64,000 nucleotides of DNA from Methylobacterium sp. Leaf123 (GTDB lineage Bacteria; Pseudomonadota; Alphaproteobacteria; Rhizobiales; Beijerinckiaceae). The stretch is taken from the NCBI RefSeq assembly GCF_001423405.1, contig NZ_LMNS01000005.1:85354-149353 (forward strand), read 5' to 3'. The notes beneath the pieces were generated by a model, which was not told where the DNA came from, searched no databases, and saw nothing but the letters and a program-made list of their open reading frames with translations. The translations under genes and the position numbers were made by a program. Shown here piece after piece: positions 1 to 64,000 of the stretch. Numbering within the stretch: the first letter of the stretch is position 1; the number at the start of each line of letters is the position of its first letter.

Positions 1-123
1 AGTCTCCCGCGCTCTCCCGCCGTGCGGGGACGGGGCGGACGAGCCCGGCCGCGCCGACGCTTCCCGTCGCTGCTCCCGGCCGACACTCCCTTGAGACTCG
101 CAGACATTCGATCGCAGGAGCCG

Positions 124-1137
124 ATGCCCTCAGGCGACGAGAACGCCGTGCCGCCCGCCGGGACCGGCCCCCACCCCTCTTCGAGACCCTTCACGGTCTG
201 CCGCGAGGACGACCCGGTGCCCCCGGCGCTGGCGGGTGCGGTCGCCGCGCTCGGCAATTTCGACGGCGTCCATCGCGGCCACCGCACGCTGATCGAGGCG
301 GTGCGCGCCGAGGCCGGGTCACACCCCGCCGCCGTACTGACCTTCGAGCCACATCCGCGCGCGTTCTTCGCGCCCGACCAGCCGATGTTTCGCCTCACCG
401 GCCCCAGCGCCAAGGAGATCGTGTTCGCGCGCCTCGGACTCGACGGTCTGATCGTGCGCCGCTTCGATGAGCGGCTGGCCGGCACCAGCGCGCGGGATTT
501 CGTGGAGGGTTGGCTGCGCGACGGACTCGGCCTGTCCGGCGTGGTGATCGGCCACGATTTCCATTTCGGCCGCGGACGCGAGGGCTCGCCGGGGATGCTC
601 GCCGAACTCTGCGCCGGGGCCGGCCTGTCCTGCCGCATCGTCCCTGCGGTCTCGGCCGATCCCGGCGACGCGCCGATCTCGTCGAGCGCGATCCGCGCCG
701 CCCTCGCGTCCGGCGACGTGGCGCGGGCGAACGACCTTCTCGGCTATCGCTGGTTCGTGCTGGCCCAGGTGCGCCACGGCGACAAGCGCGGACGGACGCT
801 CGGCTACCCCACCGCCAACCTCGCCCTCGAATCCTGCGGGCTCGCCCATGGCATCTACGCGGTGCGGGTGCGCCTCGCCGATGGCAGCCTGCATGACGGC
901 GTGGCGAGCTACGGCCGCCGCCCGACCTTCGACGACGGCGCGCCACTCCTCGAAGTGCACCTGTTCGACTTCAAGGGCGACCTCTACGGGCAGGAGGTCG
1001 CCGTCGAGCTGCTGGCCTATCTGCGCGGCGAGGAGAAGTTTTCGAGCGCCGAGGCGCTGATCGCGCAGATGGATGTCGACTCGGCGCGGGCCAAGGCGGC
1101 CATCCGCACGGATCGCGTGCCGTCGATGCTCGGCTGA
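124..1137 (+). CDS. ribF: Bifunctional riboflavin kinase / FAD synthetase
   Basis: Phosphorylates riboflavin to FMN and adenylylates FMN to FAD in the cytoplasm. The 337-residue product has an N-terminal nucleotidyltransferase domain with GNFDGVHRGH at about residues 44-53 and the ISSSAIR signature near residue 190. A C-terminal riboflavin kinase domain follows, with GRTLGYPTANL near residue 225 and a closing GxxxYGRRPTF segment. The open frame extends upstream to a GTG at 22, but those 34 residues are Arg/Pro-rich and unlike the family. The ATG at 124 is preceded by AGGAG at a short spacing of 3 nt, so the start is moderately certain. It converges with the dehydrogenase gene that follows. 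Confidence 0.93.
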   Translation: MPSGDENAVPPAGTGPHPSSRPFTVCREDDPVPPALAGAVAALGNFDGVHRGHRTLIEAVRAEAGSHPAAVLTFEPHPRAFFAPDQPMFRLTGPSAKEIVFARLGLDGLIVRRFDERLAGTSARDFVEGWLRDGLGLSGVVIGHDFHFGRGREGSPGMLAELCAGAGLSCRIVPAVSADPGDAPISSSAIRAALASGDVARANDLLGYRWFVLAQVRHGDKRGRTLGYPTANLALESCGLAHGIYAVRVRLADGSLHDGVASYGRRPTFDDGAPLLEVHLFDFKGDLYGQEVAVELLAYLRGEEKFSSAEALIAQMDVDSARAKAAIRTDRVPSMLG

Positions 1138-1266
1138 GGGTCGCTTTCGGCTCCGCCGTCCGACGAATTGCTCGCGGTCTTCGCGGCGGCGTGCAAACGG
1201 CCGCGCCGCGGGGCGGGGAGCCGAAGCCATCCCCCACCGCCGCAGCGACCAGGCTCCGGCCCGCCG

Positions 1267-2271
1267 TCAGAGCATGCTCGGCAGGATCCGGTCCGGCGGA
1301 CGGTGGCCGTCCATGAAGGTCTTGATGTTGATGATGACCTTCTCGCCCATATCGGTGCGGCTCTCATGCGTTGCCGAACCCATATGCGGCAGCAGCACGA
1401 CCTTGCCGGTGCGGGCGAGCCGCACGAGGCGCGGGCTCACCGCCGGCTCCTGCTCGAACACGTCGAGGCCGGCGGCCGAGATTTCGCCCCCCTCGATCAG
1501 GCGCGCCAGCGCGTTCTCGTCGATCACCTCGCCGCGGGCGGTGTTGACGACGATCGCCTCGGGCTTGAGCAGCTTCAGACGGCGGGCCGAGAGCAGGTGA
1601 TAGGTCGCGGGCGTGTGCGGGCAGTTGACCGAGACGATATCCACCCGGGCCAGCATCTGGTCGAGGGATTCCCAGTAGGTCGCGTCGAGCGATTCCTCGA
1701 TATGCGAGGGCACCCGGCGGCGGTTGTGGTAGTGGATCGATAGGCCGAAGGCCTTTGCGCGGCGGGCCAGCGCCTGGCCGATGCGGCCCATGCCGACGAT
1801 GCCGAGGCGCTTGCCCGTGATGCGGCGTCCCAGCATCCAGGTCGGCGACCAGCCCGTGGTCCAATCGTCGTCGGGAATGATCCGCGCGCCTTCCGCGAGC
1901 CGGCGGGCGACCGCCAGGATCAGCGCCATGGTCATGTCGGCGGTGTCCTCGGTCAGCACGCCGGGCGTGTTGGTGACCGTGATGCCGCGCTCCAGCGCCC
2001 CGGCGACGTCGATGTGATCGACGCCGTTACCGAAATTGGCGATGAGCCGCAGGTTCGGTCCCGCCTGGGCGAGCAATCCGGCCCCGATCGCGTCGGTCAC
2101 GGTGGGCACGAGCACGTCGGCCTCCCGAATCGCGGCCGAGAGCGCCTCCTGCGAGAGCGGCGCATCATCGTGGTTGAGGCGCGTATCGAACAATTCGCGC
2201 ATGCGCGTCTCGACCGCGTCCGGCAGACGCCGCGTCACGACCACAAGCGGCTTGCGCTTCAACGACGACAT
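1267..2271 (-). CDS. D-2-hydroxyacid dehydrogenase (glyoxylate/hydroxypyruvate reductase type)
   Basis: NAD(P)H-dependent reductase of 2-oxoacids. In a methylotroph a glyoxylate or hydroxypyruvate role is plausible, but specificity cannot be read from sequence. The 334-residue product shows the substrate-domain motif NFGNGVDHID, the Rossmann GIVGMGRIGQ loop near residue 155, the catalytic Arg segment VNTARGEVID, the Glu in GLDVFEQEP, and the catalytic His in LLPHMGSAT. The start is the ATG at 2271, preceded by GGGAGGGA at good spacing. The longer frame adds 61 basic residues with no family support. It is convergent with ribF and divergent from the SH3 protein. Confidence 0.9.
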   Translation of the reverse strand: MSSLKRKPLVVVTRRLPDAVETRMRELFDTRLNHDDAPLSQEALSAAIREADVLVPTVTDAIGAGLLAQAGPNLRLIANFGNGVDHIDVAGALERGITVTNTPGVLTEDTADMTMALILAVARRLAEGARIIPDDDWTTGWSPTWMLGRRITGKRLGIVGMGRIGQALARRAKAFGLSIHYHNRRRVPSHIEESLDATYWESLDQMLARVDIVSVNCPHTPATYHLLSARRLKLLKPEAIVVNTARGEVIDENALARLIEGGEISAAGLDVFEQEPAVSPRLVRLARTGKVVLLPHMGSATHESRTDMGEKVIINIKTFMDGHRPPDRILPSML

Positions 2272-2598
2272 GTTCCCTCCCCGACGACGCCGTCCGCATT
2301 CCCGTGCCTGCGCCGGACGCCACCCCGCTATGCCGCGAGGGGTCGGCTTACGCTCCCTTAACCATGGCGCGGCCAGATGGAGCGGAAGGCGAACCGGTTC
2401 CCCGGTCCGCTGCAGGACGTTCGGCCTCTCTAGCAGAGAGGTCGGCGAACACAATGCGGCCCTGACCCGGATGGATCAGTGCCGGAGGGCCGGCCGATCC
2501 TGCGCCGACCCATGGACGTTTCCGGCCTGTGCCCTCGCACGCGCCGAAACGCCACCGCCGGACCGACTTTTGGAGACACGGATCGGAGACGAGGCACG
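2272..2598. other. Divergent intergenic region
   Basis: This 327-bp spacer lies between the divergent dehydrogenase and SH3-protein genes, so it should hold both promoters. I see no convincing coding frame, no hairpin terminator and no clear consensus promoter hexamers. Confidence 0.5.
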
Positions 2599-3192
2599 AT
2601 GCGCCCGCCTGAGCTTCCCCCGATGAACCCCGCGCGCCTCGCGCTGCTCGCGGCCTTGTTCGCCCTGTTGATACCCCTGACCGCAGAGGCCGCGCCGGCC
2701 CCCGCGCCGGAGGTCGGCAAGGGGCCCGTAACCAAGCTGCCCCTGCCGCGCTACGCCAGCCTGAAGACCAACCGCGTCAACCTGCGCGAGGGCCCTTCGA
2801 AGGATCACCGCACCCTGTGGGTCTTCCAGCGGGAGGGCCTGCCGGTCGAGATCGTCGCCGAGTTCGAGACCTGGCGCCGCATCCGCGATTCGGAAGGGAC
2901 CGAGGGCTGGGTGCTCCACTCACTGCTCTCGGGCCGCCGGACCGCGGTGGTCATTCCTCCTTCCGGCGAACGGGCCGACGCCGCCAAGGCGACGGTTCCG
3001 CTGACCGCCCGCGCCGACGAGCAATCGGCCGAGCAGGCGCGGCTTCAGCCCGGCGTCATCGGCAGCGTGAAGGGCTGCACCGGCTCGTGGTGCCGTCTCG
3101 TGGTGCCGCTTCCGGACAAGCGCGGCGACGTCGATGGCTATATCCGCCAGAGCCGGCTGTGGGGCGTCTACCCCGACGAGCGGGTGGAATAG
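2599..3192 (+). CDS. Secreted protein with two SH3-like domains
   Basis: Predicted exported protein of 197 residues. A hydrophobic signal segment (about residues 12-32, ending in an AEAAPA cleavage-like site) is followed by a bacterial SH3 domain at about residues 55-105, with the typical VNLREGPS start and GWVLHSLLSG end. A second, more divergent SH3-like unit follows at about 130-190, with GCTGSWCRL and DGYIRQSRLWGVYP. Such domains usually bind peptidoglycan or other envelope partners; the partner here is unknown. The ATG at 2623 (MNPARLAL) is an alternative start that would also give a normal signal peptide. A bidirectional terminator lies 34 bp downstream. Confidence 0.85.
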   Translation: MRPPELPPMNPARLALLAALFALLIPLTAEAAPAPAPEVGKGPVTKLPLPRYASLKTNRVNLREGPSKDHRTLWVFQREGLPVEIVAEFETWRRIRDSEGTEGWVLHSLLSGRRTAVVIPPSGERADAAKATVPLTARADEQSAEQARLQPGVIGSVKGCTGSWCRLVVPLPDKRGDVDGYIRQSRLWGVYPDERVE

Positions 3193-3225
3193 GCCGAGCC
3201 ACCATCACGCAAAAACGAGACAAGA

Positions 3226-3256
3226 AAAAAGGGCCCGGAAATCAGGGCCCTTCTTC
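3226..3256. terminator. Bidirectional rho-independent terminator
   Basis: GGGCCC at 3231-3236 pairs with GGGCCC at 3245-3250 across an 8-nt loop. It is flanked by an A-run on the left and TTCTT on the right, so it works on both strands. It sits between the convergent SH3-protein and irr genes and would end both transcripts. Confidence 0.8.
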
Positions 3257-3279
3257 GTATCGGGAGAGGCGGCGCCGAA

Positions 3280-3780
3280 TCAGGCGCGGCCGGACACCTT
3301 GCGGCGGCGCAGACGCACGATCACTTCGACGCCGGCGATCTCCATGCCCTCGGGCGCGTCGGGCAGCGAATCGACCGAGATGCCGCATTCCGGCATATCG
3401 AGAACCTCGCCTTCTTCCTCGAAGAAGAAGTGGTGGTGCTCGCTCGGGTTGGTGTCGAAATAGGCCTTCGAGCCATCGAGGGCGAGCTGGCGCAAAAGGC
3501 CCGCCTCGGTGAACTGATGCAGCGTGTTGTAGACGGTCGCCAGCGAGACCGGCACCTTGGCGCGCATCGCCTCGTCGTAGAGCATTTCCGCGGTCAGGTG
3601 GCGGTCGCCGCGGCCGAACAGAAGCCAGCCCAGCGAGAGGCGCTGACGGGTCGGGCGCAGGCCGGCCCGGCGCAAGCGATCGCGCAGGTCCGAGAGCGGG
3701 CAGCCCCGACGGCCGGTCGCGTCGCCCGGAGAAGCGGACCGTGCGTTCAGCACGGCCTGGAGAGGCATCAAATCGGACAT
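3280..3780 (-). CDS. irr: Irr, iron response regulator of the Fur family
   Basis: Transcription regulator that in rhizobia senses heme status and controls iron and heme genes. The 166-residue product carries the Irr signature: LRRAGLRPTRQR, the winged-helix LGWLLFGRGDRHLTAEMLYDEA, VSLATVYNTL, and the SEHHHFF histidine cluster. A Cys-Pro pair (GCPLSDL, about residue 27) sits where Bradyrhizobium Irr has its N-terminal heme regulatory motif. The start at ATG 3780 is favoured because the longer frame reads through a good promoter. It lies next to fabA, divergently transcribed, as in other Rhizobiales. Confidence 0.93.
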   Translation of the reverse strand: MSDLMPLQAVLNARSASPGDATGRRGCPLSDLRDRLRRAGLRPTRQRLSLGWLLFGRGDRHLTAEMLYDEAMRAKVPVSLATVYNTLHQFTEAGLLRQLALDGSKAYFDTNPSEHHHFFFEEEGEVLDMPECGISVDSLPDAPEGMEIAGVEVIVRLRRRKVSGRA

Positions 3781-3784
3781 CGTC

Positions 3785-3854
3785 GGGAACGATTCCCAGT
3801 TATTTAGAATGAGTATAGGGTAGAAATTATACGGATCATGGAGCCCTGCGGCAA
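3785..3854 (-). promoter_or_regulatory. irr promoter and possible iron-control site
   Basis: On the minus strand, TTGCCG (3854-3849) and a perfect TATAAT (3831-3826) are separated by 17 bp, a convincing housekeeping promoter pointing into irr. Downstream, TTTAGAA at 3803-3809 matches one half of the rhizobial iron control element, and GGGAA-CGA-TTCCC at 3785-3797 forms a dyad just before the start codon. The promoter is well supported; autoregulation by Irr is inference. Confidence 0.6.
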
Positions 3855-4068
3855 CCCATGCCGAGGCCGACATCGGTTTGATACGTGGACGGTGCATGGC
3901 TCTCATCGATTCGGCGAGCGTTACGCCGGGCGTCGACTGAGCATCGGCCCTGCGCGAGGGCGGCTTGGTGGGCGCGCGGAGCCTGTGCTAACGAGGCGCC
4001 CATTCCATCACGCCTTGTCCGTTCGCACGCATCGGACCCGTCCGTCACCGAGGACCCGTACGTCATCC

Positions 4069-4608
4069 ATGGCCTCTCTCGACCAGCAATCCGACGGCGC
4101 TTCACCGCAGCGCGCTTCGAGCTTCTCCTACGAGGATCTCCTGGCCTGCGGACGCGGTGAGCTGTTCGGAGCGGGCAATGCCCAGCTTCCGCTCCCGCCG
4201 ATGCTGATGTTCGACCGGATCACCTCGATCGGGACCGAGGGCGGCGCCCACGGCAAGGGCCACGTGCGGGCCGAGTTCGATATCCGGCCGGACCTCTGGT
4301 TCTTCCCCTGCCACTTCAAGGACGATCCGGTCATGCCCGGCTGCCTCGGGCTCGATGCCCTGTGGCAGCTCGTCGGCTTCCATCTCGGCTGGCTCGGCGC
4401 CCTGGGCCGCGGCCGGGCGCTCGGCGTCGGCGAGGTGAAGTTCACCGATCAGGTGCTGCCGACCGTCGAACGGGTCGTCTACGGCATCGACATCAAGCGC
4501 GTGCGCCAGGGCAAGCTCGTGCTCGGCATCGCCGACGGCTGGCTCGAGGCCGACGGCCGGCGCATCTACGAGGCGAACGACCTGCGCGTGGCGCTGTTCC
4601 GCGCCTGA
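4069..4608 (+). CDS. fabA: 3-hydroxydecanoyl-ACP dehydratase/isomerase
   Basis: Dehydrates 3-hydroxydecanoyl-ACP and isomerises trans-2- to cis-3-decenoyl-ACP, the branch point to unsaturated fatty acids. The 179-residue product is of normal length. The active-site region [24 protein letters not shown] supplies the catalytic His (about residue 82) and Asp (about 96). The start at ATG 4069 fits the FabA N-terminus; the frame open upstream overlaps the irr promoter and is not coding. fabB follows 174 bp downstream, so the two probably share a transcript. The spacer holds a 12-bp-stem GC hairpin (4657-4683) without a T-run. Confidence 0.95.
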
Positions 4609-4782
4609 AACCGGCGCCGCCCGCTCGATCCTGCCGCTCGGTTCGGAGGGTTTTTCGCGCCGAACCGGCCGCCGGTTCGGCGCCGAGTGCGCGAAGCGCG
4701 GTTGAGATTGGCCGCGCATCATCCTAACTGACCTCCCCGAGGAAACGCCGCACCAGCCGCGGCGTCAGCAGCACGAGCCATC

Positions 4783-6009
4783 ATGCGGCGTGTCGTCATC
4801 AGCGGGATGGGCATCGTCTCGTCCATCGGCAACAATACTGGGGAGGTTCTGGACTCCCTGCGCGAGGCCCGTTCCGGGATCGCCCGCTCCGAGGCGCAGG
4901 CCGCGCATGGCTTCCGCAGCCAAGTGGCGGGCGCCCCGACGATCGACCCCGAGGGCGTCGTCGATCGCCGCGCCATGCGCTTCCACGGCGGCGGCACCGC
5001 CTGGAACCACATCGCCATGGATCAGGCGATCCGCGATGCCGGCCTTGAGGAGCGGGAGATCTCCAACGACCGCACCGGCATCATCATGGGCTCGGGCGGT
5101 CCCTCGACCCGCACCATCGTCGAATCGGCCGCCATCGCCCGCGAGAAGGGGCCGAAGCGCGTCGGCCCGTTCGCGGTGCCCAAGGCGATGTCCTCGACTG
5201 CGTCCGCCACACTGGCGACGTGGTTCAAGATCCGCGGCGTGAACTATTCGATCTCCTCGGCCTGCGCGACTTCGAATCACTGCATCGGCAACGCCGCCGA
5301 GATCATCCGCGGCGGCCGGCAGGACATCATCTTCGCGGGCGGTTGCGAGGAGCTGGACTGGACGCTCTCCGTGCTGTTCGACGCCATGGGCGCGATGTCC
5401 TCGCGCTACAACGACACCCCGGCCCGCGCCTCCCGCGCCTATGACGTGAATCGCGACGGCTTCGTCATCGCCGGCGGCGCCGGTGTGCTGGTTCTGGAAG
5501 AGTACGAGCACGCCAAGGCCCGTGGCGCGCGGATCTACGGCGAGATCGCCGGCTACGGCGCCACCTCCGACGGGCACGACATGGTCGCCCCCTCCGGCGA
5601 GGGCGCGGTGCGGTGTATGCGTCAGGCCATGGAAGACCTGAAGGGCGCCAAGATCGACTACATCAACCCGCATGCCACCTCGACGCCGGTCGGCGACGAC
5701 AAGGAGATCGAGGCGATCCGCGCGGTGTTCGGCAGCGGTGACGCCTGCCCGCCGATCTCGGCCACCAAGTCGCTGACCGGGCATTCGCTCGGCGCGACCG
5801 GGGTGCAGGAGGCGATCTATTCGCTCCTGATGATGAACAACGGTTTCATCTGCGAGAGCGCGCATATCGAGGAACTCGATCCGGCCTTCGCCGACATGCC
5901 GATCCTGCGCCAGCGCCGGGACGGGGCGCAGCTCGGCCACGTGATGTCGAACTCCTTCGGCTTCGGCGGCACCAACGCGACCCTCGTGCTCAAGCATCCG
6001 GACGCGTGA
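4783..6009 (+). CDS. fabB: 3-oxoacyl-ACP synthase I
   Basis: Condensing enzyme that elongates cis-3-decenoyl-ACP and so completes unsaturated fatty-acid synthesis with FabA. The 408-residue product has the ketosynthase triad: Cys at about 161 ([12 protein letters not shown]), His near 296 ([11 protein letters not shown]) and His near 331 ([10 protein letters not shown]). The C-terminal glycine loop NSFGFGGTN is present. Pairing with fabA separates it from the FabF-type synthase encoded near 45 kb. A strong hairpin lies right after the stop. Confidence 0.95.
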
Positions 6010-6020
6010 GAGACGGAACC

Positions 6021-6053
6021 GCTGCACGGCGCCTTGCCGTGCAGCGCAGTTTA
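6021..6053 (+). terminator. Terminator after fabAB
   Basis: A perfect 10-bp stem, GCTGCACGGC (6021-6030) with GCCGTGCAGC (6036-6045), encloses a 5-nt loop. The following GCAGTTTAT has only three Ts in a row. The hairpin starts 11 bp after the fabB stop. Confidence 0.65.
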
Positions 6054-6162
6054 TCTCGCAGTTGCGAGAAGACAGGCCAAGCATAAGCCAAGCCTTAGTC
6101 TGATGGATTGGCGGAACCGACCAGTTGTCTTTGCGTTCCTGCTTCGATAGGCAGGTAACACC

Positions 6163-6282
6163 ATGATCGTCTTCCTCGCTCTGCTCACCGTCTCCAGCCT
6201 GGCCATCGCGGCCGGCGTGGCGGTGCGCGCCAAGCAATCCCTGATCGACGACGCGCAGTCCGGAACCCGCGGCTACTTCTGA
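6163..6282 (+). CDS. Small single-pass membrane protein, 39 residues
   Basis: The frame starts at ATG 6163 with a GGCAGG-like ribosome binding site and ends at 6282. The product is a hydrophobic helix of about 20 residues (MIVFLALLTVSSLAIAAGVA) followed by a charged tail ending in GTRGYF. The gene sits alone between two strong hairpins, downstream of fabAB and upstream of fabI, which supports a separate transcript. No family is recognised. Function is unknown; small membrane proteins of this kind often modify larger membrane complexes, but nothing here shows which. Confidence 0.6.
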   Translation: MIVFLALLTVSSLAIAAGVAVRAKQSLIDDAQSGTRGYF

Positions 6283-6311
6283 ACGCCGGCCGCCCATCCG
6301 AAACGGCGTCC

Positions 6312-6341
6312 AGCCCCGTCGCATCCGCGCCGGGGCTTTTT
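6312..6341 (+). terminator. Rho-independent terminator after the 39-residue gene
   Basis: AGCCCCG (6312-6318) pairs with CGGGGCT (6331-6337) across a 12-nt loop and runs into five Ts. It starts 30 bp after the small gene and should insulate it from fabI. Confidence 0.75.
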
Positions 6342-6474
6342 CATGCCGGCATCCTCAGGCCTTTTCCCCTTGCCCGGATGCAAGCGGGTTCCACGCGTGG
6401 ACAGGCCCTCGCCCGGCGGGCTAAGCCTCGGACAGGGCGCTGCGGCGCCGGGCCGAACGCGTACGGATAAGAGA

Positions 6475-7305
6475 ATGACGGGTTTGATGGCGGGCAAGCG
6501 CGGCCTCATCATGGGGGTCGCCAACGATCATTCGATCGCGTGGGGCATCGCCAAGACCCTGCACCGGCACGGCGCCGAGCTCGCCTTCACCTATCAGGGC
6601 GAGGCGCTCGGGCGCCGCGTCGCGCCGCTCGCGGCCTCGGTCGGCTCCGATATCGTGCTGCCTTGTGACGTCGAGGATCTCGCGACCGTCGATGCCGCGT
6701 TCGCCACCCTCGATGAGCGCTTCCCCGAGGGGATCGATTTCGTCGTCCACGCCATCGGCTTTTCCGACAAGGCGCAGCTCAAGGGCCGCTACGTCGACGT
6801 CACGACCCGTGCGAATTTCTCGCGGACCATGACGATCTCCTGCTTCTCCTTCACCGAGATCGCCCAGCGCGCCGCGGCTCGGATGCCCCGGGGCGGTTCG
6901 CTGCTGACGCTGACCTATGCCGGCTCGACGCGGGTGATGCCGAACTACAACGTGATGGGCGTGGCCAAGGCCGCGCTCGAAGCCTCCGTCCGCTATCTCG
7001 CCAGCGACCTCGGCCCCGACGGTGTCCGCGTCAACGCGCTCTCGGCCGGGCCGATGCGCACGCTGGCCGGCGCCGGCATCGCCGATGCGCGGCTGATGTA
7101 CAACCACCAGAAGGCCCACGCCCCGCTTCGGCGCACGGTGACGCTGGACGATGTCGGCAACTCCGCGCTCTACCTGCTCTCCGATCTCTCGGGCGGCGTG
7201 ACCGGCGAGATCCACTTCGTCGATTCGGGCTACAACATCATCTCGATGCCCCGCCCGGCGGTGCTTCAGGCCCAGGACGAGGCGGGCGTCGTCGGCGATC
7301 TGTGA
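6475..7305 (+). CDS. fabI: Enoyl-ACP reductase (NADH)
   Basis: Catalyses the last reduction of each fatty-acid elongation cycle. The 276-residue short-chain dehydrogenase has the FabI-type nucleotide loop GVANDHSIAWGIA (about 14-26), then TLTYAGSTRVMPNYNVMGVAK with Tyr148, Tyr158 and Lys165 as the substrate-binding and catalytic residues. The C-terminal part has VNALSAGPMRTLA. The start at ATG 6475 follows AAGAGA. The open frame upstream covers the preceding terminator and is not coding. A triclosan-type FabI is inferred from these motifs rather than FabV or FabK. Confidence 0.94.
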   Translation: MTGLMAGKRGLIMGVANDHSIAWGIAKTLHRHGAELAFTYQGEALGRRVAPLAASVGSDIVLPCDVEDLATVDAAFATLDERFPEGIDFVVHAIGFSDKAQLKGRYVDVTTRANFSRTMTISCFSFTEIAQRAAARMPRGGSLLTLTYAGSTRVMPNYNVMGVAKAALEASVRYLASDLGPDGVRVNALSAGPMRTLAGAGIADARLMYNHQKAHAPLRRTVTLDDVGNSALYLLSDLSGGVTGEIHFVDSGYNIISMPRPAVLQAQDEAGVVGDL

Positions 7306-7372
7306 TCCCACCGGCAGCGTGTCGTCGCGTCGCTTGTGCGCGCCCGCGTCACGCCGCAGGGTGCGGCCCGCG

Positions 7373-8134
7373 ATGATCCCCTCCCCCCGCCAGCCCGTGC
7401 CGCGATCCCTCTCCCGAACGCTCGTCCTGGCCGCTCTCCTGCTCGTGGGCGGCGCGGGTGCGGCGTGGGCGCAGAGCGTCACCCTCGATCTCGGCGCGGG
7501 CGGCACCACGGAACGGGCGCTGCAGCTCGTCGCGCTGATCACGGTCCTGGCGCTCGCGCCCTCCGTGCTGGTGATGGCGACCTCGTTCACTCGGATCGTC
7601 GTGGTGCTGTCGATCCTGCGCTCGGCGCTCGGCACGCAGACCGCGCCGCCCAACACGGTGATGGTGAGTCTGGCCCTGTTCCTGACCGCCTTCGTGATGG
7701 CGCCGACGGCGCGCGAGGCCTACCGGACCGGCGTCGAGCCGCTGATGGCGGGCCAGATCAGCCAGTCCCAGGCGTTCGAGCGGGCCTCGGCGCCGTTCAA
7801 GACCTTCATGTTGCGCAACGTGCGCGAGAAGGACCTCAAGCTGTTCCTCGATATGGCGCGCCAGCCGGCCCCGGCGGGCCCGGAGGCGATCGGCCTGGAG
7901 ATCGTCACCCCGGCCTTCATGATCTCCGAATTGCGGCGCGCCTTCGAGATCGGCTTCCTCCTGTTCATCCCCTTCCTCATCATCGACCTCGTCGTCGCCT
8001 CGGTGCTGATGGCGATGGGCATGATGATGCTGCCGCCGGCCACGGTCGCGCTGCCGTTCAAGCTGATCTTCTTCGTTCTGGTCGATGGGTGGACGCTGGT
8101 GGCGGGCTCTCTGATTCAGAGCTACGGAAGCTGA
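7373..8134 (+). CDS. fliP: Flagellar type III export membrane protein FliP
   Basis: FliP builds the export gate of the flagellar type III secretion core with FliQ and FliR. The 253-residue product has a cleavable signal (hydrophobic to AGAAWAQ, about residue 34). Family motifs follow: PSVLVMATSFTRIVVVLSILRSALGTQ, NTVMVSLALFLT, and the C-terminal TPAFMISELRRAFEIGFLLFIPFLIIDLVV. At least four membrane helices are visible. Oddly, no other flagellar gene is recognisable nearby; the neighbours are fabI and a DoxX gene. The sequence looks intact, so it is probably a displaced but working gene. Confidence 0.93.
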   Translation: MIPSPRQPVPRSLSRTLVLAALLLVGGAGAAWAQSVTLDLGAGGTTERALQLVALITVLALAPSVLVMATSFTRIVVVLSILRSALGTQTAPPNTVMVSLALFLTAFVMAPTAREAYRTGVEPLMAGQISQSQAFERASAPFKTFMLRNVREKDLKLFLDMARQPAPAGPEAIGLEIVTPAFMISELRRAFEIGFLLFIPFLIIDLVVASVLMAMGMMMLPPATVALPFKLIFFVLVDGWTLVAGSLIQSYGS

Positions 8135-8190
8135 AGACTGCTACGCTTCGATTCGAGGTTGTGGCGGCCGCGTAACGAGGACGCCGACGC

Positions 8191-8592
8191 ATGGATCTGA
8201 CGACCACCACCACTCACTGGGCCCCGCGGATGCTGAGCATCCTGCGTATCGTTTCGGCGCTGATCTTCATGGCGCACGGCACGCAGAAGATCCTCGGCTT
8301 TCCGGCCAGCTCGATGAACCCGCCGCTGATGTCGCTGCCGGGCATCGCCGGCCTGCTCGAACTCATCGGCGGTGCGCTGCTCGTGGTCGGGCTGTTCAGC
8401 CGGCCGGTGGCCTTCATCCTCTCCGGCCAGATGGCCTTCGCCTACTTCATCGCCCACGCCCCCAAGAACTTCTACCCGGCCCTGAACGGCGGCGACGCGG
8501 CGATCCTGTTCTGCTTCGTCTTCCTCTACATCGCCTTCGCCGGCCCCGGCCCGTGGAGCATCGACGCGCAGCGCGGCCGCAGCCGCATCTAA
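8191..8592 (+). CDS. DoxX family membrane protein
   Basis: Small inner-membrane protein of 133 residues with four predicted helices. It has the DoxX-type features RIVSALIFMAHGTQKILGF near the N-terminus, the loop GIAGLLELIGGALLVVGLFSRP, and YFIAHAPKNFYPALNGGDAAILFCFVFLYIAFAGPGPWS at the end. DoxX proteins are tied loosely to respiratory or redox-stress functions; the exact role is unknown. ATG 8191 is preceded by GAGGA. The spacing to fliP is 56 bp, so co-transcription is possible. It converges with the TPR protein gene, 3 bp apart. Confidence 0.85.
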   Translation: MDLTTTTTHWAPRMLSILRIVSALIFMAHGTQKILGFPASSMNPPLMSLPGIAGLLELIGGALLVVGLFSRPVAFILSGQMAFAYFIAHAPKNFYPALNGGDAAILFCFVFLYIAFAGPGPWSIDAQRGRSRI

Positions 8593-8595
8593 CCC

Positions 8596-11500
8596 TCACC
8601 CCGGCGGCGGGGACGGCGCCTCGGCGCGGTTGCCCGTCGCGGCGCTGCCAGGTTCCGGCACGGCGCTGTCGGGGTAGCGCTTGCGGTATTCCGAGAGGAA
8701 GGCCGCCAGCGTCTCCGCCTTTGTGGCCCGCAGGGCCGCATCGCGGAAGGCGGCGGAACGGGGTGCATCCGGCCGCGTCAGCATGGCGAAGGTGCGGGCA
8801 TCCGCACTTTCGGCCATCGGCCCCGCGAACTTCGCCTTCAGCCGCTCGAGCCCGAGGGACTCGCCCGCGAGCCCGTAGGCGATGCCGGCCCGGATGACAT
8901 CGGCCCGCGCCGTGTCGTCGAGGGGCTTTCCCGAGCGCCAGGCCGGCCCGAGGATCATCTCGTGCGCCTCGCCCGCCTCGCGCCAGCGCCGGGCCGCCCA
9001 CAGGATATCGGCCCGCAGTCGCTCGGAATCGGCGCCGGTTTCGCCCTCGACGGTCTCCAGGGCGAGATCGGTGCGGGAGAGGTCCGACAGGGCGCGGGCG
9101 CGCAGCATCGCACGGGCGCGGCGCACGTCCTCGGGCAGTTCCGGCAGATGGGTCGCGTCGAGTGTCTGGAGCGCCTGGAGCGGCTTGCCCTCCATCAGCC
9201 GGATCGTGGCGAGCCGCGCCGAGACAGAGGAACGGGCCGTGCCCTCGAGCCGGTGATCGATCTGGTATTGCAGCAGCTCGTCGGCGGAATCGAGCAGGTC
9301 GAGGGCGACGAGGCGGTCGGCCAGCCGCCGCACGATCTCGTCGGCGCGCCTTCCGGCGGGCGCGAAATCCTTGAAGTCGAAATAGAGCGCCAGCGCCTCG
9401 ACGCCGCCGAGCCGCTCGCCGCGGACGCCCAGGAACAGATCCTCAAACACGGCCAGGGCGCGCTCGTGCAGGGCGCGGGCGATCGGCGCCTCGGGGCTGA
9501 GCGCGTTGGCGCGGCGGGCGGTGGTGAAGATCTTGCGCCAGCGCCCGGCCTCCTCGTAGAGGCCGCCGAGCGCACCGAGCGTGCCGATCTCGGTCGGGCC
9601 GCCGTGCCAGGTCAGCGCCAGAACCTCCAACTGGTCGATCGCCTCGGGCAGGGGCGTCTTGCCGAGGGTGTGGCCGAGGGTGGCCGCGCGCAGGGTCGCC
9701 TCCGCCGCCAGCGGCCACGGCGCTTGGCTCCGCAGCGTCTCGTAGGCCGCAAACGCCGCCGCGCTGCGGCCGGTCGCCTCGTCCATCTTCGCCCGCAGCA
9801 GGGTTAGCCGGTCGCGGGTGTACTCGGTCGCGGCGCGGCTGGCGGCGATCGATTCGCGGGTGACCGCCTCCCAATCGCCGGTCTCGACCGCGGCCTCGGC
9901 GGCAGCGGCGTGGAACAGCGAGGCCAGCGGCTCGGGGTAACGCTCCAACACCGATTCGCCGGCACGCAGGGCGACGGCCGCCTCGCTCCACCGGCCGGCC
10001 AGGGCGTCGACGTAGCCGCGCCAGAGCCGGGCCTCCGGATTGGTGGCGAGCCGCTCATCCGAGAGCAGCTTGCGCGCCTCCTCGGCCCGCCCGATCCGGG
10101 CGAGCAGGATCCCGCGCATCAGCGCCGTCTGCCGGTCCCCGTCGATGACCACATCCTCGGCGGCGGCGGAGGTCAGCGCACCGAGCGCCTCGAAATCGAG
10201 ATCGTTGGCCATCATCGCCCGGGCGAGGCCGAGGCGGGCACCGCCCCGGTCGCGGCGATGGGCCTCGACGGCGGCGGCAAGCCCCTCCCGCAGGGTCGCG
10301 CGCACGTCGCCGCGCTGCGCCCGCTCCCAGGCGTCGCGATCGACGGCCAGTTCCGTGACCGCCCCCACGGGCGGATCGGCGGGGCGGGAGATGCCTGACA
10401 CCGAAAGACCGCCGTCGCGACCTTCCCTCGCTCCCTCACGGCCGATCGTCACGCCGTCGAGGTCCGGCCGCACGGTGAGGTCGTCGGCATTGGCAAGGAC
10501 GGCGAGGCCGAGGCGGCTCGGAATCAACTCGAACTCGACGAAGCGCTGCGCCTTGACCACGCCCGCCGGGCGGCTTCCATCGGTGGTGACGACGGCGATG
10601 CGCTCGCCGTCGAGATCGAGCCAGCCGGCCGGGCCGGCCGCGGGCAGCCGCACGGTGACGCCGAGGCGGCCTTGGGTCGTCGGCGCGCGCTGGGCGGTCA
10701 GGCTCTCGCTCGGGGCGAGACCGTCGCCGGTCGCCAACTCCCATCCGGCCGGCTCGGTGACCGGCAGAAGATCCACGAGCCGCCCCGCGGGCGCGGTGAA
10801 GCGAAGGACGGTGAAGCTGCCGCTCCGCTGCGGCGGCGCCAGGGCGACGAGGCCGGTAGCACCGGGCGGCGGCACGGCGACCGGCTCGGTCGTGGCGAAG
10901 ACGAGGGTGACGATGCCGCCGCGCTCGAACAACGCCGCCGGCACGCGCTTGGCGAAGGGGAAGACGAGGCCCGAGCCGGCCTTGCGCGACACCACGGCCG
11001 GCGCAGTCGGGCGCGGCGAAGCCTCGGCGTTCGGTGCGGCGGGACGCGCGGCCTCTTTCGGTGCGCCCTTCGCCTCAGTCGGCGAGGCTCCGACGGGCGG
11101 AGCGGGTGCGGTCGCGGTCTCGGGGGTCTTCGGCTTGGTGACGAAATCGATCGCCACGACATCCTCGTCACGCAGGGTGGCGAGTGTCACGCCGTCGGCC
11201 GGGCTCGCGACGATCCGCGCCTCGCCGGTCTCCGTCTCGACCGTGACACGTCCGAGATTCGGATCGAGGCGACCGCGGAGGGCGTGGTCGTCGATGCGCC
11301 ACGCCCCCGGCAGCGTCAGGCGCGTGCCGGTGCCGTTCGGGGCGAAGGCCGCCTCGGAGCCCTCCGGCAGGCGAAGGGAGAGCCGGGTGCGGACATCGGT
11401 GCGGGAGAGTTCGAGGGTGAGCGGACGCGGCACCGGAGCCGGGTTGCGCGCCTTCAGGCTGGCTTCGGCGGCGGCGGCCCGGCGGGCGAGATCGGCCACC

Positions 11501-11934
11501 ACTTCGGTGGGCAGCGGCGGCAGGAAGCCGTTCCAGCTTTCCGGCAGGAGATCGATGAAGACCTGTTCGCCGGCATCCTGCACGTTGACGCGGTAGGGCC
11601 GCTGCAGCGCGAGGCGCAGGGCCGAGCCGTCGGGGTCACGCCGCACCACGGTGACGTAGTCCGGCATCCCCGCCGCGATCCGCTCGGGACCGGGGCCGAC
11701 GGTCCCGCCGAAATTGAGCACGAGGATCGCACCCGACAGCCGCGCCTTGACGGAGACCGGCTCATCGAAGGTGAGGACGATGCGGCCGAAGCCCTCCGGC
11801 GGCTGCGCGCCCTTGGCCGAGACGAGCCGGGCCGCCTCCGCCGCCGAGGCTGCGGCGCAGAGGCCGATGGCGAAGCCGGCGCGCAGGAGAGCCCTGCCCG
11901 GACGCCGCTTTGCCTGACCGGCCCGTCCCCCCAT
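8596..11934 (-). CDS. Large secreted TPR-repeat protein with AMIN-like N-terminal region
   Basis: A 1112-residue protein of unknown function. An Arg-rich start and hydrophobic segment (about residues 15-35, ending SAAEAA) look like a signal peptide. Residues about 36-150 form a beta-rich unit resembling AMIN-type envelope domains (RIVLTFDEPVSVKARLSG). A second beta-rich stretch follows, then an Ala/Pro-rich linker at about 265-315. Another beta region reaches about 520. The C-terminal half (about 545-1080) is alpha-helical TPR-like repeats with many Ala-rich helix pairs. It probably sits in the periplasm or cell envelope as a scaffold. Its nearest functional neighbour is fliP, on the opposite strand. 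Confidence 0.75.
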   Translation of the reverse strand: MGGRAGQAKRRPGRALLRAGFAIGLCAAASAAEAARLVSAKGAQPPEGFGRIVLTFDEPVSVKARLSGAILVLNFGGTVGPGPERIAAGMPDYVTVVRRDPDGSALRLALQRPYRVNVQDAGEQVFIDLLPESWNGFLPPLPTEVVADLARRAAAAEASLKARNPAPVPRPLTLELSRTDVRTRLSLRLPEGSEAAFAPNGTGTRLTLPGAWRIDDHALRGRLDPNLGRVTVETETGEARIVASPADGVTLATLRDEDVVAIDFVTKPKTPETATAPAPPVGASPTEAKGAPKEAARPAAPNAEASPRPTAPAVVSRKAGSGLVFPFAKRVPAALFERGGIVTLVFATTEPVAVPPPGATGLVALAPPQRSGSFTVLRFTAPAGRLVDLLPVTEPAGWELATGDGLAPSESLTAQRAPTTQGRLGVTVRLPAAGPAGWLDLDGERIAVVTTDGSRPAGVVKAQRFVEFELIPSRLGLAVLANADDLTVRPDLDGVTIGREGAREGRDGGLSVSGISRPADPPVGAVTELAVDRDAWERAQRGDVRATLREGLAAAVEAHRRDRGGARLGLARAMMANDLDFEALGALTSAAAEDVVIDGDRQTALMRGILLARIGRAEEARKLLSDERLATNPEARLWRGYVDALAGRWSEAAVALRAGESVLERYPEPLASLFHAAAAEAAVETGDWEAVTRESIAASRAATEYTRDRLTLLRAKMDEATGRSAAAFAAYETLRSQAPWPLAAEATLRAATLGHTLGKTPLPEAIDQLEVLALTWHGGPTEIGTLGALGGLYEEAGRWRKIFTTARRANALSPEAPIARALHERALAVFEDLFLGVRGERLGGVEALALYFDFKDFAPAGRRADEIVRRLADRLVALDLLDSADELLQYQIDHRLEGTARSSVSARLATIRLMEGKPLQALQTLDATHLPELPEDVRRARAMLRARALSDLSRTDLALETVEGETGADSERLRADILWAARRWREAGEAHEMILGPAWRSGKPLDDTARADVIRAGIAYGLAGESLGLERLKAKFAGPMAESADARTFAMLTRPDAPRSAAFRDAALRATKAETLAAFLSEYRKRYPDSAVPEPGSAATGNRAEAPSPPPG

Positions 11935-12049
11935 CGCGCGAAACGCCCGCCCTCAGCGGCGGCCGGCCGTTGAAGGCCGGGCGCCGAACGCCACTCGTGC
12001 CGGCACTCTCGCCCAGTGCAGTGAACGGGCGCTTAAAGACGAACCTTCG

Positions 12050-12481
12050 TTATGAAGCCTTGCGCACGACAAGGCCGGGAATGGCCTTGCCCTTCTCGCC
12101 GAACATCTCCTGCGCCTTGCGGCAGCTCTCATCGACGTTCTTCCGGTAGGCTTCGGTGTAGCCCATGCTGCGCATGAGCAATTCGCCCTTCGAGATAGCG
12201 TCGAGATCGACGCCCATCGCCGAGACCACCGCCTTGAACCGCTCGTAATCGGGCTGCGCCTCCTTGCAGGATTCGCCGACGAAGCGGACGAGCCCGGCGA
12301 GCTTGGCGGCATTCGCCTCCTGGCGCTCCTGCGCGGTCTGCGGCGCCTTCGGGGCAGCGTCCGGAGCGGGGCTGGCGGCCTCAGGCGCGGACTTGGCGAT
12401 GTCGGGCGCGGCCGGCGCCTCGGCCCCGGCGGCGAGCGGCCATGCGAACAGAATCGCGGCGGCGAGCGCGAGATGCTTCAT
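12050..12481 (-). CDS. Secreted hypothetical protein, 143 residues
   Basis: A signal peptide (MKHLALAAAILFAWPLAAGAEA) is followed by an Ala/Pro-rich linker to about residue 50 and a compact helical domain with two Cys residues (SCKEAQ and SCRKAQ) that could form a disulfide in the periplasm. A good GGGAG ribosome binding site precedes ATG 12481, and the upstream DNA is AT-rich, so it probably has its own promoter. No family recognised. The TPR protein is downstream on the same strand, 115 bp away. Confidence 0.7.
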   Translation of the reverse strand: MKHLALAAAILFAWPLAAGAEAPAAPDIAKSAPEAASPAPDAAPKAPQTAQERQEANAAKLAGLVRFVGESCKEAQPDYERFKAVVSAMGVDLDAISKGELLMRSMGYTEAYRKNVDESCRKAQEMFGEKGKAIPGLVVRKAS

Positions 12482-12632
12482 CGTGTTTCTCCCTGGGCGT
12501 CGTGCTTGATTATTATTTTGAACTTATTTTTCGTCGGACCAGCATAGCAAAGGCGCAGGTTTTGTTCTGCCCTCTTCGCAAAGCTTTGTCGAAGCGCCGG
12601 CCGCGACAGGTCGCGGCCGGCATAGATCAGGA

Positions 12633-14780
12633 TCAGACCGACTTGGCTGCGCGTCCCGCTGCCATCAGCGCGAAGGCGTAGATCAGGCCGACCTCCTCCA
12701 GGCGGTCGAACCGCCCGGCGGCGCCGCCATGCCCGGCCTCCATGTTGATCTTCATGAGGACCGGGCCGCCGCCGGTCATGGTGGCGCGCAGCCGCGCCAC
12801 CCATTTGGCCGGCTCCCAATAGGTCACGCGCGGATCGGTGAGGCCGCCGAGCGCGAGGATTGCCGGATAGGCTTTGGCGGCGACGTTGTCGTAGGGCGAG
12901 TAGGCGAGGATCGTCTTGAACGCCTCCTCGCTCTCGGCCGGGTTGCCCCATTCGGGCCATTCCGGCGGCGTCAGCGGCAGATCCGCGTCGAGCATGGTGT
13001 TGAGCACATCGACGAAGGGCACGTCGGCGACGATGCCAGCGAACAGCTCCGGCGCGAGGTTGGCGGCCGCCCCCATCAGCATGCCGCCCGCGCTGCCGCC
13101 ATGGGCGACGATGCGCCCCTGCGCGGTGTAGCCGGCCTCGATCAGGGCCCGGCCGCAGGCGACGAAATCGGTGAAGGTGTTGGGCTTCTTCTCGCGCTTA
13201 CCCTCGAGATACCAGTTCCAGCCCTTCTCCGTACCGCCGCGGACATGGGCGATGGCGTAGACGAAGCCGCGATCGACGAGGCTGAGCAGGTTGGTACGGA
13301 AGCCCGCCGGCATCAGCGTGCCGTAGGAGCCGTAGCCGTAGAGCAGCAGCGGTGCCGAGCCGTCGAGACTGAGCCCGCGACGGTGCAACAGCGAGATCGG
13401 CACGGTCTCGCCATCGGGCGCGGTCGCGAACAGGCGCCGGGTCACGTAGTCGGCGGGCTCGTGGCCGCTCGGGACGCTCTGGCGCTTGCGCAGGATGCGA
13501 GCGCGGGTAACGCAATCGTAGTCGTAGGTCTCGGCCGGCGTCGTCATCGACGAGTAGCTGAAGCGGATCCGCGCCGTCTCGAACTCGTAGCCGGGCAGCA
13601 GTCCGAGCGAATAGGCTTCCTCGGCAAAGGAGACGGTGTGCTCCTCGCCCTTCATGTCGCGCACGACGATGCGCGGCAGGGCATTCTCCAGTTCGAGCCG
13701 CACAAGGTGGTTGCCGAGCACGTGGAGGTGCCGGATCATCACGCCGGGCCGATACGGCACCGCATCGCGCCAGTTCTCGCGCGTCGTGGCGTCGAGAGGG
13801 CAGGTGACGATCTTGAAGTCCACCGCGCCGTCGGCATTCGTCAGGATGACGAGGTACGAGCCCCAATGCTCGACCGAGTAGATCAGCCGCTCCTCGCGGG
13901 GCGCGACGCAGGCCAGAGCGCCCTCGTCGTCGGCGCGGTCGAGCAGGTAGACCTCCGATGTCTCGTGGTCGCTCGCCGTGACGGTGAGGTAGGTGCCCGA
14001 CTGGGTGCGGCCGATATTCACGAAGAAGCCCGGATCGGCTTCCTCGTAGACGGTCGTGTCCTCCGCCTGATCAGTGCCGAGGCGGTGGCGCATGACGCGG
14101 GCCGGACGGTGGTTCTCGTCGAGCGCCACGTAGAAGAAGGCGGTGCCGGCCGCGTTCCACACCGCCTCGCCCGCGGTCGACTCGACCCGCTCCGCGCGGT
14201 CCGCGCCGGTGTCGAGGTCGCGCACGCGGATGGTGTGGAGTTCCGAGCCCTTGGTGTCGACGCCCCAGGCGAGTAGGCGGTGGTCGTCGGAATGCGCCGC
14301 CCCGGCGATCTCGAAGAAGGCGAGCCCCTCCCCTTCCCGGTCGCCGTCGAGCAGGATCTGTTCACCGATCTCGCCATCCTCCGGCTCCTCGGCGATGCGG
14401 TGGACGGTGCGCGGACGGCGACAGACCAGCGGATGCTGCCCGCCCTCGCGGTGGCGGGAATAATAGGCAAAGGGGCCGTCGGGCTCGGGCACCGAGGCAT
14501 CGTCCTCGCGGATGCGCCCGCGCATCTCGGCGACCAGCGTCTTGCGCAAGTCGGCCGCACCGCTGAGCGCCGCCTCGGCATAGGCGTTCTCGGCCTCGAG
14601 ATAGGCGCGGATGTCAGGGGCCAGCGCCGAGGGGTCCTTCAGCACCGCGCGCCAGTTCTCGGCCTTGAGCCACGCGAACGGGTCTTCGACGCGCTGCCCG
14701 AAGAGGTCGAAGGAATGAGGGCGCGTCTCGGCAACGGGTGCCTCGGGCGGCAGGGCGAAGGGGGGTGGCTCGAAGGTCAT
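12633..14780 (-). CDS. ptrB: Oligopeptidase B (protease II, prolyl oligopeptidase family S9A)
   Basis: Serine peptidase that cleaves short peptides after basic residues, usually cytoplasmic. The 715-residue product has an N-terminal beta-propeller (about 80-420) and a C-terminal alpha/beta-hydrolase domain. The nucleophile lies in VAHGGSAGGMLMG near residue 558. The acidic residue is likely in the GGLTDPRVTYWEP region, and the catalytic His in MEAGHGGAAGRFD. The start was set at ATG 14780 (MTFEPPPFALPPEAP); the longer frame adds 63 Arg/Cys-rich residues with no support. It is divergent from mucR. Confidence 0.92.
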   Translation of the reverse strand: MTFEPPPFALPPEAPVAETRPHSFDLFGQRVEDPFAWLKAENWRAVLKDPSALAPDIRAYLEAENAYAEAALSGAADLRKTLVAEMRGRIREDDASVPEPDGPFAYYSRHREGGQHPLVCRRPRTVHRIAEEPEDGEIGEQILLDGDREGEGLAFFEIAGAAHSDDHRLLAWGVDTKGSELHTIRVRDLDTGADRAERVESTAGEAVWNAAGTAFFYVALDENHRPARVMRHRLGTDQAEDTTVYEEADPGFFVNIGRTQSGTYLTVTASDHETSEVYLLDRADDEGALACVAPREERLIYSVEHWGSYLVILTNADGAVDFKIVTCPLDATTRENWRDAVPYRPGVMIRHLHVLGNHLVRLELENALPRIVVRDMKGEEHTVSFAEEAYSLGLLPGYEFETARIRFSYSSMTTPAETYDYDCVTRARILRKRQSVPSGHEPADYVTRRLFATAPDGETVPISLLHRRGLSLDGSAPLLLYGYGSYGTLMPAGFRTNLLSLVDRGFVYAIAHVRGGTEKGWNWYLEGKREKKPNTFTDFVACGRALIEAGYTAQGRIVAHGGSAGGMLMGAAANLAPELFAGIVADVPFVDVLNTMLDADLPLTPPEWPEWGNPAESEEAFKTILAYSPYDNVAAKAYPAILALGGLTDPRVTYWEPAKWVARLRATMTGGGPVLMKINMEAGHGGAAGRFDRLEEVGLIYAFALMAAGRAAKSV

Positions 14781-15207
14781 CGCCGGACTCCGGTGGGAAC
14801 GCATTGTGCACGTCATAGAACAACGCGTGAGAATGCCAGGCGGTGTGCCGCGCGGCGGCCGTGGCCGCAAGGCTCGCCAATGCGCCGTCCTCGCGTCATC
14901 CCGTAAGCGCCGCGCACCTGCCATCGCAGCGCAGCGGCTCTCCCCCTGGAAGCGATGTCGAGCATTCACGTCAAATTGTGCACGTCCCGGATGGCGATGG
15001 GTCCGTTCAGTTGTGCATACCGGTCCTGTCTTGCAGGTCTAATTTGGATGATCTAGGTAGAACCCGTGACTGCGGGGGCGTCACGCCAAACCGAAATCAA
15101 GCGGCACCATTGCACAGGCCGATACGTACCTGTCCGTTTCCGTCTTCACAAAGGATGATGGACCGGATCGATTGCGCGCGATGCACCGCCAAGGGACAAC
15201 CACGAAC
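14781..15207. other. Intergenic region upstream of mucR and ptrB
   Basis: This 427-bp divergent spacer has lower GC than its surroundings from about 14960 to 15160, as expected for promoters and for MucR/Ros binding to AT-rich DNA. No convincing gene is present. A MucR autoregulatory site is likely from family knowledge but not shown by a specific motif. Confidence 0.5.
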
Positions 15208-15645
15208 ATGAACGAAACCGAGACGCCGGTCGATTACGTCGCTCTCACGGCCGACATCGTGGCCGCTTATGTGAGCAACAATCCGGTGCCGGCCGCCGAA
15301 CTTGCCGGTCTGATCGGCAGCATCCACGGCGCCCTGATCCAGGTCGGAACCGGCCGGGCCGCCGCGCCCCAGCCCGCGGCCCAGGAAGCACTCCAGCCGG
15401 CCGTGCCGGTCAAGAAGTCGATCCAGCCGGACTATCTCGTCTGCCTGGAAGATGGGCGGACCTTCAAGTCGCTCAAGCGGCATCTGCGCGCGAAATACAA
15501 CCTCTCCCCCGAGCAGTATCGCGCCAAGTGGGGCCTCCCGCCCGACTACCCGATGGTGGCGCCGAACTATGCCAAGGCCCGCTCCGACCTCGCCAAGGCG
15601 ATCGGCCTCGGACAGGTGCGGCCGGGCTACGACGCGGCCGCCTGA
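15208..15645 (+). CDS. mucR: MucR/Ros family transcriptional regulator
   Basis: Global regulator of the Ros/MucR type, known in rhizobia for control of exopolysaccharide, motility and cell-cycle genes. The 145-residue product has an N-terminal helical region (about 8-40), an Ala/Pro linker, and the finger-like DNA-binding domain with [37 protein letters not shown]. The usual Cys-Cys-His-His ligand set reads Cys-Asp-His-Tyr here (CLED, then RHLRAKY), so zinc binding is doubtful. The start at ATG 15208 matches other MucR N-termini. It probably regulates itself through the AT-rich upstream region. Confidence 0.92.
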
Positions 15646-15796
15646 GGTTTTTTGCCGGCTCGGCTCTCACGCAAAGCCCGCTGCGCCACCCTGTTCAGGG
15701 CCGGCGCAGCGGCGGTTCGTCCGGGTCGAGATTGACGAATCGGGTTATCAACAACAAAGTCGTGGAACGGCGCAACCTCTGCTGCATTGCCTCCAC

Positions 15797-15991
15797 ATGA
15801 ACAACGATAGCCCCTCCGAACAACTTGCCAAGACTAATGAAGCGCTCGCCGAGTGGGCCGCCCGCTCAGCCTGCGACAGTGACCGTCTGATCGATCGCTT
15901 CGAGCAGATGGGATACGCGGTGCGCGGCAAGTCCGAGGAAGAGATCGCCGAGATCCTCAAGAAGCCGCCGACGCAGCCATCTCGGGCCTGA
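15797..15991 (+). CDS. Hypothetical protein, 64 residues
   Basis: Small acidic soluble protein starting at ATG 15797. It is predicted helical, with an EEEIAEILKKPP segment near the C-terminus. No family is recognised and no membrane segment is seen. It lies 151 bp downstream of mucR on the same strand. Codon usage agrees with the neighbours. It is probably real. Confidence 0.55.
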   Translation: MNNDSPSEQLAKTNEALAEWAARSACDSDRLIDRFEQMGYAVRGKSEEEIAEILKKPPTQPSRA

Positions 15992-16109
15992 AAGCGCCCG
16001 AAACCGACAGCGTGACGGTGCAACCAGAGGCGGCACCAAACTCTGTCAAGACTTGTATTAGGACGATTTTCCCTTAGCCTCCCGAAGCGGTTCCGGTTCG
16101 GGTGGTGTG

Positions 16110-16952
16110 ATGTCTAAAGAACAAAACATGAACAATGCGGGCGGTCTCGGACGCGAGGCCGAACGCCTGCTGGCGGCTTTGGCGCCCGAGGGTGCCTACG
16201 CCTCCCCTGATCCGAGTGCGCCGGAAACGCTGATCGTGCGCAGCGGCGGACGTGGGGTGTCGCTGGGTGCCGGGCGTTTCCCGGTACGTGCCGGCGAAGC
16301 GCTGGTGGCGGCGGATCTCGCGTCGCGAGACGATGGTCGGCGCAACCGGCTGGTCATCGGGGCGGCCGGGCGCGCCCGTTTGCGGCGGGCGGAAATCGGC
16401 GGGCCGGACAGCTTCCGGATGCAGCACCTCGCCGTGGTCCGGGAGCGTACGGGCGATGGGGAACGCGTGCGGGACACGGCGGAGAGCCCGCTTGCCTGGA
16501 TGGCGCGGCGGCGCGGTCGCGACGGGGAGCCGATGATCAATGCGGCGGCCTTCGCGGCGGGCGAGCGGCTGCGCCACGACCTCGCCTCGGCGCAGATGAT
16601 GCCGCAACTCTCGACCGATTGGACCGCCCCGCGGGTCGATGGCGGCGGCCCGCGCGATCCGAGCTCGGGTTCCGACCGGGTCATCGCCGCACGCCAGCGG
16701 GTGGATCTCGCCCTGGCGGCGGTGGGCTCGGATCTCTCGGGGCTTCTGATCGACCTGTGCGGGTTTCTCAAAGGTCTCGAACGGATCGAGGCGGAGCGAC
16801 GCTGGCCGGCCCGGTCCGCCAAGGTGGTGGCCCGGATCGCCCTCGGGCGGCTCGCCGAGCATTACGGCATCGCGCGTGAGGCGACGGGGCCGGAGCGGGC
16901 CCGTACCCGCGCTTGGCGCCTCCCGACGGACCAGCCGCCGGCCTCGTCCTGA
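16110..16952 (+). CDS. DUF6456-like helix-turn-helix protein
   Basis: The 280-residue product ends in a conserved Rhizobiales-type region (about 150-265): [32 protein letters not shown], then [47 protein letters not shown]. That end looks like a helical DNA-binding unit, as in DUF6456 proteins, some of which were once labelled replication or transcription factors. The family assignment is from memory of motif style. Starts at ATG 16110 and 16128 are both possible. It converges with sufE. Confidence 0.7.
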
Positions 16953-16991
16953 GAGCTGTCGCCCCGCGCGTCGGTCAGGTCTCGCGGCGGG

Positions 16992-17420
16992 TCAGTTCGG
17001 CGTTCCCAGGCGGCCCGCATCCTTCCGGATGCGGTCCACCATCGCGCGCACGCCGTTCGAGCGCTTCGATGTGATGTGCGATCCGAAATCGAGGCGCTTG
17101 AGCAAATCGAAGCCGTCGGCCCGGATCGCCTCGTCCGGCGTCTTGCCCTCGTAGAGCGCCACCATCAGCGCCACGAAGCCCTTCACGATATGGGAATCGC
17201 TGTCCCCCTCGAGCTTCAGCGCCGGGTGACCCGCGTCGTCCTTCAGAGAGACGTCGATCCACACCTGGCTCTCGCAGCCGGAGACGCGATTGTCCTCGAC
17301 CTTCGCCGCTTCCGGCATTTTCGGCATCAGCTTACCGAGTTCGATCACATACTCGTAGCGATCCATGGGGTCGTCGAGGATCTCGAAATTCTCGATGATG
17401 GTGTCGAGGTCGGGGAGCAT
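16992..17420 (-). CDS. sufE: SufE cysteine desulfuration protein
   Basis: Accepts persulfide sulfur from the desulfurase SufS for Fe-S cluster assembly in the cytoplasm. The 142-residue product has the family features YEYVIELGKLMP and the acceptor Cys49 in NRVSGCESQVW. The rest of the fold follows, with KGFVALMVALYEGKTPDEA and LGSH-like FGSHITSKRSNGVRAMV. ATG 17420 is chosen because the N-terminus then matches SufE. No suf operon is present, so this is an unlinked copy, as is common in Rhizobiales. Confidence 0.92.
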   Translation of the reverse strand: MLPDLDTIIENFEILDDPMDRYEYVIELGKLMPKMPEAAKVEDNRVSGCESQVWIDVSLKDDAGHPALKLEGDSDSHIVKGFVALMVALYEGKTPDEAIRADGFDLLKRLDFGSHITSKRSNGVRAMVDRIRKDAGRLGTPN

Positions 17421-17507
17421 GGCACTCGCGTTCAGGAGCGTCGGAAATCGAACCCGATATAGCGATCGCAAGCCGCGGCCGCGAGGCACCCGCCTGCGCC
17501 GATTGCG

Positions 17508-18587
17508 TCAGCTTAAGGAGGGCGAAAGCGTCGGGGGTACGTAGGCGCGGGCCTCGGGCAGTTGCAGGAGAAGCGGGTCGGCCTCCGTCGCCGTTCCGCT
17601 GACCGCGATCTCGGCCTGTGCGGCATAGGCGGCGATGAGACGGGGACCGAGCTTCGGCACGCCCTCCCGCCCCGCGGCGGCGGCTTCGCCGGACCCGGAG
17701 ACCACCGAGAGACGCACCGGCGCACCGGCCTCGGCATTGATGCGGATCGTGATGCCGCAGGTCACCGTCTCCGTGGTGGCATCGAGGCATTCCGCGACGA
17801 CCTCGGCCACGATCATGCCGAGCGCGTTGGCGGTGCGCGGCTCGACGAGGCTCGTTCCGTCCCCCTCGACGCTCACGCCGATCCGCCCGGCCCGGCGCAA
17901 CTGCCCGAGTCCGGAGGCGAGCCGGTGAAGATAGTCGCGCAGATCGATCGAGGCGATGTGCGGCGCCTCGTGCAGATGCTGCTGCACCAGGGCGATCGCC
18001 CGCACCCGCTGGCCCAGGGCATCGAAACTGCCGCGGCAGGCTTCCGGCGCGGCGCGGCCATAGAGGCCGATCAGACTCACCATCACCTGGAGGTTGTTGC
18101 GCACCCGGTGATAGATTTCCGCCAGCAGCGTCTCCTTCTCGACCAGGGCGCGCTCGGCATGCTCCTCGGCGTTCTTCCGATCGGTGATGTCGAAGCACGA
18201 GCCGAGATAGCCGTGGAAGACGCCGTTCTCCTCGAGCGGGCGACCGGTATCGAGGAGCCAGCGATAGGCTCCGTCGTGGCGGCGCAGACGAAACTCCACG
18301 GTGAAGGGAAGGCGCGACTCGAAGGCCTTCTCGACGATCTCGGCGTGGCGCCGGAAATCGTCCGGGTGCACCCCTCCGCGCCAGCCGTCGGCGATCTCCT
18401 CGGCGAGGGGGCGGCCGGTGAACTGGAGCCAGCACTCGTTGTGATAGGTCGAGCGCCCGCTCTCATCCGTACGCCACATCATCAGCGGAACGTGGTCGGC
18501 GAACCGGCGAAAGCCGTCGCCGAGGTCGAACGGGGTCTCCGCCCCGCTATTCCCCGAAAGGCCGCCCTGTGGCGTGTCAGCACCCAT
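17508..18587 (-). CDS. PAS domain protein with degenerate HisKA_2-type kinase region
   Basis: Cytoplasmic 359-residue protein. A PAS domain spans about 25-140 (FADHVPLMMWRTDESG to GSCFDITDRK). A HisKA_2 dimerisation/phosphoacceptor region follows with His160 in EIYHRVRNNLQVMVSLIGLY. The ATP-binding domain is hard to recognise: the expected N-box Asn residues are replaced (IVAEVVAECLDA, about 259-270), and the G1 Asp is missing (SGSGEAA). The phosphoacceptor His remains, so it may receive or relay phosphate rather than autophosphorylate. It neighbours the multi-PAS hybrid kinase on the same strand, 152 bp downstream of it. Confidence 0.8.
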   Translation of the reverse strand: MGADTPQGGLSGNSGAETPFDLGDGFRRFADHVPLMMWRTDESGRSTYHNECWLQFTGRPLAEEIADGWRGGVHPDDFRRHAEIVEKAFESRLPFTVEFRLRRHDGAYRWLLDTGRPLEENGVFHGYLGSCFDITDRKNAEEHAERALVEKETLLAEIYHRVRNNLQVMVSLIGLYGRAAPEACRGSFDALGQRVRAIALVQQHLHEAPHIASIDLRDYLHRLASGLGQLRRAGRIGVSVEGDGTSLVEPRTANALGMIVAEVVAECLDATTETVTCGITIRINAEAGAPVRLSVVSGSGEAAAAGREGVPKLGPRLIAAYAAQAEIAVSGTATEADPLLLQLPEARAYVPPTLSPSLS

Positions 18588-18739
18588 ACCGCTCGTCTGT
18601 TCGCTTACCGCAGCCTGGAAACGACGTACTCTTCGCGCCGGTCAACGTGCGCGGTGTTGGGCCGTTCCGGGCCTTCCACAAGTCGATGTGTCCTGTCGGA
18701 CGGAAAAGCCCCCGTTACAAGCCACGGTCAGGCCAAGTT

Positions 18740-21700
18740 TCACGAAAGCTCCATCATCTCACGGATGCGTGCGGCGAGCCGCTCAACCGGAAACGGCTTG
18801 GTGATCATCTGCATGTCCGGATCGAGCCGGCCGCCGCCGAAGGTCGCGTTCTCGGCATATCCCGTCATGAACAGCACCCTTAGCCCGGGCCGCAGGGCGC
18901 GGGCGTGGTCGGCGAGTTGGCGTCCGTTGAGGCCGGGCAGGCCGACATCGGTGACCAGAAGGTCGATCCGGGCGGACGATCGCACGATCTCCAGGCCGGA
19001 GGGCCCATCCGGCGCCTCGATCGCGCGGAAGCCGAGTTCGCGCAGCACCTCGACCACGAGGTCGCGCACCACCGGCTCGTCCTCGACCACGAGCACCGTC
19101 TCGTTCCGCTCCGTGCGCGCCGGCTCGGGCGGCGAGGCCGCCGGGCGCTCGGACGGCAGCGCGCCGCGGTAGCGGGGCAGGTAGATCGTCACCGTCGTCC
19201 CCCGGCCGGGCTCGGACACGATCCGGGCATGCCCCTCCGACTGGCGGGCGAACCCGTAGATCATCGACAGGCCGAGGCCGGTCCCCATGCCGAGGGGCTT
19301 GGTCGTGAAGAACGGCTCGAAGGCCCGGGCGGCAACCTCCGGCGGCATGCCGTGGCCCGTATCGGTGACGCGGATGCAGACATAAGCACCTTCGCGGGCG
19401 CCCGAATGCAGGGTCAGATCGGCGGGCCCCAGACGGGTGTTACCGGTTTCGACGACGAGCCGGCCGCCCTCCGGCATGGCGTCGCGCGCATTGATGGCGA
19501 GGTTGAGCACCGCGTTCTCGAGCTGGTGCGGATCGCAGAGCGTGGGCCAGAGGCCCTCCGTCGCGACGATGTCGAGATGGACCTGCTCGGGGAGCGCGCG
19601 CCGCAGCATCTCCTCCATGCCGGCCAGCAGCCCATTCACGTCGACGGGCTTCTGTTCGAGCGGCTGGCGCCGGGCGAAGGCGAGCAGGCGATGAGTCAGC
19701 GACGCGGCACGGTGGGCCGAGGCGAGGGCCGCCCCGGCATAGCGTTCCAGGGTGTCGATGCGGCCCTGGGAGATGCGGGTCTGCATCAGGTCGAGCGAAC
19801 CGATGATGCCCGTGAGGAGGTTGTTGAAGTCGTGGGCGATGCCCCCGGTCAATTGGCCGACCGCCTCCATCTTCTGCGCCTGCCGCAACTGCTCCTCGGC
19901 GAGGCGCTGGTCGGTGATGTCGCGGCCGACGACATGGAAGCAGCCGCCCTCGGGCACCGCCGTCCACATCACGGTGCGGCGGCGCCCGTCCTTGCTGAGG
20001 ATCCGATCGACGAAATCGGTGACCTGCTCGCTCCCGGCGAGCCGTGCCAGCACGGCTCCGGTGCCGGAACGGTCCTCGGGGTCGATGAAATCGAGGAGCG
20101 GACGTTCGAGCAACTCCCGCTCGCTCCAGCCGAGCAGGCGTCCCCAGGCCGGATTGACGCTGCGGAGGTGACCGTCGGGGCCGGCCGTCCCCATCAGGTC
20201 GTTCGTGGTCTGCCAGAGACGATCGCGCTCGCGTGTGCGCTCGCCGACCTCGCGCTCCAGCATCGCCTCGATGCGCTTGGCGTCCGAGATGTCGGTGACG
20301 AACAGGTAGGCCCCTTCGGTCGAGCCGTCCGGCATCGGCCGCGGCAGGTAGCGGATGTCGGCGATGCGCGGGCTGCCGTCCCGGCGCGGCCAGGCCCGCT
20401 CGGCCCGGACCTCGCGACCGGCACGGGCGCTGTCGAAGCGTGGCCGCGCCTCGGCGAAAGCTCCGGGCCCGATCAGCGCAGCGAGCGTCTGCCCGACCGA
20501 CTCCGCCGGGGCGACGTCGAACCAGTCGGCGCTGGCCGCATTGGCGAAGCGGCACACCCCGTCCGCATCGAACAGGGCGATGAGGACCGGCAGCGAATCG
20601 GCGACCAGGCGCAGTTCGCGGGCATTCGCGTGCTCGGCCTGCTCGGCGCGGGCGCGGTCGGCGGCATGCCCGACGCGCTGGGCGACATCCTCGACCAGCC
20701 CGATCTCCTCGGCGCGCCAGGCCCGCGGCTGCGACTCGTGCAGGTAGAGGATCGCCCGCAGCCGCCCCTCGCGGATCAGCGGCACGACGACGAGAGACCG
20801 GCAACCGATGGAATCCCACGTCGCCGCGTAATCGCGCCCGGCTCGGAGGTCGGCGTAGCAATCCTCCACCACGAGGGTGAGCCCGGCCCGCAGCTCCGCG
20901 ATCACCGCCGGACCGAACCCGTCGAGGATGCGCGACGTGCCCGCGAGGCTCGGCACCGACGGGTCGCGGGTCCAGTCGCGCTCGACCCGCACGATCTCGC
21001 CGGCCTCGTCGATCTCGCCGTAGCCGGCCCGCGCCACGCCGACATGGGCGCCGAGCGTCGCGGCCGCGGCGAGCGTCACCGTCTGCGGATCATCCGCCTC
21101 CCGCAGCCGGTCGTTCAGGCCGAGGAGGAAGACTTGGCGTTGTTCCGCGAGCTTGCGGTCGTGGATATCGGTGCAGGTGCCGAACCAGCGCACGATCCGC
21201 TCATCCGCATCGCGCACCGGCTGCGCCCGGCCGAGTACCCAGCGGTAGAGGCCGGATCGGTGCCGCAGGCGATACTCGATCTGATAGTTTTCGCCCGTGG
21301 CGAGGGCATGCTGCCAATCCACCCAGGCCCGTTCCCGGTCATCGGGATGGATCATCCCGCTCCAGGCCTCGCCGTCGGTCTTGCCGACGGGGACGCCGGT
21401 GAACGCGTACCAGCGCTCGTTGTAGAAGTCGTGGTAGCCGTCGGCTCGCGTCGACCAGATCATCTGATCGACCGAGTTGATGATGCCGCGGAAGCGGTCC
21501 TGGCTGTCGCGAAGCGCCTGCTCGATGCGCTTGCGCTCGGTGATATCGAAGCTGACGCCGGGAAAGTGGCGCGGCGTCCCGTCCTCGCCGAGCGTACAGC
21601 GCCCCTGCGCGGCGACCCAGCGGATGCTGCCGTCCCCCTGAACGAGGCGGTACTCCGCATCGAACCGCCCGCCCGTGCCGAGCACCGCCTCGATGCTCGA

Positions 21701-22417
21701 TCGCAGGCTTGGCAGGTCGTCGGGATGCACCCCGGAAAAGAATGCGCCGATGGGCGCCCCGTCCGCCGCCATCTCCGGATCGACGCCGTAGAGCGCGGCA
21801 AAGCGCGGATCGGCGGTGACGCGATCGGCCGTCACGTCCCAATCCCAGATTCCGATGCTGCCACCGGCCGAGAGCGCCATCTCCAGGCGCTCGTCGCTGC
21901 GGCGACGCGCCCGCTCGGCCAGCACCTCGGCCGTCGTTTCCGCCGTGACGCAGATCATGCCGTTGATCCGGCCCGCATCGTCTCGCACCGGCGAATAGGT
22001 GAAGCTCCACCAGCTCTCCTCGGGCACGCCGTAGCGATCCATGAGGAGCGGCAGGTTGCGCTGGGCGACGCTTTCGCCGCGCAGCGCGGCATCGACCAAG
22101 GGGCCGATATCCTCCCACAGGTCGGCCCAGATCTCGCGAAACCGCGCACCGAGCGCCCGGGGCAAGCGATCGCCGAAGACCGGCCGGTAGGCATCGTTGA
22201 AGAAGGAAATCCCTTCGGGGCCCCAGGCGAGGAACATCGCGGCGGGGCAGGCCAGCATCGTCGCCAGCGTCGTGCGGAGAGAAACCGGCCAATCCTCCAG
22301 CGGACCGAGCGGCGTGTCCGCCCAAGGGTACGCCAGGATCTCACGGCCCGTCTGCCCGCCCTCCTCGAGGAAGCGCAGGGACGCCGGCACGCCCTCGCCG
22401 GTGGGCATGCGGGTCAT
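18740..22417 (-). CDS. Multi-PAS/GAF hybrid histidine kinase with receiver domain
   Basis: Cytoplasmic sensor kinase of 1225 residues with no clear membrane helix. In order: a PAS-like domain (about 20-175), a PAS domain (about 180-310), a third PAS (about 315-440), a GAF domain (about 445-610), two more PAS units (about 615-730 and 745-850), the phosphoacceptor region [16 protein letters not shown] (His near 858), an HATPase domain with [12 protein letters not shown], and a C-terminal receiver with the acceptor Asp in [13 protein letters not shown] near 1155. The start at ATG 22417 is chosen (ATG 22408 also possible). The ligand is not evident. Confidence 0.88.
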
Positions 22418-23095
22418 CGAACGACCCTCGGCCGGCCGTGGACGCAATCTGAACCGGGGACGGGCACGGCGGCTGCGGACCGATGGGACAGAGAGGGCGC
22501 CTTCACCGACAGGTCCCTTGTGAAGGGCCACTTCATCGAAGGCTCCTGAAGGCTGTGCATCGAATCGTTGCGGCGGATCAATGCGGATCTCGCCGAAACA
22601 CGCTCTGTGAACCCTCGTTCGGACACGGGCAGGGGGGCAGACGGTTCCGGCATGTTGGATGTCACGTACAACAAATGTGGTATTCGCTGCATTGCCGAAG
22701 ATTGAAGCTGCCTCATCCCGCACGAAACCTAGTCTTTTTTTGCATTGCAATAAGTTGGATCGATCCTAATCAGCGAATCAGCTCATGAAATGTCGTCGAG
22801 GTGCTTGCCTCATGCGGCGAGACGTGCATTCTACCCCTCGTCCGTATCAGACCCGGCGAGAGAGCCCAGTTCGGCCCGCGTTGCCGTTCATGGCGTCGAG
22901 GAGCGACCGCCCCCGGAAGCTTCGAGGCACAATCCCGCAGGGGTTGGACGATCTGGAGGGTGGCGCTCCGGCACCGCTCCGAAGGACCTTCCAAGCCGGC
23001 CCAGGCGCCGGGAGGTCCCCAGGAACCCATGACAGAGGGGGGCGCGAAGTGCTGGCAGCGGGCATTTCGAATGCCCGGACGTCGTGGGGAGCCTG
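22418..23095. other. Long intergenic region between kinase and PAS protein
   Basis: This 678-bp divergent spacer has no convincing gene. From about 22650 to 22800 it is AT-rich, with a run of seven Ts (22735-22741) and a TTGCA-T-TGCAA dyad at 22740-22750. Frames crossing it lack ribosome binding sites and have ordinary shadow composition. It probably holds both promoters and regulatory sites. Confidence 0.5.
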
Positions 23096-23605
23096 ATGAA
23101 CACGGACGATTTCGCCTACGATTTCGACGCGCCCGATTCGGACTGGAACTACGAGCCGTCGCGGGCCGATCTGTTCCGGCAGATCGATGCACCACTCTAT
23201 ACCACCGATGCCAATGGCTGGCTGACCTACTACAACGAGGCCGCCGCAGGGCTTTGGGGGTTCCGCCCCGTGATCGGCAAGGCGCGCTGGTGCGGGGCGT
23301 GGCGGCTGTTCGAGGCGGACGGTGCGCCGCTGCCGCACGACCTGTCGCCAATGGCGCTCACCCTCAGAGGCGCGCGCGCCGTGCGCGGTCTCCAGATCGG
23401 CCTCGAACGGCCGGATGGGAGCCGGATGGCGTTCATGCCTTACCCAACCGCCTTGCGCGACGAGACGGGCGCCGTGGTGGGGGGATGCAATATCCTCCTC
23501 GCCGTGGAGCGTTCGAGCTTGCGCGTCCCGCTCCGCGGGGGGCTCCAGGGCCGGCCGACGCTGCGCGCCGCCCAACTCGCGAGCATGCACAGATGTTCGG
23601 CGTGA
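23096..23605 (+). CDS. Stand-alone PAS domain protein
   Basis: The 169-residue product is mostly one PAS fold (about 25-140): LFRQIDAPLYTTDANGWLTYYNEAAAGLWGFRP, then GLQIGLERPDGSRM and GAVVGGCNILLAVERSS. No output domain follows, so it may work by binding a partner such as the large hybrid kinase encoded divergently. The start at ATG 23096 follows GGGGAG. The last 30 residues are Arg-rich and without recognisable fold. Its signal is unknown. Confidence 0.75.
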   Translation: MNTDDFAYDFDAPDSDWNYEPSRADLFRQIDAPLYTTDANGWLTYYNEAAAGLWGFRPVIGKARWCGAWRLFEADGAPLPHDLSPMALTLRGARAVRGLQIGLERPDGSRMAFMPYPTALRDETGAVVGGCNILLAVERSSLRVPLRGGLQGRPTLRAAQLASMHRCSA

Positions 23606-23704
23606 GGTTGCCGCGCCGGCCCCAGCGATCCACCTCGTTCGAGCGGAGCGGTCCGCTCGATGTCTCGCCGGATCGCCTTGCCGCCTGAGAAACAGGAGGA
23701 AGCC

Positions 23705-23869
23705 ATGTCGGTCGATACCAACTGGAGCCTCGACGCCGTCCAGAGCCTGCGCAGCATGGCCCGCGAAGGCGTACCCGTCTCCGTCATCAGCCTGCGGCTG
23801 AAGCGGCCGGTCGATGCGGTCTGCGCCAAGCTCGCCGAACTCGGCATCACGCCCAAGCTCGAAGCGTGA
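23705..23869 (+). CDS. Small helix-turn-helix-like protein, 54 residues
   Basis: The frame starts at ATG 23705 behind a strong AGGAGGAA ribosome binding site. The sequence NWSLDAVQSLRSMAREGVPVSVISLRLKRPVDAVCAKLAELGI reads as three helices in the pattern of a minimal helix-turn-helix or Myb/GcrA-like DNA-binding unit, with the SVISLRLKRP part as the turn and recognition helix. This is a structural guess from pattern only. It lies 99 bp after the PAS gene on the same strand and may be co-expressed. Confidence 0.7.
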   Translation: MSVDTNWSLDAVQSLRSMAREGVPVSVISLRLKRPVDAVCAKLAELGITPKLEA

Positions 23870-23915
23870 CCGGACGGGCGCCGGGGCATCGTGCCCGGGC
23901 GCCCCCATGTCGGAG

Positions 23916-24356
23916 TTACCAGGTTCCGGTGTTCTCCATGGAGGCCCACGGCTCCTGCGGCGGCTTCGCTCCGCCCTTTTGCAGGATCTCGATGGAAATG
24001 CCGTCGGGCGAGCGCACGAAGGCCATGTACCCGTCGCGCGGCGGCCGGTTGATGGTCACGCCCGCCTCCTTCAGCCGCTGGCAGAAGGCGTAGATGTCAT
24101 CGACCTGATAGGCGAGGTGCCCGAAATTGCGCCCGCCGGAATAGGTCTCCGGATCCCAATTGTAGGTCAGCTCGATCAGCGGCGACTTCGTCGCCGCGGC
24201 CCGCTCGACATCCCCCGGAGCGGCGAGGAAGACGAGGGTGAAGCGGCCCTTCTCGTTCTCGACCCGCCGGACCTCCTTGAGCCCGAAGGCATCGATGTAG
24301 AAGGCGAGCGCGCGGTCGAGGTCCGCCACGCGAACCATCGTGTGCAAGTATTCCAT
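23916..24356 (-). CDS. gloA: Lactoylglutathione lyase (glyoxalase I)
   Basis: Converts the methylglyoxal-glutathione hemithioacetal to S-lactoylglutathione. The 146-residue product has the paired beta-alpha-beta modules of the family: MEYLHTMVRVADLDRALAFYIDAFGLKEVRR at the start, LIELTYNWDPETYSGGRNFGHLAYQVDDI in the middle, and FVRSPDGISIEILQKG at the end. His5, the Glu in LIELTYN, the His in FGHLAY and the Glu in IEILQ are the likely metal ligands. ATG 24356 is chosen because the family starts this way. Monocistronic. Confidence 0.92.
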   Translation of the reverse strand: MEYLHTMVRVADLDRALAFYIDAFGLKEVRRVENEKGRFTLVFLAAPGDVERAAATKSPLIELTYNWDPETYSGGRNFGHLAYQVDDIYAFCQRLKEAGVTINRPPRDGYMAFVRSPDGISIEILQKGGAKPPQEPWASMENTGTW

Positions 24357-24747
24357 GGCCACACCGGATGATGACAGGGATGGCCGGCTATCTGGCCCGG
24401 CGCGCATACCCGTCAACAGGGCGGCCGATCAGGAACCCGCGCGCCCTGTCGGAACGTGGCGGCGAAACGGCAATTGCCGCCCGAAATAACATACATTTGA
24501 TAAATCGCCCCTGGTGTGGCAATTGATCGAGCCGGTCGCGCTCGCTATCGAACATCGTAAGATTTACGTCAGATCAAAGTAAAATGATATTGAAAAACGA
24601 AAGACAGTCTTTCGAAACTGATTTGGCGCCCGGACATATTGGCGTTCCCGAGATCTTCTCTTGCCGGAAATTGTATCCGGCACATTTCGCTTCGCCCCTG
24701 CCTGCGCTGATGATGGAATCCGGCACGCCGCGACCGGGGGACGGCGC
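24357..24747. other. AT-rich divergent intergenic region
   Basis: This 391-bp spacer between gloA and the winged-helix gene has its lowest GC at about 24480-24660, including clusters such as AATAACATACATTTGATAAA. It probably carries the promoter of the winged-helix gene. No gene or clear hairpin terminator is seen. Confidence 0.5.
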
Positions 24748-25656
24748 ATGAGGACCGGCTCGGTCATCCCGGGGATCGGCGACGTCGAACACGCGACGCC
24801 CGAGCAGATCCTGGCCCATCCCGACTTCGCCGAGGCGCGCCGCGTCTTCGTCTCGGAACATGCCAAGGTCTACGAAGCCGGCGTGTTTCCCGCCAAGTTC
24901 GGCGCCGATGCCGGGCGGGTGACGACCCTGGCCATCATCGTCTGCCAGCATGCCAATTACGATCCGGCGGACCGGGCGACCTGGCCGACGCTGAGCCAGC
25001 TCAAGGAGACGGTCGCCCGTTTCGGCTTCGCCAGCCCGAGGCTGATCGACAGCTTCGTCGCGCGCCTCGTGCAGACCAACTATCTCGAACTCCGGCAGCA
25101 GCCTGGGGACAGCCGCGTGCGTCTCCTGTTTCCGACCGAGCGACTCCTGGCCTGGGATCGCGAGTGGAAGGCTGCCCATTACGCACCGCTCGACGTTCTC
25201 TATCCCGATCCGGGTTTCGAGCCGGCGCGGCAGCGCGACTTGGCGTTCCAGGCGGCCCACGCCCGGTCCGCTGTCGCCGCCTTCGACGCGATCATCGCCA
25301 TGATGTGGAGCAACCTCGAGATCATCGTCTTTCTCAGCAGCACCAGCGCACTGATCATCCTGCTGGCGCTCTCGGAGATGGGCGGCAGCGACCCGGCGAG
25401 CCGCATCCGCGGATCGGATCTCATCCATCTCGCGCCGCGCTTCGCGGTCTCCGGCAGCCATGTGCGCAACATCCTGACCGTTGCGCAGGAGCGGAATTTC
25501 CTCGTCCGCTCGGGGCCCCGCAACACCTACATCCACCTCACCCCGCACTGGGTTGCCGCCTTCGATCGTTTCATCGCGGGCAGCCTGGCGCAAAGCGACC
25601 TGACCTACCGGCTCGCCCTTCGGCATCAGGCGAAACAGGCAGCCGCGGCGGCCTGA
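24748..25656 (+). CDS. Hypothetical protein with two winged-helix-like segments
   Basis: The 302-residue soluble protein has an N-terminal region (about 55-120) with WPTLSQLKETVARFGFASPRLIDSFVARLVQTNYLELRQQPGDSRVRLLFPTERL. This is a good winged-helix/MarR pattern: recognition helix, then a wing DSRVRLLFPT. A second similar block (about 235-280) has HLAPRFAVSGSHVRNILTVAQERNFLVRSGPRNTYIHLTPHW. The two halves look like an internal duplication of one DNA-binding unit. The function is unknown. The start at ATG 24748 follows GGGGGA. Confidence 0.7.
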   Translation: MRTGSVIPGIGDVEHATPEQILAHPDFAEARRVFVSEHAKVYEAGVFPAKFGADAGRVTTLAIIVCQHANYDPADRATWPTLSQLKETVARFGFASPRLIDSFVARLVQTNYLELRQQPGDSRVRLLFPTERLLAWDREWKAAHYAPLDVLYPDPGFEPARQRDLAFQAAHARSAVAAFDAIIAMMWSNLEIIVFLSSTSALIILLALSEMGGSDPASRIRGSDLIHLAPRFAVSGSHVRNILTVAQERNFLVRSGPRNTYIHLTPHWVAAFDRFIAGSLAQSDLTYRLALRHQAKQAAAAA

Positions 25657-25735
25657 TCGATCCGCAACGGATTCCGCTCGGCGGGGATCGCCTCTAGAAG
25701 ACGGGACGCTTTTCCCGACGGCGAGCCCCAGACCG

Positions 25736-28372
25736 ATGCGCACCGAGACGCCCCCGACCGTTCGCCTCGAAGATTACCGCCCGAGCGACCACCTGATCGA
25801 CCGGGTTGAACTCGACGTGCGCCTCGACCCGCACGACACCCGCGTGACCGCGACCCTCGCGCTACGCCCGAATCCGGCGGGCCGTGCGGGCGCGTCCCTC
25901 GTTCTCGACGGCGACAACCTCACGCTGCTGGCGCTCGAACTCGACGGGCAGGCGCTGGCGTCGGACGCCGTCCGGGCCGATGCCTCGGGCCTGACGCTGC
26001 ACACGCCCCCGCCGCGTCCGTTCACCCTGCGGATCGAGACGCGGCTCGACCCCACCGCCAACACCCGATTGATGGGCCTCTACCGCTCCGGCGGCGTCTA
26101 CTGCACCCAGTGCGAGGCCGACGGCTTCCGGCGGATCACCTACTTCCTCGACCGGCCGGACGTGCTGTCGGTCTACACCACCCGCATCGAGGCGGAGCGG
26201 GAAGCCGCCCCGGTCCTGCTCGGCAACGGCAATCCGGTCGAGGCCGGCACGGTGCCGGGCACGGACCGGCATTACGCGGTCTGGCACGACCCGCTGCCCA
26301 AGCCCGCCTACCTGTTCGCCCTGGTGGGCGGGCGGCTCGACCGGGTGGCGAAGTCCTTCACCACCATGGAGGGCCGCGCGGTCGAGATCGCGGTCTATGT
26401 CGAGCCGGGCAAGGCGGACCGGGCCGCCTACGCGCTCGACGCGGTGGAACGGTCCATGGCCTGGGACGAGACCGCGTTCGGCCGCGCCTACGACCTCGAC
26501 GTGTTCAACGTCGTCGCTGTCTCCGATTTCAACATGGGGGCGATGGAGAACAAGGGCCTCAACATCTTCAACGACAAATACGTGCTCGCCAGCCCCGAGA
26601 CCGCAACCGACGCCGACTATGCGGCGATCGAGGCGATCATCGCCCACGAGTATTTCCACAACTGGTCGGGCAACCGCGTCACCTGCCGCGACTGGTTCCA
26701 GCTCTGCCTCAAGGAGGGCCTGACCGTCTTCCGCGACCAGGAATTCTCCTCCGACATGCGCTCGCGCCCCGTCCACCGGATCGCCGAGGTGCGCAACCTG
26801 CGCGCCCGCCAATTCCCGGAGGATGCCGGGCCGCTCGCCCACCCGGTGCGGCCGAAGCAATATGCCGAGATCAACAACTTCTACACGGCGACCGTCTACG
26901 AGAAGGGCGCCGAGATCGTGCGGATGCTGCGCACCCTGATCGGCGAGACCGCGTTCCGCGCCGGCATGGACCGCTACTTCGCCGACAACGACGGCACCGC
27001 CGCCACCGTCGAGGATTTCCTCGCCGCCTTCGCGGCGGTGACGGGCCGCGACCTCTCGCGCTTTGCCGAATGGTACGAGCGGCCGGGCACGCCGCGGGTC
27101 GCCGTCTCCGGCAGCTACGACGCGGCCGCCCGGACCTACCGCCTCACCTTCCGCCAGACGCGGCCCGGCGCCGGGGCGGATGCGCCGCCCCTCGTCATCC
27201 CGATCGACCTCGGCCTCGTGGGGGCAGACGGCCCCCTCGACGGCGCCCGCGCCGAGCGGATCGAGAACGGCGTGTTCGTGCTCGAGACGGCCGAGGATGC
27301 CGTGACCTTCGAGAATGTCGCCGCGGAACCCGTGCCGTCGCTGTTTCGCGCCTTCTCCGCACCGATCCGCGTCGAGAGCACCCTCGACGCCGCCGCCCGC
27401 CTGACCCTGCTGCGCCACGATCCCGATAGCTTCAACCGGTGGGAGGCGGCCCAGCGCATCGCCCTCGGACTCATGACGGCGCAGGTGCGCAGTGAGCCGG
27501 CCGCGCATGCGGGCGCCGACGACTTCGTGGCTGCCCTCGGCGTCTTCCTCGATGCGGAGGCCCTGCGCGACCCGGCCTTCGCCGCACAGGTTCTGGCCCT
27601 GCCGAGCGAGGGCGACCTCGCCGACGAGATCGGAACGGAGATCGATCCGGACGCCATCTTCCGCGCGCGCCGCGATCTGCGCCGCCGCCTCGGCACGGGC
27701 TTGCGGGCGCGGCTCCTGAGCCTCCGCGAGGCGCTGGCCGAGCCGGCGGGCACCCCGTTCTCGCCCGACGCGGCCGCGGCCGGGCGGCGGGCCCTGCGCA
27801 ACGCCGCCCTCGACCTGATCGCCGCCGCCGACCCGGAGGCCGGCACGGCTCTGGCGCAGGCGCAGATCGCGCAGGCGACCAACATGACCGACCGGCTCGC
27901 CGGGCTTGCCACCCTCGCGCTCCTGCCGGGCGAGGCGCGGGAGGCGGCGCTGTCCGCCTTCGCCGAGCGCTACGCGGGCGAGCCTTTGGTGCTCGACAAG
28001 TGGTTCGCGATCCAGGCGATGATCCCCGAGGACGGGACGGTGGCGCGCATCCGCCGCCTTCAGGGCCACCCGGCCTTCGCCATGACGAACCCGAATCGAG
28101 TGCGCTCCCTCGTCGGCAGCTTCAGCCTCGCCAACCCGACCCAGTTCAACCGCGCGGACGGGACCGGCTACGCCCTCGTGGCCGAGACCGTGCTGGCGCT
28201 CGACGGCACCAATCCGCAGGTCGCCGCACGCCTGATGACCGCCTTCGGCCCCTGGCGGCGCCTCGAACCGGGGCGCCGGGCGGCGGCGGAGACGGCCCTG
28301 CGTCGCATCGCGGCCACGCCCGGACTTTCTCGTGATGTGACCGATATCGGCACACGTAGCTTGGCCGGCTAG
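25736..28372 (+). CDS. pepN: Aminopeptidase N (M1 family)
   Basis: Zinc aminopeptidase that trims N-terminal residues in the cytoplasm. The 878-residue product has the exopeptidase motif MGAMENKGLN near residue 267 and the zinc site HEYFHNWSGNR near residue 303, with the third ligand Glu in LCLKEGLTVFRDQEF. The C-terminal half is the usual helical domain of gammaproteobacterial-type PepN. Length is typical of PepN (about 870-880). It lies 79 bp after the winged-helix gene. An 8-bp-stem hairpin (28405-28428) lies after the stop without a clear T-run. Confidence 0.95.
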   Translation: MRTETPPTVRLEDYRPSDHLIDRVELDVRLDPHDTRVTATLALRPNPAGRAGASLVLDGDNLTLLALELDGQALASDAVRADASGLTLHTPPPRPFTLRIETRLDPTANTRLMGLYRSGGVYCTQCEADGFRRITYFLDRPDVLSVYTTRIEAEREAAPVLLGNGNPVEAGTVPGTDRHYAVWHDPLPKPAYLFALVGGRLDRVAKSFTTMEGRAVEIAVYVEPGKADRAAYALDAVERSMAWDETAFGRAYDLDVFNVVAVSDFNMGAMENKGLNIFNDKYVLASPETATDADYAAIEAIIAHEYFHNWSGNRVTCRDWFQLCLKEGLTVFRDQEFSSDMRSRPVHRIAEVRNLRARQFPEDAGPLAHPVRPKQYAEINNFYTATVYEKGAEIVRMLRTLIGETAFRAGMDRYFADNDGTAATVEDFLAAFAAVTGRDLSRFAEWYERPGTPRVAVSGSYDAAARTYRLTFRQTRPGAGADAPPLVIPIDLGLVGADGPLDGARAERIENGVFVLETAEDAVTFENVAAEPVPSLFRAFSAPIRVESTLDAAARLTLLRHDPDSFNRWEAAQRIALGLMTAQVRSEPAAHAGADDFVAALGVFLDAEALRDPAFAAQVLALPSEGDLADEIGTEIDPDAIFRARRDLRRRLGTGLRARLLSLREALAEPAGTPFSPDAAAAGRRALRNAALDLIAAADPEAGTALAQAQIAQATNMTDRLAGLATLALLPGEAREAALSAFAERYAGEPLVLDKWFAIQAMIPEDGTVARIRRLQGHPAFAMTNPNRVRSLVGSFSLANPTQFNRADGTGYALVAETVLALDGTNPQVAARLMTAFGPWRRLEPGRRAAAETALRRIAATPGLSRDVTDIGTRSLAG

Positions 28373-28557
28373 TTAAGGGATTGTTGAGGAAAGCGTTTCG
28401 GCGGCGCGCGGCTCTTCCGGGCCGCGCGGTGTCAATTCTCCACCCCAAAAACGGCGTGGACAAACGCCGGCCCGCGATGTCCATTGTGAATACGATTCGA
28501 AGCAGCCGACGCGGCTCAGGCCAAGGCGCCGTTTCCAAACAGTGCAGAGGTGTCGAT

Positions 28558-30918
<2,361 letters not shown>

Positions 30919-30921
30919 GGA

Positions 30922-31836
30922 TCACTCCGGCGGGTGCATCGCGATCCAGTGTTGGGCGATGTCGATGCGGCGGGTCACCCAGACCCGGTCGTGGGCCGCG
31001 ATGTGGTCGAGGAAGCGGAGCAATCCCGCCGCGCGTCCCGGTCGGCCGGCGAGCCGGCAATGCAGGCCGATCGACATCATCTTCGGCGCCGTCTCCCCCT
31101 CCGCGTAGAGCAGATCGAAGCTGTCGCGCAGGTAGGCGAAGAACTGCTCGGAGGTGTTGAAGCCCTGAGAGGTCGCGAACCGCATGTCGTTCGCGTCGAG
31201 CGTATAGGGCACGACGAGTTGCGGCCCCTTCGGTCCCGTCAGCCAGTAGGGCAGCTCGTCGGCGTAGGAATCGGCGAGATAGGTGAAGCCGCGCTCCATT
31301 GCCAGCGGCAGCGTGTGCTCCGAGAAGCGTCCGGTGTACCAGCCGAGCGGCCGGCTCCCGGTCACCTGCGTATGAAGACGGATCGCCTCGTCCATATGGG
31401 CGGCCTCCGCCTCGGGCTCGAAGACGGCGTAGTCGATCCAGCGCAGGCCGTGGCTCGCGATCTCCCAATCGGCCTCGCGCATGGCGGAGACGGCCTCCGG
31501 GTTGCGCTCCAGCGCCCGCGTCACGCCGAACACCGTCACGGGCAGTCCGCGCTGCGAGAAGATCCGCCACAGGCGCCAGAAGCCGGCGCGGGCGCCGTAT
31601 TCGTAGACCGACTCGACGCTCAGGTTTCGCCGCCCCGGACAGGGCAGTGTGGGGACCACTTCGGTGAGGTAGGCCTCTGAGGCAGCATCGCCGTCGAGGA
31701 TGCAGTTCTCGCCCCCCTCCTCGTAGTTCACGACGAATTGCACGGCGATGCGCGCGCCGTTCGGCCAGCGGGGATGGGGCGGGGTGCGGCCGTAGCCAGA
31801 GAGGTCACGGGGATAAGCAGGATCGGGTGTGCCCAA
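30922..31836 (-). CDS. puuE: PuuE-type polysaccharide deacetylase family protein (allantoinase)
   Basis: Member of the NodB-like deacetylase family related to PuuE, a cofactor-independent allantoinase. The sequence DLSGYGRTPPHPRWPNGARIAVQFVVNYEEGGEN at the start, ASHGLRW near residue 120 and GWYTGRFSEHTL near 165 match this group. Substrate specificity cannot be read. No ATG fits: the longest frame begins at GTG 31902 with no good ribosome site. TTG 31836 has CGGAGAT upstream at normal spacing and gives the family-typical 304 residues, so it is chosen. Convergent with the kinase gene, 3 bp apart. Confidence 0.78.
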   Translation of the reverse strand: MGTPDPAYPRDLSGYGRTPPHPRWPNGARIAVQFVVNYEEGGENCILDGDAASEAYLTEVVPTLPCPGRRNLSVESVYEYGARAGFWRLWRIFSQRGLPVTVFGVTRALERNPEAVSAMREADWEIASHGLRWIDYAVFEPEAEAAHMDEAIRLHTQVTGSRPLGWYTGRFSEHTLPLAMERGFTYLADSYADELPYWLTGPKGPQLVVPYTLDANDMRFATSQGFNTSEQFFAYLRDSFDLLYAEGETAPKMMSIGLHCRLAGRPGRAAGLLRFLDHIAAHDRVWVTRRIDIAQHWIAMHPPE

Positions 31837-32079
31837 GGGATGATCTCCGAGACGGAACGCATTCTCACAAAGCAAGACGCGGGGAAGCAAGACACGCGTC
31901 ACGGCCGCGATCGGCGGGGCACCTTCTCTACAGGGCGCAGGACCCGATGCGAGAGAATGGACCCGTCCTTGGCATCTTTTCGCGGCGCGTAAGACAAAGA
32001 GGGCGTCGGCCGGGCGCGGCGCGCAGCCGCGCCCGATCCGGCGATGATTTCAACCCGATCTGCTCAAACGGAAACCTCC

Positions 32080-33006
32080 ATGCCCGCACCGTCCACCATC
32101 GATCTCATCGGTGCACCGATCGAGATCGGCACGAGCGAGCCCGGAGCCGTGATGGGGCCGGCGGCCCTGCGCACCGCCGGATTGGCGCGAGTGCTTCGGG
32201 ATCTGGGCTTCACAATCCGCGACCAGGGCGACTTGAACCCCGACTGCGCGCCGGGCCAACGCGACTTCCCGGCGATCCGCGCTTGGATGATCGAGATTTC
32301 GCGGGCGGTGGAAACGGCCCTGGATGGCGGACACCTGCCGCTCGTGGCGGGCGGCGACCACAGCCTGTCGCTCGGCTCGATCGACGGGGCGCTGCGCCAT
32401 TGCGGCCGCACCGGGCAGCCGGTCTTCGTGCTGTGGCTCGACGCCCATGCCGACTTCAACACCGTGGAGACCTCGCCCTCCGGCAATGTCCACGGCATGC
32501 CGCTGGCCGCCCTGTGCGGCGAGCCCGGTTTCGACGACCTGTTCGACGGGGGCGAGCGCCCGCTGCTCGATCCGCGGCGCATCCACCTGTTCGGCCTGCG
32601 CTCGATCGATGCCGGCGAGCGGGCCATCGTCACGCAGCGGCAGGTGAACGTCGTCGATATGCGCACCATCGACGAGTTCGGCGTGGTCGCGCCGCTGCGC
32701 CGCATCCTCGACCGGGTGGCGGCCGAGAACGGCCACCTGCATGTCAGCTTCGACGTGGACTTCCTCGACCCCGCCATCGCGCCGGGCGTCGGCACGACGG
32801 TGCCGGGCGGGGCGACCTTCCGCGAGGCGCATCTCATCATGGAGATGCTGTGCGATTCCGGGCTGGTCGGCTCCCTCGACGTGGTGGAGCTGAACCCCTT
32901 CCTCGACGAGCGCGGGCGCAGCGCCCGAGCCCTCGTCGAGCTGGTGGCAAGCCTGTTCGGCCGCCGCATCATCGACCGGCCGACCGAGCCGCCGCTGGAA
33001 GCGTGA
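32080..33006 (+). CDS. rocF: Arginase
   Basis: Hydrolyses arginine to ornithine and urea with a binuclear manganese centre. The 308-residue product shows the ligand motifs GGDHSLSLG (near 100), LDAHADFNTVETSPSGNVHGMPLAALCG (near 125) and SFDVDFLDPAIAPGVGT (near 230). The end DVVELNPFLDERGRSA is typical of arginase rather than agmatinase. The start at ATG 32080 fits the family N-terminus and a GGAAA site; ATG 32044 is upstream in frame. With puuE nearby it may act in nitrogen recycling, which is inference. Confidence 0.92.
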   Translation: MPAPSTIDLIGAPIEIGTSEPGAVMGPAALRTAGLARVLRDLGFTIRDQGDLNPDCAPGQRDFPAIRAWMIEISRAVETALDGGHLPLVAGGDHSLSLGSIDGALRHCGRTGQPVFVLWLDAHADFNTVETSPSGNVHGMPLAALCGEPGFDDLFDGGERPLLDPRRIHLFGLRSIDAGERAIVTQRQVNVVDMRTIDEFGVVAPLRRILDRVAAENGHLHVSFDVDFLDPAIAPGVGTTVPGGATFREAHLIMEMLCDSGLVGSLDVVELNPFLDERGRSARALVELVASLFGRRIIDRPTEPPLEA

Positions 33007-33019
33007 CCGACTTCGGCCG

Positions 33020-33053
33020 ATCGGCTGACGTCAATCTGGCGTCAGCCGATTTA
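33020..33053 (+). terminator. Terminator between arginase and zwf
   Basis: ATCGGCTGACG (33020-33030) pairs with CGTCAGCCGAT (33040-33050) over a 9-nt loop and ends in TTT. The right arm is copied again at 33069-33079, overlapping the zwf stop codon. It lies between convergent genes. Confidence 0.65.
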
Positions 33054-33070
33054 CTCGTACCCCTGAGGCG

Positions 33071-34549
33071 TCAGCCGATTTCTTCATGCCAGGTGCGGCC
33101 GTCGCGCTCGATCAGGGCGATCGAGGCGGTCGGCCCCCAGCTTCCGGCGGCGTAGGGGCGCGGCGGGTCCGGACGGTCGGCCCAGGCCTTGAGCAGGGTG
33201 TCGGCCCAGGCCCAGGCCACCTCCACCTCGTCGCGGCGCATGAACAGGGTGGCGTTGCCGCGCACCACGTCCATCAGAAGCCGCTCGTAGGCATCGGGAT
33301 AGCGCTGCTTGAACGTCTCCTCGAACGAGATGTCGAGATTGGTCGGGCGCAGGCGCATGCCGCCGGGGCCCGGATCCTTCGTCATCACTTCGAGCTTCAT
33401 CCCCTCCTCCGGCTGGAGCCGGATGACGAGGCGGTTCGGCTCGCGCCCGAAGGCGTCGGTCGGAAAGATCGAGAAAGGCGAGGCGCGGAACTGCACCACG
33501 ATCTCGGACAGCTTCTTGGGCAGGCGCTTGCCGGTGCGAACGTAGAACGGCACCCCGGCCCAGCGCCCGCTGCGCACTTCGAGCTTGAGGGCGACGAAGG
33601 TCTCGGTGCGGCTGGCGGCATTGCTGCCGAGATCGGTGTGGTAGCTCTCCACCGGCCGGCCGCTGACCGCGCCCGCCACGTACTGCCCCCGCACGGTCAC
33701 GCTCTGCACATCGGCGGCGGTGATGGGTTTGAGGGCGCGCAGCACCTTCAGCTTCTCGTCGCGCACGGAGTTGGCGTCGAGCGAGATCGGGCTCTCCATC
33801 GCCGTGAGGCAGAGAAGCTGGAGGATATGGTTCTGCACCATGTCGCGCAGGGCGCCGGAGGTGTCGTAGTAGCCGCCGCGCCCCTCGACGCCGACCGTCT
33901 CGCCCACCGTGATCTGCACGTGGTCGATCACGTCGGCGTTCCAGAGCCGCTCGAAGATCGTGTTGGCAAACCGCAGGGCCAGCAGGTTCTGCACCGTTTC
34001 CTTGCCGAGATAGTGGTCGATGCGGAAGATCTGGCTCTCGGGAAACACAGCGCCGACGGCGTCGTTGATGGCGCGGGCCGACTTCAGATCCTTGCCGATC
34101 GGCTTTTCGAGCACGACGCGGCTGTTCTCGCCAATCAGCCCATAGCGGTCGAGGTTGCGGCAGATCGAACCGTAGAGATCGGGCGAGGTGGCGAGATAAT
34201 AGGGCCGGATCCGGTCGGGCCGCTCGTCGAGCAGGCTCTTGAGGTCGTCCCAGCCCTCGTCGCCCAGGGCGTCGACCGCCACGTAGAACAGGTGATCGAG
34301 GAAGCCGGCGAGGCGCACGTCGTCGATCTCGGCCGCCGGCACGAAGCTCTTCAGGGCATCGCGGGCGTGCTCCCGGAACTCCTCCACGCTCATATGGCTG
34401 CGCGAGGCGCCGATGATGCGGCTCGTCTCCGGGATCTGGGCGTCGCGGTAGCGCTGGTAGAGGGCCGGGAGGAGCTTGCGCTGCGTCAGGTCGCCGGTTG
34501 CGCCGAACACGACGTAATCGAAGGGCGAAACGGGGATGATGGTGGCCAA
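33071..34549 (-). CDS. zwf: Glucose-6-phosphate 1-dehydrogenase
   Basis: Oxidises glucose 6-phosphate to 6-phosphogluconolactone, giving NADPH for the pentose phosphate and Entner-Doudoroff routes. The 492-residue product has the coenzyme loop GATGDLTQRKLLPALY near residue 15, the substrate signature RIDHYLGKE with the catalytic His region near 175, and the normal C-terminal end. No ATG is in a suitable place. TTG 34549 is preceded by GGGAG and gives the expected length; the longer frame adds Arg/Pro-rich residues. 6-phosphogluconolactonase and edd are not nearby. Confidence 0.94.
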   Translation of the reverse strand: MATIIPVSPFDYVVFGATGDLTQRKLLPALYQRYRDAQIPETSRIIGASRSHMSVEEFREHARDALKSFVPAAEIDDVRLAGFLDHLFYVAVDALGDEGWDDLKSLLDERPDRIRPYYLATSPDLYGSICRNLDRYGLIGENSRVVLEKPIGKDLKSARAINDAVGAVFPESQIFRIDHYLGKETVQNLLALRFANTIFERLWNADVIDHVQITVGETVGVEGRGGYYDTSGALRDMVQNHILQLLCLTAMESPISLDANSVRDEKLKVLRALKPITAADVQSVTVRGQYVAGAVSGRPVESYHTDLGSNAASRTETFVALKLEVRSGRWAGVPFYVRTGKRLPKKLSEIVVQFRASPFSIFPTDAFGREPNRLVIRLQPEEGMKLEVMTKDPGPGGMRLRPTNLDISFEETFKQRYPDAYERLLMDVVRGNATLFMRRDEVEVAWAWADTLLKAWADRPDPPRPYAAGSWGPTASIALIERDGRTWHEEIG

Positions 34550-34791
34550 GCGCGGCTCCCATGGTTCGCGCAGGATGGTTTCGCGCGGGATTCGAGGTGC
34601 CGGTCGGCGGCAGAAACGGCTCCTGCGGCCCCGCGGCTCGCACCCGAGAGGTTGCCGAAGCTCGGACGCCTCCGGCACCGTGGGTTATCGGTTCACGGCG
34701 ATGCCTTGCAAGTGCGCTGCCGAACAAACGAGCCGGACGATCACCGCTGGGGCGCGTCTCTCATCGTCCGCAGAAGCGCGGCGCCATCGTC

Positions 34792-35235
34792 TCACTCGGG
34801 CGAGATGCGGCTGCGGCGCGAGCCGATGGAGCTGTAATTCGGGTTCGGGACCGGCTTCGCGGCCGACTCGGCGGCCGGTGCCTTCTTCTCTTCGACGACC
34901 GGCAGCTTGGCGATGCGCTCGATGCGCACGCCAGCGTAATTGCCCCGCCGCCACGCGAGATTGACCCGCAGCACGAAGTCCCGGCCGATGATTCTGATCA
35001 TGAAGGCGGCGGGCAATTCATAGGCCGCCGGCACGCCGAGTTTGGCGCCGGATTTGGAGATATCCTTGATATTGCAGGGGATCTCGGTGCCGTCGAACAG
35101 CCGGATCAGTGCAATCCAGTTCGTGGATGTGCGTTCCTCGCGCCGCGCGATAAGCGCCGCCTCGACCTGCGCCGCAGCGTCGTCGGTTGTCAGCGCGAAG
35201 GGGAAATCGGCGAGCTGGGGCTGGGAATCCGGCAT
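34792..35235 (-). CDS. PilZ domain protein
   Basis: The 147-residue product has the PilZ features for c-di-GMP binding: an Arg pair ARREERTSTNW near residues 31-41, and CNIKDISKSGAKLGVP (the DxSxxG motif) near 53-68, then a beta-barrel. The C-terminal 35 residues are charged and disordered-looking. A likely effector of c-di-GMP, but the target is unknown. Start codons ATG 35235 and ATG 35250 are both plausible. It is followed by zwf on the same strand, 242 bp away. Confidence 0.8.
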   Translation of the reverse strand: MPDSQPQLADFPFALTTDDAAAQVEAALIARREERTSTNWIALIRLFDGTEIPCNIKDISKSGAKLGVPAAYELPAAFMIRIIGRDFVLRVNLAWRRGNYAGVRIERIAKLPVVEEKKAPAAESAAKPVPNPNYSSIGSRRSRISPE

Positions 35236-35615
35236 AGGGGCCCATGGCATAAGGCTTCTTGAATCGGACGTTACCGGCAAAGTGTTGATGCAACATGTGC
35301 ACCGGGATTGATTTCCGTTGGCTGCGTGCATTTCGCTGCATCACAACCCGAAATCTCGCGAAGACGCGCCCCTCCCCTCACCCCGGGCAACCTGGACGCT
35401 GCCCTTCGCGCGGCGAAGCCTGCGTTGTATTCGAGACGAAATCGATTTCATTTTCGGCGATCGTAGCCGCACTGCAAAACAAGTCGGCTCTTCTTGCGGC
35501 GCAACAAAAATAGTGCGCCACGCAGAGCTCAAACCGGCTTGCAAGACAGGAACAACCGATTAACCTGCCTCCATCGTATCGCGTTCGAAGTTGACCCCAG
35601 GCAGGGAGAGGTCCC
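35236..35615. other. Divergent intergenic region with dyads
   Basis: This 380-bp spacer lies between the PilZ gene (minus) and a 53-residue gene (plus). It contains a perfect 12-bp palindrome GAAATCGATTTC at 35438-35449 and an inverted GGCGCA/TGCGCC pair at 35498-35519. It is poorer in GC than the neighbours. No convincing gene is visible. Confidence 0.5.
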
Positions 35616-35777
35616 ATGTCCGAGCTCATTCGCGTGAAACCGACCCAGGACGGCACCTACACCGTCTATCGCGGGTCGATGGCCCTGGTTTCGGGTCTGA
35701 CGAGGCTGCAGGCCGAGCGCTACGAGGCGAGCATCGCTCACCGGCAGCGCGCGTTCTCACCCCTCCTCGGCGCCTGA
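35616..35777 (+). CDS. Small hypothetical protein, 53 residues
   Basis: The frame starts at ATG 35616 behind GGGAGAGG and ends at 35777 with TGA. The product reads MSELIRVKPTQDGTYTVYRG and continues with LVSGLTRLQAERYEA; it is soluble, with beta-strand then helix patterns, and no Cys. The last part SIAHRQRAFSPLLGA is basic. A hairpin follows 20 bp downstream, which supports a short transcript. Function unknown. Confidence 0.65.
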   Translation: MSELIRVKPTQDGTYTVYRGSMALVSGLTRLQAERYEASIAHRQRAFSPLLGA

Positions 35778-35797
35778 CGCGCCCGAGCGACGTTTCG

Positions 35798-35832
35798 AGG
35801 GCGCGGCGCCGGTGACGGGGTCCGCGCCCTTC
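35798..35832. terminator. Possible terminator between convergent small gene and cutA
   Basis: AGGGCGCGG (35798-35806) pairs with CCGCGCCCT (35822-35830) over a 15-nt loop. T-runs are short on both strands, so termination is plausible but not certain. Confidence 0.45.
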
Positions 35833-35846
35833 GCATGTCGGCTCAC

Positions 35847-36170
35847 TCAGCCGAGGCCGGTTTCCGCCTCGATCCAGGCGGCGGTGTCCGGATCGGCGCC
35901 TGAGACCGGCAAATGCAGGATGATCGGGGTTTCGTAAGGGTGGCGGTGCTTCAGTTCCGCCGCCAGCGCGTCGGCCAGCCCTTCCCGCGTCTTGAGGATC
36001 GCGACGACCTCCGTGCCGCGCTCGACCGCGCCTTTCCAGGCATAGACCGACTGCATTCCCGGAATCACGTTCACGCAGGCCGCAAGGCGGGCGCGCACGA
36101 GGGCCTCCCCGATCTCCAGCGCGGTCGGGGCATCGGGAAAGGTCGTGTAGACGAGGAGCGGTCGCTCCAT
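35847..36170 (-). CDS. cutA: Divalent-cation tolerance protein CutA
   Basis: Small trimeric protein of the CutA1 family, tied to metal tolerance though its exact role is unsettled. The 107-residue product carries VYTTFPDAPTALEIGEALVRARLAACVNVIPGMQSVYAWKGAVE, and EVVAILKTRE, HRHPYETPIILHLPV, as in the family. Length is normal. The start at ATG 36170 fits. It is divergent from nadK with 105 bp between them. Confidence 0.92.
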   Translation of the reverse strand: MERPLLVYTTFPDAPTALEIGEALVRARLAACVNVIPGMQSVYAWKGAVERGTEVVAILKTREGLADALAAELKHRHPYETPIILHLPVSGADPDTAAWIEAETGLG

Positions 36171-36275
36171 GCTATGGCTCTCCCTCGGCAGGCCGGCGCC
36201 CGTTCGCGGGTGGTCGGCTCGAACCCCGAGTGAGACCGGCTCGGCCTCTTCCCGTCAACAGGGCTGACAGCACGG

Positions 36276-37046
36276 ATGCCGCGTCGCTTCTCACGGATCG
36301 CCTTCGTGGCGAGCCCCACAGCCGATGCGCGGGAGGCAGCGGACCTGCTGATGCGCCGCTACGACCATGTCTCGCCCGAGGAGGCGGATGTCGTCGTCGC
36401 GCTCGGCGGCGACGGCCTGATGCTTCAGGTCTTGCACCGCTTCATGGACGCGCCCAAGCCGATCTATGGCATGAACCGCGGCACGGTCGGCTTCCTGATG
36501 AACGAGTTCCGGGAAGAAGGCCTGCTCGAACGGCTGGAGGCGACCAAGCGTTCGACGATCCACCCGATGACGATGATCGCCACCGACACGGAGGGGAACA
36601 GCCACACGGCGCGGGCGATCAACGAGGTCTACATGCTGCGCCAGACCCACCAGACCGCGAAGCTGCGGGTCTCGGTGGATGACCATGTGCGCCTGCCGGA
36701 ACTCATCGCCGACGGCATCCTCGCGGCGACGCCTGCCGGTTCGACCGCCTACAACCTCTCGGTCGGCGGGCCGATCCTGCCGCTCAACGCGCATCTCTTG
36801 GCGCTGACGCCGATCTCGGCCTTCCGGCCCCGGCGCTGGCGCGGCGCCTTGCTGCCCAACCACGCGCGCATCCGCATCGACGTGATCGACGCCGAACACC
36901 GCCCCGTCGCGGCGGTGGCCGACCACACCGAGTTCCGCCGGGTCTGCACGGTGGAGACATGGCTCGACCACGCCACCGACCTCGTGCTGCTGCACGACCC
37001 CGGCCACAGCCTGGAAGAGCGCATCCTGCGCGAACAGTTCGGCTGA
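36276..37046 (+). CDS. nadK: NAD kinase
   Basis: Phosphorylates NAD to NADP with ATP. The 256-residue product has the motifs VVALGGDGLMLQVLH (near 45), MNRGTVGFLMN (near 68) and ATPAGSTAYNLSVGGPILP (near 152), which form the ATP and NAD sites. It is at the short end of the bacterial length range, as in other Rhizobiales. ATG 36276 begins the family-like MPRRFSRIAFVASPT. Confidence 0.94.
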   Translation: MPRRFSRIAFVASPTADAREAADLLMRRYDHVSPEEADVVVALGGDGLMLQVLHRFMDAPKPIYGMNRGTVGFLMNEFREEGLLERLEATKRSTIHPMTMIATDTEGNSHTARAINEVYMLRQTHQTAKLRVSVDDHVRLPELIADGILAATPAGSTAYNLSVGGPILPLNAHLLALTPISAFRPRRWRGALLPNHARIRIDVIDAEHRPVAAVADHTEFRRVCTVETWLDHATDLVLLHDPGHSLEERILREQFG

Positions 37047-37051
37047 TTCGC

Positions 37052-37075
37052 CCGACGGCCGGCGTCGGACGTTTT
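37052..37075 (+). terminator. Terminator after nadK
   Basis: CCGACG (37052-37057) pairs with CGTCGG (37063-37068) over a 5-nt loop, with TTTT shortly after. It lies 5 bp after the nadK stop and before the convergent DUF1674 gene. Confidence 0.5.
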
Positions 37076-37089
37076 CGAGGCGTGTCCGG

Positions 37090-37302
37090 TCAGAAGTCGC
37101 TGGCGAGACCCTTCACTTCCCAATCCTCGTAGCGGACAGGCTCCAGGCCGCCGCGCCCGAGCCTTTCGGGCCGCTCGGCGATCTTGGCCGCGCGGGCGTC
37201 GATCGCGGCCCGCCGCTCGGCCGCTTCCGCCAGCGCGCGCTGCGCCGCCGGGGAAAGGGTGCGTGAGGCCGCATCCGGCTCCTTGGCATCCGCCTGCGTC
37301 AT
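37090..37302 (-). CDS. DUF1674 (succinate dehydrogenase assembly factor 4-like) protein
   Basis: A 70-residue soluble protein ending in GGLEPVRYEDWEVKGLASDF, the hallmark of DUF1674. The family includes eukaryotic SDHAF4/Sdh8, which helps flavinylated SdhA assemble; a similar role in bacteria is inference. ATG 37302 has an excellent AAGGAG site six bases upstream, so it is preferred over ATG 37317 and 37326. The gene lies divergently next to rsmB. Confidence 0.82.
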   Translation of the reverse strand: MTQADAKEPDAASRTLSPAAQRALAEAAERRAAIDARAAKIAERPERLGRGGLEPVRYEDWEVKGLASDF

Positions 37303-37406
37303 GCCGATCTCCTTCATCGCTTGCATACCTCGCCGACAGATGTGACTGCGTCGGCTCCGGGGCGAGACCCCGCCGATCCCTTTTAGCCCAGAACGGCCTT
37401 TTCCGC

Positions 37407-38771
37407 GTGGCACCGACCCCCGACCGCCGCCCGCCGCCCCCCTTCGATCCGTCGGTCCCCGGACTCGCGGCGCGCCATGCGGCGCGGGAAGCCGTGGCGA
37501 CCTTGCTCGGGCCCGCACGCGGTTTGGCGCTCGAAGACGCGCTCGCCCAGGCCGCCCGCGGCGCGGGGCTGGATGCGGGAGAAGCCGGACTCGCTCGGGC
37601 GATCGCCACGGCGAGCTTCCGCCGCCTCGGCTTCATCAAAGCGGCACTCGCCGCCCGCCTGCGGGACGGCTTGCCGGAAGACCGGCCGCACCTCCTCGCT
37701 TTGCTGGTGACGGGCGCCGCGCAGATCCTCGATCTGGCGGTGGCCGACCACGCCGCGGTCGATCTCTCGGTACGCCTTGCGAAAGCCGATCCGCAGCTCC
37801 AGCACCTCGCGCCCCTCGTCAACGCCGTCCTGCGCCGGATCGCGCGGGAGCGTGATGAGATCCGGGCGCAGGAGAGCGATCCGCTCGCCCACAACACCCC
37901 GGACTGGCTCGCCCGACGCTGGCAAGCTGCCTATGGCGAGGAGGCCGCGCGCCGGATCGCCGTCGCGCATCTCGACGGCGCTGCGGTCGATCTCACGGTT
38001 CCGCGCGATCCGGAGATCTGGGCCGAGCGGCTCGGGGGCATCCAGCTCGATCTCGGATCGGTGCGGCTCGCCGAAGTGCGGCAGGCGGTGGCCGAGCTTC
38101 CCGGCTATGCGGAGGGCGCGTGGTGGGTGCAGGACGCCGCCGCCGCCCTGCCGGTGCGACTGCTGGCCCCGGTCTCGGGCGAGCGCGTCGTCGATCTCTG
38201 CGCAGCGCCCGGTGGCAAGACGGCACAGATGGCCGCTGCCGGCGCCACGGTGACGGCGGTGGACCGGTCCGCCATGCGGCTGGAACGCCTCGAGCGAAAC
38301 CTCGCACGCCTCGGGCTGTCCGCCGAGGTGGTCACGGCCGATGCCCTCGCTTTGCCGGAGGACGCGCCCTTCGACGCGGTGCTGCTCGATGCGCCCTGCT
38401 CGGCGACCGGTACGATCCGCCGCCATCCCGATGTCGTCTGGACGAAGAGCGAGGCGGATGTCATCCGCTTGGCCGGCCTTCAGCGCCGCCTGCTCGACAA
38501 GGCCGCGCGGCTCACGCGCCCCGGTGGGCGCTTGGTCTACTGCACCTGCTCTCTGGAGCCGGAGGAAGGCAGCGCGCAGGTGGCGGCGTTCCTAGCTCGC
38601 AATCCGGATTTCGAGCGGATTGCGATCACGCCCGACCGGCTGTCCGGCCATGCCGAACTGATCGACGCCGCGGGCGACCTGCGCACCTTGCCCAGTCACG
38701 TCGTGGGCAGCACCGGTCGTGCGGGCGGTCTCGACGGGTTCTTCGCGAGCCTTCTGCGGCGGCGCGACTAA
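37407..38771 (+). CDS. rsmB: 16S rRNA (cytosine-967-C5) methyltransferase
   Basis: RsmB-type enzyme of 454 residues: an N-terminal NusB-like region (about 20-150) precedes a SAM-dependent methyltransferase. Motif I is LCAAPGGKTAQM near 270. The two catalytic cysteines are in LLDAPCSATGTIRRHPDV and LVYCTCSLEPEE. No ATG suits: GTG 37407 (VAPTPDRRPPPP) is the likely start, with the Pro-rich region before the domain. RlmI-like alternatives are less likely because of the NusB-like part. Confidence 0.88.
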   Translation: MAPTPDRRPPPPFDPSVPGLAARHAAREAVATLLGPARGLALEDALAQAARGAGLDAGEAGLARAIATASFRRLGFIKAALAARLRDGLPEDRPHLLALLVTGAAQILDLAVADHAAVDLSVRLAKADPQLQHLAPLVNAVLRRIARERDEIRAQESDPLAHNTPDWLARRWQAAYGEEAARRIAVAHLDGAAVDLTVPRDPEIWAERLGGIQLDLGSVRLAEVRQAVAELPGYAEGAWWVQDAAAALPVRLLAPVSGERVVDLCAAPGGKTAQMAAAGATVTAVDRSAMRLERLERNLARLGLSAEVVTADALALPEDAPFDAVLLDAPCSATGTIRRHPDVVWTKSEADVIRLAGLQRRLLDKAARLTRPGGRLVYCTCSLEPEEGSAQVAAFLARNPDFERIAITPDRLSGHAELIDAAGDLRTLPSHVVGSTGRAGGLDGFFASLLRRRD

Positions 38772-38830
38772 GCCCGGACGTGTGATCCTGTGATCCGGTC
38801 CTCCTGTGGGCCGGGCCCAGGACGCGCGAC

Positions 38831-38995
38831 TCAGCCGCAATAGGCCTTCAGGCCGGCCCCGACCGTGGCGAGACCGGTCACGAGCGAGAGCCCGCCGGCC
38901 ATCTCCAGCCGGGCCGTCCAGCCGGGAAAGCGCGGCGCCTGTCCGGCGAGAGCGACGCCGCAGGTCAAGCTCACGAGGCTGAGCAGTGCAATCAT
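38831..38995 (-). CDS. Small membrane protein, 54 residues
   Basis: ATG 38995 starts a product with a hydrophobic N-terminal helix (MIALLSLVSLTCGVALAG), a short polar loop with RFPGWTARLE, and a second helix (MAGGLSLVTGLATVGAGL) ending AYCG. It is a helical hairpin with no known family. The longer frame to 39193 adds a Gly/Arg-rich part that is probably not translated. The small size limits confidence. Confidence 0.5.
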   Translation of the reverse strand: MIALLSLVSLTCGVALAGQAPRFPGWTARLEMAGGLSLVTGLATVGAGLKAYCG

Positions 38996-39301
38996 TCCTT
39001 GTCCCGATCGAGCGACCCGCGTGGCGCCGGTCCAGCCGTCATCAACACGGCTTTCCAGGGCGTTAACGCGCCCACCGCGCTGCCGGGCCTCCCCGCTACC
39101 CCCGTTTTCCACAGGTTCGCCGATCACCCCGGCAGACGGCGCGTGGCCGAACCGCCCCGGACGCGCTGAGGTTGCATAACTTTTGTTACACAATCCCCGT
39201 TAACCAACCGTTCAAGTGGGTAAACAAAGCCTTAGCAAGGTCCATCGAGTTGCGCTAAGTTTTTCAAGCACAACGAACTTCCCTCCCGTTTCGGCGGCTC
39301 C
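38996..39301. other. AT-rich promoter region
   Basis: This 306-bp spacer is between the small membrane protein (minus) and a polytopic membrane protein (plus). From 39170 to 39290 GC falls well below the local mean. It contains TTAA-N7-TTCA at 39200-39214, one base off the CtrA consensus. No gene is seen. Confidence 0.45.
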
Positions 39302-40375
39302 ATGTCTCACGTGTCCAGCTTCTGGGTGCGCTCTCCCCTCATGCTTGCAGGCGCAGCAGGCTTCCTGATGTTCGGGACGGGAGCGGCCAGCGCCCACGTC
39401 AAATGGTTTTGCGCGTTCGACGTCGCCGGCCAGCCCCGCGGCCTCGAACAGGTTCTCTGCGCCGACTTCGAGCTTCTCACCGGATTGGCGCTCGTCTGCC
39501 TGATGTTCGGCTGCCTGATGGAAGGCACGCCGCTCGGCACCGCACTCCTCAACGCCCTGGACCGCGTCACCGCCTTCGCGCGGGTCAATAGCGGCCTGAT
39601 CGTGCGGGCGGTGCTCGGCTTCTTCCTCGTCTCGCTCTGGAACCTCGGCGGCATCATCCTGACGCCGGAACTGAAGACCGACGCGGCCTGGATCCCGTGG
39701 CTTCAGCTCGCCATGGCCGCCGGGCTACTGTGGAAGCGCACCCTTCCGTTTACCGCCGCCGGTATCGTGTTCCTGTTCGGCTTCGCCGTCTGGAATTACG
39801 GCATCTTCCATCTCGCCGACTATCCGGTCTTCCTCGGAGTCGCCGCCTTCCTCGCCCTGACCGCCCTCGACCGCGACCTGTTCGGCCAGCGTCCGATCGA
39901 CGTGGTGCGCATCGCCGCCGCGATCACCCTGATGTGGGCCTCGGTCGAGAAGTGGGCCTACCCGCACTGGACCGATCCGCTCATCGCCGCCAAACCGGCC
40001 ATGACGATGGGCGCCTCGCCGGAACTCTTCATGCAGGCCGCCGGCATCATCGAATTCACGCTGGCCTTCGCCCTGATCTGGACGCCCCTGGTGCGCCGCG
40101 CCTCGGCGATCATCCTGACGGCGGTCTTCGTCTCGGCCATCGTCGAGTTCGGCAAGATCGACGCCATCGGGCACTCGGGCATCATCGCGGTGCTGGTCGC
40201 CATCGCCGCCGACGACGCCCGGGTCCCCGCCACCCGCCGGGACGTAGTTCTGGCGCCGGTCTATTATGCCAGCGCCCTGATGCTGTTCCTCGGCGTCTAC
40301 TACTTCGCGCACGAAGCCCTGTTCGGCGACGGCTACGGGATCGGTGCGAGCATGACGGGGATTCCGGTGATCTGA
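39302..40375 (+). CDS. Polytopic inner-membrane protein of unknown function
   Basis: The 357-residue protein has about eight to nine predicted membrane helices. The first is a signal-anchor-like segment (LMLAGAAGFLMFGTGAASAHVKWFCAF). Later helices include TGLALVCLMFGCLM, AVLGFFLVSLWNLGGII, AAGIVFLFGFAVWNYGIFHLADYPV and IIEFTLAFALIWTPL. A conserved-looking loop reads LMWASVEKWAYPHWTDPLI, reminiscent of DoxX-like proteins. The gene sits behind an AT-rich promoter region. No partner gene is obvious. Confidence 0.78.
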   Translation: MSHVSSFWVRSPLMLAGAAGFLMFGTGAASAHVKWFCAFDVAGQPRGLEQVLCADFELLTGLALVCLMFGCLMEGTPLGTALLNALDRVTAFARVNSGLIVRAVLGFFLVSLWNLGGIILTPELKTDAAWIPWLQLAMAAGLLWKRTLPFTAAGIVFLFGFAVWNYGIFHLADYPVFLGVAAFLALTALDRDLFGQRPIDVVRIAAAITLMWASVEKWAYPHWTDPLIAAKPAMTMGASPELFMQAAGIIEFTLAFALIWTPLVRRASAIILTAVFVSAIVEFGKIDAIGHSGIIAVLVAIAADDARVPATRRDVVLAPVYYASALMLFLGVYYFAHEALFGDGYGIGASMTGIPVI

Positions 40376-40743
40376 TCCGCCCCTGGACGCAGTTGTGCAC
40401 GACGCTCGGGGGCGCCGCCTGGACAAGGGAGCGCCCCTGAACCGTTCGGGACGGCAAAACCCATCAGGAACGGCGGACAGCAGACCATCCCGGCCGCGCC
40501 AAAATGGTTTGCGAAAGATTTCCGGCAGGCTCGATTCACGTTTCGATAAGTTTAGCCGGTCCGGCGCCCCCTTCATCTCGGCAGTGAAGCGGGAAATCGG
40601 CGATCATTTCGAAATGGCCAAAGAAGCATTTCGTTAAATACGCGCCGATGCATTTTCCCTGGACCGTTGCCGTTTAACGCGATGGCAAGCCGCCCCCGCC
40701 GAAAGTCGGATCTCAAGATCGACGCGGCATCGGACGGGATGGC
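40376..40743. other. Intergenic region without recognised features
   Basis: This 368-bp spacer between two same-strand genes shows no gene with a good ribosome binding site and no strong hairpin. AT content rises at 40610-40640. It probably holds the promoter of the next gene. Confidence 0.45.
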
Positions 40744-41937
40744 ATGAGACATCGTGAACAGACCGACGCGACGGACCGGGATCGCACGGACGGCGTCCAC
40801 CTTCTGCCGAAGGCCGCCTCGTTCGACGACCGCCCGCTCCGTGGGCTCGACTTCAATTCGCAGGATTGCCTCGGCCTCTCGACCCATCCGGAGATCGTGG
40901 CCACCGCCGCCGACACACTGCGCCGCTTCGGCGTGCGCAGCGTCTGCGCCGCGGCCGAGGCCGGCGATCCCGGTCTCTCGGTGGCGCTGGAACGCCGGAT
41001 CGCCGACTTCCTCCAGATGGAGGAAGCCCTGCTCTGCGCGACCGGCCGTGCGGCGGCCCGCACCGTAATCCGCGGCCTCGTGCGCTCGACCGACCACGTG
41101 GTGATCGATGCTGCCATCCGGAGCGGCCTCCGGGAGAGCGCCGAGGCCGCGACCGCACATCTCCACCCGTTCCGCCATCTCGATGCCGAGCATTGCCACG
41201 AACGGCTCCGGGCGATCCGGGCGCGCGACTCCGAGAACGGCATCCTCGTCGTCACCGAGAGCCTGTCGCCCCTCGATTCCGGAACGCCGGACCTCGCCGA
41301 GCTGCGCACGCTCTGTGATCAGTACGGCGCGACGCTTCTCGTGGACGTCACCCAGGATCTGGGCTGCCTCGGCGAGGATGGCCGCGGCCATCTCGGCCTT
41401 CAGGACATGCTGGGCAAGGCCGACTTGGTCACCGGCAGCTTCTCGAAGTGCTTTGCCTCGAATGGTGGCTTCGTTGCCGCCCGCACCCGCGCGGTGACCG
41501 CCTGTCTGCGGACCGCCGAGGCCGAAGCCCAGGCACTCTCGCCGATTCAGATCGCGGTGATCCTCAAGGCCTTCGCCATCCTCGACGAGGCCGATGGGCG
41601 CGAGCGCCGCGCCCGGCTGATGCGCAACGTGCTCAACCTGCGCACGGCCTTGCGGGAGCGGGCGCTCACCGTCTGCGGCGAGCCCTGCACCACCGTCTCC
41701 GTCGCGATCGGCGCCGGGGAACTCGCCCGCCTCGCCGCACCGCGCCTGATCGAACTCGGCCTGCTGGTCGATCTCACCGCGTCAGCCGAGGCGAGCCGCC
41801 TACGGATGCACGTCACCGCCGAGCATTCCGATGCGGAGATCCAGCGCGCCGCGATCGGCGTCGCCGAGGCGCTGGATCGGGCGCGTGCCGATCTTGCCGA
41901 GCGCACACGCCGACCGAGCCTGCGCGTGGCCGCTTAG
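40744..41937 (+). CDS. Alpha-oxoamine synthase-like PLP enzyme (AONS/KBL/ALAS family, atypical)
   Basis: The 397-residue product has the fold-type I layout of 8-amino-7-oxononanoate synthase and 2-amino-3-ketobutyrate ligase: LDFNSQDCLGLSTHPEI at the start, ALERRIADFLQMEEALLCATG near 90, and the PLP Lys235 in TGSFSKCFASNGGF. The PLP-nitrogen Asp201 is present in LLVDVTQDLGCLGEDGRG. Two residues usually His in this family appear changed: DAAIRSG (Arg126) in place of the stacking His, and Gln204 in the DxxH position. Biotin synthesis is therefore uncertain, and no other bio genes are near. The substrate is unknown. Confidence 0.75.
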   Translation: MRHREQTDATDRDRTDGVHLLPKAASFDDRPLRGLDFNSQDCLGLSTHPEIVATAADTLRRFGVRSVCAAAEAGDPGLSVALERRIADFLQMEEALLCATGRAAARTVIRGLVRSTDHVVIDAAIRSGLRESAEAATAHLHPFRHLDAEHCHERLRAIRARDSENGILVVTESLSPLDSGTPDLAELRTLCDQYGATLLVDVTQDLGCLGEDGRGHLGLQDMLGKADLVTGSFSKCFASNGGFVAARTRAVTACLRTAEAEAQALSPIQIAVILKAFAILDEADGRERRARLMRNVLNLRTALRERALTVCGEPCTTVSVAIGAGELARLAAPRLIELGLLVDLTASAEASRLRMHVTAEHSDAEIQRAAIGVAEALDRARADLAERTRRPSLRVAA

Positions 41938-42012
41938 ATCCCGGCTCCACTCAGACGGCGCCGGGAACGCCTGCCCCAAGAATCTCGCGACCGACGATTC
42001 GGGACGTGGGCC

Positions 42013-42342
42013 TCAGAGAATCATCCCACGCGCGTCCGCCTCGCTCTCGACGGTGTCGAGCAGCGCACGGGACGCGATCAGGCGGCGATCGATCATCGGG
42101 TCGGTGAGCCGGTCGATCCAGAGCGGCCATGTCGCCCGCGCCGCCGAGGTGCGATCCTCAAGATCGCTGCGGACGGCCCGCAGATAGGGCGCCGCGCCCG
42201 GACCGAGCCGATCGAGCGCGACACACAGGTCGCGGCGGAACTCGTGCGAAATTCGAGAGAGCCCGGCATGGGCGGTCTCGTAGGCACCGATCAGGGCATG
42301 GGCGTGCCCGACCGCCTCCTGGGGATACATTGTGCGGAACAT
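42013..42342 (-). CDS. Hypothetical protein, 109 residues
   Basis: Helical soluble protein starting at ATG 42342 (ATG 42330 possible; the frame continues to a TTG at 42369). Text such as EAVGHAHALIGAYETAHAGLSRISHEFRRDLCVALDRLG suggests helices with His residues. The C-terminal half is LWIDRLTDPMIDRRLIASRALLDTVESEADARG. No family recognised. It converges with the PLP enzyme gene. Confidence 0.6.
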   Translation of the reverse strand: MFRTMYPQEAVGHAHALIGAYETAHAGLSRISHEFRRDLCVALDRLGPGAAPYLRAVRSDLEDRTSAARATWPLWIDRLTDPMIDRRLIASRALLDTVESEADARGMIL

Positions 42343-42687
42343 GGCAGGTGTCTCGCAGGGCCCATCCAAGCGAGGGCCTTTCGATCAATGCGCGGAAATG
42401 GACCCGGTTCTGATCGCGACATCGATAATGTTCGAGGGGCCAAGCCAAGCTCGACCGTGATCGAAGGCCTGAATCCGCGGTCGAGCTTGGCTTTTCCGCC
42501 GCTCTGATCTTGTGCAGCGCATTGTTGACACCCGCCGCACGTGATGCGACTGCGCCGCACCTTAAACGGCGTTCCCGACGATCCGGGTGCTGCCAGTCCC
42601 TCTCGTGACTGTGCCGGTACCGCGTGACATCGGACGGGACACCGATCCGCCGGTGCATCCGTTCCGGCGCCGAGGCGACGGGACGAC
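42343..42687. other. Divergent intergenic region upstream of fabD
   Basis: The 345-bp spacer holds a strong hairpin at 42442-42497 and a perfect TTGACA at 42525-42530, which may be the -35 element of fabD. A -10 hexamer is not clear. No coding frame with a ribosome site was found. A small RNA ending at the hairpin is a possibility. Confidence 0.5.
42442..42497 (+). terminator. Strong terminator-like hairpin with no matching gene
   Basis: AAGCCAAGCTCGACCG (42442-42457) pairs perfectly with CGGTCGAGCTTGGCTT (42478-42493), a 16-bp stem with a 20-nt loop, then TT and CC. The T-run extends from within the stem (TTTT, 42492-42495). It lies between divergent genes, so neither annotated gene should end here on the plus strand. 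Confidence 0.7.
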
Positions 42688-43620
42688 ATGACGCGAGCGT
42701 TCATTTTTCCGGGTCAGGGCAGCCAGGCCGTCGGCATGGGCAAGGCGCTGAGCGAAGCCTTTCCCGCCGCCCGGCAGGTGTTCGAGGAGGTCGATGCGGC
42801 GCTCGGCCAGAACCTCTCGCGCCTGATGTTCGAGGGTCCGTCCGACGAGCTGACGCTGACGGCCAACGCCCAGCCGGCCCTGATGGCGGCGAGCCTCGCC
42901 GTGCTGCGCACCCTGGAGGCCGAGCGCGGCCTCGATCTGGCGCGCGATGCCGCCTTCGTCGCCGGCCATTCCCTGGGTGAATATTCGGCGCTCGCCGCCG
43001 CCGGCACCTTCTCGATTTCCGACACCGCCCGCCTGCTGCGGATTCGCGGCGAGGCGATGCAGCGGGCCGTCGCCCCGGGCATCGGCGCCATGGCTGCTCT
43101 GCTCGGGCCCGATCTCGCCACCGCCCGCGACATCGCCGGTGAGGCGGCACAGGGCTTGGTCTGCGATGTCGCTAACGACAACGGCGCGGGACAGGTCGTG
43201 CTCTCCGGCCACCGGGAGGCGGTGGAGCGGGCGATGGCGCTGGCCCAGAGCCGCGGCGTGCGCCGCGCTGTGCTCCTCAATGTCTCCGCTCCGTTCCATT
43301 GCGCGCTGATGGCGCCGGCCGCCGAAGCCATGCGCCGGGCGCTGGCCGAGGTGCCGATGCACGCCCCCGCCGTACCGGTCTTTGCCAACGTCACCGCCGG
43401 CCCGCTCACCGAGCCGGACGCGATCCGCAATGCACTGATCACCCAGGTCACCGGTACCGTGCGCTGGAGCGAGAGCGTCGCCGCCATGGCCGAGGCGGGC
43501 GTCGATCGCTTCTTCGAACTCGGCGCCGGCAAGGTGCTGACCGGCCTCGTCAAGCGGATTGCGCCGAGCGCGACCGCGAGCGCGATCGGCACGCCCGACG
43601 ACGTCGCCGCCTACGCCTGA
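42688..43620 (+). CDS. fabD: Malonyl-CoA:ACP transacylase
   Basis: Loads malonyl groups onto AcpP to start elongation. The 310-residue product has FIFPGQGSQAVGMGK at the start, the nucleophile Ser95 in VAGHSLGEYSALAAAG, the Arg in RLLRIRGEAMQ, and the catalytic His in NVSAPFHCALM. It is the first gene of the fabD-fabG-acpP-fabF-mltG string. The start at ATG 42688 is supported by the family N-terminus. Confidence 0.95.
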   Translation: MTRAFIFPGQGSQAVGMGKALSEAFPAARQVFEEVDAALGQNLSRLMFEGPSDELTLTANAQPALMAASLAVLRTLEAERGLDLARDAAFVAGHSLGEYSALAAAGTFSISDTARLLRIRGEAMQRAVAPGIGAMAALLGPDLATARDIAGEAAQGLVCDVANDNGAGQVVLSGHREAVERAMALAQSRGVRRAVLLNVSAPFHCALMAPAAEAMRRALAEVPMHAPAVPVFANVTAGPLTEPDAIRNALITQVTGTVRWSESVAAMAEAGVDRFFELGAGKVLTGLVKRIAPSATASAIGTPDDVAAYA

Positions 43621-43731
43621 GCGTCTCTGGCGAAACGCCCGCCGCCGTCGTGCCCGGAGGGGCAGACGATCGGTGACCGGGCGTCTTGTGAGGCACTCCG
43701 AATTTCCACGACGACCAGAAGAGCCGCCACC

Positions 43732-44472
43732 ATGTTCGACCTCACCGGCCGCAAGGCCCTCGTCACCGGCGCGACCGGCGGACTCGGCGGGGCGATCGCC
43801 CGGGCGCTGCACGCGCAGGGCGCGCATGTCGCGTTGTCCGGCACCCGCCGCGCGGTGCTCGATGAGCTGGCGGCGGAACTCGGCGGCGAGCGCGTCGCGG
43901 TGGTCGAGGCCAACCTCGCCGACACGGAGGCGGTGGAAGCGCTGCTTCCGGCGGCCGAATCGGCGCTCGGCGGCCTCGACATCCTGATCAACAATGCCGG
44001 CATCACCCGCGACAACCTCTTCATGCGGATGAAGGACGAGGAGTGGGAGGCGGTGCTTAACGTCAACCTGACCGCTGCCTTCCGCCTGTCGCGGGCCGCG
44101 CTCAGGGGCATGATGAAGCGCCGCCACGGCCGCATCATCGGCATCGGCTCGGTCGTCGGCGCCACCGGCAATCCGGGCCAGGGCAACTATGCGGCGGCCA
44201 AGGCCGGGCTGGTGGGCATGACCAAAGCTCTGGCGGCCGAAGTCGCGACGCGCGGGATCACGGTGAACTGCATCGCGCCCGGCTTTATCAGTTCGGCGAT
44301 GACCGACGCGCTCAACGAGAAGCAGCGCGAGACGATTCTCACCCGCGTGCCCGCCGGTCGACTCGGCACGGGCGCCGAAATCGGGGCCGCCGCAGTCTAT
44401 CTCGCCTCGGAAGAAGCGGGTTACGTGACCGGCCAAACGCTGCACGTCAATGGCGGCATGGCGATGTACTGA
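43732..44472 (+). CDS. fabG: 3-oxoacyl-ACP reductase
   Basis: NADPH-dependent reduction of 3-oxoacyl-ACP. The 246-residue short-chain dehydrogenase has GATGGLGGAIA (about 13-23), NNAGITRD near 88, and the catalytic Ser140, Tyr153 and Lys157 (GNYAAAKAG). The final helices match FabG. It lies 111 bp after fabD. Confidence 0.95.
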   Translation: MFDLTGRKALVTGATGGLGGAIARALHAQGAHVALSGTRRAVLDELAAELGGERVAVVEANLADTEAVEALLPAAESALGGLDILINNAGITRDNLFMRMKDEEWEAVLNVNLTAAFRLSRAALRGMMKRRHGRIIGIGSVVGATGNPGQGNYAAAKAGLVGMTKALAAEVATRGITVNCIAPGFISSAMTDALNEKQRETILTRVPAGRLGTGAEIGAAAVYLASEEAGYVTGQTLHVNGGMAMY

Positions 44473-44735
44473 GAATGTCCACAAAGAGGTGTTCCAACCG
44501 GAAAACCACGGCGATGAACGCTTTCTGAACCGCCACTCGCCAGAGCGGAAACCCTGTGTTAACACCCGGCTCAGCCGTGCAGGGGAGTTGACGGTTCAGC
44601 GGGTTGCGGCTTTTTCCAAACCACGCGCGATCGAACACCGGCCGTCCAGAACAAGCCCCGAAGTGGGTGAGGCGGCCACGGCGCTTTCGTCAGAAGCACA
44701 CACCATCACGATCGAGAAGACGAGGACCAACAACG

Positions 44736-44972
44736 ATGAGCGATATCGCCGAGCGCGTGAAGAAGATCGTCGTCGAGCACCTGGGCGTCGAGCCTGAGAA
44801 GGTCACGGAGGCCTCCAACTTCATCGACGATCTCGGCGCCGACAGCCTCGACACCGTCGAGCTGGTGATGGCGTTCGAGGAGGAGTTCAACGTCGAGATC
44901 CCGGACGACGCGGCCGAGACCATTCAGACGGTCGGTGACGCGATCAAGTTCCTGGAAAAGAACTCCGCCTAA
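44736..44972 (+). CDS. acpP: Acyl carrier protein
   Basis: 78-residue acidic carrier protein. The 4'-phosphopantetheine attachment Ser37 is in [13 protein letters not shown]. The four-helix sequence and length are typical. The start at ATG 44736 gives [13 protein letters not shown] 10-bp palindrome GTGTTAACAC at 44556-44565 is in the 263-bp spacer from fabG. It is the shared substrate carrier for both fab clusters in this window. Confidence 0.97.
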
Positions 44973-45110
44973 GGCGGTGGGCTTGTGCGGGCGGGGTCGA
45001 TGAGGCTCCGCACGCCGTCACGTTTTGAACCAAGCGCCCTGCGGGACGGAACGGTCCTTCAGGGCAAAAGTGTCCCATAGGGACTTAAGCGGATCGGTTG
45101 GGATCGGGCC

Positions 45111-46373
45111 ATGCGGCGGGTGGTGATTACGGGGCTGGGGATGGTTTCGCCGCTGGGTGGCAGCGTCGAGCATACCTGGAGCCGCCTCATCGCCGGTGAC
45201 AGCGGCGCCTCTGCGGTCACCGCGTTCCAGACCGACGACCTCGCGTGCCGGATCGCCTGCACGCTGCCCTTCGGCGACGGCTCCAACGGCACCTTCAATC
45301 CCGATAAGTGGATGGAGGCCAAGGAGCAGCGCAAGGTCGATCCTTTCATCGTCTACGCCATGGTCGCGGCCGGCCAAGCGCTCGACGATGCCGATTGGCA
45401 CCCGAAATCCGATGTGGATCAGGAAGCCACCGGCGTCCTGATCGGATCGGGCATCGGCGGCATCGGCACCATCTACGACGCCTCCGTGACCCTCCACGAG
45501 AAGGGTCCGCGGCGCATCTCGCCCTTCTTCATTCCCGGCCGAATCATCAACCTCGCCTCCGGGCAGGTCTCGATCCAGCACGGGCTGAAGGGCCCGAATC
45601 ACGCGGTCGTCACCGCCTGCTCCACCGGCGCGCACGCCATCGGCGACGCCTCGCGGCTGATCGCACTGGGCGATGCCGACGTGATGGTGGCCGGCGGCAC
45701 CGAGGCACCGGTCAACCGGCTGTCGCTGGCGGGCTTCGCCGCCTGCCGCGCGCTCTCGACCGGCTTCAACGACGATCCGACCAAGGCCTCCCGGCCCTAC
45801 GACCGCGACCGCGACGGCTTCGTCATGGGCGAAGGCGCGGGCATCGTCGTGCTGGAAGAGTACGAGCACGCCAAGGCGCGCGGCGCCAAGATCTATGCCG
45901 AGGTGATCGGCTACGGCCTGTCCGGCGACGCCTATCACATCACCTCACCGGCTCCGGACGGCGATGGCGGCTACCGCTGCATGAAGGCGGCGGTGAAGCG
46001 CGCCGGAATCGACCCGTCCGAAATCGACTACATCAACGCGCACGGCACCTCGACGCCGCTGGGCGACGAGCTGGAGTTGAAGGCCGTCGAGCGGCTGCTC
46101 GGTGATGCCGCTTCCAAGGCGTCGATGTCGTCCACCAAGTCGGCCATCGGCCACCTGCTCGGCGCGGCCGGCGCGGTGGAAGCGATCTTCTCCGTGCTCG
46201 CCATCCGCGACGGCGTGATGCCCCCGACGCTGAACCTCGACAATCCGTCGGTCGAGACCGCGATCGACCTCATCCCGCACGAGGCCAAGCGCAAGCGCGT
46301 CGACACGGTTCTCTCGAACTCGTTCGGCTTCGGCGGCACCAATGCCTCGCTGCTGATGCGCCGGGTCGCGTAA
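45111..46373 (+). CDS. fabF: 3-oxoacyl-ACP synthase II
   Basis: Elongating condensing enzyme of the fatty-acid cycle. The 420-residue product has the triad Cys170 (VTACSTGAHAIGDA), His near 309 (INAHGTSTPLGDE) and His near 346 (KSAIGHLLGAAG), and the NSFGFGGTN loop. Its place after acpP marks it as FabF rather than the FabB encoded near 5 kb. The start at ATG 45111 fits. Confidence 0.95.
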   Translation: MRRVVITGLGMVSPLGGSVEHTWSRLIAGDSGASAVTAFQTDDLACRIACTLPFGDGSNGTFNPDKWMEAKEQRKVDPFIVYAMVAAGQALDDADWHPKSDVDQEATGVLIGSGIGGIGTIYDASVTLHEKGPRRISPFFIPGRIINLASGQVSIQHGLKGPNHAVVTACSTGAHAIGDASRLIALGDADVMVAGGTEAPVNRLSLAGFAACRALSTGFNDDPTKASRPYDRDRDGFVMGEGAGIVVLEEYEHAKARGAKIYAEVIGYGLSGDAYHITSPAPDGDGGYRCMKAAVKRAGIDPSEIDYINAHGTSTPLGDELELKAVERLLGDAASKASMSSTKSAIGHLLGAAGAVEAIFSVLAIRDGVMPPTLNLDNPSVETAIDLIPHEAKRKRVDTVLSNSFGFGGTNASLLMRRVA

Positions 46374-46620
46374 CGGCCGCCCGGGCAAGCTCGGCCTGAA
46401 GGCGCATCGAGTGCGGCGGCTCTGCCGCAGACAACGCCATTTCGCCACAAAACTGCTTACACTGCCTCACAAAACGCCCGGTCCACGAGCGAGCGTTTCG
46501 TGAGAGACACTCGAGGCTCCGCCCAGCGTGCCGCGGCGTCGTGCGCTTGCCCCTCGGGTCGAGCGACCGGCGCGGAACGCCCTGGACGGACCTTCGCGCA
46601 GGGCCACAGCAGGATTCCGG

Positions 46621-48036
46621 ATGTTTCGCAGACGACAAGATCCGCCGTCTCCGCCGCCCGCTTCCGAGGAGCCGTCGCTGCCGAACCGGCCGTCGCCGCG
46701 CAGCCCGAGCGAGGCCATCAAGCCCACCGTCGCCCCGCCCCCGCCCGAGAAGCCTGAGCGCCGCCGCGGTGGCCTGCTCGCCACCATCAGCGGGTTCCTC
46801 ACCCTCGGCGTCGTCCTCGCGCTCGGCGCCCTGATCGGCCTCACCCTGCTCAATCGCCAGGCCTCCGAGCCGGGGCCGCTCTCCGCCGACAAGGTCGTGG
46901 TGATTCCCAGCCGTAGCGGCACGTCGGAAATCGCCAGCATCCTCGCCCGTGAGGGCGTGATCGAGCATCCGACCCTGTTCGAGATGTCAGCCCGATTCGG
47001 CGGCAAGGGGCCGCTCAAGCATGGCGAGTACATGTTCAAGGCCCATGCGAGCGTGAAGGACACGATCGAGACCCTGACCAACGGGCGTCAGGTCCAGCAC
47101 GCCATCACCTTCCCCGAGGGGCTCACCTCGGAGCAGATCGTGGCCCGGCTCGGGGAGAACGACATCCTCTCGGGCGAGATCGCCGAGACGCCGCCGGAGG
47201 GCTCGCTTCTCCCCGACACCTACAAGTTCGAGCGCGGCGCCACCCGCCAGCAGATCCTCAACCTGATGCGCTCCAAGCAGCGCGAGGTGCTGAACCAGAT
47301 CTGGCAGCGCCGCAGCCCCGAAGTGCCGGTCAAGACCCCGGCCGAGATGGTGACGCTGGCCTCCATCGTCGAGAAGGAGACCGGCCGCGCCGACGAGCGC
47401 CCGCGGGTGGCGGGCGTGTTCGTCAACCGGTTGCAGAAGCGGATGAAGCTGCAATCCGATCCGACCATCGTCTACGGCTTGGTCGGCGGGCGCGGCACCC
47501 TCGGGCGCGGCATCATGCGCTCGGAGATCGAGCGGGCGACCCCGTACAACACCTACGTGATCGAGGGCCTGCCGCCCGGCCCGATCGCCAATCCGGGCCG
47601 CGCGGCTCTGGAAGCGGTCGCCAACCCGTCGCGCACCAAGGATCTCTTCTTCGTCGCCGACGGCACCGGCGGCCACGCCTTCGCCGACACGCTGGAGGGT
47701 CACCAGCGCAACGTCACCCGCTGGCGGCAGGTCGAGCGCTCCCGCCAGCAATCGCAGCCGGCGGATCCGGGCGCGGTCGACAAGGTCGATCCGAACACCG
47801 CCGAGCCCAATGCCGGGCAGCCCTCCGGCCAGCCCGGCGCCACTCCCGGCCGCGCCTCGGCCTACGCGCCGGGTTCGAACTCGGCCTTCGCGCTCGACGG
47901 TGCCACCGATGGCGGCGCGGGCGGCCCGCGCCCGAAGGCCTTCGACGCCTCCGAGGGCACCCGCCTCGATCCCCTGCGCAACAAGACCTACGACCTCGGC
48001 TCACCCAAGACGGTGCCGGCGCTCCGCAACCCGTAA
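46621..48036 (+). CDS. mltG: Endolytic murein transglycosylase MltG (YceG)
   Basis: Membrane-anchored lytic transglycosylase that ends nascent glycan strands. The 471-residue product has an Arg/Pro-rich cytoplasmic part, one membrane helix (about 58-80, LLATISGFLTLGVVLALGALIGLTLL), a LysM-like unit, and the YceG domain with the catalytic Glu in LASIVEKETGRADERP. The QSDPTIVYGL and YNTYVIEGLPPGPIANPG motifs follow. The C-terminal 110 residues are a Pro/Gln/Ala-rich low-complexity tail. ATG 46621 (MFRRRQD) is chosen. The next gene is convergent, 10 bp away. Confidence 0.93.
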   Translation: MFRRRQDPPSPPPASEEPSLPNRPSPRSPSEAIKPTVAPPPPEKPERRRGGLLATISGFLTLGVVLALGALIGLTLLNRQASEPGPLSADKVVVIPSRSGTSEIASILAREGVIEHPTLFEMSARFGGKGPLKHGEYMFKAHASVKDTIETLTNGRQVQHAITFPEGLTSEQIVARLGENDILSGEIAETPPEGSLLPDTYKFERGATRQQILNLMRSKQREVLNQIWQRRSPEVPVKTPAEMVTLASIVEKETGRADERPRVAGVFVNRLQKRMKLQSDPTIVYGLVGGRGTLGRGIMRSEIERATPYNTYVIEGLPPGPIANPGRAALEAVANPSRTKDLFFVADGTGGHAFADTLEGHQRNVTRWRQVERSRQQSQPADPGAVDKVDPNTAEPNAGQPSGQPGATPGRASAYAPGSNSAFALDGATDGGAGGPRPKAFDASEGTRLDPLRNKTYDLGSPKTVPALRNP

Positions 48037-48046
48037 CGGTAGCGCG

Positions 48047-48763
48047 TCACGGGTCGTGCGCCGTATCCGCGGATCGGGTGCGAAGGCTCCCGCGACCCAG
48101 CGCGGCGACATCGATCTGGTCCAGGGATGTCACGACGAGGTCGGCGCCGGCCGCAAGCAGCAGGGCCGCGTCGCCGAGGCGGGCGATGCCGAGGCTGGCC
48201 ATCCCGCCGGCCTGCGCCGCCCGGATCCCTGCCGGCGCATCCTCCACGACGAGGCACCGGGCCGGCGACACGTTCACGGCTTTGGCGGCGAGTTGAAACA
48301 AGGCCGGATCGGGCTTGCCGCGCGGCACGTCGCGGCCGCTGACATCCGCATCGAACAGCGACAGCAGCGTGCGCCCGTTGGGCAGGATCACGCGGGCCAG
48401 CATCGCGTCGGCGTTCTTCGAGGACGAGGCGAGCACGGTGCGCAATCCGGTGTCCCGCAACGCGACCGCGAAGCGCATCGCATCCGGGAAGGCCTCGAAG
48501 CGGTCCTCGGCAATGAGACGGTCGATCACCGCCTGCTTTCTCTGCGCGAACGCGGCGGCATGGGCGGCGGCCTCGGCGTCACCCAGACGCTCCAGCGCGG
48601 CCCGCGCGCCCTCCAGGCGCCGCTTGCCCGCGACATGGGCTTGGTAGAACGCCGTGGTGAAGCCGGCCGGATCGGCGAACCCGGTCAGGGCCTCGCGCCA
48701 CGCCTGCTCGTGGGGCGAATCCACCAGCACACCATCGACGTCGAAGATCACCGCGCTCAGCAT
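48047..48763 (-). CDS. Beta-phosphoglucomutase-like HAD hydrolase
   Basis: The 238-residue product has the HAD motif I FDVDGVLVDS near residue 6, motif II LASSSKN near 113, and motif III/IV KPDPALFQLAAKAVNVSPARCLVVEDAPAGIRAAQAGGM near 160. The double Asp pattern and the nearby disaccharide phosphorylase favour beta-phosphoglucomutase, converting beta-glucose 1-phosphate to glucose 6-phosphate. A plain phosphatase is possible. ATG 48763 is chosen; ATG 48793 would overlap the phosphorylase stop. Co-transcribed with the GH65 gene upstream. Confidence 0.82.
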   Translation of the reverse strand: MLSAVIFDVDGVLVDSPHEQAWREALTGFADPAGFTTAFYQAHVAGKRRLEGARAALERLGDAEAAAHAAAFAQRKQAVIDRLIAEDRFEAFPDAMRFAVALRDTGLRTVLASSSKNADAMLARVILPNGRTLLSLFDADVSGRDVPRGKPDPALFQLAAKAVNVSPARCLVVEDAPAGIRAAQAGGMASLGIARLGDAALLLAAGADLVVTSLDQIDVAALGRGSLRTRSADTAHDP

Positions 48764-48776
48764 CCGGGGCACGGCC

Positions 48777-51164
48777 TCATGGCTCGACGGCATGGGCGCG
48801 CCCGACCGGCTTGCGGATTGCCTTCGTAACCGAAGGCTCCGTTCCCGACAGGCGGATGTCCTCCTCGACATGCCAGAGGGTCAAGCCGTCGCCCGCCACC
48901 AGGCTGTAGGTGGCGGAGTCGTGGCTCAACGCGACGCGGATCGTCTGTCCGCGCACCGTCAGGGTGAAGCTCAGCCCCGCCCAGGCATCGGGCAGGCAGG
49001 GGTTGAAGGTGATGCGCCCGCCCGTATCGCGCATCCCGGCAAAGCCATAGACCAGGGCGAGCCACGTTCCGCCCATGGCCGCGATGTGAGCGCCGTGCAT
49101 CATGTTTCCGCCGATGTCGGAGATGTCCATCGCCGCGGCGAAGTTGAAGTAATGGAACGCCTTCTCCCGCAGGCCGATCTCGTTGGCGACGATGCTCTGA
49201 ATGCAGACGGACAGAGACGAGTCGTGGGTGGTCAGCGGGTCGTAATAGGCGAAGTTCCGCCGCTTGGCCTCCGGCGTGAATTGTTCGCTGAGCAGGAACA
49301 TGGCCATGACCATGTCGGCCTGTTTGATCACCTGCGCGCGGTAGAGGTTCAGCGGATGGTAGTGTAGTAAAAGCGGGTAATGATCGTCCGGCGTCCCGGC
49401 AAAATCCCACTTTTCCAGTTCGAGAAACGTATCGTCCTGCGGGTGAACCTTCAGCTCCTCGTCATAGGGGAGGTACATCCGCTCGGCCGCCTGATCCCAG
49501 GCATCGGGTTCGTCCGGATCGAGGCCGGTGCGGCGCACGAGGGCATCGTAGTGGCCGGGGTGGTCGCGCTCCAGCATCCGCACGGTTTGGGCGGCGTAGC
49601 GCATGTTCTCCCGGGCCATCAGGTTCGTGAAGCAGTTGTTGTTGACGAGCGCCGTGTATTCGTCCGGCCCCGTCACCCCGTGGATGCAGAAGCGGCCGCC
49701 CATCCGCTCGGAGAAGAAGCCGAGATCGCACCAGAGGCGCGCGGTCTCGACGAGGATCTCGGCGCCGTAGCGGCACAGGAAATCCACATCCCCGCTCACC
49801 TCCACATACTTGCGAAGCGCGTAAGCGATGTCGGCGTTGATGTGATACTGGGCCGTACCGGCCGCGTAATAGGCGGAGGCCTCGCGCCCGTTGATGGTCC
49901 GCCACGGGAAGGTCGCGCCGCGTTGCCCGAGTTCCCGAGCCCGGTCGCGGGCGCTGTCGAGCATGTCGTAGCGGACCTTGAGCAGGCTCCGCGCCATCGG
50001 CGGGTTCGTGTAGATCAGGAACGGCAGGACGTAGATTTCGGTGTCCCAGAAGTAATGTCCCTCGTAGGTCCGCCCGGTCAGTCCGCGGGCGGCGATGCCG
50101 TGCCCTTCCGCCCGCTCCGAGGCCTGCATCAACTGGAACAGGTTCCAGCGGATCACCTGCTGCGTGCGCGGGCTCGCCGACTCCACGGTCACGTCGGCCC
50201 GCTCCCAGAAGCGGTCCATGTCCCGTCTTTGGCGCGCGAGGATCGCGGGGACGCCGCTCTCGACCGCACGGTCCAGCGTCCAGGCCACCTGGGAGCGAAT
50301 CTGCTCGGGCGCTGCGCTGCCGGCGTAATGGTAGCTCAGGTATTTGTGGATGCGGATGGCTCCGCCGGGCGCGAGAACGCCCCGTAGGACGAGAGTGGCG
50401 AGATCGTCGTCGCAGGTGGCCCGCACGGCGAGGGGGCAATCGGCCGTGACGGCGTGGTCCATGCCGCAGCCGAGCACCAGCCCCGAACTCCCGGTGCGAT
50501 AGCTGAGGACCGAGCGCAGCCCCTCCGACTGCGTTCCGGTCGGATGCAGGACGCGCCCGACGAACCCCTCCGCCAAACGGGGATCGCTGGTATCGGTGGC
50601 CAGGGGTTGATCGTTCCGCAACTCGGACGCGATCACCACCGCCACCTCGGCGTTTTCGGCCGTGAGTTCGTAAGAGATCGCGGCGAGGTGGCGATGCGCG
50701 AAGGAGACGAGGCGCAGCGTGCGCAGATGCAGGCGCTTGCCCGCCGGTGTCACCCACGAGACATCCCGGCTCGACGTGCCGGTCCTGAAGTCGAGGACCC
50801 GGCGATACGACAGGATCTCGGCGTCCGGGAGCGTGAAGGGCTCGTCATCGACGGACAGCTTCAGAACCGTCCCATTGGGACAGTTCAGGATGCTTTGCCC
50901 GAGCGTGGGAAACCCATAGGCGCGCTCGCCGTAGACGATGGGGCGATACTCGTAGAAGCCGTTGAGATAGGTGCCCGGCTCACGGACCGGCATCCCCTCA
51001 TCGGTGACCCCACGCAGCCCGAGATAACCGTTCGACAGGGCGAACATCGTCTCCGCCTGCCCGGTGAGTTCGCGCGCCATCCGGTCGTCGTAGCGGACGG
51101 CATCGACCGCCCAGGGGTTCGGGGGAAAGACGTCGGCGGGCGGAATGAGGCGCGGGCGCAGCAT
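48777..51164 (-). CDS. Glycoside hydrolase family 65 phosphorylase
   Basis: The 795-residue product belongs to GH65, which phosphorolyses maltose, trehalose or kojibiose to beta-glucose 1-phosphate plus glucose. The catalytic acid Glu is in HGVTGPDEYTALVNNNCFTN. Other motifs include RGLTGRTYEGHYFWDTEIYVLPFLIYTNPP, and YHPLNLYRAQVIKQADMVMAMFLL. It has the N-terminal beta-sandwich and the C-terminal part typical of GH65. Substrate cannot be read. The next gene, a beta-PGM-like HAD protein, begins 13 bp after it, a typical pairing. Divergent from ackA. Confidence 0.88.
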   Translation of the reverse strand: MLRPRLIPPADVFPPNPWAVDAVRYDDRMARELTGQAETMFALSNGYLGLRGVTDEGMPVREPGTYLNGFYEYRPIVYGERAYGFPTLGQSILNCPNGTVLKLSVDDEPFTLPDAEILSYRRVLDFRTGTSSRDVSWVTPAGKRLHLRTLRLVSFAHRHLAAISYELTAENAEVAVVIASELRNDQPLATDTSDPRLAEGFVGRVLHPTGTQSEGLRSVLSYRTGSSGLVLGCGMDHAVTADCPLAVRATCDDDLATLVLRGVLAPGGAIRIHKYLSYHYAGSAAPEQIRSQVAWTLDRAVESGVPAILARQRRDMDRFWERADVTVESASPRTQQVIRWNLFQLMQASERAEGHGIAARGLTGRTYEGHYFWDTEIYVLPFLIYTNPPMARSLLKVRYDMLDSARDRARELGQRGATFPWRTINGREASAYYAAGTAQYHINADIAYALRKYVEVSGDVDFLCRYGAEILVETARLWCDLGFFSERMGGRFCIHGVTGPDEYTALVNNNCFTNLMARENMRYAAQTVRMLERDHPGHYDALVRRTGLDPDEPDAWDQAAERMYLPYDEELKVHPQDDTFLELEKWDFAGTPDDHYPLLLHYHPLNLYRAQVIKQADMVMAMFLLSEQFTPEAKRRNFAYYDPLTTHDSSLSVCIQSIVANEIGLREKAFHYFNFAAAMDISDIGGNMMHGAHIAAMGGTWLALVYGFAGMRDTGGRITFNPCLPDAWAGLSFTLTVRGQTIRVALSHDSATYSLVAGDGLTLWHVEEDIRLSGTEPSVTKAIRKPVGRAHAVEP

Positions 51165-51912
51165 CGATCGTCATGATCTCCAGGGGCGCAGCGACGGCTT
51201 CATGGCCATCGCATCGTGACCGACCACCTCGGACCGGCTGATGTGATCAAACCCTGCTGTCGCATTGTCCTGCGCGCTGAAGCGGTCCCTACTTCGGCTT
51301 AAGCCCGCGCGTGTCTGCTGAAGCAGCAAGACCAGGGTTCTGCGAAACGATTGCTGTTCTCGTCGGAAACCACCTGTCGGAATACGAGCCGAAAGCTCCT
51401 GCCTGACCCAAGGACGGGTGTTGGAGAGCGCGCGCAACAGTCGGGGTAGAAAGCGTTGCGCTTTTGCAAATGCAGGCTGCGCGACGTCGGTTCCCGCACT
51501 CGGCAACAATCGATATAGATCTCGTCCCGTCATCGCAGCATATCAACGCAACCAGACCGATTTGTCCGTGTTGAACGACAGGTGCACGGGTCTTCATGCA
51601 CACCATTTCAATCCGTCATCAAATGTTATCGGGAACAATTGGCAATCAATTGATTGCTACGCCTTCACCGAGAGGCCCGAGATCATCATTTGCTGGCTGT
51701 GGAGGATGTTTGCGTCGTTCGGCAATGTCCAACCGATAGCGGCTCACCCGATTGGATACGCGGTCGCGAGAGGGAAAAGAATTTGATGCAATTCTGCATT
51801 TCGCTGCCCGAGCAAGCCAACGATAGCCCTTTGGGAAGCAGTGCGCGGATGCCGTCGTTTCCGGCGGCCGTCCCTCCGCCTGCTCATGGCGTGGCGCCGG
51901 CGTGGCGTTGAG
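51165..51912. other. Long divergent intergenic region with palindrome
   Basis: This 748-bp region lies between GH65 and ackA. GC is lower than in the flanks from about 51540 to 51790. It contains a perfect 16-bp palindrome at 51642-51657 and repeats of CAATTG. Open frames across it, including one of 122 residues at 51418-51786, have no ribosome site or family match. It probably carries promoters and operators for both gene strings. Confidence 0.55.
51636..51657. promoter_or_regulatory. Candidate operator palindrome
   Basis: GCAATCAATTGATTGC (51642-51657) is a perfect 16-bp palindrome. A second CAATTG begins 11 bp before the CAATTG in its centre (51636-51641 and 51647-51652), one helical turn apart. 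This looks like a dimeric regulator site between divergent carbon-metabolism operons. The binder is unknown. Confidence 0.5.
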
Positions 51913-53115
51913 ATGGGCGACAGCATCCTTGTCGTGAACGCCGGCAGCTCGTCGATCAAGTTCAAGCTGTACCGCATCGAGGGCGCCGATCTCTTGCCGA
52001 GCCTCAGCGGGGGGATGAGCGGGATCGGCGGCACGCCCTCGCTGCGGGTGACGGACGGGAGGGGTGCCGTCTTGGAGGACCGCCGTTTTGATGCCGCCGA
52101 GGTGCCCGATGCTTCAGCGGCCCAGCATCATCTCTCCGATTGGCTCGGGCACCATCTCGGCGACGCGACGATCGTCGCGGTCGGGCACCGGGTCGTCCAT
52201 GGCGGCGCGGCCTTCGCCGAGCCGGTGCTGATCGACGACGCCGTGCTGCGCCGGCTCGAAACCTTCATTCCGCTGGCACCGCTCCACCAGCTCGGCAACC
52301 TCGATCCGATCCGTGTGCTGCGCGAGCGCCGGCCCGATCTGCCGCAAGTCGCCTGTTTCGATACGGCCTTCCATCGCGGCCATCCGGAATTGTCCGATCG
52401 CTTCGCCCTGCCCCGCTTCCTCCATGACGAGGGCGTGCGGCGCTACGGCTTCCACGGCCTGTCCTACGAATACGTCGCCGGGCGCTTGCGGGAGATCGCC
52501 CCGGAGACGGCGGACGGGCGCGTGGTGATCGCCCATCTCGGCTCCGGGGCCTCGCTCTGTGCGCTTGCAGGCGGGCGGAGCCAGGACACCACCATGAGCT
52601 TCACCGCTCTCGACGGCGTGCCGATGGGAACCCGCTGCGGTGCCCTCGATCCCGGCGTCGTGCTGCACCTCATCGAACATCGGGGCATGACGCCGGCCGA
52701 GGTCGGGCACATGCTGTATTACGAGAGCGGGCTGCTCGGCCTGTCCGGGCTCAGCAACGACGTGCGGACGCTGCTGGCCAGCGACCGGCCCGAGGCCGCC
52801 CTGGCGGTCGCGTTCTTCTGCCGGCGTGTGGCGCAGGCCGCCGCCGCCCTCGCCGTGACGCTCGGCGGCCTCGACGCCTTCGTCTTCACGGCCGGGATCG
52901 GCGAGAACGCGCCCGAGATCCGGCAGCGCGTCATCGCCGATTTGAGTTGGGCCGGTTTGATCCTGGACAATGACGCCAACCGCTCGGGCGTCGCAAGACT
53001 CGATGCATCGGGAAGCCGGGCGCAGATCTGGATCATCCCGACCGACGAAGAGCGCATGATCGCGGGACACACGATGCGTCTGCTGGATCGAATCGCGCCA
53101 GGGGCGAGCGCATGA
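51913..53115 (+). CDS. ackA: Acetate kinase
   Basis: Makes ATP and acetate from acetyl phosphate. The 400-residue product has LVVNAGSSSIKFKLY, the VGHRVVHGG motif, ACFDTAFH near 155, and HLGSGASLCALAGGRSQDTTMSFTALDGVPMGTR, with the phosphate and nucleotide sites. GIGENAPEIR is in the last part. It starts at ATG 51913; the longer frame is Arg-rich. Its stop overlaps the start of yhiI by 4 bases (ATGA), so translation is coupled. No pta gene is near; the acetyl phosphate source is Xfp downstream. Confidence 0.93.
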   Translation: MGDSILVVNAGSSSIKFKLYRIEGADLLPSLSGGMSGIGGTPSLRVTDGRGAVLEDRRFDAAEVPDASAAQHHLSDWLGHHLGDATIVAVGHRVVHGGAAFAEPVLIDDAVLRRLETFIPLAPLHQLGNLDPIRVLRERRPDLPQVACFDTAFHRGHPELSDRFALPRFLHDEGVRRYGFHGLSYEYVAGRLREIAPETADGRVVIAHLGSGASLCALAGGRSQDTTMSFTALDGVPMGTRCGALDPGVVLHLIEHRGMTPAEVGHMLYYESGLLGLSGLSNDVRTLLASDRPEAALAVAFFCRRVAQAAAALAVTLGGLDAFVFTAGIGENAPEIRQRVIADLSWAGLILDNDANRSGVARLDASGSRAQIWIIPTDEERMIAGHTMRLLDRIAPGASA

Positions 53116-54143
53116 GGCGGGCGAGGCCGGGCCTCAGGGCGCGCGGAGCCCTGCTTGCGATCCTGCTCGCCACGGGTTTGGCCGTCGCCGCGCCGCCGCC
53201 CGCGCTCGCGCAATCGCGCCTGAAGCAGTTGATCGACCGGTTGCGCGGCCAGCGGATGCCGGAGGGCATCGCCAAGTCGAACGGGCGCATCGAGGCGACG
53301 CAGGTCGATGTCGCGGCGAAGTATGCGGGCCGGATCGCGCGGTTGCTCGTCAAGGAAGGCGACGAGGTGAGCGCGGGCCAAGTCGTCGCGACGATCTCCT
53401 CGCCCGAGACCGAGGCGCAGTTGCGCGGCGCCCAGGCCCAGGTGCTGCGGGCCAAGAAGAGCCTCGCGGAGGCGGTTGCCCTGATCGCCCAGCGCACCAG
53501 CGACCTCACCTTCGCCGAGGCCGACTTCAAGCGCGGCAAGGAGTTGGTCGGCAAGGGCTACATGACCAAGCAGATCTTCGACCAGCGCAAGGCCAAGGCG
53601 GAGGCGGGCAAGGCCGCCCTCGATGCCGCCAAGGCGCAGGAGGAGCAGGCCAAGTTCGCCGTGCAGAGCGCCGAGGCCGACGTGCAGCGGCTGGAGGCCG
53701 TGCTGGTCGATCTCGTGCTGCGGGCGCCGCGTGACGGGCGCGTGCAGTACCGGCTGGCGCGGGAGGGCGAGGTGGTGGGCGCCGGCACCCGCATCCTGAC
53801 GCTGCTCGACCTCGCCGACGTCTACATGACGATCTACCTGCCGGCCGCGCAGGCCGGGCCGCTGGCGCTCAACGACGAGGCCCGCATCATCCTCGATCCG
53901 GTTCCGCAATACGTCGTTCCAGCGACGATCAGCTTCGTGGCTGCCGACGCGCAGTTCACGCCCAAAAGCGTCGAGACAGAGGAGGAGCGCGAGAAGCTGA
54001 CCTTCCGGATCAAGCTCCAGATCGATCCGCAGGTTCTGAAGACCTACCGCAAGCGGGTGAAGACCGGTGTGCGCGGCATGGGCTTCGTCCGCACCAAGGC
54101 GGATGTCGCGTGGCCGCCCGACCTCGCCGTGAAGCTGCCATGA
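53112..54143 (+). CDS. yhiI: HlyD-type membrane fusion protein (YhiI-like)
   Basis: Periplasmic adaptor of a tripartite-like exporter, 343 residues. A hydrophobic N-terminal signal-anchor ends at about residue 34 (PPALAQ). The biotinyl-lipoyl-like half ADGTQVDVAAKYAGRIARLLVKEGDEVSAGQ appears as EATQVDVAAKYAGRI (about 59-73), then a long coiled coil (about 95-205, Ala/Glu/Lys-rich) and the second lipoyl half LVLRAPRDGRVQYRLAREGE. The order yhiI-rbbA-yhhJ matches the E. coli operon. Cargo unknown. Confidence 0.85.
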   Translation: MRRARPGLRARGALLAILLATGLAVAAPPPALAQSRLKQLIDRLRGQRMPEGIAKSNGRIEATQVDVAAKYAGRIARLLVKEGDEVSAGQVVATISSPETEAQLRGAQAQVLRAKKSLAEAVALIAQRTSDLTFAEADFKRGKELVGKGYMTKQIFDQRKAKAEAGKAALDAAKAQEEQAKFAVQSAEADVQRLEAVLVDLVLRAPRDGRVQYRLAREGEVVGAGTRILTLLDLADVYMTIYLPAAQAGPLALNDEARIILDPVPQYVVPATISFVAADAQFTPKSVETEEEREKLTFRIKLQIDPQVLKTYRKRVKTGVRGMGFVRTKADVAWPPDLAVKLP

Positions 54144-54150
54144 GGCCGGC

Positions 54151-56892
54151 ATGAGCGACGCGGCCCCGATTACCCGGCTCGACCACGTCTCGCACCGTTA
54201 CGGCGCGGTCGTCGCCCTCGACGACGTGTCGCTGAGCCTGCCAGCCGGACGGATGGTCGGTGTGATCGGACCGGACGGCGTCGGCAAATCGACCCTGCTC
54301 GCCCTCGTCGCGGGCGTGCGCCGGATCCAGCGGGGCTCCGTTCTGGCGCTCGGCGGCGACATGGCGGAGCGGCGCCACCGCGCGGCGGAGGGCGCGCGCA
54401 TCGCCTACATGCCCCAGGGCCTCGGCCGGAATCTCTATCCGACGCTCAGCGTCTTCGAGAATATCGACTTCCACGGCCGGCTCTTCGGCCAGGGGCCGAG
54501 GGAACGGCGGCAGCGCATCACCGACCTGCTCACCGCGACCGGTCTCGAACCCTTCGAGGCGCGACCGGCGAGCAAGCTGTCGGGCGGCATGAAGCAGAAG
54601 CTCAGCCTGTGCTGCGCGCTCATCCACGATCCCGACCTCCTGATCCTCGACGAGCCGACCACCGGCGTCGATCCGCTCTCGCGCGGGCAGTTCTGGGACT
54701 TGATCGGGTCGATCCGGGCGCGCCGGCCCGGCATGAGCGTGATCGTCGCCACCGCCTACATGGACGAGGCCTCGCGCTTCGAGTGGCTGGTCGCCATGGA
54801 TGACGGCCGGGTCATCGCCAGCGGCAGCCCCGCCGACCTGCTCGCCCGGACGGGCAAGCCCGACATGGAGGCCGCCTTCATCGCGCTGCTTCCGCCGGAG
54901 AAGCAGGCGCTGCACCAGCCCGTCGTGCTGCGCCCCCGTCCGCCCGCACTCGACGCCGTACCGGCGATCGAGGCCGAGCACCTGACCCGGCGCTTCGGCA
55001 GCTTCACCGCCGTCGATGACGTCAGCTTCCGCATCGCCCGCGGTGAGATCTTCGGCTTCCTCGGCTCGAATGGCTGCGGCAAGTCCACGACGATGAAGAT
55101 GCTCACCGGCCTGCTGCCGGCCTCGGAGGGGAGCGCAAAGCTGTTCGGTCGCCCCGTGGGCAGCAACGATCTCGAGACGCGCCGCAACGTGGGGTACATG
55201 TCGCAGGCCTTCTCGCTCTATAGCGAGCTGACGGTTCTCCAGAACCTCGAACTGCACGCCCAGCTCTACCACCTCCCGCCGGATGATCGTCCGGTGCGGA
55301 TCGGGGAGTTGCTCGACCGCTACGAACTCGCGAGCGTCAAGGACGCGCGGCCCGACAGCCTGCCGCTCGGGATCAAGCAGCGGCTGCAACTCGCGGTCGC
55401 CGTGCTGCACCGGCCGGCGATGCTGATCCTCGACGAGCCGACCTCGGGCGTCGATCCGATCGCCCGCGACGCCTTCTGGCGCACCCTGATCGACCTCTCG
55501 CGGGACGAGGGCGTTACCATCTTCCTGTCCACTCATTTCATGAACGAGGCGGAGCGCTGCGACCGCATCTCGCTCATGCATGCCGGCCGGGTGCTGGCCG
55601 TCGGCACGCCGGCCGACCTCGTGCGCGAGCGCGGGAGCGCCTCGATCGAGGATTGCTTCATCGGCTATCTCGCGGAGGCCGCCGGCCTCGACCGCGCGTC
55701 GCCGGCCGAGCCGGCAGCGGCGGATCTTCCGAACGCGCTTCCGCGCCCGCCGCCGCAGCGCCACCTGTTCGATCCGCGCCGGCTCTGGGCCTATGCCCGG
55801 CGCGAGACGATGGAGCTGCTGCGCGATCCCATCCGCATCGTCTTCGCCTTCATCGGCCCGATGCTGCTGATGGTCGCCTTTGGCTACGGCATCTCCTTCG
55901 ATGTCGAGAATCTGCGCTTCTCGGCCTTCGATCAGGACAACAGCCCGGAGAGCCGGCGGCTCGTCGAGGCTTTCACCAGTTCGCGCTACTTCAGCGAACA
56001 GCCGCCGATCCATTCCGCGCCCGAACTCGACGCGCGCTTCCGCGACGGCAGCGTGCAGATCGCCCTGGAAATCCCGCCCCGCTTCGGCCGCGACCTCCAG
56101 GCCGGCCGGGTGCCGGAGGTCGCCGTCTGGCTCGATGGGGCGATGCCGTTCCGGGCCGAGACCAGCCGGGGTTACGTCACCGGGCTGGCGAGTCAGTACG
56201 CCCAGCAACTGACGATCGAGCGCACCGGCGGCGGCGCATCCAGCCAGACCGTGAGCGTGGAGACGCGCTTTCGCTACAACCAAGCCTTTCGCAGCGTCAA
56301 CGCCATGGTCCCGAGCGTGATGATGCTGCTGCTCATCCTGATCCCCGCCATCATGTCCGCCATCGCGGTGGTGCGCGAGAAGGAGACCGGGTCGATCGCC
56401 AATTTCCGCTCGACCCCGGTCACCAAGTTCGAGTTCCTGGTCGGCAAGCAGCTTCCCTATATCGGCATCGCGATGATCAGCTTCGTGCTGCTGGTCCTGG
56501 TCGCGCTGATCGTGTTCGACGTGCCCGTGAAGGGCTCGTTCACCGCGCTCGCCCTCGGCACATTGTTCTACGTCGCGGCGACCACGGGTTTTGGCCAGTT
56601 CATCTCGACCTTCATGAAGACGCAGGTGGCGGCGGTCTTCGCCACCGCGCTCCTGTCGGTCATCCCGGCGGTCAACTTCTCCGGGCTTCTGGTCCCGATC
56701 TCGTCGCTCTCGGGCAGCGCCCGCGTGATCGGGCTCTCGCTGCCGCCGGCTTGGTATCAGCCGGTCACGGCCGGCACCTTCACCAAGGGCCTGCCCTTCG
56801 ATGAACTCGGGCTCAACATCGTGGTGCTGGCGGGCTTCGCCCTGCTGTTCCTCGTGTTGTCGCAGTTGCTCCTGCGCAAGCAGGAGGCGTGA
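54151..56892 (+). CDS. rbbA: ABC exporter with two fused ATPase domains and a permease (RbbA-like)
   Basis: The 913-residue product has two ABC ATPase domains followed by an ABC-2 permease. The first Walker A is GPDGVGKSTLL (near 45) with LSGGMKQKLSL and LLILDEPTTGVDPL. The second is GSNGCGKSTTMKML (near 305) with the signature LPLGIKQRLQLAV, a variant lacking the usual SGG, and LILDEPTSGVDPIARD. A permease of about six helices follows, with the segment IPAIMSAIAVVREKETGSI. E. coli RbbA has the same layout and length and is tied to ribosomes. The first gene of the trio ends 7 bp before. Confidence 0.9.
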   Translation: MSDAAPITRLDHVSHRYGAVVALDDVSLSLPAGRMVGVIGPDGVGKSTLLALVAGVRRIQRGSVLALGGDMAERRHRAAEGARIAYMPQGLGRNLYPTLSVFENIDFHGRLFGQGPRERRQRITDLLTATGLEPFEARPASKLSGGMKQKLSLCCALIHDPDLLILDEPTTGVDPLSRGQFWDLIGSIRARRPGMSVIVATAYMDEASRFEWLVAMDDGRVIASGSPADLLARTGKPDMEAAFIALLPPEKQALHQPVVLRPRPPALDAVPAIEAEHLTRRFGSFTAVDDVSFRIARGEIFGFLGSNGCGKSTTMKMLTGLLPASEGSAKLFGRPVGSNDLETRRNVGYMSQAFSLYSELTVLQNLELHAQLYHLPPDDRPVRIGELLDRYELASVKDARPDSLPLGIKQRLQLAVAVLHRPAMLILDEPTSGVDPIARDAFWRTLIDLSRDEGVTIFLSTHFMNEAERCDRISLMHAGRVLAVGTPADLVRERGSASIEDCFIGYLAEAAGLDRASPAEPAAADLPNALPRPPPQRHLFDPRRLWAYARRETMELLRDPIRIVFAFIGPMLLMVAFGYGISFDVENLRFSAFDQDNSPESRRLVEAFTSSRYFSEQPPIHSAPELDARFRDGSVQIALEIPPRFGRDLQAGRVPEVAVWLDGAMPFRAETSRGYVTGLASQYAQQLTIERTGGGASSQTVSVETRFRYNQAFRSVNAMVPSVMMLLLILIPAIMSAIAVVREKETGSIANFRSTPVTKFEFLVGKQLPYIGIAMISFVLLVLVALIVFDVPVKGSFTALALGTLFYVAATTGFGQFISTFMKTQVAAVFATALLSVIPAVNFSGLLVPISSLSGSARVIGLSLPPAWYQPVTAGTFTKGLPFDELGLNIVVLAGFALLFLVLSQLLLRKQEA

Positions 56893-56893
56893 G

Positions 56894-58069
56894 ATGGCCG
56901 CCTTCACGCAAGCCCCCTCGCCCGCTCGGACCAAGCTGGGCTTAGGCACCCATGCCGCGAACGTCGCCCGGTTGATCGTGAAGGAACTGCGCAGCATCCG
57001 CGCCGACCCGGTGATGCTGTTCCTCGTCGTCTACGCCTTCTCGATCGCCGTCCACACCGTCGCCTCCGGCGCCTCGACCGAGGCACGCAACCTCTCCATC
57101 GGCGTCGTCGACGAGGATCATTCCGACCTCTCGCGGCAGATCGTGAGCGCCTTCAACCCGCCCCTGTTCAAGGCGGTCGTGCCGATCACCCCCGCCGAGA
57201 TCGATCCTGCCATGGATACCGGCCGGCTGGTCTTCGTCGTCGATTTGCCGCCGCGCCTGCAGCGGGACGTGCTGTCCGGCCATCCGACCTCGGTCCAGCT
57301 CGATGTCGATGCCACGGCCATGACCCAGGCCGGCAACGGATCGGTCTACATCCAGACCATCATCGCCCAGGAGATCGCCAGCTTCGCCTCACGCAACGAC
57401 CTGACGATCGCGTCGCCGGTGCAGGTGGTCACCCGCGCCAAGTTCAATCCGAACCTTCAGACGAGCTGGTTCACCTCCGTGATGCAGGTGATCAACAACA
57501 TCACCCTGCTCACGGTGATCCTCACCGGCGCCGCCCTGATCCGCGAACGTGAACAGGGCACCGTGGAGCACCTGCTGGTGATGCCGCTGGTGCCCGTCGA
57601 GATCATGCTCGCCAAGGTCATCGCCAACGGGCTCGTGATCCTCGTGGCAGCCGGGCTCTCGCTGGTCTTCGTCGTGGAAGGGTGGCTCGGCGTGCCGATC
57701 GCCGGCTCGATTGCGCTGTTCCTGTTCGGCGCGGGCCTCTACGCCCTCGCGGTCGCGGCCCTGGGCATCCTGCTCGGCACCATCGCCACCTCCATGGGCC
57801 AGTTCGGCCTGCTGGTGATCCCGGTGCTGCTGCTCATGCAGCTTCTTTCGGGCAGCAGCACGCCGATGGAGAGCATGCCGTTCTGGCTGCAAATCGTCGT
57901 CCAGACCGTGAGCCCGACGCCGCACTTCGTCGCCCTCGCCCAGGCCGTGCTCTATCGCGGCGCCGGCCTGTCGATCGTCTGGCCGCAACTCCTCGCGCTG
58001 GCGGCCCTGGGCAGCCTCTACTTCGCCTTCGCGCTCGCCCGCTTCCGCCGCGTGATCTTCGGAGATTGA
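56894..58069 (+). CDS. yhhJ: ABC-2 type permease (YhhJ-like)
   Basis: Membrane permease of 391 residues with an N-terminal helix (about 38-58), a large extracytoplasmic domain (about 60-200), and five helices in the C-terminal half, including [34 protein letters not shown]. The family-typical [13 protein letters not shown] is near 320. It starts at ATG 56894, one base after the rbbA stop, so translation is coupled. With YhiI and RbbA it forms one exporter. Confidence 0.9.
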
Positions 58070-58149
58070 GCCACCCCGTGCCCCCTCCCCGTGCTGCCGC
58101 GGCCAACCCGGCAGCCGCCCTTCGTGCCCCGCCGGCCAGGAGACAGCCC

Positions 58150-60573
58150 GTGACCGAATCCACGAACCCGCAAGGACAATCCGCTGCGCTCGACGGCGAG
58201 GAACTCGTCCTGATCGATCGCTACTGGCAGGCGGCCAACTACCTCTCGGTCGGGCAGATCTACCTGCTCGGCAATCCTCTGCTGCGCGAGCCGCTGCAGC
58301 CGCAGCACATCAAGGCGCGGCTCCTCGGCCATTGGGGCACCACGCCGGGGCTGAACTTCATCTATGTCCACCTCAACCGGCTCATCCGGGCGCGCGACCT
58401 CGACGCGATCTACATCTGCGGCCCCGGCCATGGCGGGCCCGGCATCGTCGCCAACACCTATCTGGAAGGCACCTACAGCGAGGTCTATCCCGACATCGCG
58501 CAGGATGCCGAGGGCATGCGCAAGCTGTTCCGGCAGTTCTCGTTTCCCGGCGGCATCCCGAGCCACGTCGCCCCCGAGACGCCGGGCTCGATCCACGAGG
58601 GCGGCGAACTCGGCTACGCCCTCGTCCACGCCTTCGGCGCCGTGTTCGACAATCCCGAGCTGATCGCCGCCTGCGTCGTCGGCGACGGCGAGGCCGAAAC
58701 GGGGCCGCTCGCCGCCTCGTGGCACTCCAACAAATTCCTGAACCCCGTCACCGACGGCGCGGTGCTGCCGATCCTGCACCTCAACGGCTACAAGATCGCC
58801 AACCCGACCGTCCTCGGCCGGCTGCGCGACGACGAGTTGGAGGCCCTGTTCACCGGCTTCGGCTACGAGCCCTTCTTCGTCGAGGGCGACCAGCCCGAAC
58901 CCATGCACCGGGCCATGGCCGCGGTGCTCGACCGCGCGGTGGCCCGCATCAAGGACATCCAGGCCGAAGCGCGAGGCGGCGGCATGGGCTTCCGGCGCCC
59001 GCGCTGGCCGATGATCGTGCTGCGCAGCCCCAAGGGCTGGACCGGGCCGAAGACCGTGGACGGCAAGCGGGTGGAGGGCTTCTGGCGCGCGCATCAGGTG
59101 CCCGTCGGCAATGCCCGCACCGATGACGGGCACCGCCGGATCCTCGAAGACTGGATGCGGAGCTACGCGCCCGAGACCCTGTTCGACGCGACCGGGCGCC
59201 TGCGCCCCGAACTCGCCGCCCTGGCGCCCGAGGGCGACCGCCGCATGAGCGCCAACCCGCATGCCAATGGCGGTCTCCTGCGGCGCGAATTACGGGTCCC
59301 CGACTGGCAGGATTTCGCCCTCCCCGTGCCGCAACCCGGCGCCTCCGTCGGCGAGGCCACGCGCGCGCTGGGACGCTATCTCCGCGACGTGGTCCGGCTC
59401 AACGCCGAGGCGCGCAACTTCCGCATCATGGGGCCGGATGAGACCGCCTCGAACCGTCTCGACGCCGTGTTCGAGGCGACCAACCGGGTCTGGATCGAGA
59501 ATATCGAGCCCTACGACGTCAGCCTCGCCCATGAGGGCCGGGTGATGGAGGTTCTGAGCGAGCATCTCTGCCAGGGCTGGCTCGAAGGCTACCTGCTCAC
59601 CGGCCGCCACGGCCTGTTCTCCTGCTACGAGGCCTTCATCCACATCGTCGATTCGATGTTCAACCAGCATGCCAAATGGCTGAAGGTGTCGCGCGAACTC
59701 GGCTGGCGACGTCCGATCTCCTCGCTGAACTACCTCCTGACCTCCCATGTCTGGCGCCAGGACCATAACGGCTTCAGCCATCAGGATCCCGGCTTCATCG
59801 ACCTCGTGGCCAACAAGAAGTCCGATATCGTCCGGGTCTACCTGCCGCCGGACGCCAACTCCCTGCTCTGGGTCGCCGACCACTGCCTCAAGACCTACGA
59901 CCGCATCAACGTGATCGTCGCCGGCAAGCAGCCGCAGCCGCAATGGCTCGGCGCGCAGGAGGCCGCGCTCCATTGCGCGGCCGGCATCGGCATCTGGCCC
60001 TGGGCCGGGACGGACGAGAGCGGGCTCGAACCCGATGTGGTGATGGCCTGCGCCGGCGACGTGCCGACGCTCGAAACCCTGGCCGCCGTCGATCTCTTGA
60101 AACAGGCTGTTCCCGGCCTTCGCATCCGGGTCGTCAACGTGGTCGATCTGATGACGCTGCAATCGAACAGGGGTCATCCGCACGGCCTGACGGATACCGC
60201 GTTCGACAGCCTCTTCACCCGCGATAAGCCGGTGATCTTCGCCTATCACGGCTATCCCTATCTCATTCACCGGCTGACCTATTCCCGGGCCAACCACGCC
60301 AACATGCATGTGCGCGGCTTCATCGAGGAAGGCACCACGACGACGCCGTTCGACATGGTGGTGCTGAACGAACTCGACCGCTTCCACCTCGCCATCGAGG
60401 CGATCGACCGGGTGCCGGGGCTGGTGACGCGGGCGGCAGGCGCCAAGCAGGCGTTCCGGGACCGCCTGACCGCGCACAAGCTCTACATTCGCGAGCACGG
60501 CGAGGACATGCCCGAGATCCAGGGCTGGAAATGGCCCTACGAGACGCGCGACGAAACCGGAACCCCGCACTGA
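58150..60573 (+). CDS. xfp: Phosphoketolase (xylulose/fructose-6-phosphate)
   Basis: Thiamine-diphosphate enzyme that splits xylulose 5-phosphate (and possibly fructose 6-phosphate) to acetyl phosphate. The 807-residue product has the family start [12 protein letters not shown] as [18 protein letters not shown], the substrate motif [35 protein letters not shown], and the TPP site [13 protein letters not shown] 58150 is the start, with AGGAGA upstream and the typical length. It follows yhhJ by 80 bp on the same strand. AckA upstream would use its acetyl phosphate. Confidence 0.94.
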
Positions 60574-60640
60574 GACGGCACCGGCCGCTCCGGGCTTGCA
60601 TCGATGCGCCCTGCCGGGTCTACCCGACACGCGTCGGCGG

Positions 60641-61804
60641 ATGGCACGATGCGGGCAACGGTGCCGGTACGGGCGCGAGGACATATGGACACGCAACAGG
60701 CCGGCCGCCGGGGGCGGCATCGCCGGTCTCGCCGTCCGGCGGGCCCTGCACCAGCAGGGTATCCCCTCGCTCACGCTGGAGCGGCGCGGCGTGCAGGCGG
60801 ATGCGGGGCTGGCGATCAATCTGCCCGGCAATGCGGTGCGGGCGCTGAGCCAGTTCGGCTTGCTCGATGCCCTCCGCGCGGTCGGCTCGCCGGTGCAGCG
60901 CCGCGAATACCGCACCGAGCGCGGACGCCTCCTCTTCGCCGTGGACGAGACCGCGTTCTGGGGTACGGAAACCGGGCCGCATTGCCTGCGCCGCACCGAC
61001 CTGCTGCGCCTGTTGCAGGGCGATCGCCCTCCGGGTGACATCCGCCAAGGCGTCGAGATCGCCGCCGTTCGGCAGGAGCCGCAGGGCGTCACGGCCGAAC
61101 TCGCCGATGGCTCGACGGAAAGCGGCGGGCTGCTCGTCGGTGCGGACGGCGTTCACTCGGCGGTCCGCCGCAGCCTGTTCGGGGAACAGGCCCTCGGCGC
61201 GGCGATGCTGGCGTCCCAGAGCTGGCGTTTCATGACGTCCAATCCCGGCATCGAGGCCTGGACGTTGTGGGCGGGAGCGGGTGCCTTGTTCCTGCTCATT
61301 CCGGTCGATCGCGGCGAAGCCTATGGCTGGGCCTCGGTGAGTACGGGGCGGGAGCGTGGCGCTGATCCGGCCGCGATCCGTGCTGCATTCGCGCTCTTTC
61401 CCCGCCTGGTGTGCGACACGCTCGATGCGGTCCTGTCGCAACCGGATGCGGTCTATCACTCGCCGCTGGAAGAGGTTCGCATCCCGGCCTGGACCCGCGA
61501 CCGCGTCGTCCTGCTGGGCGACGCGGCCCATGCCACCGCGCCGGTCTGGGCCCAGGGCGCCGCGCTCGCCCTGGAGGATGCACGGGTTCTGGCCCGCTTG
61601 CTGGCGGAGCGCGCGGATTGGGATCAGGTCGGACCGGACTATGAGCGGCTGCGGCGCCCTCGCGTTGCGCATGTCCAAACCATGACGGATCGTCTATCGC
61701 GCACGGCGCGGTTGCCGGATTGGGCGAGGAACCTTCTGCTGCCCGTCGTCGGCCCGCGCAGCTACAGCGCCACCTATGGCCCGCTCCGTACGCCGACGGG
61801 CTGA
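60641..61804 (+). CDS. FAD-dependent monooxygenase with probable N-terminal frameshift
   Basis: Flavoprotein hydroxylase of the UbiH/PHBH type. The body has GGGIAGLAVRRAL for FAD, LLVGADGVHSAVRRSLFG (DG motif near the middle) and RVVLLGDAAHATAPVWAQGAALALEDA at the C-terminus. The best ribosome site and start are GAGGACAT and ATG 60685, but that frame is +1 off the body and ends in Arg-rich sequence. In-frame starts at ATG 60641 or TTG 60596 lack good ribosome sites and give a weak first beta strand. So the gene is likely frameshifted near 60700-60714, or mis-sequenced. Substrate unknown. Confidence 0.65.
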   Translation: MARCGQRCRYGREDIWTRNRPAAGGGIAGLAVRRALHQQGIPSLTLERRGVQADAGLAINLPGNAVRALSQFGLLDALRAVGSPVQRREYRTERGRLLFAVDETAFWGTETGPHCLRRTDLLRLLQGDRPPGDIRQGVEIAAVRQEPQGVTAELADGSTESGGLLVGADGVHSAVRRSLFGEQALGAAMLASQSWRFMTSNPGIEAWTLWAGAGALFLLIPVDRGEAYGWASVSTGRERGADPAAIRAAFALFPRLVCDTLDAVLSQPDAVYHSPLEEVRIPAWTRDRVVLLGDAAHATAPVWAQGAALALEDARVLARLLAERADWDQVGPDYERLRRPRVAHVQTMTDRLSRTARLPDWARNLLLPVVGPRSYSATYGPLRTPTG

Positions 61805-61889
61805 GGCCGGAGCGCGGCAAAGCCGAAGCGGTGCGTTCCGACGGGGACGGAACGGCTGCGGAGGCTCAGACGGATCGGAGAAGGAAAGT

Positions 61890-61963
61890 TGGAGCGGGTA
61901 CCGGGAATCGAACCCGGGTATTCAGCTTGGAAGGCTGCTGCTCTACCATTGAGCTACACCCGC
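61890..61963 (-). tRNA. tRNA-Gly (anticodon TCC)
   Basis: The minus strand folds as a cloverleaf: acceptor arm GCGGGTG paired to TACCCGC, D-arm GCTC/GAGC, anticodon stem GCAGC/GCTGA-type with TCC in CTTCCAA, T-arm CGGGTTCGATTCCCG, and an encoded CCA end. The length is 74 nt including CCA. It reads GGA/GGG-type glycine codons. It lies alone, 85 bp from the monooxygenase gene, which is on the other strand. Confidence 0.97.
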
Positions 61964-62284
61964 CGATGGCATCTCAGTCAGGCGACCGGCTGGCCGGCAC
62001 GCCTCCGCTGGAGCGGCATCGTGTTGGGGGCGATAGCATGACCCGGCGGCTTTGAGAAGCGCGGACACGGGCTCGATGCCGTCTCGCGGGCGCGTCAACC
62101 GAACCGATCTGCGGCGCGGTTCCGTGCCCCTGGCCCAGGCGTCGAGATCGCCACCCTTCCCACGCCCACCGGCCATCGAACGCCGGGGGGATATTGCTTC
62201 CGAAACTCGGACCGAGGCACCGGGGGGCCGGTGCCGCGGTTCTCTACGGATGAGGAGAAGCGGGCTTTTCGCCCGTTCTGCCGA
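61964..62284. other. Intergenic region after tRNA-Gly
   Basis: This 321-bp stretch between the tRNA and a 33-residue gene contains the tRNA promoter on the minus strand and a CGGGC-TTTTC-GCCCG hairpin at 62261-62275, perhaps the terminator of the small gene. No other gene is convincing. Confidence 0.5.
62261..62275 (-). terminator. Possible terminator of the 33-residue gene
   Basis: CGGGC and GCCCG form a 5-bp stem with a 5-nt loop, 10 bp past the stop on the minus strand. The following T-run is weak. Confidence 0.4.
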
Positions 62285-62386
62285 TTACATGCCGCCGAGC
62301 AGGACGTTCATCGAGCCGACGAAGGTCATCACGAGGCCGCAGGCGAAAACGGCGATCATGGCGTAGGAGAAGGGCTTTAGTTGCAT
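62285..62386 (-). CDS. Very small membrane protein, 33 residues
   Basis: On the minus strand, ATG 62386 follows AAGGAG at 10-nt spacing and opens a 33-codon frame to TAA at 62285. The product MQLKPFSYAMIAVFACGL continues VMTFVGSMNVLLGGM: one hydrophobic helix with a lysine at the N-terminal side. No family is recognised. The ribosome site and separate hairpin support translation. It could be a small membrane regulator; no target is shown. Confidence 0.6.
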   Translation of the reverse strand: MQLKPFSYAMIAVFACGLVMTFVGSMNVLLGGM

Positions 62387-62699
62387 GCTCAGTCAACTCC
62401 TTACGGTCGGTGGCTCCAACCTGCGGCGTCAGCCCCGCGTCACCGCGGAATGACCGACTGCCTGGCAGGCGGAGGGAGAGGCAGAAACCGGGCCAGTGAG
62501 GCCCGGTCATTAGCATCAACGACAGAAACGCTCAGTCATTCCGTCGAGAGTGCAAGAAAAATGCGCCGAGACGATGAAGTGTATCTCGAATCGCGAAGAT
62601 GTGAGGCCGTCGCGGCCACTATTGTCGATAAAGTTCCACTTGAAATGGCGACTTGCACAATATCACAGCCTCGCGGCGCCTGGGTTCGGCGCCCCAGGC
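62387..62699. other. Intergenic region with hairpin
   Basis: This 313-bp spacer between two small minus-strand genes is partly AT-rich (62520-62680). It has an ACCGGGCC/GGCCCGGT hairpin at 62487-62507 and otherwise no recognised features. Confidence 0.5.
62482..62507 (-). terminator. Terminator on the minus strand
   Basis: GGCCCGGT and ACCGGGCC form an 8-bp stem with a 5-nt loop, followed on the minus strand by TTTCT. It would end the transcript of the 84-residue secreted protein, about 190 bp past its stop. Confidence 0.5.
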
Positions 62700-62954
62700 T
62701 CAGCAGCGCGTACCGCCCGACGTCTGGCCATATTGCTTGACCGGGAAGTTCTGCTGGTTCGCGTTGCCCTCGGCCGCCGAGCTCATCGGGCAGGCGGTGT
62801 GCATGGGGCTGTCGTGGACACCGAGCGAACCCGTGACCGCCACGTCGGCGGCTGCGGCGGGGCGAGCACTCGGGTCGAAGGCCATCACGGAAGAGGCCGG
62901 CGCGGTCACGCCGATGATGACGGCGGCAACGACGGCGGCAACTCGGGTCTTCAT
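62700..62954 (-). CDS. Secreted hypothetical protein, 84 residues
   Basis: A signal peptide (MKTRVAAVVAAVIIGVTAPASSVMA) is followed by a short polar part with two Cys residues (TACPMSS and the C-terminal GGTRC), which may form a disulfide in the periplasm. It starts at ATG 62954; a longer frame to 63032 is less likely. No family recognised. Other genes here are spaced widely, so it is probably monocistronic. Confidence 0.65.
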   Translation of the reverse strand: MKTRVAAVVAAVIIGVTAPASSVMAFDPSARPAAAADVAVTGSLGVHDSPMHTACPMSSAAEGNANQQNFPVKQYGQTSGGTRC

Positions 62955-63228
62955 GTGATGTTCACTTTCTCTCGTTCTGCGCATTCTCTTGAGAAGCGCG
63001 GTCTTGTCCTCTGGTATTACTGATATAGGCAATCGAGCTTGAGCATGAGGTGCCGAGGCACACGCACCGTCGGGGATTAAACCCGAACCGCCCTTTGCCC
63101 CTCGGTCCGGCCGACGGAACGCGGTTGCCGGAGGCCGCGCAGCGGGCTGCGTTGCACCACGGACGCGCTGCGCGCGGCCGCGCGACCTCGCTCAAATTGG
63201 GCGTCCTATCGTCCGTGAGCGCGGTGTC

Positions 63229-63954
63229 TCAGCGCCGGTTCGGCAAGCGGGGATTGGTCTCCGCCCGGCCGGGAAGCGCCCGGCGTTCCAGGCCCTTGTG
63301 AAGATGGACCATCAGCGCCACGCCGAAGAGCGGCGTCACGAGGTTGACGATCGGAACGATCATCAGACCGGCGAGCAGGCAGCCGGCCGCGATCACCGTG
63401 AAGCCGTGATGCTCGCGCATCGCCCGCGCCTCCGGAAGGGAGCGGAAACGGCCGGCAGCCAGCTCGAAATACTCGCGGCCGAGAAGGTAGGCGTTGGCGC
63501 CGAAGAAGGCGAAGAGGTTCACCCCCGGCACGAAGACGAGGATCAGCGCCACGAGGTTCACGATCAGGGCAAGGCCGGCGAAGCGGAACGCCGAGCCGAG
63601 CGCCTGCCCCCACGGCAAGGCGCGCCCCGGCGTGTCGCCGGGAAAATCGCTGTGCTCGACCACCTCGGCGACGTCGTCGAGGAAGAAGCCGGCCACGAGG
63701 ATCGACACCGCGGGCATGATGTAGGCCAGGGCCACGAACAGCCCGGCACCGGCCAGGAAGAAGGCCAGGGTGTCGAGGAACGGGTAGTCGGCCGAGATGT
63801 GGTGGCTCGCCTGGAAGGCCTGGATCAGGCGCGTCAGGCCGAACCACGCGACCACCAGCAGCCCGATCGTGAGCGCCAGCGATTTGAACAGGATGCCGCG
63901 CAGGGCGGGGGAGAATACCTGCCGCATAGCGGCGGCAGCGGCCTTGATGAGCAT
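63229..63954 (-). CDS. CysZ/EI24-like membrane protein
   Basis: The 241-residue protein has four predicted helices: LALTIGLLVVAWFGLTRL, AFFLAGAGLFVALAYIMPAVSILVAGFFLDDV, ALIVNLVALILVFVPGVNLFAFFGANAYLLGREYFEL and the final GCLLAGLMIVPIVNLVTPLFGVALMVHL. The GREYFELAAGRFRSLPEARAMREHHG segment is typical of the CysZ/EI24 family, which includes sulfate permeases. Whether it moves sulfate here is unknown. ATG 63954 begins it. A read-through frame on the same strand is a shadow. Confidence 0.8.
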   Translation of the reverse strand: MLIKAAAAAMRQVFSPALRGILFKSLALTIGLLVVAWFGLTRLIQAFQASHHISADYPFLDTLAFFLAGAGLFVALAYIMPAVSILVAGFFLDDVAEVVEHSDFPGDTPGRALPWGQALGSAFRFAGLALIVNLVALILVFVPGVNLFAFFGANAYLLGREYFELAAGRFRSLPEARAMREHHGFTVIAAGCLLAGLMIVPIVNLVTPLFGVALMVHLHKGLERRALPGRAETNPRLPNRR

Positions 63955-64000
63955 CGTGCCCTTCGATCCCCTCGATGATCCGCACCCACCCGAGGCGGGT

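Follow-up and report, generated by a model that had tools for sequence, protein, structure and literature searches.

The locus examined here raises the question of what an alpha-oxoamine synthase (AOS) can still do once both of its catalytic histidines have been replaced. The stretch of Methylobacterium sp. Leaf123 DNA that was analysed (the window, 64,000 nucleotides) contains a plus-strand ORF at 40744-41937 whose product is an AOS homologue with E. coli AONS (1bs0, E 2.5e-31) as its closest solved protein. The host, whose genome comprises 5.43 Mb, is Methylorubrum-like. Eleven named proteins matched the product: eight at 71-82% identity, from six Methylorubrum and from Methylobacterium sp. 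R2-1 and B4, followed by those of Methylobacterium sp. C25 and M. gnaphalii at 51% and by one distant AOS.

At E 0.001, a Pfam scan assigned the protein to PF00155 (Aminotran_1_2), PF01053 and PF01212 only, with no match to PF00202 (class III aminotransferase). An AlphaFold2 model (pLDDT 77.7, from an alignment of 12 rows) adopted the AOS fold, the 50 structure matches listed being all of AOS type with Z scores of up to 35.0; SPT (2w8v; Z 35.0, rmsd 2.7, 349 residues aligned), KBL (1fc4; Z 34.7) and E. coli AONS (Z 32.5) were among them, with CqsA further down (Z 30.7). The protein scored below the NCBIfam cut-offs for BioF (171.3 against 426.45 bits), KBL (132.6 against 460), SPT (157.8 against 500), ALAS (108.4 against 338.55) and CqsA/LqsA (NF005526; 114.4 against 428).

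The genome encodes four further AOS proteins. The standard AONS of biotin synthesis was discarded as an identity for the window protein, a BioF-like protein with both histidines being encoded elsewhere (L004, C34:66394; 410.4 bits, the cut-off for bioF being slightly higher at 426.45); a gene for a class III aminotransferase lies about 6 kb from it. ALAS was likewise discarded, two other copies in the genome exceeding its cut-off (L003, 654 bits; L005, 673 bits). Another AOS of this genome (L080:7812-15997, contig C3) carries Tyr at the AONS Asn47 site, lies below every NCBIfam AOS cut-off shown and directly adjoins an ORF that runs to 2271 aa or more; this AOS apparently belongs with the 33-35% matches that the genus search described below gave in most of its genomes.

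Table 1 Features of the AOS-like gene and its surroundings (window coordinates; clade counts refer to the 14 distinct orthologues without the two histidines).
Feature	Coordinates	Strand	Observation
Membrane-like protein, 357 aa, conserved neighbour	39302-40375		No Pfam match at E 0.001
Conserved non-coding leader	40619..40743	+	Invariant blocks 40630-40642 and 40671-40689, 14 species
AOS-like protein, 397 aa	40744..41937	+	ORF with ATG start; PF00155 1.8e-23; AONS 1bs0; modelled fold
Cys42 codon, new invariant Cys	40867..40869	+	C 14/14; Tyr in 23/23 two-His rows compared
Cys68 codon, new invariant Cys	40945..40947	+	C 14/14; Gly in 23/23 two-His rows compared
Arg126 codon, at AONS His133 (PLP stacking)	41119..41121	+	R 14/14; H in 25/25 other family rows
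Pro176 codon, at AONS Ser179	41269..41271	+	P 13/14 (S in M. podarium); S in 25/25 other family rows
Asp201 codon, at AONS Asp204 (PLP ring nitrogen)	41344..41346	+	Kept 14/14
Gln204 codon, at AONS His207 (DxxH)	41353..41355	+	Q 13/14, E 1/14; H in 24/24 readable other family rows
Lys235 codon, at AONS Lys236 (PLP Schiff base)	41446..41448	+	Kept 13/14; Arg in M. rhodesianum
Deleted VEYP / PPTVP active-site loop, residues 341-352	41764..41799	+	4 columns absent 12/14, other residues 2/14
Arg354 codon, at AONS Arg361 (substrate carboxylate)	41803..41805	+	R 14/14; R in 24/24 readable other family rows
ORF, 118 aa, conserved neighbour	42013-42369	-	No Pfam match at E 0.001

Active-site positions were assigned by pairwise alignment to AONS 1bs0, along which the AONS numbers were counted, and by a 17-row MAFFT alignment; the roles given for the AONS residues (His133 stacking, Asp204, His207, Lys236, Ser179 and Arg361) are those generally ascribed to them. 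The first-pass annotation had held that Lys235 and Asp201 are kept, that Arg126 replaces the PLP-stacking histidine and that Gln204 replaces the histidine of the DxxH motif. Both alignments bear this out, placing AONS Lys236 and Asp204 on the two kept residues, His133 on Arg126 and His207 on Gln204. A shifted histidine was also sought in the 14 orthologues, but at neither site did the aligned motif regions contain one. The one exception at the PLP lysine, in M. rhodesianum, is AGG (Arg) where relatives have AAG, a one-base change seen in one assembly.

Beyond these substitutions, the deleted loop is the one that in AONS holds Pro350-Pro354, next to Arg361, and the N-terminal arm is missing, with the loss of 28 N-terminal alignment columns. 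AONS Asn47 corresponds to Gln40 in the window protein, and the relatives already have Gln. Sixty-eight positions are invariant in 23 relatives that keep both histidines (two-His relatives); 37 of these are unchanged in the window clade, 14 changed in some members and 17 changed in all 14, among the last both histidines, Y42C, H65R, G68C and Q356H. At 8 of these 17 fully changed sites all 14 orthologues share one new residue, a proportion close to that of invariant positions across the entire protein (183 of 397), and no extra constraint is therefore claimed for them. The window protein is an AOS-fold protein with a clade-specific rebuild of the active site. Among the titles and abstract openings returned by full-text searches of open-access literature, none describes this His-less clade.

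The distribution of the family was examined in 111 genomes of the genus together with the named loci, which gave 34 family sequences (22 distinct), and in wider searches of 298 family genomes, 385 class genomes and plasmids, which gave relatives 42-72% identical to the Methylobacterium sp. C25 protein. The resulting 51-row tree comprised 14 His-less sequences, 25 other family rows and 12 other AOS proteins. A Cupriavidus plasmid match chosen as its CqsA/LqsA row turned out to be a KBL, so the CqsA family is absent from the tree; some branches leading to the other AOS proteins were flagged as long. The first histidine and the serine are present in all 25 other family rows, and the second histidine, Asp, Lys and Arg in all 24 that are readable, the 25th (L094) being a broken sequence. 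Likewise, the 12 other AOS proteins in the alignment all keep both histidines, Ser, Asp and Lys. The His-less sequences group together as a clade (support 100/100), with the M. gnaphalii group as its sister (98/91); its stem branch measures 0.81 changes per column, that of the sister clade 0.20. The loss of both histidines is derived and clade-specific. Two further relatives deserve mention: a two-His copy in genome G142 (L108) is broken, split by a stop, and a two-His relative 42% identical (L113) is carried on an actinomycete megaplasmid, pSCL4 of Streptomyces clavuligerus.

The long stem could reflect the lineage or the gene. An ALAS of the same fold family (L003, NCBIfam 654 bits, cut-off 338.55) was used as a rate control, of which the outgroups have one copy and the genus two, either of which may be the orthologue. 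For ALAS, the window genome and the M. gnaphalii-like genome G047 are equally distant from three outgroups (61.8 and 62.1% identity to G382, 62.4 and 61.8% to G363, 69.7 and 69.3% to G150), whereas the corresponding AOS values are 49.7 and 68.7%, 49.2 and 67.7%, and 51.1 and 71.1%. Compared directly, the two genomes are 89.5% identical in ALAS and 51.4% in AOS. With ALAS equidistant and AOS not, the burst of change belongs to this gene. The window gene is nevertheless under purifying selection: the Nei-Gojobori dN/dS within the His-less clade has a median of 0.29 (range 0.11-0.43, 91 pairs), against 0.05-0.17 for the six pairs of two-His sister proteins that gave a usable dS; these lower values indicate that constraint has weakened in the His-less clade. 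All 14 distinct His-less orthologues are 391-414 aa long and have no early stop.

The surroundings of the gene are also conserved. The order 357-aa membrane protein, AOS, 118-aa minus-strand ORF, fabD, fabG, acpP, fabF and mltG is kept in all seven long loci of the clade and, over the part covered, in the five short ones; the AOS gene thus lies beside fatty-acid genes (fabD-fabG-acpP-fabF) in conserved order. Other genes flank the AOS at L043 and L044, which are two-His loci. The absence of biotin, heme and sphingolipid genes from the vicinity, stated earlier, is borne out for the ten genes at 36-48 kb that were scanned with Pfam, among which no kinase was found either. Taken together, the leader and the first 12 codons have 89 invariant columns out of 163, compared with 76 of 170 over codons 21-74 and 6 of 167 in the DNA immediately preceding the leader. 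The start of the AOS gene itself has unusual conserved codons. The 13-base leader block occurs in its own genome at one exact site and at three sites with one mismatch. The leader gave nothing above a gathering score in Rfam, contained no sigma-70-like promoter that we could find, and its consensus folding was weak.

The two-His relatives are found in a different genomic setting. Of the first such loci fetched, five had histidine kinases beside the AOS gene and four also had a receiver-GGDEF-EAL-like protein, the grouping being made by BLAST, with Pfam applied to three kinases and one GGDEF-EAL protein. The kinases start with a multi-pass membrane domain of 3 to 5 hydrophobic segments in a simple hydropathy scan, and the three scanned in Pfam gave HisKA and HATPase matches only. 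The AOS gene adjoins one multi-pass membrane histidine kinase, or two, at L100, L102, L103, L106, L110 and L137, several of which also encode a receiver-GGDEF-EAL or receiver protein; these loci come from alphaproteobacterial genomes and from a Pseudorhodobacter turbinis plasmid.

With the first 200 residues of one kinase (L103) as sensor-domain query, the domain was found at E 1e-15 in 14 of the 298 family genomes, in two copies each. Thirteen of these 14 belong to the 20 AOS-bearing family genomes (Fisher 6e-17 over 298 genomes, a value that ignores relatedness and hence overstates independence, the genomes being related). Conversely, an intact two-His AOS occurs in 15 family genomes, of which 13 have the kinase pair and two, G248 and G384 (fragmented), do not. 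By the listed coordinates, AOS and pair lie within 5 kb of each other in eight of the 13 genomes and on different contigs in five. The association has further exceptions: G260 has the pair without the AOS, G740 has the AOS and no pair, G594 and G686 have one weaker sensor copy each, and G045 (L076) has two tandem AOS copies, each with both histidines, and no kinase pair found in the genome. A search of 72,556 plasmid records at E 0.001 found the sensor domain in one, that of P. turbinis, where it adjoins a 66%-identical AOS; three plasmid species carry a relative at least 42% identical, and for two of them, Salipiger and Streptomyces clavuligerus, the records gave no sensor match. Mutually related regulators (25-30% identity) are encoded next to the AOS gene in G045, G248 and Salipiger; that of G045 has a weak GerE/LuxR match of 20.6 bits, below the Pfam cut-off of 23.5, and that of Salipiger is annotated as helix-turn-helix.

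This arrangement recalls the CqsA/CqsS, LqsA/LqsS and JqsA/JqsS systems, in which AOS synthases are encoded near multi-pass sensor kinases (PMC3376566, PMC3566124); one of these papers places the synthase adjacent to its sensor in the organisms it examined. The window protein shares the AOS fold with CqsA, LqsA and JqsA, and many of the two-His relatives resemble them in lying near multi-pass membrane histidine kinases. Unlike CqsA/LqsA proteins, with their cut-off of 428 bits, six two-His relatives score 127-202 bits and the window protein 114, while a KBL scores 195; membership of the CqsA/LqsA group was accordingly rejected for the window protein and for the six relatives, which reach no curated AOS cut-off in NCBIfam. 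The AOS and membrane kinases of these loci form a candidate signalling system, of which no description was found in the literature searched. That two-His AOS genes mostly co-occur with sensor kinases, several also with a receiver-GGDEF-EAL protein, suggests that the relatives may make a small signal, and on this gene association the simplest reading is that they may be a separate, convergent class of signal synthase.

The window clade appears to lack such a sensor. The L103 query found no homologue of the relatives' sensor domain in any of the 14 His-less genomes, even at E 0.001, and the 19 matches of the whole sensor kinase in the Leaf123 genome all begin from query residue 160 onward, in the kinase core.

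We propose that the window protein may have descended from an AOS clade that in other alphaproteobacteria mostly occurs together with two membrane-bound sensor histidine kinases. In the Methylorubrum group, from which the sensor pair is absent, the synthase would have been rebuilt in one burst that removed both catalytic histidines, Ser179, the substrate loop and the N-terminal arm but spared the PLP-binding lysine and aspartate and the carboxylate-binding arginine. The product would still fold as an AOS and bind PLP through Lys235 and Asp201, with Gln204 possibly touching a PLP oxygen, and would no longer carry out acyl-CoA Claisen condensation; its likeliest remaining role would be a PLP-dependent amino-acid reaction without acyl transfer. 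Taken as a whole, a former signal-synthase-like AOS that is without sensors, has a rebuilt active site and binds PLP without condensing acyl-CoA is a reading to which we give an about even chance, ahead of the alternatives considered below.

Several observations argue for it. In fold, PLP lysine, PLP aspartate and carboxylate arginine the window protein resembles AONS (BioF, 1bs0), KBL (1fc4) and SPT (2w8v), from which it differs in lacking both catalytic histidines, Ser179 and the PPTVP loop. With Lys235, Asp201 and Arg354 kept, the means to hold PLP and an amino-acid carboxylate remain, and the protein probably still binds PLP. Class III aminotransferases have a D-x-x-Q frame at the PLP aspartate, and its Gln contacts a PLP oxygen; with Gln204 in such a frame, this contact may survive. 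The D-x-x-Q spacing is a local likeness to class III aminotransferases, possibly due to chance; the Leaf123 genome has three class III aminotransferase loci, and in one of them, L162, a D-E-V-Q motif was seen. Binding residues are thus kept and those that position the aldimine and the acyl-thioester are gone, which favours a PLP enzyme without acyl condensation. The histidine of SPT that we take to be the counterpart of AONS His133 is His159. According to a review, His159 stacks on PLP, is required for PLP binding, is proposed to bond the substrate carboxylate, and lies in a triplet strictly conserved across the AOS family (PMC6148460). The first-pass annotation had offered a new substrate or a non-condensing activity as possible consequences of the two replacements. 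The second suggestion fits this role of the stacking histidine, together with the replacement of both histidines in all 14 orthologues and with purifying selection, and condensation has probably been lost in favour of a new reaction; the first is ranked lower here.

Next in our estimation, with roughly one chance in four, stands a non-catalytic pseudoenzyme, either a regulator sensing PLP or another ligand or a protein that pairs with another AOS without being active itself, like SPT1/LCB1 with SPT2. There is a precedent: SPT1/LCB1 is described as a natural AOS homologue without the PLP lysine (PMC6148460), and the window protein resembles this eukaryotic serine palmitoyltransferase subunit as an AOS homologue that has lost active-site residues, here both histidines, Ser179 (in 13 of 14) and the loop. 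The arginine at the PLP lysine of M. rhodesianum is the strongest single point for such a role, and the four other AOS proteins of the genome are possible partners. Unlike SPT1/LCB1, however, 13 of the 14 members of the window clade have the PLP lysine, and all 14 have Asp201 and Arg354, none of which a pure scaffold would need; nor is a partner AOS gene linked, the conserved neighbours being fabD and the 357-aa membrane protein.

A condensing AOS with a new substrate, in which Arg126 and Gln204 stand in functionally for the histidines, seems to us slightly less probable again. The fold and the retained Lys, Asp and Arg would suit it, as would a full-length gene under purifying selection in 14 orthologues, but the changed residue corresponds to the SPT histidine described as needed for PLP binding and as lying in the strictly conserved triplet (PMC6148460), and the loop next to Arg361 is gone in 12 orthologues and replaced in two. 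A gene decaying after sensor loss and not yet gone would account for the dN/dS above that of the two-His sister group, the fast stem and the lysine lost in one species, but is very improbable given 14 uninterrupted orthologues, a dN/dS far below 1, synteny kept wherever it was seen and a leader far more conserved than the DNA upstream.

The non-condensing PLP enzyme, which remains our preferred reading, can be set within a broader and more tentative one: the two-His relatives would constitute an undescribed class of cell-cell signalling in alphaproteobacteria, made up of an AOS as signal synthase, twin membrane histidine kinases and a receiver-GGDEF-EAL protein as output, and the window protein would be its sensorless synthase, with an Arg/Gln and C42/C68 rebuild and a chemistry new to AOS enzymes. 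The His-less clade, 14 full-length proteins under selection beside a sister group that keeps its histidines, constitutes a natural experiment on the stacking histidine. The unchanged relatives, which mostly track twin sensor kinases, point to a testable signalling system, and the window protein would be a case in which a synthase may have outlived its receptors.
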